Below, piece by piece: positions 1 through 64,000 of a stretch of 64,000 nt of DNA. Each line of letters begins with the position of its first letter. Position 1 is the stretch's first letter. The notes below the pieces were generated by a model. The model was not told the origin of the DNA. It searched no databases and saw only the letters and a list, made by a program, of their open reading frames with translations. Made by a program: the position numbers and the translations under genes. This DNA comes from Mytilinidion resinicola (Eukaryota; Ascomycota; Dothideomycetes; Mytilinidiales; Mytilinidiaceae), in the NCBI RefSeq assembly GCF_010093595.1, contig NW_022985457.1:180226-244225 (forward strand), in the 5' to 3' direction.

Positions 1-173
1 TGAGGGGGGACGAAGTCGACGATGTCGGCCAGTGACCAGTTGCGTTTCACATCATCTAAGACGGAAGTCAAGCTGTCTGCGATATTCGTGTCTCGTCCTG
101 CGTCTTTTGCGCCGGGTTTCGCGATGCTTGCGTCATGGAGCCCTGCCTTGGGCGTCCCATCGTTGGAAGTCAT
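1..173 (-). CDS. 5' end of unidentified gene, truncated by window edge
   Basis: An open frame reads leftward from the ATG at 171-173 to base 1 without a stop (57 codons). The visible N-terminus begins MTSNDGTPKAG and ends near DIVDFVPP. It is hydrophilic, with no signal peptide or membrane segment. I do not recognise the family from so short a piece. Codon use (many C- or G-ending codons) resembles the other genes here. The start could also follow an upstream intron. Confidence 0.5.
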   Translation of the reverse strand, partial: MTSNDGTPKAGLHDASIAKPGAKDAGRDTNIADSLTSVLDDVKRNWSLADIVDFVPP

Positions 174-2700
174 CGTGATCACCGCGTGTGGTCCGATTGA
201 AGCTGGGAGAGATTGACCTGACCGAGTGGATAGCGCTGAAAGCACTTCAGTGGGTGGGACAATGTCGGCGCAAATTGCATTAAGGTAAGCGAAATGATGG
301 AAATGATATTCGAAGGCTGAATGCCTAGCTGCTGAAAAGTCGATGGCGTTGAGGTGCAGAGTACGAAAGGCACACGGTATCATGGAAGCGGTAGCTCTCA
401 TAGCACGGCTTCCGATCATGTCGCGCAACCAAGAAAGCGTGCGTCAAAAGCGACCAGACAACAAGGGTTCGAAATGCTCCAAAAAGGCGGTCACACAACA
501 ACAGAAACGTAATTCTCGATACCGCTCATTTCCCTTGCTCCAAGGCTTGGCGGCTCTCATCGATATCTCAGCGCTCGCCATCCCGGGGACAGGCAAGACC
601 AGACCGGCCCACACCTACTGTAAAGATCCGTTGAGGCCTGAATCACATCCCATCATATGGGTCTATGCACTTGTGCCGACTTGCAGCAGCTAGAGATGCG
701 ATGAGTGACACTGTATGCTAAATCTATCAGAGGCTTATCAGAACGGCGAAGAAATTTGTTGTGACACAGCGCACCATGCAGCCACGCACGCGACGTTACG
801 CAACCACGGGGCTGAGAGTGTGACATGAGAGTGGACAGAAGGAAGGTGGATGAATGGGTGATGATACTGTGTTGTATACGATGGGCGTCCAGCGGGCCTG
901 TCTCTGCTGGGCGTCGCGGCTGGTGGCAGTGAGTAACGTCCAATAACCAGTCGACGTAGGGCGTGGGCCGGGAGAGGATAGCCCGTCGCGGCTTAGAAGG
1001 AGCACGTGCTATCAACGTATGTCCTCCAAAAACAATACATTTTTTCAGGTATGGCACGTCGATAGAGCGCACAGAAGTGCATGTAGGATTAGCAAAGCTT
1101 AAGGAAAAGAACATTGTCCTACAAAGTCTTCAACACCTCCCTGCATTATTCCCTCATATTCGCCATAAACATCAACAGTGTCTTCACGTCGAGCCCAGCT
1201 GACCCAAACACCACCATCGCTGCCTACATCCACGGCTCGCTAGAAAGAGTCCTGGCTCCTGAGAGAGTCTGATGCAGTATCCCCAAATCTGGCGAACCGC
1301 ATTCGCCGTCCTCACTAGCATCGGTATAGCGACATGGCTTCGAGCCTTAGATCCCTGACTCTACAGCTCCTTTCAGACGCAGCTTCCCGTCCGTCAGATG
1401 CAGTCCGATAACCGTACTGTCTGAGACTTTTCACCGAGTCTCTCGTCATCTGATCACTCCGTCAGTCTGGTGAATTGTTGTTGGATATTGGCATCCACAG
1501 TGTTCCAGCCAGTCCTATTGCTGCGGGGGTGATCGGTCTATCAATTTTGCACACCCTGCAAAGAAAGGTGCTCTTCGATACATCGTCGCTGTACCTCGGA
1601 CGGTTAGCTTATTGGAGGCATAAAGTCTGCTAGAGGGCCTGAGATCCCTGGAAACTTCGTTCAACCAACCCAATCAGCGATGCCATCTCCAGTCGCGTTA
1701 CACCGCGTTACAACGGAGCCCCCTGCAGACTATCTGTCGGACGTGAGAAGGGCCAAGTCCTCTATTTTCGTGCTCCCAAACACATGCGTCGGACCTGTGC
1801 CGGATCCGGCTTTTGGAGTACAAATTGTATGCGACCCGAAACGCTTGCTTTCAACAGAACGTACATTCAACCGCTTTCGTACTACAACGGTACAGAATGG
1901 AGGGCGCGAGATGAGCTCGGTTTCCATTATGTCTGGCATGAACATCGACGTTATCAGTCGAGTGTGCGGAGACTGGACATATAGTCTCCCGCTTACTTCA
2001 ATCGCATGTCTTGAGCATGTTGCCTTCCAATGTATGCACAAGCAACGAAAAGATGCCAACAGTACCTTCACAGCATAGAGATGCAGCGGTGGTGACTTCA
2101 TGTTACAAATTACTTATTCCGGTGCCAACCCAATCTCAGACCGGCTAATGATTGAAGCTGCTATCATTTTCAGAGTTGAGGCATCTCCTTGAAGTGTTTT
2201 CAGGACGTGGAGTCTTCGCTGCCCCGCTTCTTCTTAAGGTGCTGCCCAAAGAAATGAAGCCGAATTTTCTTCCATGGGTATAACAGTGAATTGACTTCGA
2301 CCAGCGTACTCTCAAGTCGCCAGAACAGTTACTTCTATGATTCACCGCTGTTTCTCACCCCTCAGTTTCGACAGAGCACCCTAATTCCCCAGCTTCCTGC
2401 ACGATTCCTTCACTGGGACGTCGAAGAGACGCTCTGTTGACCAGAGCTGGAGTTCACTGCAGCCACTATTTCTTAGCTTACCCGGTTTAATTTGCACCAA
2501 GTTCATCATGGAGAGTGCATAAGCCCGGGAGTTGCAGCCTCCTTGACTTACTGTAAACACCCGCCGACCACAAAGCTACTCGCCCGGAGTTCGGACGTGT
2601 GACTCTGAGGTCTACCGGGCTAGATATCTGCAGGAAGCTTGGCCCGTTTATCGTATTCACTCAGGGTTTCCGGCCTACGTGCCTAGCCAATTACAACTTC
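174..2700. other. Gene-poor stretch, nothing convincing
   Basis: Several short open frames overlap on both strands, but none has a recognisable domain, consistent codon use or splice signals. No RNA gene or repeat was recognised. Confidence 0.5.
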
Positions 2701-2779
2701 TACAGAGAGGGGTTGGGGTACGGTGGCCTACCCTGCCTACCGCTGCCTACTGCTGCCTCTAATTAGTACTTATGCCTAC

Positions 2780-4345
2780 GCTCCCTATGTAGTATATAGT
2801 CTGCTCGTACGGCTTCACAAATCAAACAGAGTTCACGTCAATTTGCAACCTAAGTTATTCCTGCAATTCCATTCAGTACTTAAACCCTCCCATTTTCGAT
2901 CTTACTACCTTATCTACTTACTCTCCATCTGTTGTCTTCAGGCCCTCCTTTCCCATCGTTGGTCTCTGAGCTTTACATACATCATCAGTACTCTGAGCTT
3001 CGCACATATCTTCAGGCACCTTGCTCTTCCAAAACCAATTGTTTGTGCTTCACTCATCAACCGACGTCCTTCCACACGATCTCACTTCTCAGGACCCAAA
3101 ACTCACCCGCACTCTCTCCCATCAATCGCAAGCGCTACATTCTACGAGGACCGACAGTCTTCCTCTCGCTGTCTCCTACCCTCGACCTCTACCACTCCTG
3201 CCTCTATCGACTACCACTACCTCCTTCTGGAAGTATTCCTGGTACTGTCCTCTGCTTTAGACCAGCTCTCGCCCTCGACTCTCACTATACACTCGAGCAC
3301 ACCTCTCCTACACGTACTTAAGAAAGCTTCGCTTCGCTTGCACTTCTAATTTCCCCTGGCCCGTCAGGTATCGCACGTGTCACTAGGCAGTTTTTGCCGA
3401 CTACCCTTAATTACCTTCTGCTATTATCGAGTGTGGACTCCCGCTATCACCTTTTTTCCAAAACAACTACCGGAAGTAAGTGATACCTTCTTGAGTTTTC
3501 GCGCTTCAACACTTTCTTCAACCTCACCGGCCTACTTTTGGAAAATACAATTGCTAAGTTGCTAAGTTCAAATCGTCTGTAGGACATGTCGTTGCACCCT
3601 GAAAAGCTGACCGATAAGTTAGACAATGCGGAGCAAGCAACCCTCATCGAGAATTTACACGAAGCCGCTCGGAACTGGGATGAAGACACCTGTATGAGGA
3701 CAATGGCGCTTCAAGCTCTCGTTCCGAGATTGACCGTGTCAACCGCCTAAGGGAGTCACTCTTTCCAACCGACGCCGGACCCTCGCAACAAGCAAATTCC
3801 GCATTAGGAGTCACTAGAGCATCTACATCGCAGACACGCAGCCGAACGTCCAGGCATACTGAGCATCGCCATCAACTCCGGACGCCTCGCCCTCGCTTCC
3901 ATCCCTCGCCTTTAACTACCTCGAATCCTTTTCCTCTATCGATCGACGTCGGCGTCGCCCAGTCGAGAGAAACGAAGCCTTCGATTCGCGTTCGTCGACC
4001 CTTAGACCTGCGATCAAGGTTGAAGATGCCGACTCGGGTTGTAACAGCTACAACCTAGGATCAACAACTCATACGGTTCACGGTCACCTACGTACAGGCA
4101 CTCCTCCCCTTTTCTCTCTCCTTGATTCTCGTTCTTTGATTAGTTGCTACTAGCGCGCACTCAGCGTGGCGAGGCCCTCTGTTCAGCTACACCAGGGTCC
4201 TCTCAGCTGTGTCCATTCCTTTCAAATGGCCTCTATTCAGCTGAGCTGATAAGACCTAATGGGTGGGCCATTTCCTATGAGTATATATTCGGCCCGTACG
4301 GCCACTACAATACAAGCAGAGTTCACATCAATTTAACCTGAGTTG
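2780..4345 (+). repeat. Diverged direct-repeat pair flanking a gag-like remnant
   Basis: About 60-70 bp around 2785-2855 recurs in diverged form around 4270-4345. Shared blocks include GTATATA, CGTACGGC, CAGAGTTCAC and CAATTT, in the same order. Between them, an ATG at 3586 opens a 54-codon frame (starting MSLHPEKLTDKLDNAEQ) that stops at 3748-3750, followed by Ser/Arg-rich sequence. The layout suggests an eroded retroelement with LTR-like ends, but no RT, integrase or clear primer site is visible. Confidence 0.3.
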
Positions 4346-4707
4346 CCGTCGAGACTCTGGCTGGGAGTCTCACACGAACAGGCAGCGCTCCAGGTACAGA
4401 TCCACGCCTAGAGAAAGACATCGAGCTGGCCAAGGACCGTGTCCGACTCCAGGAACTAATCATCGAAGTAAAGGAGCTGGAAAAGAGGGAAATAGTACGG
4501 CAGCAGAAGCAGCTGGGGGGTCGGCAAAACCCAATCCCACTTCTAGACTTGCAAGGCCAGACTGGGACAGAGGAAGCTTCCTCGGTCCCTCCAGCACGAT
4601 CAAGATGGGAGCCTATCCGTTGTCATGATTCCATTAGTAGTCTTGTGTTAGGGCAACGAGGCGGATCGATTCAAGTCTGGATTTTCGATGTCGGATGGAT
4701 GTCATGA
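4342..4707 (+). pseudogene. Coding-like remnant with coiled-coil stretch
   Basis: A 122-codon frame runs from just after a TGA at 4339-4341 to a TGA at 4705-4707. It has no convincing ATG near its 5' end. It includes a charged heptad-like stretch (LEKDIELAKDRVRLQELI, then EVKELEKREIVRQQKQL) that should form a coiled coil, then a Pro/Gln-rich part. It starts immediately after the second LTR-like repeat, so it may be part of the same eroded element. I cannot name a family. Confidence 0.3.
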
Positions 4708-5648
4708 AAGACTTCGCCATTTTTTTTTCTTTCTTGTCTCAGTTCCGCTTCCTTCTAAACTTGTACATACTATCACGCTCAACTACTTTAAAAGGTTTAT
4801 CTTCTTGCATTACATATATACCTTCTCTTGCTTCTCTTCTAACCTTCGCAACGTTTAGCTGCAGAACGTGATGCATAAAGAAGTTGTCCTCGGGAAGGGA
4901 ACTGTTGGAAGTTATCAACCTGACGCTCTTGGACACGTAACTCCCGGAGCTTATCCGGTCACGAGCAGGACTACTTCCATAGTATATATGGGCTTTGCCC
5001 CTCGAATTGAATGCAATTAAACCTCCCATTAGGCGTTGATGGAGCATTACATATAAGTGACTCCGCATCTAGACATCATGTCTATCGACCCCATACGCCT
5101 CTCTCTCGTTTCGCTGCCTTGCTTTCTACTGCATCAAATCGAACTTACTGCCCACCAAAGCTGCCATCCACCCGTCGAGAACAGTGGACCACTCGGGATC
5201 TGGGGAGCGTTCGCCCACCTTTTCCAGTCTCGCTGAGGCTTCTCGAAGACCACGCCAGAGACAGGGGAAGTCGAGAGAGAGGACTCTGTGGCAATCGTGG
5301 ACGACCAGTGGTCACTTTCACCAATGATAACCACTGGCGTTGGACACCGTCTATGCCTTTGATTCTTAGGAAACATTTGAATATGGAACTGTCTACGCAA
5401 TGTCCCAGCCGATTTGGATCTACGGACCATTTCTGGCTACTCTTGATCAGAGATGCGATTACACTAATTAGTCTTGGAGAAGAGTAAGACTGGAGTGGGG
5501 TATCTACGCTGAATTCTATCGTACAAATCTGTTAAATCCCGTTTCTCTTACGTGGCTTAGAGAAACTAGGCGGCCTACCTCCTAGCTATACACGAATCCA
5601 GCACTAATAAGCTACTGTTGGATCTTCAAGACGCAGAATATCTTCTCT
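4708..5648. other. Gene-poor stretch downstream of the MFS gene
   Basis: Open frames at 4739-5068 (minus) and 5011-5487 (plus) have no recognised domain and no splice support. No repeat or RNA gene was recognised. Confidence 0.4.
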
Positions 5649-7641
5649 TCAAGCCGCCATCTCCTTACTCTCCGACCTCCCTGTCTCTGTCCTCTCCTCG
5701 GCCTTCTGCTCGACCTCTCCAACCTTAGCTAACGTCGCCGCCTGCGCTTCCTTCTCACCCACCCCACCCTTCCCCTCCTCAGCGACCCTCCCCCCATCCA
5801 GTTTCTTCGGGGGCATATTCTTCCTCACACTCCGCCACTCCATCCCCACCGCCCCCAGCACCGCCAAACACGCCATGATAAGCCCCACGCGAAAGACCAC
5901 CTGCAGCGCGCCCATATACGCCCCCAGCGCCCTCCGCCTTTGCTCCACCGGAACCAGCTTCAGCAGCTCCGTCGCCCCCGTCCCCTGAATCGCCTTCGGA
6001 CTGACACTGATGCCTGGAATGCCGGCGAGGCGGTTAGCTAGTTGGTTGTTGAGAACGTTTTGCCCAACGGAAAGAAACACGGCCCCAAACAGCTGCTGCC
6101 CGAAAAACATCAGCCCGGCCCCAATCGCCACCTCCTCGCGCTTCAGCACCGTCTGCGCCGCCATGTTCGGCGCCTGGGCCGCGAAGCCGAAGCCGAGGCC
6201 GTAGATGATTTGGTACCCGATCCAGCCCCCCTTGGACGTGCTAACGGCGAGAGTGGTGAGGAGGCCCGCGCCGATGGCGGTGAGCCCCACGCCGAGGATC
6301 GCGAAGGGGGTATAGTAGCCCACGCGACTGACGAGCTGCCCCGTGACGATGGAGGCGAGCACGACGGGGAGGAGGAGGGGGAGGAGGTGCAGGCCGGAGC
6401 TGACGGCGGAGAGGGAGCGGGTGGCTTGGAAGTAGAGGGGGAGGTAGTAGACTGGGGTTCTGAGGTTAGTCTATAAGACCGTGTTAGAGGGTTGAGGTTT
6501 CGGGTAAAAGAGGGGAGTGAGGAGAGAAGAGAAAGAAGAGGGAGTAGGAGTAAGGCATACCGAATAGCATCTGGTGCGCGCCTAGACACGAGCTGACCCA
6601 GAAGCCGGAGATGATGCTGCGCTGCAGGAAGATGCGCGGGGGGAGGGTGGCTTGGTCGGGTTTCCAGGCCTGGATGGCAACGAAGGCGAGGAGGAGTAGG
6701 AGGACGAGGACGAGGAGGGCGATGATGCGGCCGGAGCTCCAGGGGTGTGTGGTGCCGCCCCATTGGAGTGCGAGACATAGACACACGACGCCGGGGATGA
6801 GGGCGAGTAGGCCCAAGGCGTTGAGTTGGTGTAGTTTGTCTTTGAGAGGAATGTTGGTGGTGGGACGGTCGGGGATGTGGAGGAGGAAGAAGACGAGCAC
6901 CATGACCGCACCGCCTAAGGGGAGGTTGAGGTAGAAGCACCAACGCCAGGTGACTTTTGTGGTGAAGCCGCCGCCGATTAGGGGGCCGGCTACTGAGGAG
7001 ATGCCGAAGACGGCGCCGAAGAAACCTTGGTACTTGGGGCGTCTGTGGAGGGGGACGGCGTAGACGATGATAACCATCTATAGTAGCGTGGTGTAAGCAA
7101 ATATATAGCAAAGACGGACGGGACTAAACGAGGAATGGGGATGTTGAATGATGGTGTCCAAGGAGAGAGATAAACGTACAACGCCCGAGAGAACTCCTCC
7201 CGATCCCAGCCCGGCAATAGCTCTCCCCAATATAAAAGCGATCGAGTTCGGTGCCGCACCACAAAGGGCTGAGCCAACCTCAAACAACAAAATAGACGCC
7301 AGAAACGTAACTTTGATGCTGAAGACTTTGTAGAGCTTCCCAAACACCAGCTGGAACGCGCAGCTTGTGAGTAGGTACGCCGTGCCATACCAGCCAATAT
7401 CGCCAGCCGAGTTGAACTCGTTTGTGATCTGGGGGATAGCGGTCGAAATGATGAGGCGGTCTAGGGATACCAGGAACATGCCGACGAAGATGGATGTCAT
7501 TATAAGTGCGAGCTTGAGACCGGAGGGGTAGACGATGTCGGTCGGCGTGCCCTTGGTATCCTTGGTCTTCTCGCCATCCTTGGGCGCAGATGGCGGTATA
7601 TTGTTCTCCTGTGACTTCTTTCCCTTCTCATGGGACGGCAT
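5649..7641 (-). CDS. MFS drug:H+ antiporter, DHA2 (14-TM) type
   Basis: Three exons on the minus strand: 7641-7180, 7077-6561 and 6451-5649 (1,782 nt, 593 aa). The introns (102 and 109 nt) start GTACGT and GTATGC and end TAG and CAG, and the frame is kept throughout. After a polar N-terminus of about 40 residues come the hallmarks of the fungal multidrug/toxin efflux branch: [13 protein letters not shown] in TM1 (residues 60-72), a motif-A variant [11 protein letters not shown] (101-111), and motif [16 protein letters not shown] (139-153). These are followed by [17 protein letters not shown] and a [13 protein letters not shown] signature. The C-terminal tail is charged, as usual. The predicted role is proton-coupled export of small molecules across the plasma membrane; the substrate cannot be told. 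No biosynthetic genes adjoin it. Confidence 0.92.
7078..7179 (-). other. Intron 1 of the MFS gene
   Basis: 102 nt, donor GTACGT at 7179-7174 and acceptor ending TATAG at 7078. Removing it joins GGVLSGV to [13 protein letters not shown], the expected family sequence. Confidence 0.8.
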
Positions 7642-8805
7642 GTTGCAGCTGTAACGCCTGAAAGAGTGTCTATTGAAAACCGATGGCCTTGAAGCTGGCG
7701 TTTCCACGTCTTCGTCGAAAGCAGCGGTCCAAAAATATACTTCGTATCCACAAGCGAAGCAGAAGCACAACAGACAAAATCGAGGATATCGCTATTAGAA
7801 GCAAAATAGACTGTAAAGGAAAGACAAGAAAGTGCAAGAAAGTGCTGAAGAGACGGGCAAAGGAAGATTTACATAGTAACGAACCATTCAGCGTCGATTT
7901 CGCTTACTTCTACTAGCACCGTGGCACCCTTGCGCTCGCGTTCAACGCGAACGCCACTAGTAGTGCAGTCAAAGCTTGAACAATGTATGCAAGGCTTAAC
8001 GTGCTTCGTGTTGCTTCGCGTTGCTTGATTAGTGTATGTAGCCTCGCGCTGATACTGGGAAGGAAGAATACCCCGCTGGATCTATTCATCCAGCTGAACT
8101 GAATACTGCTGGTTGGTAGAGCGGCATAGAAGAGAATCGGAAATCCCCGTCCCAATCGCATGTCGGGCTATGATATCGTCCTCCCGGGTCGTTTAAACCG
8201 CCGACCACCGATAACTATATCCGCAGGGTATCAGATCCCTAGCCTTTCACAGGACACACACCGTAGCTATTGACGGAGTACGTATTCTTAGCCAGCTAGC
8301 CTACGGAGTATGGTACGGTTAGCTCGGCTACCTTGATATAGAACACGGTTCCTATACTTAGCCCTCACAGTTCTACGGTACGGCTTAGTAAGCCTCCACA
8401 CACACAGAGTATATATACGGCGTACGTAGCCTAGATAGATGCTCATCCAATACATCACTTACCTCGTTCAATGCATTGTTTCACCTCCATCCTCAGCTAT
8501 CGACTCAACTCCCAAGATGATTTATAAGCGCAATCTACTAGTTATAATAGTTAGACCACCCTCTATCCATATCTTATACACTTCCACAATACCACTAATT
8601 GCCGTATCGCGTCCCAGAAAGCGCTGCGAGTTTGGAGAGAAGATTTTGCCTAAGCAAGTGCAGGTAGAAAAACGCCAAGAGACTGAATTCCTCTCTATGT
8701 TAGATACTTTTGCCTAGTTACTGGGTTTTTTTGCCAAGTCTTTGCTTGCATACCCTAGGCAGTTTTTATGTCTTAGCATTTTGAGGTTGTAATTACTCTG
8801 CAATA
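7642..8805. other. Gene-free stretch upstream of the MFS gene
   Basis: It includes the MFS promoter side. From about 8200 to 8420 the sequence is rich in TAC/GTA-type words and looks like eroded repeat DNA. No gene was recognised. Confidence 0.4.
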
Positions 8806-8889
8806 CGAAGGAGCTCTTTTTTTCTTGAGTCCTATGTCCTCGCCTAATTTCAGTGGCAGGGTAGGACTCAAGAAAAACGAGCTCCTTCG
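8806..8889. mobile_element. Short foldback (MITE-like) element flanked by TA
   Basis: Arms of about 30 nt (8804-8834 and 8862-8891) are inverted copies, differing mainly in the length of an A/T run, around a 27-nt spacer. The ends read TA-CGAAGGAGCTC and GAGCTCCTTCG-TA, compatible with a TA target duplication as in Tc1/mariner-derived MITEs. There is no coding capacity. Confidence 0.45.
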
Positions 8890-8891
8890 TA

Positions 8892-9439
8892 GAGTGGAAT
8901 TAGCTGACCATAGCTCACGTGCACTTCCGCGGAATAGACTTCGTTTCACAGGAGGGAAGGGGGGGAGGGGGGGGAGGTGGTCAACATTTAGCTGTCTCGG
9001 AGAAGCCTATGCAGAAGCCCGACTCGAGGACGTCAACCAAGAAAGCATTGGGTGCTACCCGGTTAACTCCTCCCGCGTCACCCTCCTAAACCTTCAAACA
9101 AAGCCCAACCCAACCTGCCCGCTTCGAGATGATAACATCCGTTCCCTCAGCACACCACCCTCTACCAAACCCACCTACTGTCAACTACGCATAGCTCAAA
9201 AAAAAACTCCCTCGTACAGCCGTATACAAGCACAACACCAGCGCCATAGCAGAACCACCCTACCCCCCTTTTCTTTCTAAACGCTCAGTACAAATCACAA
9301 CAATCTACCCCAATCGAGCTCAAGACTCCAAAGAAAAGCTCCCCCCCCCCTCGGTCCCAAACTCCCGCGCCCGCTCAGCTCTGCCGCACGTCCCGGTCGC
9401 GACCACGCGCGCGGACGGCGCAAAGCTGTGGCCAGGACC
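8892..9439. other. Gene-free stretch with homopolymer G and C runs
   Basis: Contains G-rich (about 8955-8980) and C-rich (about 9340-9350) runs. No gene or named repeat was recognised. Confidence 0.4.
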
Positions 9440-9760
9440 TCACCGCTGCCTCGGCGGATGTCGGGTGGGCGCGATGCTGTTTCCGGGCATGTGCGATTCG
9501 GCCGGATGCGCTGGGATGCCGGGAACGGGCGGCGGCTGCGTAGGCGCTGGCGCGTCGGTGGTGGGTGTCTCTTGCGCGGCGAGTTGGGGGAGCAGTTTCG
9601 GCAAGTAGTGCATCTTAATCCACTCAAGGTGTGCGGTCGTGAGGTACAGGCCGGGTGTACGTTGATGACCGATGATGGGGATCACCGCTTGGGAGCGGTC
9701 TGCTCACTGCAGCGACGGAAGAAGTTGTCGAAGCGGGGGAGGGTGTAGATCTGCTAGAGG
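9440..9760 (-). pseudogene. Decayed coding fragment, family unknown
   Basis: On the minus strand a frame reads QIYTLPRFDNFFRRCSEQ (about 9750-9690). After a one-base frame offset it continues VIPIIGHQRTPGLYLTTAHL, then EWIKMHYLPKLLPQL and a Pro-rich tail, stopping near 9440. An in-frame TAG lies just upstream. The protein-like composition with frame damage suggests a relic. The offset could be a small unrecognised intron. Confidence 0.25.
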
Positions 9761-10379
9761 GTGGATTGGTGTTCAAGCTCGAGCGTGTTACGCATCATTT
9801 TGTGTAGATCCGAAAGACCGGAAACCCGGCCAGGGGGGACGCCCGGGCCCCTCAGCGCAGCGAGGGGGATCATAGTGGAAGCAAATCAGAAGATAGAAGT
9901 ATCTCAAGATTGATGAAGGATTTTGAAAGCGAGGCTGTTAGTATATCTTTTGGGGATGTATCAGTGATATAAATATAGTCAGAACCGGGAAAAGATGTCG
10001 GTGGGCAGGGCGAATGAACCGTGCACTGGCTCTTCAGAATGAGACAGATCCTAGCATGAGGAGCATATCTGCCCTCAGCTCTGCGCGCAGCCGAGCGTCG
10101 GGAGTGAGCGAAGTTTTCTGCGTTTGAACATGTCTGAAGAATATCGTGGGCCTAGAAGTCATGATGCGCGGCAAGTAGAGCAAAATTGCGGGAGCTAGCC
10201 ATGGAGGGAGAGCCTCTTTGCTGTGTGATTAAAACGGAGCGCGGCTGCCCCACATCCCGCCGGCGAAGATGTAGCACACCTCAGGAAAAGATGTGGGAAA
10301 CACTGCAGCCACGAGAGCCAGACCGTTGATGGTTGCCTAACGCTACACCAGCATGAAAGGAAAGACGACGGGTTGAGGT

Positions 10380-10810
10380 ATGAAGAAGGGGGCAATGGTA
10401 CGAAAGCAATTCATGAAATAGCGAGAGACCTACCGTGACTGAAGTTGAAGAATGTGAGAACCTCATCGCAAGTGCGAGAGAGTAAAGATGATGTGTGTAG
10501 TGGACAACAATGTATGACAGAGGAGACGGGATGAGTACCAGAGAACGTACCTACGTGCCTACCCGCCCCAACAACAGCGAAGCAAATCTCGAGGACTAGA
10601 TCCAGAAGGCTACCAGGCAGCAGGTGGTAGCTAGACCACAAAGGTGTACGACAAGGGAGACGGGACGGGTTTTAAAATACGTACCCATCCGTCTCAGCCT
10701 CACCAAAACACCAATCTCGGAGGAGGGGTCCAAAAGGCGGCCAGGCAGCAAGAACAGACAGAAACCAAGCGCGAAGTGTCTGCACCAGTCTCGGCAGAGA
10801 CTAGGCAGCA
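10380..10810. repeat. Diverged tandem array, unit about 125-130 bp
   Basis: Two clear units, about 10503-10634 and 10635-10760, share in order GGAGACGGGA, ACGTACC, AATCTCG(G/A)GGA and CCAGGCAGCA at roughly 70 percent identity. Partial units seem to extend the array on both sides: GAGAGACCTACCGTGAC near 10422, and CACCAGTCTCGGCAGAGACT then GGCAGCAGAAACC near 10790. No convincing gene is seen in it. Confidence 0.4.
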
Positions 10811-11116
10811 GAAACCAATGCAGTGACCAAGTATACGCATCCAAAGATCGCATAACAATATAATTATGATTGAGCCTGATATTACTGAAAGTCGTATACA
10901 CATGCGAGAGACCCAAGGGGAATCTCTCATACCAAAAACGCCGATCCAATACGTATAATGCCACAGCCTTGCGGCAAAGGAAGCTTCTTGGGATGCAGAA
11001 TGGTCCCCGCAAAATGCCGCAGCGCTAAATGATGCGATCCAAATATTCAAAAACAGGATAGTGGCAAACGACAGTCGTGAAAATGAGGAGGCGGTGAACG
11101 GAGGACGATGGTGGTG

Positions 11117-12412
11117 TCACGCAGTCGCACGAGGACGAACTGGCGAGGGAGAAAACAGCATCCTTAAGCCGGACGGCTCCCTCTTCTTGGGCTTAACCTT
11201 CTCCTTGCTCTTCTCTTTCCCACTACGCGACGTAGAGCTGCGATGTGACTTCGAAGAATGCGTCGACTTCGGTGCGTGGCTTCTGCTCCTGCGCTCACTT
11301 CGTCTCGATTTGAGGTCATCGGCCTGCAGTACGCCCTCCGCAATAAGCTGTCGCGATGCGCCAGGCGTGATGAACTCGCCATCGACAGTCGTTCCCCTGC
11401 TCTCGACCTCAGCCTCGGCAATACCGCGCTGCCAAATTTCGATGCGAGAGAGCTCTGCGGTCTCCAGCTGGTCCATCTCCAGGGGTTCCTCGAGCTCGGC
11501 CTCGGCTTCTTTCTTGGCGCGGATCTTCCTGATGACTTTGTAGCCGCCCAATGCGATGATGGTGACGCCGACACCAACACCGGCGGCAATCATGAATTGA
11601 GGTGAGGCGAGGAGAGCCACGACGGCTGGGAATGACCCCTTAAGCGCAGTAAGCACGCCGGGGCCCATTTTGGTGAGGATGTTCGATATTTCCCCGAGGG
11701 TGAGGGCAACGGCAGCCAGGGCCTCGGGGTTCTTTTGCAAGTTCTCAATCATAGCCGTGACACTGTACTGCAAGCAATTGGCCTCGTCTAGCAGCATTGT
11801 GAGCTTGTTCGCTTTCTCTCGCAACTCCCCGTCATTGTATCTGGGGGATGGTAGCGGCGGTGGGAGTTCTCCGTATGCGAGATCCATATCGATGTGAGGC
11901 TCAGAGTTCGAGTGTGATGATATGTGCCTTGCCATTGTCACTGGCCCATCTGTGTGTCGTCGTAGTAACTCCCGCCTATGGACCTCCTCTACCTCGTCCT
12001 CCATACGGCGGTGAGTGGGCCGGCGTGGTAGAGGCCTGTCGTCGTTCTCGTAGAAGCTGTCGGTATAACCGCGCTCGAGAGGGGATTTAGAATGGTGGTG
12101 GGACTTGGATCGCCGGGGATCGCGGGAGTGCTTTGAGGAGGCTCGGGAGCGGACGTCGTCCTCAATGCGCATCGTCTTGATGCCATGGATGGCTTTCCGC
12201 TCGTCGAAGGCGGCATTGCGCTCGGCCTTGATCTCGGCTTTGCGCTCGCGGTAGGCGGACTTGGCTTCCTTGAAGACGTTTATGAGGTGCTTGCTCTGCG
12301 GACGGTTAGCATTCATGTACACTGATCAAAGTAGCGGTGGGCAAACACGCACGCTGCTCACGACCTTGCCAGACTTGTTGATGACGGTGATGGTCTCGCC
12401 GAGGTTCACCAT
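11117..12412 (-). CDS. Conserved fungal protein with glycine-rich hydrophobic segment
   Basis: Two exons: 12412-12353 (20 codons, MVNLGETITVINKSGKVVSS) and 12295-11117, joined across a 57-nt intron (GTGCGT to CCGCAG); 412 aa. I know this N-terminus followed by SKHLINVFKEAKSAYRERKA as a conserved start of a family of unnamed filamentous-fungal proteins. In order: a basic helical N-terminus (residues 1-60), a Ser/Arg/His-rich disordered part (60-170), a helical central part, a hydrophobic segment FMIAAGVGVGVTIIALGGYK (about 255-275) that may cross or bind a membrane, and an acidic then Arg/Ser/Lys-rich tail. The central segment with basic ends suggests a membrane-associated protein. No enzymatic motif is visible and the function is unknown. 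Confidence 0.85.
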
Positions 12413-13896
12413 GGCGAGTAGGAGCGAGACGAGAGGTCCGCCGGTGCAGTAGGGTGTGTGGTGCTGTGGAACCTGGGTGGTCTGGCCCAGTAGTACTTGG
12501 TCAACAAGTACGGTGAAGGTTGTCTGGCGATGTTGGGCGCATGAGACAGACGAGGGAGTCGAATCGAGAAGTGCCAGCAACGCTCGAGACAGGACTCATA
12601 TATCAAGAGAACACAAACGGAGGGTTTCGCGGAGTGGCAGCAGCAGAGCAGGGCGCGAGATGAGGCAAATAGTGCTACTCTCCAGCGATGGCCTCAGCCA
12701 TAGTTGCTAGCACTGGCGCATACAGGCGGCGGGGAGTGGCTCGGGCGCCGTCGTCGACGACGCGGATCGGCTTTGGGGAATCGGCAGCGCTGGAACCGGC
12801 CCAGTCAACGCGGTGCCCGCGGCGTGCTCTCGTGGGCTGGTGAGACGTTGAGGGGTGGGATTCGTGGGAGCGGCCTCAGACGTGGTCGCGCCGTCCAAGA
12901 CCAAGGGACGTGCCGGTCGTTCGTTTGGTACTTCGTGGCCGCCCGCCACTCGTCTGGCTGCACGCCCCCAATCAATCCCTACAGCGTATCGCCGCCTCAC
13001 CGCGCTCATTGGCACCCTCCACCGCAAAGCTTTTCACGGCCTGCAGGCGCCGAGGACGTGTCGCTCAGGAGACTGGCTGCCGGCGGGTGCAAAGAGGAGG
13101 CTGATGTCAGGACGCGTGCAAATCTGAGATACAGCTGCAGCCGCCTGCAGTGGAAACTTCTGCCCAACGTGCTGGGTGAGCGAAGCCTGCAGCGAAGCAT
13201 CACTGCCCGAAGGAGCGCCCCGATCCTGCGTCGTCACCAGACCTTCGGCGTGATTGTTCCAAGGTTCCAATTCTCAGCTTGCATGAAGCAAGAAAATGCG
13301 CCACAGCTGCACCGCCACATAGCCACCTCATCGTCCTCTGCCTGGTGCTCTGGGGGGTGCTCTAGGCCCGTTCAGTGCCTGGCGATGGTGGAATCCCCAA
13401 GCATCACACGGAGAAGAGCTGGCGGCTGCTGCTGTCTCGGGGTTTCAAGGTCCGACGTTGCGAAGTAATGGTGTCGTCTCAGCATGTGAAGTGGGATGGA
13501 CGGGACGATTTTGTTTCCCACCAGGGTCCCCTGTATGTACAGCCAAACCGCAAGGCTGTCGGGCACTCCCGCATTGATACCTTTGTAGCGTTTCCTATCT
13601 AAACCACGACGGGGCTGCCCCTTCTGGGGTTTAGCTAAATATAACTTCGTTAATGGAGACGCAGGTTGGAACTGTAGCATCTAGTTTCACTCGTCTTAAA
13701 TATGCACGAGAAGGTCGATTGAAGTCTGCGGAACTGAACTAGGACAGGGTAGGTATCGCGCTTCTCTAGACACCCAACCGCTACAATCTTCTCCAGTCTA
13801 CGATTGAGAATCTCAGTTAATTGTTTCAATAGCAACATCTCTCGACTCCTACATTACGAAGTATAGTGGCCATCTGTTGCCATTTATATAAGCTAG
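12413..13896. other. Gene-poor stretch upstream of the preceding gene
   Basis: It is GC-rich with long overlapping frames on both strands (for example 12704-13468 plus and 12707-13027 minus), but composition explains them. There is no family signature. The first few hundred bases probably hold the promoter of the minus-strand gene. Confidence 0.4.
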
Positions 13897-14480
13897 ATGG
13901 GAGTTGTCGTATTGCAGGAGCGAATGTATGTACCTAGGTATCCACAGACGCAAAACGCCATACACGCCAGCCCCACTCGTGGCGGACAAATTCATTGGCC
14001 TAGATACAGGTCACGTATAAGGGTAGATGGTATTCGCTGGCCGGAAGAAGACCTGGCGAGTGTCGAATCGTTGTATGTAGATCTCGGATTACCTAAATGC
14101 CCAAAGTCCTTGCCTTCCGAGCTTCTTTCGTTGCTGTTTCGTGACCTTCTTATCACGGAAGTGCGTTATCCGTAGCCCCAACATTTCTACACGTGGTACC
14201 ACTTGACGTGGGTGATCGGACCTTTATTCCTGTAAAGGGTCTCGATAGTAAGAAACGTACTCACGGGTTACGATATCATTCCTTGGAAGCAAACCCCAAT
14301 TGAAGTTGGGAAGATGGCCCACATAGTGAAAAACTTGTTGGTGTCAAGACAAGATACACCTTCGATATCGGCGAAATTTTCATGATTGGCGACATCCAAA
14401 GCTGATTCGTCAGACTATTGCGAAAGCGATAGCGAACTTGACAAGCTTTCGGATCTGTTTGAAGATTGAAACTGAGAACC
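13897..14480 (+). pseudogene. Decayed protein-coding gene, family unknown
   Basis: Coding-like peptide runs lie in shifting frames. From the ATG at 13897 a 92-codon frame includes DGIRWPEEDLASVESLYVDL, GLPKCPKSLPSELLSLLFR. From about 14193 another frame reads VVPLDVGDRTFIPVKGLDSK, KRTHGLRYHSLEANPN, then an in-frame TGA, then SWEDGPHSEKLVGVKTRY and TFDIGEIFMIGDIQS before a second TGA. Several segments also read well in a neighbouring frame, which ends SDSELDKLSDLFED-stop near 14469. I read this as a gene broken by stops and frame changes. The family is unknown. Confidence 0.35.
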
Positions 14481-15233
14481 GGATGATGGTGGGAAAAGAT
14501 GTGGCGGTGGCTTGAAGTCTTGTCCCTCAGCCACAGCTTGCCACGACACCCTCCCCCACGTCGAGCCGGTCTGTCCGGCACTTACTCCCGCGTTATGGCG
14601 TTCCTTTTGTGGGCCGTGATGGGATTGCTCGTTCTTGTGTGTGGCTGGGGAAGAATAACCTTTTCCCCGAGGGCCGCAACCGTAGTGGTGTGAGGTCCTC
14701 GTGGAACTCCGTGAATCAGAGAGTGCCTCGTCCTCATGGATCATCTGACAGTTGATCATGATGAACAGCTGGAAATGTTTACCCTTATCGCTTGAGTGAT
14801 GGACAAGTAGTACTGCCCGTCGTGAACTTCGTGGGGATGTCCTTTAGAACTAAAAACAAAAGACAACGCATGAGTGTTTGAGTGCAGTCTTAAATTAATG
14901 AGGTGGGTCAACCACCTCGTGTCAGGTGTTTGATGCTAGCCAAAGTGAACTTGATAGATTGCAGCAAAAGCAACGTAAACCCACACATGCTCTGGCCTGC
15001 CAGCAACTACTTTCGCCTACCTAATTCAAGACAGTTGTCGAGTCGAATCGAAGGTCGGTGCGCAGTAGTAGGTTAGCATCGCTGTCCAGTTGAAGCATGG
15101 TAAATAGTTTGTCCAAACGACTAAGCATGACCACGAGTCGTAGTAGAGCCACGAGGCATGTGCGGTGTCGAAGAGGTGGTTTGTTGTACCAACTAGTCCC
15201 ACACCAGAAGAAGCACACGATAGCCACGGCGTA

Positions 15234-15379
15234 CAAGGGGGTAACATGAGCGGGCCAGCTGCCCTCCCTGCAAGTTTTGGGGGCGTTATAGTAAAGTCCT
15301 AGAGAAATAGCATGGATACGACTATAATGCCCCTAAAACTTGCAGGGAGGGCAGCTGGCCCGCTCATGTTACCCCCTTG
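15234..15379. mobile_element. 146-bp MITE with 59-bp inverted repeats and TA target duplication
   Basis: The arms 15234-15292 and 15321-15379 match at 57 of 59 positions as inverted copies, around a 28-nt loop. They start CAAGGGGGTAACATGAGCGG. TA flanks both ends (15232-15233 and 15380-15381), the target duplication of Tc1/mariner/pogo transposases, so this is a non-autonomous derivative of that superfamily. No transposase is in the window. The near-perfect arms suggest recent insertion. Confidence 0.8.
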
Positions 15380-15381
15380 TA

Positions 15382-16327
15382 TGCGCGATCGGTGGCATGC
15401 ACCAAAAGGAGCTGCTCAACGAATCCGATGCCTCATCGCTCAGCATTGGCGTCGACATCGCCCCAAAGGTCGAACACAAGCGCCGCAATCTGATCGTGCG
15501 GTGAGCACACCACCAATAACCTCACAGCCATCCGTTCGACGATCGCCATCGGACGGACATGCCCGGCGTTGCGTTGCGTCAACTCGGTACCTGCATGATC
15601 GTGCATCTTCGAGGTGGTTACCCAAGATCCCATAATGAAAAAGGCGTCCGTCGCCGAGGGCGTGCCTCTGTGCAATGGTCTCAGACACGGAATCCATCTG
15701 ACGAGTCATCCGTCGATTTCGCCATCCCGGACTGCGCGCTCGTCATCTCATATCTAGAATATCCCGCAAGCCGTAGGGGGGCTCGCTGAGCGGTGAGGTT
15801 GCGATGGCGAATCTGAGAGGGAGCTCGGAGTCCTGCTTCGGCGGTATCAGGAGTCAAAAACGACATGTAGATTCTGCTGGTGACTCCTGCTTCAGTAAAA
15901 CTACCTTCGCGCCCTTCCATCCAACTAAAGCGTTCACGCCCCGCCTCTTTCATTGCCGCGAGTTTTCAGGGTGCACGTCGGCCGGTCGTGCTATGTGTCA
16001 GTTTTCAGAAACGCCGGAGTCGAGAGGGGAGTCGTCGGAGGAGTCGTGGGAAGTGCCAGGTGAGAGTCTTTTAGATCAATGAGTGGAGGTCGATGTCCCG
16101 TGGGTGCAAGACTTGCAATCTAGGCTTGGTACAGCATGGCGGTCCACCCAAGTCCAGCAAGCCCAATTGGAGGACGGGTGACGCCTCAATTGCGATGAAG
16201 AAGCTGGGCGAACAAAGGTGGTGATGATATCCACTTCGAGCGCCAGGTCGGGCCGAGCCGACTCGTTCGGCAAGTCGGCCGGGATTACTGCCAGCAACCC
16301 ACTCCGACGACCCTTGATGCCACCCCG
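15382..16327. other. Gene-free stretch upstream of DUG2
   Basis: Probably contains the DUG2 promoter and 5' leader. Short open frames here have no domain or splice support. Confidence 0.4.
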
Positions 16328-19300
16328 ATGTCGACCGAGCGCAGTCCTCGACGTGTATTGACTGACGATTTGCGCGTAGACGTCTCCACGGATCACGATG
16401 AGGCGGTTGCAGATGTCGAGGTCAACGGCCAGCGGGCTCTGCTATCGAGACCAGCCAAAAACCCCACCATCTTCCACCGAATGAGACATGACAAGTCCAT
16501 CCTAGCCGTCGTAGTATCAACTTCACACATCTTCGCTGGAACACAAGGGGGAGAGATACTTGTGAGTTGATCTGAGCTCCTGACGGCCTCATCTGATTCT
16601 GGAAAGGTGTACAGTCTAGATACGTATGGGTGCGTCAAAGTCATTGAAGGCCACAGAGGGAGCGTGCTGGGCCTCTGCCTGTCGCAAGATCAGGATCTTC
16701 TATTTTCTAGTGCAGGAGACAGGATCGTGAACGTAAGGCATACATCACTGCGCTCAACGCATCTGCTAACCTATCCTCAGGTCTGGAGCACCAAGAACTT
16801 CCTCCGCGTCTACACCATATACTCCCTCTACGATGTCGGCGACATTTTCTGCGTATCATACTCCTCCTCCCTTAAAACAGTATACTTGGGATGTCAGAAC
16901 ACGAGCATTCAGGTAACCTACGACAACTCCATTACGCTACACGTGGTGCTGACACGCCGATAGTGGTACGATCTAAGGGAAAAGGACATTCGCCCTCCAC
17001 CAGACCCTAAAGCACACCCCGCCGAACGTACAAGCCGCTTCTTTGACTCGTCCGGTCCTGGTGGTGTCCAAACCCCTCGACCGCGGTCTACAGATGATGG
17101 TCCTCGGAATGCGGTAGGTGGCCAGTCGCTGGAGATTCATAATCAATACATTCGCCAATTCGCACATTTCGGCTATGTATACTGTATGCTCATAGCTCGG
17201 GGAATAACATCGGACGATCCAAACGAGGAAATACTCATATCTGGAGGCGGAGACGGAGTGATTCATCTATGGGGTCTAAATGGGGACAAAGGGGGTGCCA
17301 TATATGAAGTCCAAGCTCTCGGGGACGACCAAGAGGGGGAAGCATCAGTCCTGTCTCTTGCATTGGATGGAAAGTTCCTCTATAGCGGACGTCTGGATGG
17401 AGAGATCAACGTCTGGGACTTGGAAACGTACCAGCTTGTGAGGAGCCTCAAAACAGTCACTGGCGACATACTATCACTGAGTGTCGGCGGTGGATTCCTG
17501 TTTAGCACTGGAGTGAATGGTTTGGTTCAGGTAAGCCGAATGTACAAGCGGGTTTAGTACGTTCTAACATTCGCACAGAAATTCAATCGTCAATACGAGA
17601 CCGTAGCGACATTTCAAGCTCACAGAGAACGTGTCTTAGCATCCACTTTTGCATACAACAGCAAATGCAAGCCTATATTCGTCACGGGTGGCAACGATAG
17701 CACGGTCGCGATCTGGGATGTGCAGGATTGCATTTCCGCCCCAGCCAACAATAAGCGGACAAGCAACGGTAACTGCTCCAAAATTCTTTTCACATTTTGT
17801 ATATTGCAGACACTAATTTAGTCAGAGCATCTCTTCGAATTCCTCAAAGAGTTTGTTTCGTACCGTACGGTATCTTCTGATGCACGATATAAAGGTGACT
17901 GCCGAAGAGGTGCTTCCTACCTTCGATCCGTCTTCAAAAACTTTGGCGCTGCCACCGAAATGCTCAACACTAAGGATTCTTACAATCCTATCATTCTTGC
18001 CACTTTCCGCGGTAATCGTCTGAAGCAACCGGCGCGCAAACGCATCCTTTTCTATGGCCACTACGATGTCATCCCAGCCGAGAACGAGCAAGGGAAATGG
18101 ATCTCAGACCCTTTTTCGCTTCAGGGAATCGATGGGTATCTCTATGGACGTGGAGCGTCTGACAACAAAGGCCCTATCATGGCCGCTATTTTTGCCGTGG
18201 CAGATCTTATAGCAGAGCAAGCCTTGGACTCTGACGTCGTTTTCTTGATCGAAGGCGAGGAAGAGTGTGGTTCGCGAGGCTTCGTAAACGCTATCCAAGC
18301 CAACAAAGAGCTCATTGGCGACATTGACTGGATCCTTCTAGCCAACAGCTACTGGCTCGACGACCAAAACCCGTGTCTCACTTACGGCCTGCGCGGTGTG
18401 ATTCATGCGACCGTACAAGTCGAATCCCCACATCCCGACCTTCATAGCGGTGTCGACGGCAGCGCCAACCTTGACGAGTCGCTCAAGGATCTCATCATGA
18501 CACTCGCTCAACTCACCGGCAAACACGGCAAAGTGCGAATTCCAGGCTTCTACGACCCCATCTTACCCCTATCCCAGGACGAGAAGAAGCTCTACAAAGA
18601 CATTACTCAGACCCTCGTCCGTGGGAACCCAGACCTCGGCGACCCAGATGAGCTCGCAACCTCTCTCATGCGACGATGGCGCGAGGCCTCCCTCACTATC
18701 CACCGCTTCCAAACCTCCGGCCCGGAAAACTCCACCATTATCCCTCGCCTTGCTCGCGCCTCGCTCTCTCTTCGCTTAGTCCCCAACCAAGAGTCCACTG
18801 TCATCGCTCAATTGCTCACAGACTTTCTCCATCAAGTCTTCGATAGCCTGGACACCGAGAACAGCCTCACCGTCACCATCGATCACGTCGCCGAACCCTG
18901 GCTCGGCGACTTCAACAACCAAATTTTCCAGACTCTCGAGCGCGCTATCATCGACGTCTGGGGCCCGACGCCCGCACCCAGCCCGAGCGTCGCGCACCGG
19001 CGCAAATCGTCCGCTGGACACGCCGCCCGTGCGTTCGCTCAGCGCAATTCGATCACCTCAACTACGCTGGCCGCTGGGTCGGGCGACAAGGACGCGGAAG
19101 AACCCGCTTCCGCGATCGCGAACGGGAAGCCGGAGCAAGGCATGTTCGTCACCAAGCCGCTGTATATCCGCGAGGGCGGCAGCATCCCGTCGATCCGATT
19201 CTTGGAGAAGGAGTTTGGAGCGCCCGCGGCGCATTTGCCGTGTGGGCAGGCGAGCGATTCGGCGCATTTGGATAATGAGAGGCTGAGGCTTGTTAATCTG

Positions 19301-19357
19301 TATAATAGTCGGCGGGTTTTTAAGAGGGTGTTTAGGGAATTGCCGAAGAAAGAATAG
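16328..19357 (+). CDS. DUG2: DUG2: WD40/M20 subunit of the glutathione degradosome
   Basis: Six exons: 16328-16561, 16607-16732, 16781-16912, 16964-17530, 17579-17768 and 17826-19357 (2,781 nt, 926 aa), with 45-57 nt introns and the frame preserved. The N-terminal half (about 55-410) has WD40 repeats (VTGGNDSTVAIWD, GRLDGEINVWDLE, SGGGDGVIHLWGL). The C-terminal half (417-926) is an M20 metallopeptidase with GHYDVIPAE (His near 495), GRGASDNKGP (Asp near 529), EGEEECGS (Glu 561-563) and a C-terminal SAHLDNE (His near 897), the expected metal ligands and catalytic Glu. This fusion is diagnostic of Dug2, which with Dug3 and Dug1 degrades glutathione in the cytosol. Length is close to the yeast protein (878 aa). 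A Ser/Ala-rich insert of about 60 residues before the last metal-ligand region looks disordered. An extra upstream exon cannot be excluded. Confidence 0.93.
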
Positions 19358-20237
19358 AAAGGGGGAGATGTATAATATGTTCAGGGGTTCTGGTATTGGC
19401 GTTGGGGTGGGTGTTTAGGGTAAGATGGGACGCAAGTGGCTGGGTTTGTGTACTTGAATAGAGGCACCTGAAAAGAATGGGGAAGCAGATTAAATGATGG
19501 TAGCTCCAAGTTAATTAGAATTTTTCGTTGAAGACGACTCCCTCTACGCCCTCGACTGCGTATCATCACCTCCCTCTGACCCTCCGATCAAAGCAATTAC
19601 GCGATCATTCTGGACTTAGTGCTTCAAACGTCAATTTGACGCTGTAAGCACATTGGAAACCGCCCATACCCATTCAAGGCCGTTACCCCTCCCTCGAGAT
19701 GAGGAGAGCGCATAAGCCTTCTCATTTGACGAAGAACGCGCCAACTCCAGGAAAAGTTTGCTTTGCCTCGGAAGTATTGAGATGCAACGAACGCAGCACA
19801 GCGGACAGTCTAGATAGCCGCCGTCAAGATTCAGGCGCCCCACTACATAGCCAACACGAAGTTCTGAACAGAAGTAACCAAGATAGGCCCGTTCGAAGCC
19901 TAGGCCGAGGGGGTGGAACGATCGAAGCCGTGAATCGATTGAAGCCGTAAAACCAAGAGGGCCGAGGGGTAGTTAGGGGCCCCTTTGAACTTGGTTCGAG
20001 GGGGCCCCAAAGTCGTCGTCGTCGTCGTCGTGAAAGTTGTCCTGGGGTTCAGCAGCTCCGCTCATTGCAGCTACACGATGCAAAAACCATTGGCATCTCT
20101 AATAGGGCGATGCCAGGCAGCGGCCGTAGGACTGGGTTGTCAGTTGTGAGAGATATCTCGGACCCGGAGGAGATTAGCTGGTTGGTCTGGTTGGTCGAAA
20201 AGTGTTGCCAAGTTCGGTGCCTTGATCCAAGGCTGCT
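19358..20237. other. Gene-free stretch with a GTC microsatellite
   Basis: A (GTC)n run lies at 20012-20031. A GC-rich segment with GGGGCCCC lies just before it, near 19978-20007. No gene was recognised. Confidence 0.4.
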
Positions 20238-20638
20238 AATGAAGGGACTGGTTTGAACCTTGTACGCCTGGACCGTGGGCGTTTCGTGATAGCCAGAACA
20301 GCTGTACTTCTAAGTGCTTTTTGTCCTCTGATATTCGGATTGGCTTCAGGGCGAAATATGCCCGCTCCCAATACGCATGGGCATGTGTGGCAAAGGCAGA
20401 CCAGGTTCTGGCAAACCTCTGTGCCACGTGGGAAAATTGCAGAGTACCACGCATCGACTTGTTCATTCGACCAAAATACTCCCAAAGCCTGCCAAAAGGA
20501 GGGGACAGATTGTTCGACGCTGTTGTCTTCATACCGCATCGAGAATGGACAAATATGTGCCACCTCAATAGGCTCGCCCGACTTTGTAAGGATACATGTC
20601 TTCTGGTCTCTCTGATAGCACTAGAGATTATTAGATAA
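20238..20638 (+). pseudogene. Orphan coding-like fragment
   Basis: A frame open from about 20238 to the TAA at 20636-20638 has protein-like content: IRIGFRAKYARSQYAWACVA, KADQVLANLCATWENCRVPR, and near the end VVFIPHREWTNMCHLNRLAR. There is no good ATG at its 5' end; TTG at 20321 is the first near-start. I do not recognise the family. It may be the 3' exon or relic of a lost gene. Confidence 0.25.
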
Positions 20639-20754
20639 ATTAAGATAAAACTTAGGATAGACTATATATATAACTATGCTATGTGTGAGGGCTTAGTAAG
20701 CCGTTCCGCTGGCTGTAGTTAGGCCGAATCACCAAGCGGCGATGCTCAATCGCC

Positions 20755-23140
20755 TCACCCATTGCCCGCCCACTGTGTCCAAGCTTCCTCTTCGACTGCA
20801 TCTGGAATTGTCGTTCCGCGAAATAGGCTATCAAAGAGGGCCACGTCGACGCCCTGCAAGTCCCAGTCGTCATCTTCGACACCTGCAACCCCTGCCCCGA
20901 CGGGAAACTGGGACTCGTGAATGTTGCCACTGCTGAAGCTGGAGCCGCTATTGCCTGCGGAGGGAGGCTGTTGCGGCGACGCTAGCTGGCTAAATTGCAA
21001 CTGCCCGGTCTGCGCATTCTGATGATCCAACTGGCTGCCGATCTGATATACCGGCGGACTGTCAGACTCAGAAGACGGTTGTTGGCTGTGTTGGCCCAGC
21101 TGATCGGGGAGCAACATGTCTCCGCTCAATGTGATCGGGAGGCCTTGCTCACCCACTGTTGGTGCGATTGAGACAGACTTTGAGATAGCGCCGCGCTCGA
21201 AATTGATGGTACCAAAGTAGGGGATGTGGACGTGCAGACCTTTACCCCCGTTCGACAACTTACCGTGATACTCAAGCTCTTCCTCGTCACCTGTGGAAGA
21301 GTTGATACTGTAGCTAGTGCCGCTGACGGCGTTAGCCTCGATGGCAAGCAGAGGGCGGAGGATGCGGGCGATTTTGGAGGCGATGGCATCGGTACCAGCG
21401 CGGGCCATGGATTCGATGATCTCAAGAGTGCGCTCCATTATGCCGCGATCGCTGGGGCGGCTGTGAGCGAGGAAGCTGAAGACGGCGCCGGGGTTCGAGT
21501 TTAGGGCAAGACCCTGACGCCGGCCGCGGGATTCAAGATGGGCGAGGCACAAGACCGTGGTAGAAATGAAGGCGAGAAAGTCGGTGCCACGGCAGTAGAA
21601 GTGGGCAGGGTTTGAGGTGCGGAAGGCTACAAAGCGGGCCAGAGTCTCGCGGCTGACGTTGACGGCAGTGATCTTGCTATGATCGTACCTATGGTCGGGA
21701 GAGGAGCGCAGCATGTAGGGTAAATGCAGCCGTATTAGCAGGTGATAGTGGCTGAACTGGTCCATGAGGCGAATTGTCTCGTGGAGGACCTCTGTGCCGC
21801 CCATATTGCTAGCTGAGAGATCGGGGATCAGCCACCACTGGGGCGGCATCTCGGCGGCAGCCTTCTGCAATAGCGTGTCGATATCATGGGTTTCGGATAG
21901 GTTATTTTCGTTGCGCTGCAGGATGCGGTCAGCCATAGTGCAGTGGATGCGCTGCATGCGATCAATGGGCTGGCACCCTTTCAATGACTCTGATGATGCG
22001 AAGCGTGCTTCGAGCGAAGTGCACGGCAGGCCCAGCATGAGCGAAAGATAGCGGTCCATTTCGACCAGGCGAAAACAGATTTGGTCCGGGTTGAAGATTG
22101 CTCGCATTTCCTGTGTGAGAATCTTCAGCGACGGCGAATTGAGACCGCGGTGAAGCGCCATCATCTGCGCAACGGTGGTCGCTCGGCGCATTGCCATCCA
22201 CGCCCTGTGGAGGTTGCCGGCATAGTTCTGGTACTCAGCCTCGATCATGATGCACTCGAGGCCCTCGACGGAGCGGATAAGATCTTCGTTAGTGGTTACA
22301 AGTCTGATGGCCGATTCGACGACGTGAGACATGACATCGTGGTAGGAGGAGCCCAGGTCTGTCAATTCCTGGATAGCAGAAGGGAGAACACCTTGAAGAA
22401 ACGTGCCGAGCACTAGAAGCTTGCGCGCAATTAGCACCGGATGGGAACCAGGTGGGGGCAGTTTCAGCATCTCCCGAGGCGAGGGCGGGTCCCAGCGCAT
22501 GGAGCTAGAATAGGGTGTGCATATTCCGCCATGAAGATGCGCTGAAAGGCCAACGGGGAGTGTGCAGATGATGTCAATGTCGCGCTGGCTAGGCCATGCT
22601 GCGGTGAGAGCGCGGGACAGTTCCTCATACTTAGCTGCGGCGCGCCTGCTATGGATTGGAGAAGCCGTTGTGGCATGCGAGGGCCGATCCAAAGGGGGCC
22701 TTGAGAGGGCGAATTGGCCTGTATTCAGAACGTGCTTTCGAGGTATGAGAATAGAGTCTGGTGAGGGCTTGAAGGCTGGCAACACGCACCCCTATTCTGC
22801 TACCACTACAACCGACGGAAGCACCAGCCTCAACTTCGGATGGGACCGGTGTTGGAATGCCTGCATAACGGTTCGAGTCAACCAGGCGCTCGACGAGTTG
22901 CTCGACCCGGCCGAGCCTCGTCTCTACTGGAATGCTACCAGCAGAGGGCATCGGCTCGTCGGGGTACTCCTGGCTGAGGCATGCCGTCCCTCGTCGCCTG
23001 CAGTTCTCGCAGACGGCCTCGGTGGCCGCGAAGATGCAACGGACCTTGCGCCGCCTGCACTCCCAGCAGTTTTGGGTGCCCTTGCGGACCTTTCTTCGCT
23101 TGGGCTCCGATCCGTCCATCTGGGGGCTTCCTCCGGTCAT
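20755..23140 (-). CDS. Zn(II)2Cys6 fungal transcription factor
   Basis: Modelled as two exons, 23140-22835 and 22791-20755 (780 aa). A basic stretch (EPKRRKVRKG) is followed by a complete binuclear cluster CWECRRRKVRC..CENCRRRGTAC, with Cys at 25, 28, 35, 44, 47 and 54 (spacing 2-6-8-2-6). A helical linker (VETRLGRVEQLVERLV) probably dimerises. A middle-homology region carries the family signature near HRAWMAMRRATTVAQMMALH, and the C-terminus is Gln/Ser/Pro-rich, ending in an acidic/hydrophobic tail. It should bind CGG-type sites in the nucleus; targets are unknown. The 43-nt intron (GTTGAG to AATAG, 22834-22792) is the best in-frame solution but short and without a clear branch point. An alternative junction or a frameshift is possible within 22745-22860. 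Confidence 0.85.
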
Positions 23141-25072
23141 TGCCCACTGCAATACTGCGCAAGAGGTATGTTTTTCTTAGTGAGTTCGGCGTGCTCGGGT
23201 TGAGAAAAGGTGTTGATGCACCGAGGTGATGAGATTCGGTCGAAATATATCTCTAGTACCAATGCCAATGCCACCAAGCTTATCTAAGACGTTTTAGTGG
23301 GTGTTTCAGCCGAGCTCGGTGGACGAACAGCCACAGCGTCCAGGCCATCATTTCATCTGTAAAGTGGTTTACGGGGACACCCCCTCAGGTTTAGGCGGTC
23401 CTTCTCTTCCGGCTTAGCGTGTTTTTCTGCCCTTATGTAATCAGTCTTCGAACCTCCTCTAACTAACTATAAAAACACATACCCTGCTTCTCACTCCACT
23501 TTCTCGTCTTATGCATTACCACCAGATCCCTCCCCTTTTGAATTCCCGCTTGACGAAGGCTTGCATTCGGCTGCATGCCATAGTATAGACGATAGACAAT
23601 TACGGGAAATGTAGGATTTGTTCTAACAAAAGTCTACTATTATAAAAATGGAGGAGCTCGTTTGCGGCTACCTTACTTAGCTAACCAGCCCTGGAAGTCG
23701 GCCTGAATACCACATGACTTAGCTAGAGGCTTTTGCGATGACACAACCTCGACACCTTCCGGCAAGGGGCCACTGTTTATAGAAGTGATCGAGGAGGCGA
23801 CGAAGGAATCGCAGAAGGCGATGGAGGGGTGAATCAAATTTGCTTAGGTCAGCAGGTAAGGCGTGGTAGGGTGCGGAGGAACGATATTGGAGGTTTTTGG
23901 CTTGCAATGAAGACAAAATGAGTAATGAGAAGTGAACGCGTTTGACGCGTTTGGAACGACGCATCGTGATGCTTGGCATGGTGCTGAAGTTGCGAATGAT
24001 GCATGTAGAATATTGGCCTTCAACAACACCACGTCTGCAAAGCGCGTCAGACGAGAATCCGTGTGATGTTCTGTAGACGTGATAAAAGCCGGAAATAAGA
24101 GGCCACGACCCGTCTATGGTGCTGACGCCAAGGCTTTTGGGCGTCCGTCCCCGACGCCGCACTCTTCATTCCCCTCTCCATACACACTCTAGTGGAGCAA
24201 CTTTTACTCTCGAGCCACTGACCAGCGCTAGCATGCTGATACGCTGCAGGACATTGGACTCTCCCGTGACGAACACGCCGTATGTCAAGAATGCCTTACA
24301 GACAGATTTGCGGCGCGTCACCGCAGAGGACGCACTTTGCCTCAGCCGACGTCTCGCGATGTGCGCAGATGCCGCCTGCGCCACGAATGATATACGCCTC
24401 AGTAGAATGTATTCCAGATCCTGGTGCCTTCCGGAAGCCAATGTCGCCCAATCACGTTCGCGGCACAGTCATGAGTGGCAAATCCAGCTTTCAAACATTG
24501 ATGGAGCAAAGAGTGCTCCTCTTGTTGATTGCCAGCCATTCACTGATTTCTCATTGCTTTCTCAGGTGTTCGCTTCCAGCCACCTGTATAAAAGCTTTCA
24601 CCACACAGATAGTTCCACACAACAATATACATTTTTCCCTCCTTGCACCATCAAACATACCACCATAGCCACGCGAAAGCTTGATATGTGCCGCAATCTA
24701 TCCGCAGCTTGTTTCAAAGCGATCGACTTGACGAATCGAACGCCTGTTTATCTCCGAACCTAGTATTGCACACATCTAAATCGTGACTGCTTAGCGCTAC
24801 GCGCCGGCATCTTCATCGCCATGTTGCCAGAAACCCTCTGACGATGCGTCTACTAGAAGCCTCAACACTGGCAGTGCACACCCAACTTTAGCTCCTCCTT
24901 GATTCAGAGATGGCCCCCGATCCCGTGCCGCACCGCGAACTTCACCTACGACGTCGTACCTGGCTCCTCTTGCACTCCATCGCCGCAAATGTGTCCAAAA
25001 GAAATCGAATTTAGATCACAAGGAGCCATGTGTCCTTTTTCAAAGGACACGGTCAGGCAACCCGGGGGAATG
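23141..25072. other. Gene-poor stretch between the regulator and the subtilase
   Basis: Holds a dispersed-repeat fragment (23347-23411). From about 24280 onward it resembles 31137-31470, so it forms the upstream part of the segment duplicated downstream. Open frames at 23719-24162 (minus) and 24116-24763 (plus) lack any recognised domain. Confidence 0.4.
23347..23411. repeat. Dispersed repeat fragment, copy 1
   Basis: About 65 bp matches 40480-40547. Shared words are ATCTGTAAAG, ACACCCCCTCAGGTTTAG and GGCGGTCCTTCTCT, in the same order and orientation. Probably a remnant of one transposon family. Confidence 0.5.
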
Positions 25073-25080
25073 TATATAAG
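25073..25080 (+). promoter_or_regulatory. TATA box of the subtilase gene
   Basis: TATATAAG about 195 bp upstream of the start codon at 25275, followed by the pyrimidine-rich stretch typical of fungal promoters. The motif just upstream, AGGAGCCATGTGTCC, is conserved at 31369 in front of the duplicated relic. Confidence 0.45.
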
Positions 25081-25274
25081 TCTCTCGTCTAACTTCCCCA
25101 TCTTTCCCATTATCTTCTCGCTTGTTCCAGCGTTTCATTTTTACGTCCTTTATCTCTATGATATACATATCACTGTAGGAGAATCTACTACCCTTTCTCT
25201 TTGGCTTCAGAGAAGGTATTTGATCTATTTTTGGGGGTATTAAGGTCATAGGATCAATCACCACTTCAGCCAGT

Positions 25275-28200
25275 ATGCCAGGCCATCCGCGATGGTCCTG
25301 GACGGTTAGATTCCTAGTAAGTGTGCGACCACCTCGATATGCAGATTCTAAATGTCGCAGATTTCAGCGCTCTTGATTGCTTTCCATCAGCTTGTCTTCC
25401 GTAATGAGACTTGGGTAGACCTCGGATACTTTAACAACCTTCCAAAACCCTTGGACCTCTTCCGCCATCCACAATCGAAAACCCAACGTTATCCTACACT
25501 CTTGCTATCCATACCACAAGAAGGCGTTGTTTGGAAGCGAAGCCAAGCGACTGGCTTAGATAGTCCCTTTGGTGGTACTTTTGGTGCTTCCCACTCTGCT
25601 TCTGGTGCTTTTCACTCTGCTTCTGGTGTCTTCGGTCCCACTGGACCCATGTCACCACCTGGGAGTACTAGCACCTTTCAGTCGTATGGAACTTCGGTAT
25701 CGAGCATATTCACATCAGAAAGTTCATCGGGAGGTTCAGACAAAACAGCCGCTCTGTCTTCAACTACGACCTCCGCTGCTTCTAGTTCAAGTTCCTTCGC
25801 TTCAGTGTCATCAGCCAATCAGAATTCAGGCGGCTCCGCTAGCTCCAGCGCTAACATCCCACCTTCTACTGTCCAGGTCACAGCGACCGTCACTTCCATC
25901 CAAACCTCGACCGTCCAAATTACACCGGTGGCCCAAGGACCCGAGATTGTTATCGGTTCGAACACTTATCCGTTCGAAACGAAGACCAGAACTATTACCC
26001 AAGCAAGTGGTGGTAACATCGTAATCGGGCCAACGCAGGTGGTGTGCGGCACAGTCACTATCCCCCTCGGCGTTACCGGCACAGCACCCCAACTACTATC
26101 CTGCCTAGGAGAAACCATGGCGGCTAATCCGGCTCCGACATATAGAAACTTCTCCGATCTCGCGAAAGAATTGGATGTTGTCGTAGATAATCAAGAATTT
26201 GTGATTCTCCCATTCCCGTTCGCAATTCCACGCATACTCCCGTCCGCCACCAAGGTCGACAAGATTGAAATGTCTCCTTCCGGCGTCATTCTTGGAGGAG
26301 CCAACATGCCTATACCATCTGGGCTCACTAAAGAGACTAACCTTGGCAATGGTGTTAAAGCTAAGCTGGGAGGGAAAGAAAAAAAGAAGAAATCCAACTG
26401 TGGGGGCCTATTCGCCGCCATTAAATGCTTGGGTGATACTGCGGGGAAGGCAACAGAAGGAATTGCAGGAATTGTGAAAGACACGGGACCCTTCGTGCAG
26501 GGCACTGTTGATTCCATTGAAGAGGGCGCAATCACTAGTAAATTCAACTTGGTAGACAGCTGTAAGTATCCTAATTATCTATCAATGCTGGCTACCCACC
26601 ATACACATTGCTAACTAGCCCTAGTCGCACAAGACTTCGCGCATACAGTCAACGGCCTCATTGATGATTTCTCTTCTGAATTCTCTAACGACCTTAAGTC
26701 TATAGACGGAAAATTCAAGAGTCCAATACCAGGAGCCGGACCACCAGAAATAGGCCCCCTTCTTAAAAACGCTTGGCTGGAAGCAAAACACATGTCTAAT
26801 GTCGTTAACGGCGCCAAGAACCTGATAGATGCTCTCAAGAAAGGAGGCCCTCCTGATCTCATCGACGACGTGAAAAAGCAGCTAAAAGATCTCTTGAATA
26901 CAAACGTGCCAAAGCCAAAGGGTGGGCTCGGCCTTGAGATCCCAAGCCTGGAAGCCCTCAAGGACCTGGTGCCAGAAGATGACCTGCCAACTGAAAGCGT
27001 TCCCACAACGGCAACCGATCCTACATCGTCGGATCCACAGTCATTAATTTCTTTTCCAACTCTGTCTTTACACACGCTTTCGCATCCTTCTGCTACATCC
27101 GATACATCCTTCGATCAGCAGTCGACAGTTTCTTTTCCAACTCTCTCCTTACCCACGCACTCGCTCCCTTCTGCTACACCAGATATATCGGAGACCTCCA
27201 CGTCGGGAACATCTTCTTTGGCAACGCCGACAAGTGCTCCATTTACAACTCTACCTACTTCAGGGAGAAGCACGTCACTTCAGGCGTCCACCGCGCTACA
27301 GTCAACTCTTTCGACTTCCTTAGGAAGTACCCAGCAGTCTACGGCGGCATCTACGACTACTAGCTCATCAACTTCCTCTTCGTCGTCCTCTCACACGCCG
27401 ACTGCCGCAACCCAAGATTACTTAATCATGACCAAGTTCGGCACAGATTACGATACTTTCTCGAACTTTGTGAAAGACTTAGACAACAATTCCGGCGACC
27501 TTTCGGATCGTAGCAAATTCCCAGGGGTGGAATGGCCATTCTATTGTACTCAGATGAACGAGACGAAAGCTAAAGAATTGACGGATAGTGATAAGTACCC
27601 CTTCATCACAGGGGTTTTCGTTAACTCCCCTGGAGAAGATGGAGAGAGACAGCTGACTGCTGCCATTCCTATCGAAGATAAAAAAGAACATCTGCATGTG
27701 GCACGGGCTCCCCCAGTTCAAGAAGGTGGGTATCCGCCCAACCCGAACCTTGCCCAGAGAAGATGGGGTTCTCAATCAGTCAACCCCCTTAATCACCTCA
27801 ATATGATCTCACAGGCGCTCCCTGGAAAGGTTCCTGACGCGTATATCTTTGATCCGTCTCTTGGTAAGGGCAGTACCATCTACATCATGGATACTGGCTT
27901 TTCGCAAACCACAGTGAGTGAGGTAAGAAACGTATCGTCTTATTTCTCTTTTTCACTTAGTAACATTAGTTCCAGGAATTCGAGATGAATCGTATTAGAT
28001 CCCACGTAGTGCCGAATAGGTTCACACTAAGGGGAATCTCGGACACCACTAGGCACGCCCCGGAAGATATGACGGATATATCTGGGTTCAGAGGAGGTCA
28101 ATATCTTGGGCATGGAACCAGAATGGGCAGTATCGCTGCTGGTCGCTCCGCTGGTGTAGCTTCAAACGCAGATCTTGTCTTTGTTAAGGTCATGAATGCC

Positions 28201-30874
28201 GTTAGACCTCCAGGCTATCAACCACCCGATCAGAATAATCCGCCCGAACAGTCTGGGAAAGAGTTCGCACTGGTAAACCTCCAAGCTGGGGCGTTAATGG
28301 AGGGCTTCGGAGTTATATTTAACGATGTCTACGAACGAAACCTCAAAGGCCAAGCGGTCATCAATCTCAGTCTCAGTAAGAACTCCATGGTATTGATAGG
28401 CTACAATCCTAATGATGCTGCTAGATTCGGTAGAAGACGATCCAAACTTCGATGCCGTTAGCGATGTCATGAAAGCCGCTATTCAAGCATGCGACGATCT
28501 TGGAATCGCAATTGTGGCCAGCGCCGGTAATTTCGGAAATCCGAAACTGGATGAAGGGCAAAAACTATACCCTCTACATAAGAATGCCATAACAATGCAT
28601 GGTACTGACAATAATGCGGTAAGTTCTTTAGATTTAAACATGCCACGAACAGGATATCGATGCACTAACTCATGCCGTCCAGTTGATCACCGTTGGCGGA
28701 ATTGGTCGAGACGGCACCCTTTCGATTGATACGTCACCGCATACGCCCGGTGAAGCCGGTTCAATGACTCTATACGCCGCATTCGATGCGGTATGCGCAA
28801 CTGCTGTAGATTCACCGGCTTTTGCGTCAATGCACGGCACTAGCGCTTCCGCAGCTCTAGTTGTAAGTCGACCTCCTTTTCTAAGCCTCAGAGAAAGGTC
28901 TGTATCAGGTCATTACTAATTTGATGCAGTCCGGGCTCGCAGCATACTTCATGTCACTCGTAGCATTTATTTCGCAAGACTCAGGTTCCCGATTCAAACC
29001 CAGGGATCTCAAGCGATATCTCGTACATTATTCGCGGGAATTACATGAGCGAGGGCAAGCTGTAAGACAACATAATTTAAACAATCTGCAATATGATTAT
29101 CCGCCAACCTCTTGCAACGCTGTCTACAATAGGGCACCAGAAGGGTATGTCCTCTTTGACCTCTTTTCTACCAACAAGGGTGTTGACTTCAATCCCAGAA
29201 TTTGTGTGAGCAACCCCTTGAAGAGAAGGCGCGATTTTCCCGCACATCTGAGAAGGGAAAATGCGCCCATGTCATCCCAAACAGATAGCCCTACCGCAAT
29301 TCCCTCTGGGTTCCCATCTCTCAACGCTACGGAAGTTCTGATCATGTCAAGTGGGACTTTGATAGGGACTGCCTTCGACATACGAGAATTTGGCCTCGCG
29401 TGCACCTCAACTTCTGCAATACCGTCTTTCACCGCGTCGGTATCGTCCGTTTCAACTACCGTATCTTCGTCAGCGTCAACCAAATCACCAGCTTCATCGG
29501 CCTCTCAAGTATCATCGACCACGGCAACTCCGATCACATCTTCTACATCGTTGAGCATACCTCCCACACCGACGTATAAACCTGTAGAAGGCCCCCTATC
29601 ATGCAATAAGGACAAGATGAGCACGTGCCAACAGGGATCTGTCAAACCAAACCATGTCGACGAAGCCGCCAAGGACACATGTACACAACTGCAAAACATC
29701 GACTTCTATCCTAATAATACACGAATCAACGGTTACAGGGCATATGAAGGAGTGAGCTATAACTTCTTCGTTGAGTGGGACATGGGATGTATGAATGAGC
29801 CTAGACACCACTTCGATGATAATCTTGCAGTCTGTAAGGACATGTTCAAAGCCATGGTGTTCAACTGTAAGTCTATATGCCTGTTGTGTAACCATTCGAA
29901 TGGAGATGCTGACATATCTATCAGGCCCAACTAATCACGGCAGCGGTAAGAAAACATGTCTGATATCGCCGCATCTGACGTTGACTAACTCTGAGTAGGT
30001 GGAAACCACACGGAAGGGTGTGTACGACTTGGATTTGAGCCCACGTGTACGGACTCCCCGCCACCGAAGATTACCGAAGGCCCACTGGTGTGTAACGAGA
30101 AGAGAACTTGCCCCACCGATGCCCAAAGCGAGTCTGTAGACTACGTCGCACGGTCATTGTGCGACTCGAACTACAAGAATAATGAGCTGTTCACACCCAA
30201 GGATGGACGATGGGAGGGCAAGACAACCAGAACTACTGCATGGGGTGCTCCGACCCTATATAACGCTTACATGGAGTGGGACACAAGCTGTACCGCTGAA
30301 ACAGAGCATAAACTTGACGGGGATCCCGAGCACTGCATGGAGATGCTGACGGCGCCTTATCATAACTGCCCAAACGGGGGATTTGGTGAATGACTACTTC
30401 CTTCCCCTTCAGCGGCTTAATCTTATCTAATCATGTATTATTGTAGGTGGCTACCACTTAGAAGGCTGTGTTAAATTCGGCATCGACGTCACATGCGACA
30501 TGAAATTAGGCGAAGGTCCTCTCCAGTGCAACCCGACCTGGAACTGCGACGACGAGATTCAAGAATCATTGGTCGAAAAAGCGCTGACAGATTATGAATC
30601 TGCTGTAAACATTGTACGGACACTGTACGCAGACCCCCACAATGATCAGCTGAGCTGGGGTAAAGAGACCCACGGTTCCGCCGTGTACCAGTTTAGTGCT
30701 AGGTGGATAAAGGGATGTACAGCCGAAAATAGCCACGAGGTCTTTGGAGGAGATTGGCATAGTGTTTTTATGAGTACGTGGAAGGATTGTATGGATAGGG
30801 ATAACAATGGAGGGGCCGGTGGCTGGCATCAAGAGGGCTGCGTCGCGTACGGATTCTTCCCGTGGTGCACGTAG
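25275..30874 (+). CDS. Large secreted subtilisin-like protease (S8) with three C-terminal Cys-rich modules
   Basis: Ten exons: 25275-25316, 25361-26561, 26625-27922, 27976-28375, 28425-28618, 28683-28862, 28930-29866, 29925-29945, 29999-30385 and 30447-30874 (5,088 nt, 1,695 aa; frame kept across nine introns). Splicing exon 1 to exon 2 creates a signal peptide (MPGHPRWSWTVRFL then ISALLIAF). A Ser/Thr-rich, probably O-glycosylated part and a helical part follow. The S8 triad is visible: Asp 837 in YIMDTGF, His 893 in LGHGTRMGS and Ser 1099 in MHGTSASAALV, with an ASAGN oxyanion region between. A Ser/Thr linker leads to three homologous modules of about 115-125 aa, from about residues 1325, 1451 and 1576. 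Each starts EGPL-x-C, contains an Ala- or Glu-linked W(D/I)..C, and has GxHxEGCV. The modules might bind substrate or cell wall (inference). The function is extracellular proteolysis. Confidence 0.85.
29925..29945 (+). other. 21-nt microexon of the subtilase gene
   Basis: Encodes PTNHGS plus split codons between introns of 58 and 53 nt. The same microexon with its flanking AG and GT is still visible in the eroded copy at 31950-31970, which supports the gene model. Confidence 0.7.
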
Positions 30875-31136
30875 CGAGCGGGTTTGGATGCTTTGGCGCA
30901 GTTGAGAGTATTAGAGATTTTCGCTTTTGCGTTTAATAAGAAGTATGTTCTACTTTCATCTTCTTACGTCGGATTCTGCCCCTCGCCGGCCACCTCCATG
31001 CATCTTCAGCATACTCCGCTGATCACGTGACTCTAGCAATTTCTCAGGCCTTGACACCATAGGTCACAGCGTACCTTAGTAAGGACACTAAATTTCTAAG
31101 AAACCGTATCGTACTTCTTAGGCAATGGGACGATGC

Positions 31137-32806
31137 GCTGGTCGCAAACCAACAATGCCAGAATACAGGACAGGTTTGCGGCGGGGTTTGAGGCGCAGCG
31201 TCCTAGAGAACACACTTCGCCTCAACCAACATTCCGCAAGGTGCCTCCATATTGGCAATTTAAATCCTTATTTAGAGCATGGTTGCTTTAGAATATTCTC
31301 CTGGCCTCCTACTACGCTGCAGACTTTGCCTTAGGAGGTTTTATCAGCTCCCATTGAATCCGTCCCCGAGGAGCCATATATCCGTTTTTAAAGGGCACAG
31401 ATTCCAATATTTCATTTTATATATGAGTAGTCTTATCGAAGTTTCCATCTTTCTAAGCAATTTTTTTAAAAGATCATTCCATTTTTTATCTCGCTTCCTA
31501 TTGGGTTCATCGTAAGCCTAAAGATTACTGCTCGAAACCTTGCTATATTTCTTTACATCTTCTACGACGCCAACCCTAACTACGGCCACAACCACGGCCA
31601 CAACCCACAAGCCAGTTGAAGGACAGCTATTATGCAACGCTGATAGAAATAGGAACTTGTAAGGGAGGACCCGTCCAGCCAAACCAGGATAATGAAGCCG
31701 CCGCTAGTATCTGCCAAAAACTTCAAAACCTGGATTATACCCCTAACAAGGCAAAGATCGAAGGCTACCTGGGGTCGGGAGGAATTTATTACCGATCATT
31801 CATTAATTAGGACTCGGGATGTGCGGACGAAAGTGTACATCATTTTGGTAACGACCTTGCCCATTTTAAGGACATATTTAAAGCCACTGTATTCAACTAT
31901 AGGCTGGCCTGTAGTTCCTATGATCTGATACGGGGTGACAATCCCCTAGGCCCAGGCAATAATGGCAGTGGTAGGGCATTCCTATCATACTTTATAGTAT
32001 CTTACTAACTCCGAGCAGGTAGAAACCATATCAAAGGCTATGTTAGACTTGGTATTAAGAGTACCTGCTTAGATCCTGACCGAAGCTTACAGGTCTGTAA
32101 CCGTGGACAATCATATCCCAAGGATGGCCAGGCGGAGATGATTCATTATGCGGCTAATTCCTTATGCTCAAACTACAAGAACATATCACCACTCACACCA
32201 AACAGCCAGAAGTGATTTGCGGATTCCCCGAGAAATACACCCCCTACCACATACTCTGCATATATAGAGTGGGACACAACCTATACAACTGAAAAGGAAT
32301 ACACACTCAATAGTTATGAGGATTGCATGCAGAAGTTAACCGCACCTTATCACAACTATATAAATAACCAAGGGATTAGAGGCCACCGCTTGGAAGGCTG
32401 CGTAAAACTCGGCATCGACGTCACCTGCCCCCTCATTTGCAATCCCACGCCGTGGAACTGTGACGGAGGAGACATTGACGAAAAGCACATCGAAGAATAC
32501 ATTGAAGAATTCCAGGGTCATCAGAAGAAAAATTCAGACCACTATATATTATCTTCGGCTGATGGTCAAATTCACAGACACGAGATCGATGACGATCATA
32601 ATCACACTGTAGTGTACGTTTTCAGCGCCAACTGGACGACAGGTTGCACAGCCGAGACTAGCCATAATATCTTTAGAGGAGATTGCCATGAGCTTTCCAA
32701 AAGCACTTGGAGGGAGTGCAAATACCAAAATAGCGGATCTGGTGGTCCGCATATGGACGATTGCGCCTCGTTCAGTTTTAAGCCGTGGTGTGATATGAAT
32801 GGTTGA
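31137..32806 (+). pseudogene. Eroded partial duplicate of the subtilase gene (promoter plus C-terminal modules)
   Basis: Upstream sequence 31137-31470 resembles 24280-25140 (for example AGGAGCCATATATCC for AGGAGCCATGTGTCC). The protease part is missing. From about 31590 the three Cys-rich modules follow: HKPVEGQLLCN, then PNQDNEAAASICQKLQN, as in module 1; later PKDGQAEMIHYAANSLC; and an intact last exon with an ATG at 32327, ending at 32806 (HRLEGCVKLGIDVTC, TGCTAETSHNIF). The conserved Trp of module 1 is TAG at 31808-31810 (TGG to TAG), as expected from RIP, and several Cys are lost. Introns and the microexon persist, so this is a DNA-level duplication. Expression is unlikely, though the 3' part could still read. 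Confidence 0.75.
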
Positions 32807-33094
32807 GAGACTTTAAACGATACTCAATAGCTAGACTGCACAGATCTAGCAGTTTGTATTTCTTGCTGTCAAGATTCATGCTGGCTTTTAAGTCTGTCCC
32901 ACCAGCCTTCCATCAGACCAAGCCATCCAAGTTGGGTTTCCAGATGCAGAGGAGCAATTTATCTCCGCAACATAACGCTGTTGCTGCTAGGCATCATAAT
33001 TGTCATTCTTGTATGCGTCTTAACCTCAGCATTGTTCTTTTATATATTTCCATTTTACTGGTCGTCTCGTCGGTCCCCTGATGTTGCATATGTA

Positions 33095-33345
33095 AAATTC
33101 GATTTCAGAACACCATCCCGGCCTGGACCCTCACCACCAAAGATCAGAGTACGACATACAAGATGCCGTACCATTCCAAAGCTAGCGCCATAGGGATTGG
33201 TACGAAGTCGACAGAATTAGGGCTAGTACGAGATGCGTACCATTCCAAAGCTGGCGTTATGGGATTGGTACGACTCGCATACTAGTACAAATTCGGCAGA
33301 ATCGGGGCTAGTACGAGAGGCGTATTATTACAAAGTTGCGGCATG
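33095..33345. repeat. Degenerate GTACCATTCCAAAG-type repeat block, left copy
   Basis: Imperfect short units (GTACCATTCCAAAGC, GGGATTGGTACGA, GGGCTAGTACGA) recur every 40-70 bp. The block matches 42100-42420 in order. The copia element is inserted in it. Confidence 0.7.
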
Positions 33346-33350
33346 GGGAT
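33346..33350. other. Left target-site duplication GGGAT
   Basis: GGGAT directly precedes the 5' LTR and recurs at 39333-39337 after the 3' LTR. Five bases is the usual copia target duplication. Confidence 0.9.
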
Positions 33351-33477
33351 TGTTGAATGTCACGGTTAATGGTGGCTGAAACGATGTGACAAGGGGTGAG
33401 AATGGATACATATATGAGGCACCCCGCCCATCCATAGCCAGACAATGAAAAAAACAGACACAATCACTTGCTCAACA
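33351..33477 (+). repeat. 5' LTR of a Ty1/copia element (127 bp)
   Basis: Starts TGTTGAATGTCACGG and ends CTTGCTCAACA (TG..CA, with TGTTGA/TCAACA as short inverted ends). Its last 93 bases (33385-33477) are identical to 39240-39332. An inverted copy stands at 39386-39511. Confidence 0.92.
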
Positions 33478-33489
33478 GGTTATGAGCCC
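33478..33489 (+). promoter_or_regulatory. Primer-binding site for a half initiator-tRNA(Met)
   Basis: GGTTATGAGCCC abuts the 5' LTR. It is complementary to the anticodon arm of eukaryotic initiator tRNA-Met (GGGCTCATAACC). Drosophila copia uses this internal, half-tRNA priming mode, not the usual tRNA 3' end. Confidence 0.75.
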
Positions 33490-33800
33490 GGCTCGCACGA
33501 TTCAGGTTTTGAGAGATATATACCTACAGCTAAGCTTCCGCAGCAAGTGATGATCTTATGAGCGATGAAGTTAATATCTGCGAAACAGTCCAATAAGAAC
33601 TCGGAACAAGACGGATCACCCTCCATCCGACGAAATCACAAACACCATAAATGTGATAGGGGTAGATATCACAGTGATAACCCCTGTGATAGGCGAATTG
33701 AAACCATGCCGAAACGGAAGGGGCAGAATCGACCCCACAACATGCGCTCTACGTCGTGCATATGAAATGACACCGAGAATACAAGAAGAGGTCGGGAAAG

Positions 33801-34229
33801 ATGTCAACTCCAACGACAAGATCGCGAATTGACCTCCTCAAACCGCAACCACTACGAAAGAAACAGCGAAACAAAACCCACCGCTGGACAAGAGAGGAAG
33901 TAAATGACATCTCTTATCTTCGGCTAGACCGTAAGTGGACTTGGGGTCAGATTCAAAGCACGCTTTTCCCGTCAACATCGGTTGGCGCAGTCAAGATCGC
34001 ATTCTTTCGCCTACCTCTTAAGGAGCGTATACGCCGCGCGTTAATTGTGTCCTCCCGCACCGGGGCTATTAAGCACTCCCGGTTTAAACAAGAACCAGAC
34101 GCCCTATTTTCTAAGGCTAGGAAGAAATATATTACTAATAACAACAATATCACGCGTTATAACCTCCGACCGAATAGACCTATAAGTTTCCAGGGAATTA
34201 GGTCGCAATACCCGGTTAACCGCCGATAA
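33801..34229 (+). CDS. Myb/SANT-like small ORF carried inside the copia element
   Basis: An intact 142-codon frame lies between the primer-binding site and the ruined polyprotein. A helix-rich core reads HRWTREEVNDISYLRLDRKW, TWGQIQSTLFPSTSVGAVKI, with Trp spacing like fungal Myb/SANT-type DNA-binding domains; a basic, Asn-rich tail follows. The base composition is normal, unlike the AT-rich DNA that begins right after it. It may be a captured host gene, an unusual gag-region ORF or a remnant of one. Family assignment rests on pattern memory only. Confidence 0.45.
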   Translation: MSTPTTRSRIDLLKPQPLRKKQRNKTHRWTREEVNDISYLRLDRKWTWGQIQSTLFPSTSVGAVKIAFFRLPLKERIRRALIVSSRTGAIKHSRFKQEPDALFSKARKKYITNNNNITRYNLRPNRPISFQGIRSQYPVNRR

Positions 34230-37200
34230 TTTCCCTACTTCTCCAGGGCGTGCAAAAAATACTCTAAGCTACGCAAGGCACTAGACGGAGACTACGAGCC
34301 CCCTTCCTATTTGCCTACGCCAGGCTTGTCTAATTGCAGCCCTTTTATTATCTTAAGCAAACTAAGTAAAGCTTTAAGCCTTAAGCTTTTTGGCCTAGAG
34401 GCACGCTCCGCCACCGCATCTAACTACGCCACCTCTGTTGCCCCAAGCCCGCTTAGCAATAAATTAGAGTTTTTTAGCGCAGAGGAGCACCTAATTTCAC
34501 TATAACTAATATTATAAAGTTTAAGCAATTTAGCCTAAATATATTCTATAATACTATTCTAATATTAAATAACGCTAGTAACTAGTTTAGGTGGAACCAG
34601 AAGGTTAATAAATTTATCCGAATATCTGCTATTGCTAAAAACGGAGCAACTCCACCTATAGAAAAAGAGAATATATAATAATAGCAGCACTGCTATAAGT
34701 TCTATACGGCAATAATTGCAGCAAAGCTAATATATAATACCGCGTAACGGATTAATACTTTTAAAATCTATTAAGTTTAATTTCTTTTATAGGCAGTTAA
34801 GAAAAACTTTAAACCAGAAGGTTTAGGAATATATATTAACCTATAGCAGCAGTATATATCCCTTATATAAGAAAAATATAGGAGCACTTAGGCCCTAGAA
34901 GCTAAGATTAGAAGGATTTATACTAAGAAACTTCTCCTTAACCCTAATTATATTACTTTAGAAATTAAGCGCATATTCTTCTTTATACACGCGCTGGGCG
35001 CTAAATATAAAGGCTTCTATAATTATATCTTTAGGCAGATAGACCTTATTAATAATAAAAACGCAAACGGGCATATTATTAAGGCTGCACCTATATTTAA
35101 CTATATTAAAGGTAAGGCAATTAAGGAAGAATATAGGAAGGGGCAGCTGGGAAAATAATTAAGTAATATACAGGCGCTCCCTACTTTTACTCTAATTTAG
35201 GGGCCTGGCTAAAAGAACTTTATTCTATTATCCGATAGAACTATATACTAAGTTAAGATTAATAATATTTCCTACTACTTTTTCTGCCAAAAGCTCTACT
35301 ATATTAAAACTAAATGCTTTAAAAAAAATCCGAGGCTAAAGAGCTAAGGGAAAGATAAAAAGGGATATAAGGCAAGGGTATAGGGCTTATAAGCTAACGG
35401 TTGCAAACTGTTAAAGAAATAGCACTCTACTAATAATAAGGATAATAATATAGGTGGCCCGAAAAACCTAAAGAAGCCCACCTTTATAGTAATAAAGGCT
35501 ATAGGAGAAGATGTTAATATAGTATTTAGGAAGGGCGTTAGAAGCAATTGCGCTATACTTATCTATACCCTCGCAATAATAACTATAAAAACGCTTCTAA
35601 TCCGCGACGCCTAGATTATTAATAGTGGCTGTGCCTAGTATATATATAATAATACCTTAAAGTTTATTTAGATAGGTATATACTATAGGCCTGCACTTCG
35701 GAGCGTTAATATATCTACATCTTTTTTAGAAGTAGGCATAATAAATATACTATGCAATATATAGGGTAGAAAGAGATAGCTTATTTTTAATAATATCCTC
35801 TTTATCCTATCCGCGCACGTAAGCCTTATATCTATGCTTTAGTTACTTAAACGCGGGGCTAAAGTTAAGTTTTTAAGTAAGGGCGTAAGTATCTGCAATA
35901 AGTTAAGTAAGAAGAGCTTATATACCGCAAGTAAATACTACAGTATTTACGCACTTAACCTATAGATAAACCTTTTCTTTCTAGCCTACTATATTAGCCT
36001 ACAGTTAACCCTTTAGTATAACTAACTAGCTTACCTAAGTAATACAAACTTATAATAGCTTAAAAAGCAAGCTTATAGTATTTAAAATATAGAGCTGCAA
36101 AAACTATATAATCCGTGCCTTTAGGGGCGAATAACCGAAAAGCTATATAACTGCTTAGGTTATAAAAGAGAATATCTAATAGAACTCCTCTATATAGATA
36201 TTACAGGACTATTTAATAAGGGTCTTAATAGCAGTTGCTACTGGCTAACTATTATTAATAACTTAACCGGCTAGATTAAAGTTACCCCTATACTATAATA
36301 ACAGGGATTTGTTATTAAATTGCTACACTTCTTTCTTAACTATAATAAGCGCCCTAAATAAAAGTATAGATAAATATAGCTTAATTAGATTGCTAAGTAA
36401 GTAGGAGAAGAAATAAAGTTTATCCTCTTTTCTTAATTAATTTAAGCTAAGGTTACAGGTGTAGACTAGCACTAGTAGAATAGCGTGGCTGAAAGAGCCT
36501 ATAAAATAATATATAATCGAGTTGGACCTATACTAGTATATATAAAGCTGCTATTAAAGTTCTGGCCAGAGATAGCTTAAACAGCAGTATACCTTTCTAA
36601 CTAATCGCCCTTATTAAAGCTTTAGATAACACTGTATTAGGTATAGTATAGTAAGAAGCCTAATTTATTATAACTAAAAGTAATTAGGTTAAAAGGGGAA
36701 TACCTAATCCTACTAAAGTAAAGGAAAAAGCTAACTAAACTGTAAATAAGGCTATATATTTTACTAGGCTATAAGGGAAACACTAACTACCGCATTTTAC
36801 TAGAAAATAGAAGGATTATTAGAACTCTAAATACTAAATTCTAAAAAGCCCTTATAACTCCCTCTATATAGATTATATAAAATATAAAAGCTAAATAATA
36901 TAGCTTACCTAAGGTAATAGCTGCTACTATAGAGGGGAGTAAAATAGTAGGGCTACTAAACCAACCGTTAGTAAGTATATAGCAAGTATCTGTGCCAGCC
37001 TTTAGATATTATATATCCGCAGCAGCACTAGAGCAAGCCTTTTCTAAAATAAGTAATAAGGACTTGCAAATATTACCTTATACGGGCACTAAAAACTTGT
37101 AAATACTACCTTAGGCGGGCACTAAGAACCCGTAAATATTACCTTAGATAAGTAATAAAAACTTGCAAACGCTATCTTAACTAAGTAATAATAACTTAGA

Positions 37201-38884
37201 AAAGGGAGCGCCGTTCTAATTAAGTAATAATAACTTGCAGTTAGTTACTAAGCAGGGAGACAGGACCTTGTCGCCTTTTAGGAGTAATAATACTTTCGGG
37301 TTATTTTTAGATACTCTAGAAAAAGATAATCTACTGCCTAATAGCGGCTAGTAATAGAATAACGCTCTATATAACTAAGCCTTAGGAGAATAGCAATAAT
37401 ATCTAAAACTCTAGCTTAATCGCCCAGTTTATAGAGTAAGGTAAAAAGCCTTAGAATATTACCCTAAACTTAGAATCTGTATCCCGCAGGCCGTATTAGA
37501 TATATCTAATAATAGCGCAGAAGAACTTATACTAATAAATATACCTAAAGGCAATATACTCCTAATATTTTTAATAGTAGCTGCGGAAAAAACAGAACCC
37601 TTTAAACTAAAAACTGTTTACTAAGTAAAGAATAATATAAGCTAGCCTAAATAGAAGAGGGCAATACTTAAAAAAGCTAACTTGCTTAAACAGAATAAAA
37701 TATAGGAGCTTATTAACCCTTCTAGAAATTAACGGGTTTTTAGCGGTAAATAGGTTTTTAAGCTTAAGCAAGGACTATATAGAGAAGTTATCTACTATAA
37801 AAGTAGATAGATAGTTAAGGGCTTTACTTAAGAAGAGGGCGTTAACTATAATAAAATATTTACCTCTATTATTAAGCTAATAAGCTATAAGGCTCTATTT
37901 ATAATCGCGGCCGCTCTAGGCCTTAAAATCAAATAAATAGACGTTAAGACAGCCTTTCTATATAGTAATATAGACTATAAAATCTATATTAAATAGCTAC
38001 ACTATATAGCGGATAGTATACTAAAGGTCTGCAAACTCCGGAAAGCACTCTACAGCCTAAAGCAAGCTCCTTATATTTAGTATTAAACCCTTATAAACTT
38101 TTTATATAGTCTTAGCTTTAAACTAATTAACGCTAACCTTAGAATCTTTATATAAAGCAATATATATATTATAGTATATATTAATAACCTTCTAATTATT
38201 AGACTAAGTATTGCAGAAATTAAAAGGATTAAAAGAGGCCTAAGAAACTATTTCTAAATAACGGACCTTAGACTGTATAGCTACTACCTCGGGATATTTA
38301 TCTAGTAAAACTATTAGAACAGGATACTATACCTAAGTTAAGAAGCTTATATTAATAAGGTTATTTATTAGTTTAGAATTAACAACTGCGCTCCTATTAG
38401 CACGCTAATAGAAACCTTACTACTATTAGAGAATATCCTAGAATATAACTGCCCTTTAAATTAAAAAGCGGAATACTAATATATTATAGGATCTCTAATA
38501 TATATTATGCTTGGAACTAGAGGAGATATTATATATACAGTTTCTATAGTAAGCCGGTATCTAGCAAATCCTAGGCTATAATATATAAAGCTTGCTTAAC
38601 GCATCCTGCAGTACCTTAAAGGTATAAGGGATCTTAAACTTATATATAAAGGTTACCTCTAGATATTAAAGGGTTTTATAGATGCAGACTAGGCTGGATG
38701 TCGCAATATAAGATAATTAACAGCTGGATACCTGTTTAATATTGGGAGCGGAGCAATTAGCTAGCAGTTTAAGCGCTAGAGCGTTGTCGCTCTATTAACC
38801 TATAAAGCAGAATTTATAGGATAGATATAAGCAACTAAAGAGGCGATTTAGTTAAGAAGACTCCTTAATAAGCTAAATATAGGC
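34230..38884 (+). pseudogene. RIP-ruined gag-pol polyprotein of the copia element
   Basis: There is no long open frame. Domain remnants (zinc knuckle, protease, integrase, RT, RNase H) follow the copia order. Stops sit where Trp and Gln are expected: in the RNase H part, GAT GCA GAC TAG GCT GGA corresponds to D-A-D-W-A-G. The 3' end and the polypurine tract are lost in the N gap. Confidence 0.9.
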
Positions 38885-39239
38885 NNNNNNNNNNNNNNNN
38901 NNNNNNNNNNNNNNNNNNNNNNNNNNNNNNNNNNNNNNNNNNNNNNNNNNNNNNNNNNNNNNNNNNNNNNNNNNNNNNNNNNNNNNNNNNNNNNNNNNNN
39001 NNNNNNNNNNNNNNNNNNNNNNNNNNNNNNNNNNNNNNNNNNNNNNNNNNNNNNNNNNNNNNNNNNNNNNNNNNNNNNNNNNNNNNNNNNNNNNNNNNNN
39101 NNNNNNNNNNNNNNNNNNNNNNNNNNNNNNNNNNNNNNNNNNNNNNNNNNNNNNNNNNNNNNNNNNNNNNNNNNNNNNNNNNNNNNNNNNNNNNNNNNNN
39201 NNNNNNNNNNNNNNNNNNNNNNNNNNNNNNNNNNNNNNN
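38885..39239. other. Assembly gap (355 N)
   Basis: A run of N covers the end of the RNase H domain, the polypurine tract and the first 34 bases of the 3' LTR, if the gap size is right. Confidence 0.99.
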
Positions 39240-39332
39240 TGTGACAAGGGGTGAGAATGGATACATATATGAGGCACCCCGCCCATCCATAGCCAGACAA
39301 TGAAAAAAACAGACACAATCACTTGCTCAACA
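39240..39332 (+). repeat. 3' LTR of the copia element (visible part)
   Basis: These 93 bases are identical to 33385-33477. The LTR ends TCAACA and is followed by GGGAT (39333-39337), matching the left target duplication. Confidence 0.92.
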
Positions 39333-39337
39333 GGGAT

Positions 39338-39760
39338 TAGTACGATATCTGTACCGTTCCGAAGGGCGTACCATTCCAAAGTTTATGTTGAGCAAGTGAT
39401 TGTGTCTGCTTTTTCATTGTCTGGCTATGGATGGGCGGGGTGCCTCATATATGTATCCATTCTCACCCCTTGTCACATCGTTTCAGCCACCATTAACCGT
39501 GACATTCAACAGTTTATACCATTACGAAGGCGAACCATTACAAAATGGCATGATTCGTACCATTACTAAGAGTCTACCAGTACGAAAATTGAAGAGGAAC
39601 CCAAACGGGCTCCTCACAATGTCCTATTACGAAATTGCGGACAATAGCCCCTGTACGAAGAGTCCAAACGGGCTCCTCACAATATACCATTACGAAATTG
39701 CGGATAATTGCCCAAGTACAAGGGAAGACGAGCCCAAACGGGCTCAAACACCGATCGTAA
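39338..39760. repeat. Degenerate GTACCATTC/CATTACGAAG repeat block with a 66-bp tandem
   Basis: The host repeat that was split by the copia insertion continues here; 39333-39380 pairs with 42337-42380. From about 39597 a unit of about 66 bp containing CCAAACGGGCTCCTCACAAT and ATTACGAAATTGCGGA is tandemly repeated twice, with a partial third copy. Confidence 0.65.
39386..39511 (-). mobile_element. Inverted solo LTR of the same copia family with GTTTA duplication
   Basis: A 126-bp reverse-complement copy of the 33351-33477 LTR, differing only around the A-run. It is flanked by GTTTA on both sides (39381-39385 and 39512-39516). This is a separate insertion reduced by LTR-LTR recombination. Confidence 0.92.
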
Positions 39761-40479
39761 ATAGCCAATCGGATTGGGCCCTCTCATTAACGACATGGAT
39801 CAACTAGTATGGCTAACATAAGCCCCAAACTTAAGCCACGCGATCGAGCCACCTGTCGTCACTTCCTAAATGCCAACACTTTATACTTGTACAAAAGCAA
39901 AAGCAAAGGTTATAAATCCTCTTCCTGTAAAGGCCTTAGTGGTCCATTATTACTAGTATTATGGTGGGGTGAGCGGTGGCCATCAGCTAATAGCAGGGTC
40001 ACGGGGTTAGGCTCAGCTCCGGTCACATGACGAACGGCGACGGACTCTATAAGCGGTGATGCGGCGGCATCGCCATCAGAATCATCATCATCATCTTCTC
40101 CTCTCCTTAGGTACTTACCTGCGAACACAGGGGCCTCCGCCCCCTTCTATATAGATAATTAAGGTAAATCCTCGCATTCCCTTCTCCTCTAGTAACTCAT
40201 AACTTATCACGACTCGCGGAGCGGGCACGAGGCTGGGCGCACGGAGGTGCGTGCTAGCCGGCTCTTGCAAGCGTATAAGTAGCTGGCAGTTGAGAAGATC
40301 AGGTGTCTTCTCAATCTCAATCTCTTGGTAGTGCAGGGGTGAAGCTAGCACCACGGCGTTACATGGCCTTTGGTGCGCTTACGCGATGCCGGGGCTTTGC
40401 TCTTGGCATGGCGGGAAAAGGCCCCCATAAAACGGCGTTACAAACGTCCATTTTCGGAGGGGTATTTACCAGAAACCTG

Positions 40480-40547
40480 CATTTATCTGTAAAGATGTTC
40501 AAGGGAACACCCCCTCAGGTTTAGTTCTAGGCGGTCCTTCTCTCCTG
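40480..40547. repeat. Dispersed repeat fragment, copy 2
   Basis: Matches 23347-23411 with a small insertion (TTCTA after GGTTTAG). Confidence 0.5.
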
Positions 40548-40675
40548 GATGTATACAGCAGCGCAATGATTGGCGCACCCAGCAACCCCCAGGGGTTTTG
40601 AAAGTCCGCCACACATGCATGCTAGGTCAAATCTAGGCACCAGCAACCTCCTCACCGGCTTTCTCGAAGCCAAAA

Positions 40676-40683
40676 TATATAAA
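40676..40683 (+). promoter_or_regulatory. TATA box
   Basis: TATATAAA 53-60 bp upstream of the ATG at 40736 of the F-box-like gene. Confidence 0.45.
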
Positions 40684-40735
40684 TGCAGCCTCTAACCCAC
40701 CCAAAGTTTCACAGTCAAGATAACTCATCACCATC

Positions 40736-41851
40736 ATGGACCTCCCCACCACCACCGCCTCAACTGCGGTCCTCAGCACCCCCGAGCTCCTCGAGACCAT
40801 CCTGCACCAACTTCCTCCACCATCTCTCCTCTACGCCCAACTCACTAATCGCCTCTTCCACACTCTTATCTCCGCGTCCCCCCTTCTGCAATCAGACCTC
40901 TTCTTCCGCATACCCCCACCATCCTCAATATCAAATTCCCTTCCCAACACTACTTCTCCAGCATTGACACTCAACCCCCTCCTCACCACCGCATTTCCCG
41001 GCTGGCTCACGCCCCTACCACCTGACCTCCTGAATGCTCAGGAAGCGAAACGGCCTATTGGTCTCTATGAGAAGAGCTCAGAACAGATGTTTATAATGCT
41101 GCCTTGGTTGCAGAGGAGGGAGGCGTTTAAGCGGAAAGGAGCGAGTTGGCGCCGGATGTTCGTCTCCAGTCCGCCGGTTCGGAAGATTGAGGTGCGGAAG
41201 ATTGAGGTTCGGAGGAGGGGGGAGAGCATGGAGGTGGCGGTTGTGGACTTGCCGAGGGAAGGCGAGGCGTGTACGTCGGCGGCGTTGGTGAAGATCGCGA
41301 GGCAGATGAGTCCAGGTAGTGAGGTTATAAATGGAAGTGGAGAGCTTGAAGAGCGACACCCTGGAGAAAATCATCTCAAGTATCATAAGAGGGAACTTGC
41401 ATTCCGTTATAAGGGGAGAAAGGCGGATCTTCAAGAGGAGGATTTGCATGATGATGGACTGAGGATGGGAGTGTTGTACGACTATGTTGAGGAGGCTGTG
41501 TGTTCGGAGTTTATGGGAAGACCTAATAGTATCACGATTGGCTTCCATATGCCGGAGGATGAACCAGAGGAACAGGACTTTGCAGGCATTAGGAGCAGGG
41601 AAGGCAGTAGTGGAGGCGGTGCACAAAAGGAGGACGGAAGAAGTCAAGAAGCCGTACTCAGGATCGACATGTTATACTCCACCGGGTGCTGTCCAATGAT
41701 AGATGACCCAATGCCCGAATTTCTGAGCGAGGGGTTTGAAAGGGTGGTTGTGGGACCGTGGGTGGAGTATTGGGAAGATAGGGGTATGAGTACCCAGGAT
41801 ATCTCAGACGTTCTTTTGTTGGCAAGCTTTAGGCCGCCTGAGGCGGAATAG
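40736..41851 (+). CDS. F-box-like domain protein
   Basis: Single exon, 371 aa. Residues 12-55 (LSTPELLETILHQLPPPSLL, then YAQLTNRLFHTLISASPLLQ) fit the degenerate F-box found in expanded fungal families. It is followed by a Pro-rich stretch and a DLLNAQEAKRPIGLYEKSS segment. The C-terminal two thirds are unrecognised and presumably bind a substrate. A 15-bp tandem duplication at about 41177-41207 encodes VRKIEVRKIEVRR. The likely role is as a substrate adaptor of an SCF ubiquitin ligase through Skp1, inferred from the N-terminus only. It follows a TATA box and sits between repeat blocks, an accessory setting. Confidence 0.7.
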   Translation: MDLPTTTASTAVLSTPELLETILHQLPPPSLLYAQLTNRLFHTLISASPLLQSDLFFRIPPPSSISNSLPNTTSPALTLNPLLTTAFPGWLTPLPPDLLNAQEAKRPIGLYEKSSEQMFIMLPWLQRREAFKRKGASWRRMFVSSPPVRKIEVRKIEVRRRGESMEVAVVDLPREGEACTSAALVKIARQMSPGSEVINGSGELEERHPGENHLKYHKRELAFRYKGRKADLQEEDLHDDGLRMGVLYDYVEEAVCSEFMGRPNSITIGFHMPEDEPEEQDFAGIRSREGSSGGGAQKEDGRSQEAVLRIDMLYSTGCCPMIDDPMPEFLSEGFERVVVGPWVEYWEDRGMSTQDISDVLLLASFRPPEAE

Positions 41852-42099
41852 CCGAATTGGGCTGCCGCGTGGAAAGAACGTCTGAGAGATTTCCGACAGA
41901 TTTGTTAGGGGAGCTCATCACAACTGGGAAAAATTCGGTTGCAAATATCAAGATAGCTTTGCAACCACTAATTAGAATTTGCTAGAAATCTCATTAATTA
42001 TATTCCTTAATATGAGCTCTCTATTGAAGCTAAATTTGACTAAATTTATCTGAATATAATAATAATTACGTGTCCCAAACATTTAGATAAGTAGAACTC

Positions 42100-42425
42100 G
42101 ACTTTAGAACACTATCCTGGCCTGGACCCTCACCACATCAGAGTATGACATATAAGATACCGTACCGTTCCAAAGCTGGCGCCATGGGGATTAGTACGAA
42201 TTTGGCAGAATTAGGGCTAATACGAGATGCATACCATGCCAAAGCTAGCATTAAGGGATTGGTACGATTCGCATACCAGTACAATTTGGCAGAATAGGGC
42301 TATTACAAGAGGGTACCATTACAAAGTTGCGGCATAGGGATTAGTACGATATCTGTACCATTCTAAAGGGCGAACCATTACGAAGAACTAAAATAGGGAC
42401 TAGTCCAGGCTGCGTAACATCCTAA
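42100..42425. repeat. Degenerate GTACCATTCCAAAG-type repeat block, right copy
   Basis: Parallels 33095-33350 (CCTGGCCTGGACCCTCACCA, CCAAAGCTGGCGCCATGGGG, ATTACAAAGTTGCGGCATAG) and then 39333-39380. It is therefore an uninterrupted copy of the block split by the copia element. It ends at the broken DUF3176 gene. Confidence 0.7.
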
Positions 42426-43214
42426 AGTATATAACATGTGATTGTTGTCATACTCGCTCGATTCGACCAACAGAGCTTGCCGGAATGGCCTTTACGAATC
42501 ACGCTTAATACTTTGGTCGCCTTCTTTACTACACTAGGAAAAGCAGCTTTTATGCTTCCCGTCTCTTCAGCTATTAGTCAAGCGCAATGGACCTGGTTCA
42601 GCCGAGAAAGGCCGTTCTATGACTTCCATGTCTTTGACCAGGCGAGTAGAGGAGCCTGGGGCTCTTTGATTCTGCTACTTCGTATGGCGGATTCGCTTCC
42701 GGCATTTCGGTGCGCTCAGGGCTATCCTTATGGTCTTGAGTTTTTTAACCTCCCCCATCACACAGCTAGCTATCAGTTACCCCTTACGAGACGTGCTAGC
42801 CGCGTCGGAAGAGGCAAAGCTTCAGCCATCCGTACGATCATCGCGCCGAAAGATAAATTGGACACGGGAACACGCAAAGCGCTGTTGATGGCGACCGCAG
42901 AGGACGGAAGTAACTTCTTGAGGCCAATCGAACCGCTTGGAGCGACCTGCTCGACAGGCAATTGCACATTCGACACTTACCAATCACTGGGGGTCTGCAT
43001 GAAGATGGCAACCATAACGTCGCAACTGCGAATCCAAGAGTTCGATGACGTGAAGGTTGGGGAGATGCCCCTACTTGGTGACGACAAGGGAGCATCATTC
43101 ATCCCCGGTCAGAAAGTCCGGAATGCATCCCTCCCCGGCGGATACGACATGTCGCATCAAACATCACTAGCAGGTCGTTCCTGTGATGGCCAAAGGCGAG
43201 CAGCCACCATCTAG
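42426..43214 (+). pseudogene. Truncated, frame-damaged DUF3176-family gene
   Basis: The peptide LRITLNTLVAFFTTLGKAAF, LPVSSAISQAQWTWFS and DQASRGAWGSLILLL is the DUF3176 signature of fungal membrane proteins. The usual N-terminal residues and first membrane helix are cut off at the repeat junction. Near 42712 the homologous reading moves by one frame (RAILMVLSFLTSPITQLAIS), and near 42835 it returns (CSTGNCTFDTYQSLGVC). After GGYDMSHQTSLAG it ends early at 43214, where relatives continue for several hundred residues. The nominal open frame 42438-43214 (258 codons) is thus not a full protein. Confidence 0.7.
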
Positions 43215-43428
43215 GATAGAAGAGATGTAGAGGTTAGAAAATTAGCTGCCACACTAGTTACTATGTCATAGCCAGAACCTGTAAAGGTATTCAGGGCAAC
43301 TCTTATTCTCTGACAACTTTTACATTCGAGCTACTTCGCAGATCCGGAACAGCAAAAAGCAAGCCTCCCACGCCTCTCCGCTCCCCTTACTATCTCTCTT
43401 ACCGCCCAAGAGACGTTAAATTTCCTAT

Positions 43429-44663
43429 CTACTGCTTACCACGCCAAGCCTCGGTGAAAAACTCTTCGGGATTCGTAAACTTGTAGTCTGGCAGCAACTG
43501 ATTCCACTCGTCCGAGCAAGTGTAGCCCTTGGCCGAGATAGCCAACAAAACCCCAGCGACAATGATCCTCGAGAATATGTCAACCTGCTCGACTGGGATG
43601 GAAGGGTGGTCGAGCCTCGGAATCCACGACGTCTTCCACTCCCCGCTTTCGAGCTCACTGGTTTTCAATTTCTCAATTGCAAAAGGTGCGCCTAGTTCGC
43701 TCAATGTCAGCACATATCCAAGATCGATAAGTTGATGGAGGCGCACGCACCGCGGATTTTCTCTCCCAGAGCAATGACTTCTCTAACGGACATGTCGACG
43801 CCTCTGATGCCACTGACAACAGGCCACTCGCCTTCAAAGTCGATCGCTTTCGCGACTACATTGGCGAGATCCTGCACGGTGGTGATAGTGATACGGTCGT
43901 CATCGCCGCCATCCAGCACAAGAGCTCGGCGGTTGTTGAAGTCGAAAGGGATCTCCATTGCGTGGAGGTGTTTGGACGACTTATAGGGGCTTGTAAAGTA
44001 ATTGAGGAATAAGCCTGGTTGGAAGAGGCTGTATTCGAGAACCTATCAGTGAGGTCTTGTGTTAGAACTTCAGCTTATCTCGGAGCGCCTCGAAACTTAC
44101 CTTCTTGTCCTTGTTCAGCTCTTTGAGGTATTGGCGAGCTTCAGCTTTGTACGCGTACCAGCTGAGGTGCTTAAGGCCGGACCTGCAAGAGGTCAGTGAC
44201 GGATACAGCATGAGGGATAAGGACTGCCTACGTGGACCACTCGCTGGGTGCAAAGCGCTTCACACCAGCTAGGATTGCGGCATCGATGAGGTTCCTTTGG
44301 ATGGTGCTCGCTGCATCCCCCGAAATGGCTACGAATGAGAGCACAGTGTGCACTCCCTGCAGAATTTGCGCCAACTGCTCGGGGTCTTCGTAGTTTGCCT
44401 TGATCCATGTTACACCCTTGACGACCGAGCCGGCCGGAGCATCCTGTGCGAGCCGATTAGCTGCGATGAACTAGCAATTGATACATGCGTGGACAATATG
44501 CGAACATTTCTAGATAGAAGCAAAATCTCGTGCTTCTTGCTAGCAACGAGGACATCAATGATCTCTTGTGCAACGTCTGCCGAGGCATTAGTAACACTCC
44601 AGATTGGAGCATAACGGTGGAGAACATACTGCCGGAGCCACCTGCAATAGCAATCTTGACCAT
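43429..44663 (-). CDS. NmrA-like family NAD(P)-binding protein
   Basis: Six exons on the minus strand: 44663-44630, 44576-44506, 44443-44232, 44182-44101, 44042-43751 and 43691-43429 (954 nt, 317 aa), with introns of 49-62 nt. The mature N-terminus MVKIAIAGGSGNVAQEIIDV is a Rossmann dinucleotide site with a GGSGN variant. It is followed by LLLSRNDAPAGSVVKGVTW, VHTVLSFVAI, AGVKRFAPSEW and SLFQPGLFLNYF, all typical of the NmrA/isoflavone-reductase-like group; length is also typical. Members are redox-sensing regulators or reductases; the role here is undetermined. It lies about 3 kb from the UstYa gene, but the F-box/LRR gene lies between, so a pathway link is speculative. Confidence 0.88.
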
Positions 44664-45435
44664 TTTCTCTGGATAGACACTGTGGGTCTTGCGTCGGCTG
44701 CTTGAAACTTTTGAGATACAAAGAGTAGACTTGAGCTTGAACACAGACGTCTATAATGATTTTGATACAATGAGGTAGAGACCCAGAGCTACTTCGGAGG
44801 CTGGAGTTGGAGTTGGTCATTCCCAGACGCGAGCTGTTCTATATAGTGCTTTCAACCGAGGTTTCGGCCGAATAGTTAGATGGAGTAATAAAACGGCGTC
44901 AATGCTTTCGCTGAACTCGCGGACATACCACTGGAAGCCATTAGTAATTAAACTCCGCACCGTGACAGCAGTCTGCAAATCAGGTTCGGGCGAATGTTCA
45001 ATGAGACGCCTTCACGTGGGAGGTGGGTTTGCGCCCGCTTTTCGACCTTAACCGGGAGCCGTCTACGCGAATGAAGATCATGCATTGCGTCGCTTCCATT
45101 TAGAACGGCAGAGTGATGGTGTGTAACTCAAAACGAGCTCATCAACTCTAGTATCAACCACTTGAAGGATAGAGATTGTACGAGAACCCTCATTGCGCGA
45201 GGTAGATTCTTGACTAAGCTTTGTGATTGTATAGTCTAGCTCACCAAAGTATCATTACCGAAACAGGTACTGTCGACTGGCTTCAAACCGAGAGAAACTT
45301 AATGGAAACAAATTCCCGAAAGAACCTAGGCGGAAAGAAGAAGAGATTCGTTAGCTAAAGGCCGTAGAAACACCCGAAACGCCGAGACGTACATACGGGT
45401 TCGTTCAAGGACGGAATCCGAAAGAAAGTCCATTT
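44664..45435. other. Intergenic region, nothing seen
   Basis: Contains the NmrA-like promoter side and the 3' flank of the next gene. No motif was recognised. Confidence 0.5.
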
Positions 45436-47094
45436 TTACCAGTTGTATTCTTCGGAATCTGAATCCGAAATCAAAATCGGACTCGAGATATAATCTGGAA
45501 GCAATATGCCTTCGGAGTTTCCAATCTTGAAATCGTGGCCAAAGCGATGCCAATCAACACCGTAACCAGAATTCCAGTCCAATTCGACCCCTATCTCTTT
45601 GAAAAAAGTCACGAGATCTTTCTCGCGATCGGTTGGTTCAGATGTACACGCATTTCTACCCACCGCAGCGACTTTAGTCAGCTTCGGCAATTTGTCGTGC
45701 GCGCATTGCCGGAGGCGCTCAAAGCTTTCGGAAGCAACCTCGTACGTGGTCCTTCTTTCAGAGTCCTCCACATTCAATTCTAGAATAGACAGGGATGGCG
45801 GAAGAATGTCTTCTAGAGGCGCCGGATACACAGAATATGGAGGCCCTTCTTCATCATCCTCGTCATGTTCTTCTACGAACAATGCCCTGAACGGAAGTCG
45901 AACATGAGCTAAAGAGCTGAAGTGCTTGAGGGACTTGATTGGCAGCACACGTAATAGACACATTTCAACTGTATCATCACCATCAATGTCTTCTAGGCTC
46001 CATCCCAGGCTGAGGTATTCTAGGGCATCTTTTGCTGGCTCTAGAACTTGTATGATCTCTCGCCATCGATGAAGGGGCTGACGCATCACCCAAGTGTTCA
46101 GACATAGTGTGAAAGATCTGAGGGTTTGACACGAAAGGATTAGCGTTGAGAGCTGAAGTAGGTTTACGGAAGTTTGGTGCAACACCAACTTCGTAATCGA
46201 AGATGTTTGAGGCTTGAACTTATCCATCTCCAGACGACAATATGGGTCGCAGCCATCTGCGCGCAAGGTCTTCAACGATGGCATATTCCAGAAGAATGAC
46301 AAGTCGTTGAAGTCGTGTTTGTACCGTACTCCTATTCCTCCGTCGAGACCTCCGATACCTGTAATGCTGAGACTTTCCAAGTACGATAGACTCGGTCGTA
46401 CTGAGCGGAAGAGCCTTTGCCAGCACTCGGCCGTTGGTTCCCTCATGGAACGCATAAAAAATATACTCTGTAATCTTTGGTTACTGTCATCTATAGCTAC
46501 ACTGAGGTGCTTCAGCTTCGGCGTCAAATTGGCTAGAGTGAGAACTTGTGCCGCTGGACAAAATTTGCCGGCGTAGAGTGACTGGAGTTCCTGAGAGCTC
46601 ACTCGGGTCGAGTCGCCGGGAGGATACTTGATTACAAGTGTGTCGTCTTCGATTGATGAAAACCCAGTAGCCGGCATGTATGAAGGTAGGCATCGGCCTG
46701 GACAACTGGTGTATGTGCAATAGTGAATCTCAAGCTCGAGTTTCTGAACTCTTGCGGCCAGGTCTGGTCGCGATGCAAATGTCCGCAACAGCAGCGCCCA
46801 GTGTGTGTCATCGAGATCGATGATTGGGAGGGAAATGCTGTTGTATATGCGTCGCTCCATCTCTTTATTAAACAGCTTCCCAGTCAGGGAAAGGGCCGCA
46901 GCGTCTCGCGGACTTGACAGCCACGAAGCGATCTCTCCAATCATCTCTATTGGCAGATTGGCAAGACAGGCATTGGTAGCGGTGGAAGCAGCTGCGATCT
47001 GCTGTAGAGGATCATCGGGGGAAATTCGAGCGGTTCGGTTGCCGTGCACGATCGCATCGCTGTCACTGCCCTGTCTTTTGCGCTTGAGCGACAT
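45436..47094 (-). CDS. F-box-like / leucine-rich protein
   Basis: Single exon, 552 aa. A basic N-terminus (MSLKRKRQ) is followed by LANLPIEMIGEIASWLSSPR, DAAALSLTGKLFNK (about residues 43-76), a good F-box. The remainder has irregular leucine-rich stretches (LTPKLKHLSVAI, LSYLESLSITGIGG, MPSLKTLRADGC, ALEYLSLGW) as in fungal F-box proteins that recognise substrates. An acidic segment (EEHDEDDEEG) and an acidic C-terminal tail are present. It is probably an SCF adaptor; the substrate is unknown. It is unrelated in sequence to the F-box-like gene at 40736. Confidence 0.8.
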   Translation of the reverse strand: MSLKRKRQGSDSDAIVHGNRTARISPDDPLQQIAAASTATNACLANLPIEMIGEIASWLSSPRDAAALSLTGKLFNKEMERRIYNSISLPIIDLDDTHWALLLRTFASRPDLAARVQKLELEIHYCTYTSCPGRCLPSYMPATGFSSIEDDTLVIKYPPGDSTRVSSQELQSLYAGKFCPAAQVLTLANLTPKLKHLSVAIDDSNQRLQSIFFMRSMREPTAECWQRLFRSVRPSLSYLESLSITGIGGLDGGIGVRYKHDFNDLSFFWNMPSLKTLRADGCDPYCRLEMDKFKPQTSSITKLVLHQTSVNLLQLSTLILSCQTLRSFTLCLNTWVMRQPLHRWREIIQVLEPAKDALEYLSLGWSLEDIDGDDTVEMCLLRVLPIKSLKHFSSLAHVRLPFRALFVEEHDEDDEEGPPYSVYPAPLEDILPPSLSILELNVEDSERRTTYEVASESFERLRQCAHDKLPKLTKVAAVGRNACTSEPTDREKDLVTFFKEIGVELDWNSGYGVDWHRFGHDFKIGNSEGILLPDYISSPILISDSDSEEYNW

Positions 47095-47763
47095 CTCGGA
47101 CGAGTATCACTGCGACACATTAGAATCTACTTTTGTACCCAAGAGTTGGGCTGCATTGAAGAAAAGATAGAGATTTTACTTACCGCAGTGGTGGTTTGCT
47201 GAGGGGGTTCCCATCAATTGTCGTTGAGAGATGAGGTGAGGTTTGACGCTTGAATCGCTACGCGTCGTTTTACCCTAACGACTCAATTGGACTAGCCCCC
47301 ATCACCTGCGCACGTGATCAAACACTTCTGGAAACCAACTTATCATGTTGTCTAAGGATTCCAACTCGAAGAACATTTGGCCAGTGTGCAAGAATTGAAA
47401 GCTTTGTGATCTGCGCACAAGCGTCCAATTCAGTTCTATTCTTCCTTGGACTCCATATCTAAACTTCCAATCGCTCCAAAATCCGGAAACCAAGAGATCT
47501 GGTGGCTGAGCAGCTGAATAACTAATCAAGACTTCGTAATGCAATAGTCTCCGAAAAGACGATCCGATCCTCAAGGGCAAAACTCAGAATCAGAAATATT
47601 CTTTCCATTCCCAGAACTCATCCCAAAAAACCTATCGTTACGCTAAATCGCAAAACCGTACATCCACTCAAGTATGACATCTTCGGAGCTCACTCACAAC
47701 AGGCGAGCATAACTCCCCAGCATATTCGCAGCTACACGTGGCACCTTCACCCCCATCCCCTTT
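47095..47763. other. Intergenic region, nothing seen
   Basis: Upstream side of the F-box/LRR gene and 3' flank of the UstYa-family gene. No convincing frame or repeat. Confidence 0.5.
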
Positions 47764-48736
47764 CTATGGCGCCCGCTCCAACTCACTCACCCCATCCGGC
47801 TTCGGCCACGGATACCCATCCGGAAACTTATCCCCGGGCCTCCTCTCCCGATCCCACCCCAGCAACCCCTCATAGCTCCTACACTCATGCTTCGTGTTAA
47901 AGTACGGGTACGGGCCGCTAACTCCCTTGACCCACCGGAAGGTTACCAAAGAGGCGTCGGCAGTGCACATAAGCCGGTTGCGGAGCACATCGACGCAGTG
48001 CTCGAAGTGAGCTTCGGTGATGTCGGGCTCGGTAGCGAGTTTGGTAGCGAGGACTGGGAAGAGGTGGCGGAGGTGGGGTTTAGTGTTCCAGTGGTGGTCT
48101 TCCCACAGGGCTTGGAGGCAGTGGAGTTGGTGGGCGGACTCGAGGTAGGCTACATAGCCCTGTAGTGGTAGAGGTGTTAGTAAAAGTTCATTTGAATGCC
48201 TACGATTGATATTGAATGAAGTGGTGGCAGCAGTGCTTAGGTTGGGCACTCACGCCGCCAAACTCCTCCGGATACTGCACCGCATCCGTTGAAAGCTCCA
48301 GCCCCTCCATCTCCTCCCTCGTGATGTTCAACGGCCCGGTATGGGTGATGTGATGCCATCTTGCGAGGATCTCTTCGGTTGGCGGGCCTTTGTACGGCGA
48401 GTCTTCCCAAAACGAGTTCTGGAAAATTTCTGTGTGCGTTGTATCACCCAATGCGTCATCCGCTGGTGTCCATACACCCTGTGCTTTGGTATTATGCTCT
48501 GGCTTTGTGTCTGCTTTCGTGATGTCTCTCAAAATAAGGTTGAGTATTAGGCCGAAGATTATGAGGACGCTGATCACGTGAGCTGCCCAGTGGACGATGT
48601 TGGCGGAGATGGAGTGCTTCCGCCGATTTGAGAACTGTGGAGATTGGAGTTTTTCGAAGTCTGAAGAGGAAGAGATCATGGCGGCGGATTCGCTGTCGGA
48701 CTCTTGTGAGTTGAGAGGGGAGTATGTGGGCGTCAT
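47764..48736 (-). CDS. UstYa-family (DUF3328) oxidase
   Basis: Two exons, 48736-48254 and 48159-47764, with a 94-nt intron (GTGAGT to CTACAG); 292 aa. The N-terminus is cytosolic-looking, and one membrane helix (IVHWAAHVISVLIIFGLILN, about 46-69) anchors it. The lumenal part has the family stretch SPYKGPPTEEI and both conserved HxxHC-type motifs: HQLHCL (171-176) and EHCVDVLR (214-221). In ustiloxin, phomopsin, asperipin and cyclochlorotine pathways, relatives (UstYa/UstYb, CctR-like) oxidise and cyclise peptides, probably with copper. It is divergently oriented to a repeat precursor gene 979 bp away, so it is the likely modifying enzyme of that peptide (inference). Confidence 0.92.
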
Positions 48737-49715
48737 GGTTGTGGAGACGAAGGTGTGAAAGAGACAGGGAGACCTGGGCTTTCGGAGCGGGGAATGACAG
48801 TGTATATCTCTGCTTAGAAAAATAATGTTGGAAAGGAGTACAAACTCGGAAATTCAGAAAAGCTTTACGGCTCCCGACGATGGCTTACGGCACGGATATC
48901 CCGCGTGCGGGGACGAGATAATGTAAAGCACGATGAACCGGGCTATAATTTAGGTATCTAGTCCAGGCTTTTAGGGCGGAGGAATCTAACTGGATTGAGT
49001 CTTGGGATATGGTTGCTCTACGAGCCTAATTTGGAAGCTGCCTATAAAAGATCGACGGATGAAAATCGCCACGCGATTTCGGCCCGCACCAGGAAGGTGA
49101 ACGGTCGTGTAACGTTGAACAAGCTTCGGAGACCCCATAATCGCTTTACTTTGAAGACGCCGTCAGCTTAGAAATCGTCAGCTCTGAATAGTACAACGCG
49201 TATAATTTGAGAATACGATTGTTAACTGATCACGGGCCGATTATTGATGCCGCAAAAGGAAGGAGTAGGATTGCTGGAGCTCCACACCTATCTGAAGCAT
49301 TTTGACAAAACATGGCGTATATCGATTCGCCTTCCCAGTGGGGAAGACGACAGCAAGGGCTAGAAGGCTTAAATCAACCAGTAGAGCTTGTTTCGTGAGT
49401 TGGATCCCATGATGATTGGTTTTATTCGGCGATCCTTGTGGACTTTCACGATACTGCATTGTGTTACCTTCCACATCTGCACAAGAACGCGGTGGAAAAG
49501 AAGGATGCTGGATTCTCAAAGTCAAGACCCGAGAGCGGAGCAAAGACCCGAACCTGGTAAATGGGTCTTTCGTTCGTAATGCAAACTGTGTTCAATCTGT
49601 CAGAAGCCGAGTAATCCATCAGAACCTCTATTGCGGGCGGTCATCTTAAAGCAGAGGCTTCCCACCACTTTCTCAGGCACACCTATCCAAAATAATTTGT
49701 TAACGATAATTCAAT
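48737..49715. promoter_or_regulatory. Shared divergent promoter of the UstYa-like and precursor genes
   Basis: 979 bp separate the two start codons. A near-perfect palindrome CCCGC-GT-GCGGG lies at 48900-48911, with repeated TTACGGC words at about 48865 and 48885. These resemble inverted CGG/CCG sites bound by Zn2Cys6 regulators. A TATAAAAG is at 49043-49050. Function is inferred from position. Confidence 0.35.
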
Positions 49716-50383
49716 ATGCTCTTTAAGTCTTCCGTCGCCGTGGCAGTTCTGTGCGGCTCTGCTGCTGTTTTTGCAGCACCTGTGGCTAGTACGTCATTCT
49801 TTGTTTGCCGAGATCTGTAGAAGCATGCAAAAGAAGCTTAGGATTAACCATTTGTGTAGAGGACGCCCTCGAGTTCACCGGCACCCAATACAGCCACCTG
49901 TACAAGGAGGCGAAGGATGCCGAAGTCGCAAAGCGTGACGCCCAACCTGAAGACGCCCTGGAGTTCGCCGGCGCTCAATACAGTCACCTGTACAAGGAAG
50001 CAAAAGACGCCGAAGTCGCAAAGCGTGACGCCAAACCTGAAGACGCTCTCGAGTTCGTCGGCGCTCAATACAGCCACCTGTACAAGGAAGCGAAGGACGC
50101 TGAAGTCGCAAAGCGTGATGCCAACCCTAAGGACGCCCTCGAGTTCGCTGGCGCCCAATACAGCCACCTGTACAAGGAAGCGAAGGATGCCGAGGCCGCG
50201 AAGCGTGACGCCCAACCTGAAGACGCTCTTGAATTCGCTGGCGCTTCATACAGCCACCTGTACAAGGAGGCAAAGGACGCCGAAGCCGCGAAGCGTGACG
50301 CCAAGCCTGAGGATGCTCTTGAGTTTGCCGGCGCTTCATACAGTCACCTATACAAGGAAGCCAAGGATGCCGAAGCAGCCTGA
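49716..50383 (+). CDS. Secreted Kex2-type repeat precursor, candidate dikaritin-like RiPP precursor
   Basis: Two exons, 49716-49788 and 49860-50383, with a 71-nt intron (GTACGT to TGTAG); 198 aa. The signal peptide is MLFKSSVAVAVLCGSAAVFA. The rest is six copies of a 30-residue unit (90-bp period; the first unit shortened, the last lacking its end), divided by five Lys-Arg sites at residues 49-50, 79-80, 109-110, 139-140 and 169-170. Every unit keeps ALEF, then G(A/T)(Q/S), then YSHLYKEAKDAE(V/A)A. Variation is limited to a few positions, with many synonymous changes, which implies selection on the peptide. Signal peptide, identical repeats, KR sites and a neighbouring UstYa gene together match fungal dikaritin precursors. 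YSHLY, with two Tyr, is the best core candidate. Alternatives are a non-cyclised Kex2-processed secreted peptide or a pheromone; no pheromone-like Trp/Cys/Pro motif is seen. Confidence 0.85.
49860..50383 (+). repeat. 90-bp coding tandem repeat (six units)
   Basis: Units start at 49860 (partial), 49937, 50027, 50117, 50207 and 50297, with an exact 90-bp spacing between KR codons. No unit has an indel. Confidence 0.95.
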
Positions 50384-51642
50384 AGTTTCAAGGGCAGTAC
50401 CTAAGAATGGGAATATCGGGATGCGAAACTGGTAGAGAGTGGTCGGAGGGATGGAGGACACGCAAAAGGCGGGACCGGTGTCGTAGGAGACTAAATTGAA
50501 AAACAAGGACGAAGCTACGAAGCAAGAGAGAACATCAAAAACAAAACACGCTCGTTGAACAAGCATTGATAACATTGTGAATTATGTGAATATCGAGACT
50601 CACATGTGTCACAAGCTGCTGAGCGATGTGCGATCGAGGCCCAGTAACTGAGCAAAACTTCCACCGGCCAATGTAGTGGTTGCTGACGGAATGAGTTGCC
50701 CAAGGCTACCGATATCATCACCAGAATCGGTATGTGATGCGGGTCATGAGTCCAACGGTAAGAGACTAGCTGACAACAGTCGCACCGTGATACTGAATAG
50801 AGTTAGAAGACACGAGGGCAGTCGTATCCAGATCCGAGAACGCACTCGAAGTTGCGGTTCACGCAACTTAGAAAAGAAAAAAGGGTTGGTCACCCTAGGT
50901 ATCTGATTTTTTGAAGCGGATGAGGAGTAGCGGCTCGCCTTGATACACCGCGAGGCGGCACTTGCGACTTGAAATGGATCCCGGCACACCGTGGTACACC
51001 AGATGGCATCAGTCATCATGGTCTGAGCTCTTGTGGTCGTCCCAGCTTCTGTTATCCCTGGGGACGGGTCTTGGCTCCAGGGCTGGGTTACAAGTTGACT
51101 AGCCGGCTGTTCCACGATGGGTCGCTTTCTCGCCAACTGGGTACCCGTGGGCGTGGTTCCCTCGAGATGTTTCAGCCTCTAAGAGCGTGGTGCTGGCCCA
51201 AGATCGGAAGTCGGCTGGGATGGCAACGAAAGGACCACACAGCCCTCTTCCTCAACACCAAGGACTCCAGGTTGGGGATGCACATCGGCAGGGTCGTCTC
51301 CCGGCACCCGTGCCGAATTAGCCAGATCTTGGCTCTTCCTTAGGCCGCGGCCCCACAGAAAATACGTCAACAACCCGTTGGCGCGGAGTGTATTCTTTGA
51401 TAGCGCCTCGGAACAGTCGGACGCAACCCTCCAGCGGAAGCACCGGAGGCTTCTCGATGCCTTTGTACCTTCTCATTCTTCACCTAAATTCGACATGTTG
51501 AAACGATGACATATCGCGGTAAATATAATTTCAGTGGTAGTCGATCAGCGCCCAGGAACAGTGCTCGCGCACCAGTCCCACATCGTCAGAGCTGAGCCCA
51601 ACAGGGGGCGGAATGGGCACAGCCCTGGGGAGCTGTATCATC
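50384..51642. other. Gene-free stretch between the precursor and phospholipase B
   Basis: Holds the precursor 3' UTR. An open frame at 50969-51343 has no domain or codon support. No tailoring gene (methyltransferase, tyrosinase, transporter) is seen here. Confidence 0.5.
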
Positions 51643-51651
51643 TTATATACC
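51643..51651 (+). promoter_or_regulatory. TATA-like box of the phospholipase gene
   Basis: TTATATACC 50-58 bp upstream of the ATG at 51701. Confidence 0.4.
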
Positions 51652-51700
51652 CGCCCACCTCCGCTGTTGGCATCAATTCACTTTGTGTCACCTTGCAATC

Positions 51701-53786
51701 ATGAAGACTTCATCTCTAGTGCTGCAGTTGGCTACGGCTTTGTCGCTTGCGGACAGCACGTTGGGTAAGCTTCGTTGACAGCTCCTTGCGCACGCGACAC
51801 AGCGCTGACATGCCCAGCAAACGCCATATACCAGGAGCCCTCCCTCGAAGCAGCCCGCGCCATCAACGCGTGGAAGCGGGCAGCCCCGGATGCACCAAAC
51901 GGCTACACACCCGCGGCAGTGGATTGTCCCTCCACGCGTCCTACCATCCGCCTCGCGAACGGGCTCTCCGACGAGGAAACATCATGGCTCGAGAAGAGGA
52001 GGAGCAATACTGTGTCTTCGATGCGCGAGTTTCTCGTGCGGATGAACATCACCGGATTCGATGCTGGCGCGTACGTTGACAGCCACGCGAAGAATTCGTC
52101 TGCGATGCCAAACGTTGCGATCGCGGTGTCTGGTGGAGGATGGCGAGCGCTGATGAACGGAGCTGGGGCTTTGGCTGCATACGACAACAGGACGCCTAAC
52201 GCTACCAACACTGGTCAATTGGGAGGTCTGCTACAATCTGCGACGTATCTAGCCGGTCTATCAGGAGGAGGGTGGCTCGTGGGCAGCTTGTTTGTCAACA
52301 ACTATACTTCGGTTCAGGACCTCATCAACTCGACCCCAGATCAATCGGGAGACCTGTGGCAATTTAGCAACTCCATTCTCAAGGGTATGATCATCTGCAG
52401 CCCTTGCCCGTGTTGAAGTATTCCAGATTGATGTGCTAATGGCTTTTAGGACCGGAATCTGGCGGGATCCAAATTCTCTCTACCGTTCAGTACTACGACG
52501 ATCTTTACGACACTGTGAATGCCAAATCGGAGGCACGCAACTTCAACACCTCTTTGACCGATTATTGGGGCCGTGCGCTTTCTTTCCAGCTTGTCAACGC
52601 AACGGACGGAGGTCCAGCCTACACCTGGTCCTCCATTGCAAATGACACAGAGTTCGCCGCAGGCAATACTCCCCTACCCATCCTCGTAGCGGACGGCCGT
52701 GCTCCAGGCGAGATCCTGATCTCTGGAAACGCGACCAACTACGAGTTCAACCCTTGGGAGATAGGTAGCTTTGACCCAACTGTTTACGGCTTCGCGCCGC
52801 TAAGATATGTCGGCTCAAATTTCACTGGTGGCAAAGTCGATTCCAACCAGCAATGTATCGAGGGCTTTGACAATGTTGGATATGTCATGGGCACCAGCTC
52901 TTCCCTCTTCAATCAGCTGATACTGAATCTCAACTCGACCGACGCTCCGCAACTACTGAAGTCCGTCATCGCCAACGTGCTTACGGATCTTGGTGAAGAC
53001 CAGAACGATATTGCGGACTGGACACCCAACCCCTTCTACCACTTCAACAACAAGACAAACCCAAACGCCGCAAACAAGCGTCTCACTCTTGTCGATGGCG
53101 GCGAAGATCTTCAAAATATCCCGCTAAACCCTCTCATTCAGCCTGTCCGCCACGTCGACGTTATCTTCGCCGTCGATTCTTCGGCCGATACCACCGCAGA
53201 CAATGGTGCGGCCAATTGGCCCAATGGCACTGCTCTCGTCGCAACCTACCAGCGTTCGCTGAACGAGACCATCGAGAACGGCACCGCCTTCCCTTCAATC
53301 CCAGACCAAAACACCTTTGTAAACCTAGGCCTGAACAAGCGCCCGACCTTCTTCGGCTGCGACAGCTCCAATTTCACCGGAGACGCGCCCCTCGTCGTCT
53401 ACGTCCCCAACACGCCCTACGTCTACAACTCTAACGTCTCCACTTTCACACTCTCCTACAACAACACCGAGCGTAACGCCATCATTGAGAATGGCTACGA
53501 TGTCGCCACGATGGCCAACGGCACGCTCGATGCGGATTTCCCCGCCTGCGTGGGCTGCGCGGTGCTGAGTCGGTCTCTGAACAGGACAGGCACGACGGTG
53601 CCAGATATTTGCAAGACCTGCTTTACAAAATACTGTTGGGATGGCACGCTCAACAGCACAAATCCCGGGAAGACCTTTGCGTCAAGTAAGCTAGTGCAGA
53701 TCAAGGTGTCTGCTGCTGGCACGTTCGTACCCAACGCGATGGGAGCGGTCGCTGCGATAGCAGCGGCTGTTTTCTTGATGTTGTAG
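51701..53786 (+). CDS. Phospholipase B / lysophospholipase, GPI-anchored
   Basis: Three exons: 51701-51764, 51818-52384 and 52450-53786 (1,968 nt, 655 aa), with introns of 53 and 65 nt. It starts with a signal peptide ([20 protein letters not shown]). The cPLA2-type catalytic set is present: [11 protein letters not shown] (126-136), the nucleophile Ser near 170 in [13 protein letters not shown], and the catalytic Asp in [15 protein letters not shown]. Many NxS/T sites suggest heavy glycosylation. The C-terminus ([18 protein letters not shown]) is a GPI-attachment signal. The length matches fungal Plb1-type enzymes, which release fatty acids from phospholipids at the cell surface or outside. 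It follows the RiPP-like pair, but a shared role is not indicated. Confidence 0.93.
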
Positions 53787-54767
53787 GGCTTTTGAGAAGC
53801 TGAGTAGTCACGAAAAGGGCAGGATGGTTACGATGGTTTTGATGGGCAGGTGGTGTTTTGCGTTGACGGCGTTGGATGGAGTATCTAGCAAGTATTCTGC
53901 GCATCTGGGTCGCGTTTCGATGTAGCATGCGAAATGAAATACAAAAGTCTAAAGCATGTCGTTCTATGTGATCGCTGCAAAAGGTTCTGATTTCAGTTGG
54001 GAGTGAATTGACATATACCACGTGGTAAGGAGAACTAGCCGGATCGGGACGGTCCCACTCAACCTCATTTCTACCTCTTCCCTTGGCCATCGCGGACCTC
54101 TCTCAATTCGCGTCTCTCACGTAAATACGTATCACACATACGACTGCTTTTGTACTAGAGTTTCCTCCTCATGCCTCTATTCGAGCCACGTTAACGTTGC
54201 AAAATTGCCTCGCCAGCAGCGAATAGAATCATCATATAGCTCCACTTCGCTGTTTCCAGCACTGCATTTTTCGACATTCTGCATTCCTCACAAACTTCCT
54301 CGAGGATAAGACCTCCCGGGGTCGGCTCTGCCATGCTTCTTTCAGCGAGGGGTCACCATCCGCAAAGACCGGCCGAACCTTCTCCATAGAGTATCGGTTC
54401 AAGTTATCCAGAGTCTAATGATTTAGGATGCTTATTCGCTTGGTACTCATGTACATGCATTAAAGGCTTGTGATCAACCTAGTGGGGCTAAATCCGCACC
54501 AGACCAGCCATATTTACGCCAGATTATGGGGTAACTGGTAGAAATAAATACCCATATTAAGGAGAGCTGGTCCCTCTTTCGGTGAGCGGCCAAGTCACTA
54601 CATTCTCATACACTATTATCCCGCTTCTCCTATACTTGCGCTACTGTTCCTAGCACTCAACGTTCTATCTTAGTAAACATTCACAATATCAAACGTAAGT
54701 GGCCATCCTCCTAGACCTCTTCCATCACGTCGCTGTATATCTGCAGCTCATCCAACACCACCACAGA
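53787..54767. other. Intergenic region with a probable 5'-UTR intron
   Basis: A GTAAGT near 54694 and an ACCACAG just before the ATG at 54768 could form a 5'-UTR intron of the VOC gene. Otherwise nothing was recognised. Confidence 0.4.
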
Positions 54768-55277
54768 ATGGAAGTCGCACCCTTCAACCGCGTCCTCAAC
54801 CACGTCGCCCTCCACGTCCCGGACATCGACGCCGCAATCGCCTTCTACACCAGCATCCTCAGCTTCCGCAAACTCCAGAACCTGCCCCGCTGCACCGACC
54901 GCTCCACCGACCCCGACGCCCCCATCTTCCGCATCTACGACTCCCGCCTCCACAAAGTCAAGGTCGCGTTCCTGGCGACGGGGAATAGCGTCGGATTCGA
55001 GCTGTTCCAGTTCATCGATCCGCCGATGAGCGTGCCGTCCTCGTTTGATTACACGCGCGGCGGCGTGTTCCACTTCGCGGTCACGGATCCGGATCCCGAG
55101 GCGCTGTGTGCGAGGGTGGTTGCGGCGGGCGGGCGAAAGATTGGGGAGACGGTGAGCCCGAAGTCGACGGAGGGGGAGGAGGTACGGACGGTGGCGCTGT
55201 ATGTGTTGGATCCGTGGGGGAATACGATTGAGGCGTGTAGCTGTTCTTTTGAGAAGATGGTGGCGAATAGGGACTGA
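54768..55277 (+). CDS. VOC / glyoxalase-fold protein
   Basis: Single coding exon, 169 aa. The ATG at 54768 is preferred because the sequence fits the fold from there (VLNHVALHVPDIDAAIAFYT). The upstream in-frame ATG (54699) would add a non-conserved stretch that looks like intron. Later motifs are GFELFQFIDPPM, GGVFHFAVTDPDPEALCARV and ALYVLDPWGNTIEAC, giving His and Glu positions usual for the metal site of vicinal-oxygen-chelate proteins. It could be a dioxygenase, isomerase or binding protein; the substrate is unknown. Part of this gene is duplicated in broken form about 0.9 kb downstream. Confidence 0.85.
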   Translation: MEVAPFNRVLNHVALHVPDIDAAIAFYTSILSFRKLQNLPRCTDRSTDPDAPIFRIYDSRLHKVKVAFLATGNSVGFELFQFIDPPMSVPSSFDYTRGGVFHFAVTDPDPEALCARVVAAGGRKIGETVSPKSTEGEEVRTVALYVLDPWGNTIEACSCSFEKMVANRD

Positions 55278-55723
55278 AAAGGCGCAGCAGCAAAAGCTGC
55301 TGGAATTGGTGGGCTACTTGCAATTGACGCCTTGTCTTTTTCCTGGCTTTCTCCTAGTTTTCCACCACGGGCGGAGTCCTTGCGCCAGCCATGGGGGGTG
55401 GCATGACTATTGGGAACGTCTTCACTTTCGATCCCATAATTCGGAAAATGGTATCCGTTCTTTCCATCTCCACTTTTCAGGAGCTGTAATGTTGTTTTGG
55501 CTTTTACTGTTCTTCTTGGAGGTCATGAGTGCAAGTTCGCGCGGTTTAGTAGAGCTACGAAATAAGGGAGAGGCTCGGACAAAGTCAAAGCGAAATTGTG
55601 GGGTTTGTGGGGAAATGTACCACGAATTGCGTTTATATCACGGATTTCATTTTCATTCGTTACAGCGCCTCCAACCCAGACTCACTCACGCATAGGGAAC
55701 GTCTCAGCCGCTTACCCAACACT

Positions 55724-55832
55724 ACCGCGTCCCCCGACCACGTCCCCCGACCACGTCCCCCAACCACGTTGCCCTTCACATCCGCAAACTGCAAAACCGC
55801 CCCCGCTGCACCGACCGCTCCACCGGCCCCGA
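55724..55832 (+). pseudogene. Broken partial copy of the VOC gene
   Basis: AACCACGTTGCCCTTCACAT corresponds to 54798-54815. After a deletion of about 50 bp, TCCGCAAACTGCAAAACC, CGCTGCACCGACCGCTCCACCG corresponds to 54865-54910. A short tandem CCCCCGACCACGT precedes it. Too short to encode anything. Confidence 0.65.
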
Positions 55833-56236
55833 GGAGGGAAGGGCGAAGCTGTCGGTGCAGGGGAGCAAGGAGATTGTGGCAACGATGAGGGATCTGTCGA
55901 ATGTGAATGTTGGGGGGGCTTGAGCTGGCGCGAGAATGCGCGAGGAAGGCTGTAGAGGAGCGGAAGAAGGATCTGAAAGAGAAGGGGAAGAAAAAGAACT
56001 TGTGACGGGGGATTGCAGGCGGGTTATTCAGATAGTAAAGGAGATGGCGGAGGAGATGATACAAGAAAAGCTGGAAGGTTGAGAAGGGTCCTATGTGAAT
56101 CACTCACAGCTATAGCATCATTGCAATCTCCAAAGTTAGTCCAACAATGAAGTCTAAAGGAGAAAAATAAAGGTCTCAAGAGCCAAAGTTTTCTACATAT
56201 CTAGCTACTGATACAACATGCAGGTTATCCAGATAT

Positions 56237-59200
56237 CTATGTTGTATACACTAACCAATCCGGGTCGGCATCTTCATCTTCCGGGTCTTCAGACAGTAAT
56301 GAGTTGCGGTCTTCATCGCTCGATTGCTCGTCGTTGTCCGCGGGCTGTGCGGGTTTTGGATCTTGCCAAATTTCTGCAGCTTGCTCTTCAACCTGAATCG
56401 AGGTTCCGTCTTGAGCTGGTTGTTGGCTTGTCGAGTCTGATTCTGCGGTCATGGAGACGCTTGCAGGCGCTGATGGTTGAGAGGACTGTGGCATTTTTTG
56501 CATTGCGCTGTCTCTCGATTCTGCGGGCACGGGGAGCTGGGCGGGTTCCAGTTGCTCGACTGAATCATCTTTGGATATATCGTCGACGATGAATCCACCC
56601 GCTGTGTCCATTTCCATTGGATCACTCTGCTGCCGAGGAGGGACCCTGTGACTCTCCTCTGGAAGAACTTCTTCGTCTGGAATGAATCTTCTACCTTGAT
56701 CGCCCGGACTATCTGGTATAAAGCTACCTCTTATATCGCCTGGGTCTGCTTTGAGCGACTCTTGATGCTGAGGTATCGTTCGCGTACTTCGTGGTGTGAT
56801 TGAGACCTGTTCTAAGAGCGAGCTTCCGAAGCTATTGGCATTTTCTGGAATAAAATCAATCACTACATCCGAGATAACTCTACCCCTAGAAGTGCCATCG
56901 AACCCAAAGTGCTCGTGCTCGTATTCATTCCTAGCCTCCATTGGATCAATGGTCCCCAAATTAGCGCCAGGAAAGAAGCCACCAGCCATTTGCTGCTCGT
57001 CAAGGTGCTCTTCCTCTTGATCCAGCTCTTCTTGGAGGTTTACCTTGTCCTCTTTGATTTCGTATCCCGCGACTCTCTGGGCGATCCGGAGACCAAGAGA
57101 AAATCGTCTCCAAAGCCGCAACGCTTCCGCACTGCGTAAAGCATTCTGTGCATCTTCTTGTGCCTGCAGCATTCCTTTCAAGACAGCTTCGATCGCTTCT
57201 CGATACTCGGCGGCAACGATGATACCCTGGATGACTGCAGTGCCATGTCGGCCTCTAAATTGGAAGCCCGTCACAGCGTCGGCGAAGTCAACCCCGACGG
57301 TTCGTGCGGCCTTCGCTGCTTCAAGTGCGCGGATATGTACACCTCCCATTGGGATCATGGATGGCACGTAAATGTCGAGATTTCCGAATGCGTTCCGAGG
57401 TACCCTACCGCGGACGACGGGCGGAGGGACGTATAGCTCTGTCTGAAATCCTGCGTATAATCCGACGCCGACATCTTCCATGTCTTCGGCGTCGAGTTCG
57501 TCGGGACCAAGAGAGCTTCGAGCTCCTTTTCGAGGTTTGGCGTGTTTCAAGGGCTGTTCACCCTCCTTCACTTCTCGTCCCATTCGATACCATTTATCTC
57601 CGCTTCTCACAACATGCACGTCGCGTCTACGGTAGATAGGTTCCATTTTACTTGCAGTTGCGCTTCCTACGTTGATCTTGCCAACTTGGTTCTTGGGTTG
57701 GATGATCTCGTTATGCCTGAGGTGTCTCTCAAGTACGTATATAGGATGACCTTTGAAGTCTTGAACGTTTCGCGGGATTCCTTCTGCAGCCTCTCTGCGT
57801 GCAAGCTGAGCGTCTTCGACCTGATCTCTGTCTAGAGTCGTCCTTCTTCTGAAGATTTTCAGTGCTTTCTTCCACCATTTCGCACCTCCTTCAGTACTCT
57901 CAACTCTGGCCTTGCGAGTCTTCGCATTCAGTGCTTTCGCATATCTCGGCGTAACGTCTCTCGCTGACAGGTCTTCTTCAAACGCCACTGCGTAGCTAAG
58001 CGTATTCTGTGAGTAGCTCATGGGAGGTTCGATTTTATCTGGTCTGTTGGCGGTGGAAGAAGAGTGTGGGTCTACTACAATCCATTTCTGCAATGCGAAA
58101 TCGAACGCTTCAACCCAATAAACCGGGTATGCTGTATGATAGTTCTTCTTGGGTTTCGGTAACGGGGGAGCTTTGCCAGCATCGTATGTCTTCTGACCTG
58201 TCAAGAACTGCCCAAGCTTGGATAGTCGCACGGGACGCTGCCGCAATGGAGTAGATGGAGTGTTCGAAGCAGACGCGACCGGGGCTGTGGACTTGCTTGG
58301 GGAAATATCCGAATTGTATGGGTCCAGGACAATGCGATTCGTCTTGGAGATTGACTGGGGAGTGGAGCTTTGAGCAACCGATGAGAACGGCAGACACTGT
58401 AAAGAGCAAACCAGTCTGGCTTCTACGCCGATTCCTCGAAGAAGTGCACAAAATAACTGAGCTCCGACGTCCTGAGAACCTCGAAGTGTGTGTGCCGCAG
58501 TGCGGAAGTCCGGACATTCCATAGGGGGGTCGAGCTCATCGAATTGGTTGAACTTCAAAATTGGACAGAGTTAGGACCAATGCATTCCTGTTGAGTTCAT
58601 TTAAAGACTTACATCTAGAACGGCCTCCTCACTATCAGCCCACCGTGGCTTATGGAGTCCCATGGCTGTGATAGAGAATCTCTGCGACCATAAATCTTTG
58701 AGTCTCACCAGCCCATCTAAGAACAATGCTGATGATTGCCCTTGATTTTGTTCTGGATCTTGGGCAAGTTTCTCAATCAGCTTGACGTTGACCAGTTTTC
58801 GCAAGGTAGCCTGAAATACTGTCAAATTATGCTAAGATACGTAGAGCGTTGCAAATACCTGCGTCTTGAAGTCGTTGCACCATGCGTTTCTCAGATGAAC
58901 GTGGTAGAGCAGACACAAGATGTGCATCTTATGGATATCAAGCCTTAATTTTTTCTCTGCAGCAGTCACCCCTTTCCGCCGCACTTGCTTCCTTGCCTTT
59001 TGGTCATTTTTGTCGCCGCCCAGGACAATGGAAATGTCTCCAATGGGACGTTCCTCGTCCGACTTCTGATCCCCTTCCTCGGCCTGATCTATACCAACGT
59101 CTTCCCATTCTAGATCACTTTCCTCGGATTCTTCGGAGTAATCTGTAACCGTTTGTAGCAGCCGAGTCCCATTGTAACCATTGTCCACCGAATCGTCTTG

Positions 59201-59497
59201 AGTGTGCGGGGAAGGATCTCGCTGGGGAGTGGTTCGACTTTCGGTAGTAGTAGGAGGCGGTTGTGCTCCTGGTTCCGCTATACGAGTACTCCTCGCCGTC
59301 TTGCGCTTCTTTAAAGGCTTATTGTCCTCATCCGGGCCGGCACTAGCAGAGGGCGCTGCCTCTGCAAGCAAATCCTGAAACACATCTGGAATATCGGCAT
59401 CTTTCTTCGTCGTCTTTCTGGAGCTTCTTGTACGAGCAGTGCTTCTATTATTCGTTGAATCGGCTGTTTTGCGTGGCCGACCTCGCGCACCAGCCAT
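56237..59497 (-). CDS. RAD4: RAD4/XPC nucleotide-excision-repair damage-recognition protein
   Basis: Three exons: 59497-58859, 58810-58613 and 58552-56237 (3,153 nt, 1,050 aa), with introns of 48 and 60 nt. The disordered N-terminus is basic/acidic. A transglutaminase-like domain (about 190-500) includes RNAWCNDFKTQ, GAQLFCALLRGIGVEARLVC and YWVEAFDFALQKWIVVDP. It is followed by BHD1 (GIPRNVQDFKGHPIYVLERH, about 537-557), BHD2 and BHD3 (VRGRVPRNAFGNLDIYVPSM, about 659-678, then GGVHI). The C-terminal 300 residues are acidic and disordered, as in many filamentous fungi. In the nucleus it would act with Rad23 to bind helix distortions and open DNA for TFIIH. It is divergent from the gene at 59832, sharing a 334-bp promoter. 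Confidence 0.95.
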
Positions 59498-59831
59498 TGC
59501 TAGGCATCTGCAAGCTTCACTGTCGCTGTGGTGTCGAAGTTGCGTCTTGAGTGAGGTAGCCGACCAGCGGAGAGAGGGGGTGTTCCGGGGGGAAGTAGGA
59601 TGTTGTTCATTACTTCATTAATGTTTTTACATGTTTAGAGCAAAGACGACAGATACGACGGATGGAGGCCGCGTGAATCCGGATGCGGGATGAATGGAAT
59701 GAGATGACGCATGAATTTCCGGCACGCGATCACGTGAGCTTTGGCGTTGGTGCATCTTCGTCGCGTCTCAAGCTTGAGCTTCGGCGCGTCTCCATCGTTC
59801 ACGTCGTAGACCTCTAGCCTCACAATTCGAC
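59498..59831. promoter_or_regulatory. Divergent promoter between RAD4 and the 59832 gene
   Basis: 334 bp between the start codons. It contains CACGTG at 59731-59736 and TGACGCAT at about 59705-59712 as possible bHLH and bZIP sites. Function is inferred from position. Confidence 0.35.
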
Positions 59832-61556
59832 ATGCCTCCTAAGAAACGAGCTCGCTTCAATCAAGATACCGTGTACGCTCATGGAACAGTATTGCGGCAG
59901 AAGAAATTCCCATCGCGCCGTACTAAGAAACGCATACTTTCGCCATCCCCACCACCACCCGCTTCAAGACAGCAAACCATGACACAGGCAGGGTGGATTA
60001 CCACAGCACCGCCCTCGGGCAAAAAGAAACAGAGGGTGGAGCAAGTGGAAGATTCACAGTCGGAACCCGAGTCCGGATCCGAAATCGAGGGAGAAGACTA
60101 CCTCAGTGTTCTGCGGCAGGCGACCCTCACGCAGTTGGGCCACGGAGTCCAACCTCTACCCAGAAATGAGGGGGGAAACCGGAAGTCTGCTGTCAGACGA
60201 AGGAGTCGTCAGGAGTTGACTGAGGAAGAAAAACGGCAACAGACTTTGACTCAGATGATAGGCACTGGGCGAGAACCTGACGTTCGATCGGATGTCGAAG
60301 AGGAGCAAGAGGAGTTAGATGGGACGTATGCTGTTGCGATGGAAGAGCGTCTAGCCAACAGTGGGCTATACAGGCCAGTGGGAGAACGACAGACTCGTAG
60401 AACCGCTCGAGATGCAGCTCCGTCGGGCAAAGGTCACAGTAATGGCCGGACCTTGCGGCCCCGAAGAGGCCATAAAGAGACCTCACACGGTCAGCTAGTG
60501 GATAGTGCGTCTACACCTAGATTAACAAGGGTAAATTCAAAGCCACGCTCAACGCCGCGAACCCGGCGCCCTCTTGAAATACCTTCTTCGCAATCTCCGC
60601 CCGAAAGCCCACTATCAACACAAAACACGCCTCAGCGATCTACTAGGTCTCCCCTTGAAGAGAAGTCCACGAATATACAGCAGCCTTCTCTGTTACATTC
60701 GCGATTGCGGCCTGGAGACGCAGAACGACTGAGCCCTGTTAAACCAATATCGCGAAAAGGTGGACTCCAAGTCAAAGAGAACCTGATATCCTCACCAGTA
60801 GCACCTCCTCGACGGATATTTAAAGACACTATTCCGGACACGGATGACGAGGAAGAAGAATCGGATGAAGATAACACAGTTCCTACCAACGCCGGTGTCG
60901 GGGAAGAAACAGAAGCTGCGATTCAGCAGATTGATCTCATGTGCGCAAGCCGAGATAGCATACATGAAATTGAGAATGTAGAGACTGCGAGATCTAATCG
61001 GGCTTCGGCGACACCAACTCTCCAAGAAACAGAAGGTCTGCCTGTACCTGCTAACCCAGGGGTATATGATCGAACTATCAAACAAGAACCTTCACAGTTT
61101 GAAGAGAGCCAATGCACAATTGGAACTGGTACAGAAGAAGCGACAGCGCAGCTACACAGCGAGCTCCAGACGTTCACTCAACGAATCTCCGTCCAACCGT
61201 CATACAGTCAAATTCCAGCTCCTGAGGAACAGCCTGAGCAGCGGATCCCATCCTCTTACCCTCTACCAACCCAGTCTACCCATCCTTCACAAGCATCGAC
61301 GATTGAAGGAACGCAAGCCTCGCCACATGATGCTCAACACAGCCACCACACTCTTCCAATATCTCCAACGCGCCCGCCACCTCTGAGCATTCCATCCTCC
61401 ATTCCCACGTCTCCTTTCAAAATATTCAGAGTACCCAGGTCCCAAGCGCACTATTCTAGACGGACAACAGGGGCGACGACAGCGGGACTGACCATGCAGG
61501 ATAGTTTAGACGACTATTCAATACCGCTACCACCACAGTGGGAAGAGGATGATTAA
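59832..61556 (+). CDS. Disordered nuclear-looking protein, function unknown
   Basis: Single exon, 574 aa. Low-complexity and Ser/Pro/Thr/Gln-rich, with basic clusters (PPKKRARF, RRTKKRILSPSPPPP, KSAVRRRSRQ) that would serve as nuclear signals. Two short similar motifs, RQQTMTQAGW (about 46-55) and RQQTLTQMIG (about 135-144), may be binding elements. Acidic stretches (TDDEEEESDEDN), many SP/TP phospho-sites and a conserved-looking end (SIPLPPQWEEDD) follow. No globular domain was recognised. The divergent promoter with RAD4 and the nuclear signals make a chromatin or DNA-repair role conceivable, but this is inference. Confidence 0.8.
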   Translation: MPPKKRARFNQDTVYAHGTVLRQKKFPSRRTKKRILSPSPPPPASRQQTMTQAGWITTAPPSGKKKQRVEQVEDSQSEPESGSEIEGEDYLSVLRQATLTQLGHGVQPLPRNEGGNRKSAVRRRSRQELTEEEKRQQTLTQMIGTGREPDVRSDVEEEQEELDGTYAVAMEERLANSGLYRPVGERQTRRTARDAAPSGKGHSNGRTLRPRRGHKETSHGQLVDSASTPRLTRVNSKPRSTPRTRRPLEIPSSQSPPESPLSTQNTPQRSTRSPLEEKSTNIQQPSLLHSRLRPGDAERLSPVKPISRKGGLQVKENLISSPVAPPRRIFKDTIPDTDDEEEESDEDNTVPTNAGVGEETEAAIQQIDLMCASRDSIHEIENVETARSNRASATPTLQETEGLPVPANPGVYDRTIKQEPSQFEESQCTIGTGTEEATAQLHSELQTFTQRISVQPSYSQIPAPEEQPEQRIPSSYPLPTQSTHPSQASTIEGTQASPHDAQHSHHTLPISPTRPPPLSIPSSIPTSPFKIFRVPRSQAHYSRRTTGATTAGLTMQDSLDDYSIPLPPQWEEDD

Positions 61557-61732
61557 TTGGCAACGGGCGTTGTAGGGAGGCCTTGATCTAGGTAGAGCGC
61601 CCGGTTTTCTGCTTTACGATCACTGAATGAGCATAAATTGAATTGCCGTTCTTATGAGGCATTGAAGTATCTCTCGATAGCAGGGTCAAAATCTATTATA
61701 GGTGCAGAAGTGCCTCATACTATGTTCTTATC

Positions 61733-62728
61733 CTAAGCATGTATCTTTAAACTCACCTCTTCTACTTTTGCGTTGTGGGTACGCGAAACTTGAAACGGCA
61801 CCGGGGGGCCACTCCACACCCTCTGTCCCACCGCTTCCATTCCATCCGCTCTCGGCCAAGCAGGCGGTAACGGGTATTCCAAGAGCATCCTTCCAAAATC
61901 AAACTCCTCGTCTGCATCCACTCTCTTTTCAGTCCCCGCTAGAACTGTGTTGAAAGCGCCAATCTTCAGATCGCTAATCAGAAAGCCCATATCTTTCACT
62001 CTTTCCTTCTGCCATTCCTCCTCCGGCGCTTTGATAATGATAACCGGGTCTGGCGTATCCTCCACCTTATGCACGCTTCCAACCGTGAACCTCGCCTCTT
62101 TCTCCGTGCCCTCATTCTTAGAGTCCAAAATCGCCTCCCACGTCTTCGCCAATCCTGCAACCTCCTCTCCTGGAATCATAATCGTCAAGCTCTTCACACC
62201 ATACGCTCCGCTCGGATGTCTCGCACTCGTCTCTCTCAATGGCACTCGCAAATCCCTCGGCGTGACATCATGGCAGAAGAAAGGGGCCAACCCCCTCTGC
62301 ACACCCTTGCCCGTGGGAAACGTAACCTCCCACTCCACACGCGTTCCATCCGGCCGGTTCCTTGCACCCCGCTGCGGCTGTTGGTAAACGACCTGTAGTC
62401 CACCCTCTGCGTTGGATTTGGTCAGTCGCTCAGCTACACCATCTATGCAAGGCCCAGCGGCGCCTTCTGTAGTGAATGCGAGATCTGCGATACCGGTCTT
62501 CTTGTCGCCCCACCAGTGACCCTCGCGCGAGGTAGCGCCGTCGTCAATGAATGCGATCAGCTCGATGTAGCAGCCGTCAGGTAGCAGGATGAGTTTGTTC
62601 TCGGTCTTGTTGTCGCCGTGACGGCCGCCGGGGGAGACAGTGAAGTGGGTTGTGAGCCAGGTGGGAACGGATTGGAGAGAAGCGTAGGGGACGAATATGA
62701 CTATGTGGTCAAGGTGGGGTGGAGGCAT
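61733..62728 (-). CDS. Glyoxalase-like domain protein
   Basis: Single exon, 331 aa. The N-terminus PPPHLDHIVIFVPYASLQSV and FTVSPGGRHGDNKTENKLIL, then PDGCYIELIAFID, match the glyoxalase-like (PF13468-type) domain of fungal and bacterial proteins. A second half-domain starts near HPSGAYGVKSLTIMIPG. No signal peptide. Substrate unknown. It is distinct in sequence from the VOC protein at 54768. Confidence 0.85.
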   Translation of the reverse strand: MPPPHLDHIVIFVPYASLQSVPTWLTTHFTVSPGGRHGDNKTENKLILLPDGCYIELIAFIDDGATSREGHWWGDKKTGIADLAFTTEGAAGPCIDGVAERLTKSNAEGGLQVVYQQPQRGARNRPDGTRVEWEVTFPTGKGVQRGLAPFFCHDVTPRDLRVPLRETSARHPSGAYGVKSLTIMIPGEEVAGLAKTWEAILDSKNEGTEKEARFTVGSVHKVEDTPDPVIIIKAPEEEWQKERVKDMGFLISDLKIGAFNTVLAGTEKRVDADEEFDFGRMLLEYPLPPAWPRADGMEAVGQRVWSGPPVPFQVSRTHNAKVEEVSLKIHA

Positions 62729-63434
62729 GATGATCTCTTGGTGTTGAAATGAGCCTGAAATGGTAGATTCAGGAGATTTTGATATGTTGATAAAGTATTG
62801 TGAAGTTTGAGAGATGAAATCGCAGAAGATTATGTGACTCAGAGCTTGCGAATATCGGCGGCATGCAATATCTCAACGCAGGGGTTCTATCAAATCTGGA
62901 ATGTAGAGGCTACACGGCGATATAGTAACAACTTCAAGTTGGTCCTGGACGGCTTTTGGTGTTGGAGCAGTAAGTGGGAGAGTTTCAAAGTGGGATACGA
63001 AGTCGGACTTAAGTAAAGCACCTTACTCCGGAGAATGAAGCAAGGCTAGTCAATATACTAACAGTACCCGTAAGTTGTAGAGGACGGAGAATATCTAAGC
63101 TCTCCGATATCTTTTCAATCACCTCCTCACAAATTATGTGCAGACTGTATGGTATCCGTATGCACTAATAGAAGGAAAATGGTCACATGATGGGATTCCA
63201 GCTAACCCATTTTATCACTAGCGCATTCGGCAAACCTTCTCTATTCACTTCTGCTCTCGATCCGCATATTAATTCACGTCTCGCAGAAGCTGTGCGGCTT
63301 CCTCAACATGCTATAAATGCTCGAATCCGAAATCCGAGAGTGTTGTGCTCAGCTGTCGTTCTTGTCTCGTTCACGAACTCACCAACACCGACGAGTTCCA
63401 GAATAATATCATTTTGAGCAAAAAGTTTATCAAC
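62729..63434. other. Intergenic region, nothing seen
   Basis: Promoter side of the glyoxalase-like gene and of the SDR gene. No repeat or extra gene was recognised. Confidence 0.5.
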
Positions 63435-64000
63435 ATGGCGCAAAATGGGGAACCTGCTCGGGACGCCCTCGTCAACCGGCAGCTACCCGAGATGCAGCTA
63501 TCAGATGGTTCATCTTCGTCTATGACAGCCCCGCCCCCACCGGCGCCACCCTACCTGAGTGGGGAAGGACGAGCGGTGTACAGATTCAACGTCGAAGGAA
63601 ATGCAATTAGTACGTAAATGACCTTAGCATTATGGAAGCTTTGGAGATCCTGTGAACAATTCTAATTACAATTGATCTAGTCACTGGAGGTGCGGGTACT
63701 CTAGCCCTGGAAGGTGCTCGAGCTCTCCTGGAGCATGGCTTGTCTGGCCTTGCCCTCTTCGATCTCAACCTTCAGCAAGCAGCTGATCCAATCGCGGCGT
63801 TGAGGACTGACTTCCCGGACGCTAAGATCATCACCAAGAAGGTCGATGTTAGGGATGCGGAGAGTATTGGTGCCGCCGTGAATGAGACTGCGGGGCAGTT
63901 AGGAAGTGTCGATATTCTGTGTTGCTTCGCAGGCGTCGTGGGCTGCACCCATGCTCTCGATATGAGCGTCGACGAGTGGAAGCGAACTATGGACATCAAC
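63435..64000 (+). CDS. Short-chain dehydrogenase/reductase, truncated by window edge
   Basis: Exon 1 is 63435-63609 and exon 2 is 63681 to the edge, with a 71-nt intron (GTACGT to ATCTAG); 165 residues are visible. After a polar, Pro-rich N-terminal extension of about 55 residues comes the SDR cofactor site ITGGAGTLALEGARALLEHG, then LALFDLN, KVDVRDAESIGAAV and VDILCCFAGVV, in place of the usual NNAG. It resembles sorbose/arabinitol-type reductases. The catalytic Tyr-x3-Lys lies beyond the window. Reaction uncertain. Confidence 0.88.

Follow-up and report, generated by a model that had tools for sequence, protein, structure and literature searches.

Two adjacent genes in the bark-dwelling fungus Mytilinidion resinicola raise the question of whether a Kex2-processed repeat protein (KEP) and a single UstYa-family oxidase could by themselves make up a RiPP locus, and of what the oxidase would do to the peptides. 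The whole 64-kb stretch of DNA that was analyzed, here called the window, is C21:180226-244225 of a genome of 44 contigs and 47.1 Mb. The two genes are neighbors and lie head-to-head, 979 bp from start codon to start codon; the original prediction had placed a DUF3328 gene and a repeat precursor gene in just this divergent arrangement, and the gene models bear it out. We consider it probable that these two genes form a RiPP locus of KEP/UstYa type, with the product side of this reading proposed from the genes.

Results

A predicted secreted precursor with six repeats

The precursor gene lies on the plus strand and is read as two exons encoding 198 residues (Table 1), a predicted secreted protein in which five Lys-Arg sites separate six repeats. 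An alternative 53-nt intron (49789-49841) would give 204 residues, differing only in those ahead of repeat 1. The predicted signal peptide, already noted in the original prediction, is MLFKSSVAVAVLCGSAAVFA with cleavage before AP, as recognized by inspection and hydropathy only. The signal region leads straight into repeat 1, and repeat 6 terminates at the stop codon. Six Lys-Arg-separated repeats of 30 residues had been foreseen; the number six stands, the Lys-Arg sites number five, and the last repeat is shorter.

The 90-bp array is the top-scoring tandem repeat of the window, and its 30-residue consensus is DAxPEDALEFAGAxYSHLYKEAKDAEVA-KR. Invariant are DALEF, G, YSHLYKEAKDAE, A, KR, DA and P, and the variable positions carry Thr/Ala/Val, Thr/Ala, Gln/Ser, Val/Ala, Gln/Lys/Asn and Glu/Lys. 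The conserved block exceeds YSHLY, consisting of YSHLYKEAKDAE plus DALEF. Two tyrosines and one histidine are retained in all six repeats, which contain no Cys, no Trp, no PYGxPxG and no EDYxI/YxIx core. The nucleotide differences among the repeats fall on 28 of 90 columns, distributed 5/3/20 over codon positions 1/2/3 (30 columns each; Fisher p 5e-7, a guide only, as the repeats are not independent), and in pairwise comparison mean dN is 0.06 and dS about 1.07 (14 of 15 pairs, one having no dS value; dS is noisy). Because this variation is mostly at the third codon position, the peptide is constrained in this frame. The computed [M+H]+ values are 3066.433 for DAQPEDALEFAGAQYSHLYKEAKDAEVA, 2655.257 for EDALEFAGAQYSHLYKEAKDAEVA (the 24-residue form) and 682.320 for YSHLY.

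The precursor is present in one copy in the genome, a second match being the same gene in an overlapping reading. In a collection of 5.8 billion proteins, searched at 0.55-1.75 times the length of 198 residues, no relatives were found at E<=1e-3 or at E<=10 (43 word-sharing candidates), a negative that is silent on conservation because the precursor itself is absent from the collection as a protein in that length range. Among Pfam families, RIIa and DUF2508 rose above their cut-offs as whole-protein sums, and APC_u13 and Arena_ncap_C fell under theirs; all four, with no individually significant stretch, were rejected as sums over repeats.

Table 1. Features of the gene pair and of nearby frames, in positions of the window
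Feature	Position	Strand	Basis or detail
UstYa-family oxidase exon 1, residues 1-161	48254..48736	-	gene model and Pfam
Oxidase intron, GTGAGT...CTACAG, 94 nt	48160..48253	-	splice sites and alignment
UstYa-family oxidase exon 2, residues 162-292 and stop	47764..48159	-	gene model, Pfam, alignment
First HxxHC motif, HQLHC, residues 171-175	48118..48132	-	H171, H174 and C175 invariant in 21 rows
Second HxxHC motif, HFEHC, residues 212-216	47995..48009	-	H212, H215 and C216 invariant in 21 rows
Gap between the two start codons, 979 bp	48737..49715	.	candidate shared promoter region
Precursor exon 1, signal peptide (49716-49775) and residues APVA	49716..49788	+	cleavage by inspection
Precursor intron, GTACGT...GTGTAG, 71 nt	49789..49859	+	splice sites
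Precursor exon 2, six repeats and stop codon	49860..50383	+	gene model, tandem-repeat scan
Repeat 1, DALEFTGTQYSHLYKEAKDAEVA-KR-DAQPE	49862..49951	+	KR 49931-49936
Repeat 2	49952..50041	+	KR 50021-50026
Repeat 3	50042..50131	+	KR 50111-50116
Repeat 4	50132..50221	+	KR 50201-50206
Repeat 5	50222..50311	+	KR 50291-50296
Repeat 6, DALEFAGASYSHLYKEAKDAEAA, 23 aa, and stop	50312..50383	+	no subsequent KR
F-box-like frame, weak	40724		Pfam, under its cut-off
DUF3176 frame	42435		Pfam
Gene without family assignment	45436-47094	-	
Lysophospholipase	51769-53783		Pfam
Rad4	56240-58570		Pfam

A UstYa oxidase with two HxxHC motifs

The oxidase gene, on the minus strand, has two exons and encodes 292 residues. 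It matches the Pfam UstYa profile PF11807 over positions 8-220 of 220 (E 2e-45), and hydropathy places a single hydrophobic stretch at about residues 47-70, in agreement with the expected DUF3328 protein with one membrane helix. The gene-model scan allows alternative in-frame splicing; we favor the 94-nt intron because this reading gives GGGYVAYLES, as in the aligned relatives. Of the two motifs named beforehand, HQLHC is present as such, and EHC proved to be the end of a second full HxxHC motif, HFEHC. Two HxxHC motifs have been suggested as a mark of RiPP-related DUF3328 proteins and belong to the later definition of dikaritin-type loci (PMC12048977, section 23).

A public M. resinicola protein, BDZ99DRAFT_397559, is identical to the oxidase across 93% of its length and begins at the second Met, 19 residues downstream of the start used here. 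A relative from Lepidopterella palustris (P0002) has 59% identity. Most of the 20 matches are hypothetical or unnamed; P0007 is called only "Mycotoxin biosynthesis protein UstYa," and P0013 (37% identity) is named after cyclochlorotine protein O. Among solved structures the oxidase had no relative by sequence (best E 0.98), and none of the 37 fold matches listed for its AlphaFold model (mean pLDDT 73.5) reached E<=0.001.

Surroundings of the pair

The window holds 57 frames of at least 120 residues (stop-to-stop), of which 28 were scanned against Pfam and three more were covered by the two gene models; between 38876 and 62872 the scan took in every such frame except 47526-47897. Among the scanned frames near the pair, no methyltransferase, tyrosinase, P450 or transporter was recognized (small exons might conceal some), nor any further tailoring, transport, regulatory or peptidase gene, and the UstYa gene is single; the one MFS frame lies about 40 kb off (5652-6470). 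The locus thus appears to consist of the two genes alone. As first defined by Ding et al., dikaritin clusters have a tyrosinase, a methyltransferase, multiple DUF3328 genes and a transporter or peptidase (as told in PMC12048977, section 23), and in the frames scanned between 38876 and 62872, bar the one, these were not found beside the single UstYa gene.

The predicted absence of methyltransferase and tyrosinase genes holds for the scanned frames. The accompanying description of the pathway as unusually minimal does not, because asperipin-2a is made by four genes with one UstY, a DUF3328 protein (PMC10512285; PMC7329392, section 7). Within M. resinicola itself, one of the other pairs described below (L014) is flanked on one side by Sen15, GLTP and GH76 frames (the other side was partly scanned).

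KEP/UstYa pairs elsewhere in the genome

Across the genome, PF11807 has 32 exon matches. By eye we assigned these to about 24 genes in 20 places, of which L019 and L029 were not confirmed by the profile from alignment A1. We read around the 19 other places (10 kb each, one 8.5 kb; 188.5 kb in total), combining inspection by eye with two scans that looked for dibasic sites flanking similar segments. A KEP-like gene was found in five of the 19 stretches, with repeats NFEADAMLAVAR...SSYA at L012, FGYYGSYRPYASYGSY at L014, TAYKALAENPTQ...ARIGYKDKR at L015, PSVDASNGSGLWW at L017 and EEASEDLAFWQSGDW at L023, the last of which was missed by the strict scan. All five have a signal-like N-terminus by inspection. 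The first four are divergent from their UstYa gene, and the fifth lies downstream of it on the same strand, so that five of six pairs are divergent when the window pair is included; repeat sequences differ between pairs, and the gaps in the other pairs range from about 0.6 to about 2.1 kb (the starts of the other oxidases are estimated). The 10 kb of L015 also contain two more UstYa matches and an O-methyltransferase domain. No motif beyond chance was common to the five divergent intergenic stretches: a single 8-mer in four of the five was put down to chance after mononucleotide shuffles (n=50; mean 0.24, maximum 2).

Several further KEP candidates were rejected. A control segment (L034, 4573-5316) is Lys-rich and coiled-coil-like by eye; repeats in L022 (9475-9999) lie beside a run of N, with no signal peptide seen by eye; and lenient-scan hits in L012, L015 and the window read real repeats out of frame or in antisense. 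Neither five random stretches (taken from 60 drawn) nor the remainder of the window yielded an accepted KEP, and the lenient scan found no match in a shuffled version of the 19 stretches. By our own arithmetic, five of 19 against none in about ten stretches' worth gives a one-sided p of about 0.1, which with so small a control is not significant alone. The weight of the pairing argument rests on published KEP density rather than on this contrast within the genome. Umemura gives a mean of 5.25 KEPs per Ascomycota strain (PMC7329392, abstract), from which we calculate that about 0.02 would be expected in the 188.5 kb where five were found. According to section 7 of the same source, DUF3328 genes lie near 22% of 7878 KEPs, with a peak immediately beside the KEP, and the repeats of KEPs with such neighbors contain Tyr more often (65.6% versus 38.2%). 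Both this peak and the five other pairs uphold the original prediction that a Kex2-repeat precursor paired with a UstYa gene marks a candidate RiPP locus.

These numbers also bear on the concern that the adjacency is a matter of chance or that the precursor is a gene model that is not expressed, which we judge very unlikely. The precursor is missing from the searched protein collection in which the oxidase is present, as such a view would have it, but the third-position pattern of the repeats, the canonical intron and signal peptide, and the five KEPs set against about 0.02 expected all speak against it.

We also considered whether the KEP-partner oxidases form a single clade. In a tree of 38 rows with six KEP partners (many rows are exon fragments, some long-branched; the weak matches L019, L027, L028, L029, the third L015 match and P0001, the window protein itself, are omitted), the label needs five changes, and 122 of 500 shuffles were equally low; a single clade was rejected. 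The sole grouping of KEP partners is L017 with L023 (99/97). Because the partners are not one clade, the pairing is spread across the UstYa family.

Discussion

How the peptides might mature and be modified

We propose that the signal peptide would carry the precursor into the secretory pathway, where Kex2 would cleave after the five Lys-Arg sites and a Kex1-type carboxypeptidase would trim the KR tails. Kex2 and Kex1 processing is the standard KEP route (PMC6339444), and matches in the genome number one for P_proprotein (Kex2-type), one for DPPIV_N (Ste13/DPAP-type) and, counted by exon, 26 for S10. The outcome would be six near-equal peptides of about 24-28 residues that share the invariant block. 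In the lumen, each of these would be met and oxidized by the adjacent membrane-anchored UstYa, and the divergent layout may provide for joint expression of the two genes. UstY enzymes have been reported with a dicopper site, with the Tyr-O to Phe-Cbeta link in asperipin-2a as an example (PMC12186524), and the two HxxHC motifs here would hold the copper pair. Oxidation would most probably fall on the two tyrosines, a cross-link costing 2 H; hydroxylation or desaturation would be the other outcomes.

By analogy with ustiloxin, phomopsin and asperipin-2a, all of which are linked at Tyr (PMC7329392, section 7), the likeliest oxidation sites would be the Tyr pair of YSHLY and its His; in victorin, Phe and Leu form the link (PMC9233826). 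Cyclization at YSHLY, as originally proposed, is plausible, and we put it no higher because hydroxylation, chlorination and desaturation are likewise known from the DUF3328 family; YSHLY itself is a candidate core within a longer conserved block. Reports on family members cover oxidative cyclization, chlorination, hydroxylation and transacylation, with PhomYc/d/e for dehydroamino acids (PMC10880069), and desaturation is included in the reported range (PMC10880069; PMC12048977, section 22). This diversity, together with the finding that none of the 20 oxidase matches is named for a characterized cyclase, lends some credit to the idea that the UstYa forms no YSHLY macrocycle but hydroxylates, desaturates or otherwise oxidizes the peptide. 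Against it stands asperipin-2a, whose single-UstY pathway does cyclize a Tyr-bearing core (PMC7329392, section 7), and on balance we find the idea somewhat doubtful.

A Ste13-like signature and what it may mean

Each of the five KR sites is followed by DA-xP, with x being Q, K or N, dipeptides of a type trimmed by Ste13, although the same pattern arises in 7.5% of shuffled repeat units and the repeats are mutual copies. In this the precursor, which also has a signal peptide and KR repeats, may resemble the alpha-pheromone precursors of Ascomycota, with their XA/XP dipeptides. A mating (alpha) pheromone gene is nevertheless extremely improbable: the two alpha-pheromone subgroups are defined by two conserved Cys or by PYGxPxG (PMC6339444), the repeats have neither, and the gene has a UstYa neighbor, which 98.6% of 216 putative fungal pheromone KEPs do not (PMC7329392, section 8). 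The same section finds DUF3328 neighbors at 17 of 76 pheromone-like KEPs of Basidiomycota.

Harder to set aside, if still unlikely, is a precursor that yields linear unmodified secreted peptides (a hormone, a repellent or an effector-like KEP), with the adjoining UstYa acting elsewhere. Linear pheromone precursors have a similar sequence after KR (PMC6339444); Le Marquer et al. regard KEPs with a Ste13 signature as peptide hormone candidates and report the signature as absent from ascomycete toxic cyclic tetrapeptide proteins and epichloecyclin precursors (PMC6339444). No DUF3328 gene neighbors 6120 of 7878 KEPs (78%; PMC7329392, section 7), and UstYa proteins act in polyketide and nonribosomal pathways too (PMC12048977, section 22). 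Yet the two genes here are adjacent and divergent, a KEP lies beside a UstYa gene at five other places in this genome, no repeat has lost its tyrosines or histidine, and the Ste13 pattern occurs, as noted, in 7.5% of shuffled units.

Among the other pairs, XA follows two of three KR sites at L017 (NA, NA, then EV), eight of nine dibasic sites at L023, one site only at L014 and none at L012 or L015. If the pattern holds, it would hint, on thin evidence, that some UstYa-paired precursors use pheromone-style trimming. A quite unlikely extension of this thought is a maturation that is a hybrid of pheromone and dikaritin styles, in which the general Golgi peptidases Kex2, Kex1 and Ste13 alone (Ste13 trimming DA-xP) would free a peptide of about 24 residues, EDALEFAGA[Q/S]YSHLYKEAKDAE[V/A]A, and the lone UstYa would staple it, for example Tyr-Tyr or Tyr-His across YSHLY, to give a cross-linked secreted hormone and not an excised tiny toxin core. 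Were this true, the two-gene cassettes of the window, L017 and L023 would be a recurrent, swappable module in the genome.

Comparison with known systems

Returning to the reading of the pair as a two-gene RiPP locus, its closeness to known systems varies. Asperipin-2a of Aspergillus flavus is similar in having a signal peptide, Kex2-cut Tyr repeats, a single DUF3328 and few genes (PMC7329392, section 7; PMC10512285), but its pathway has four genes in all (PMC10512285), whereas the locus here has no further recognized pathway gene, and the repeat cores differ. Ustiloxin and phomopsin, the YxIx dikaritins, likewise combine a KEP precursor with DUF3328 oxidases; unlike them, the locus here has no EDYxI/YxIx core (the motif as given in PMC6339444 and PMC7329392), has one UstYa and not two or five, and has no tyrosinase or methyltransferase recognized nearby. 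The 30-residue repeat is also long compared with the typical 13 of ustiloxin, 14 of phomopsin and 8 of asperipin-2a (PMC7329392, section 9). The five other M. resinicola pairs resemble the window pair in that KEP and UstYa gene lie no more than about 2.1 kb apart, divergent in four of five, but have other repeat sequences and UstYa partners scattered over the family tree.

Like dikaritin-type (KEP/UstYa, ust-RiPS) RiPP loci, this one has a KEP-type precursor, a double-HxxHC UstYa, closely spaced genes and Tyr in the repeats, and the pair is best read as a further example of a common fungal peptide-making system, known since ustiloxin, and not as a new type of system. KEP genes are predicted in the thousands, and this locus offers a defined pair of substrate and enzyme with predicted masses. 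Because dikaritins are few (a 2022 review counts only five; PMC10512285), compact two-gene loci would be a handy test of a lone UstYa on an unfamiliar core, and the at least six KEP/UstYa pairs with differing repeats in this one genome would form a natural panel.

Annotation of the window pair

The public model of the window oxidase, a UstYa (DUF3328/PF11807) protein, begins at the second Met and is 19 residues short, and for the precursor, a Kex2-processed repeat protein (KEP), no public protein was found within the searched length range (0.55–1.75 × 198 aa). Thus, there is an apparent gap in the public gene models at the oxidase start and the precursor. Elsewhere in the window, within an extended series of open frames, the Pfam scan gave a weak subtilase match under the cut-off (E 0.005) and matched no Pfam family to the Cys-bearing stretches.

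Features and their coordinates
Feature	Location	Strand	Content or source
Oxidase start	window 48736	minus	
Precursor	window 49716-50383	+	
Open-frame series	window 24857-30871	+	frame listing, Pfam scan
Subtilase match	window 27970-28458		Pfam scan
Cys-bearing stretches	window 29995-30871	+	Pfam scan
L015	G000:C20:694500-704499		KEP gene, UstYa matches, methyltransferase domain
L014	G000:C1:761300-771299		
L014 KEP	1660-2607 of stretch	minus	

Other UstYa–KEP pairs of the genome

L015 is a candidate for a fuller RiPP cluster than the window pair: its KEP gene carries repeats DTTAYKALAENPTQVASDDEVNLLAARIGYKDKR, UstYa is matched three times in the same 10 kb, and a Methyltransf_2 (O-methyltransferase) domain lies there as well. 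At L014, a very Tyr-rich KEP with FGYYGSYRPYASYGSY-like repeats is divergent from the UstYa gene, on whose side of the pair lie Sen15, GLTP, and GH76 frames. The KEP repeats of L017 and L023 have Trp and lack Tyr (SGLWW, FWQSGDW), and their UstYa partners are sisters in the UstYa tree (99/97), which together hint at a Trp-directed UstYa subgroup.
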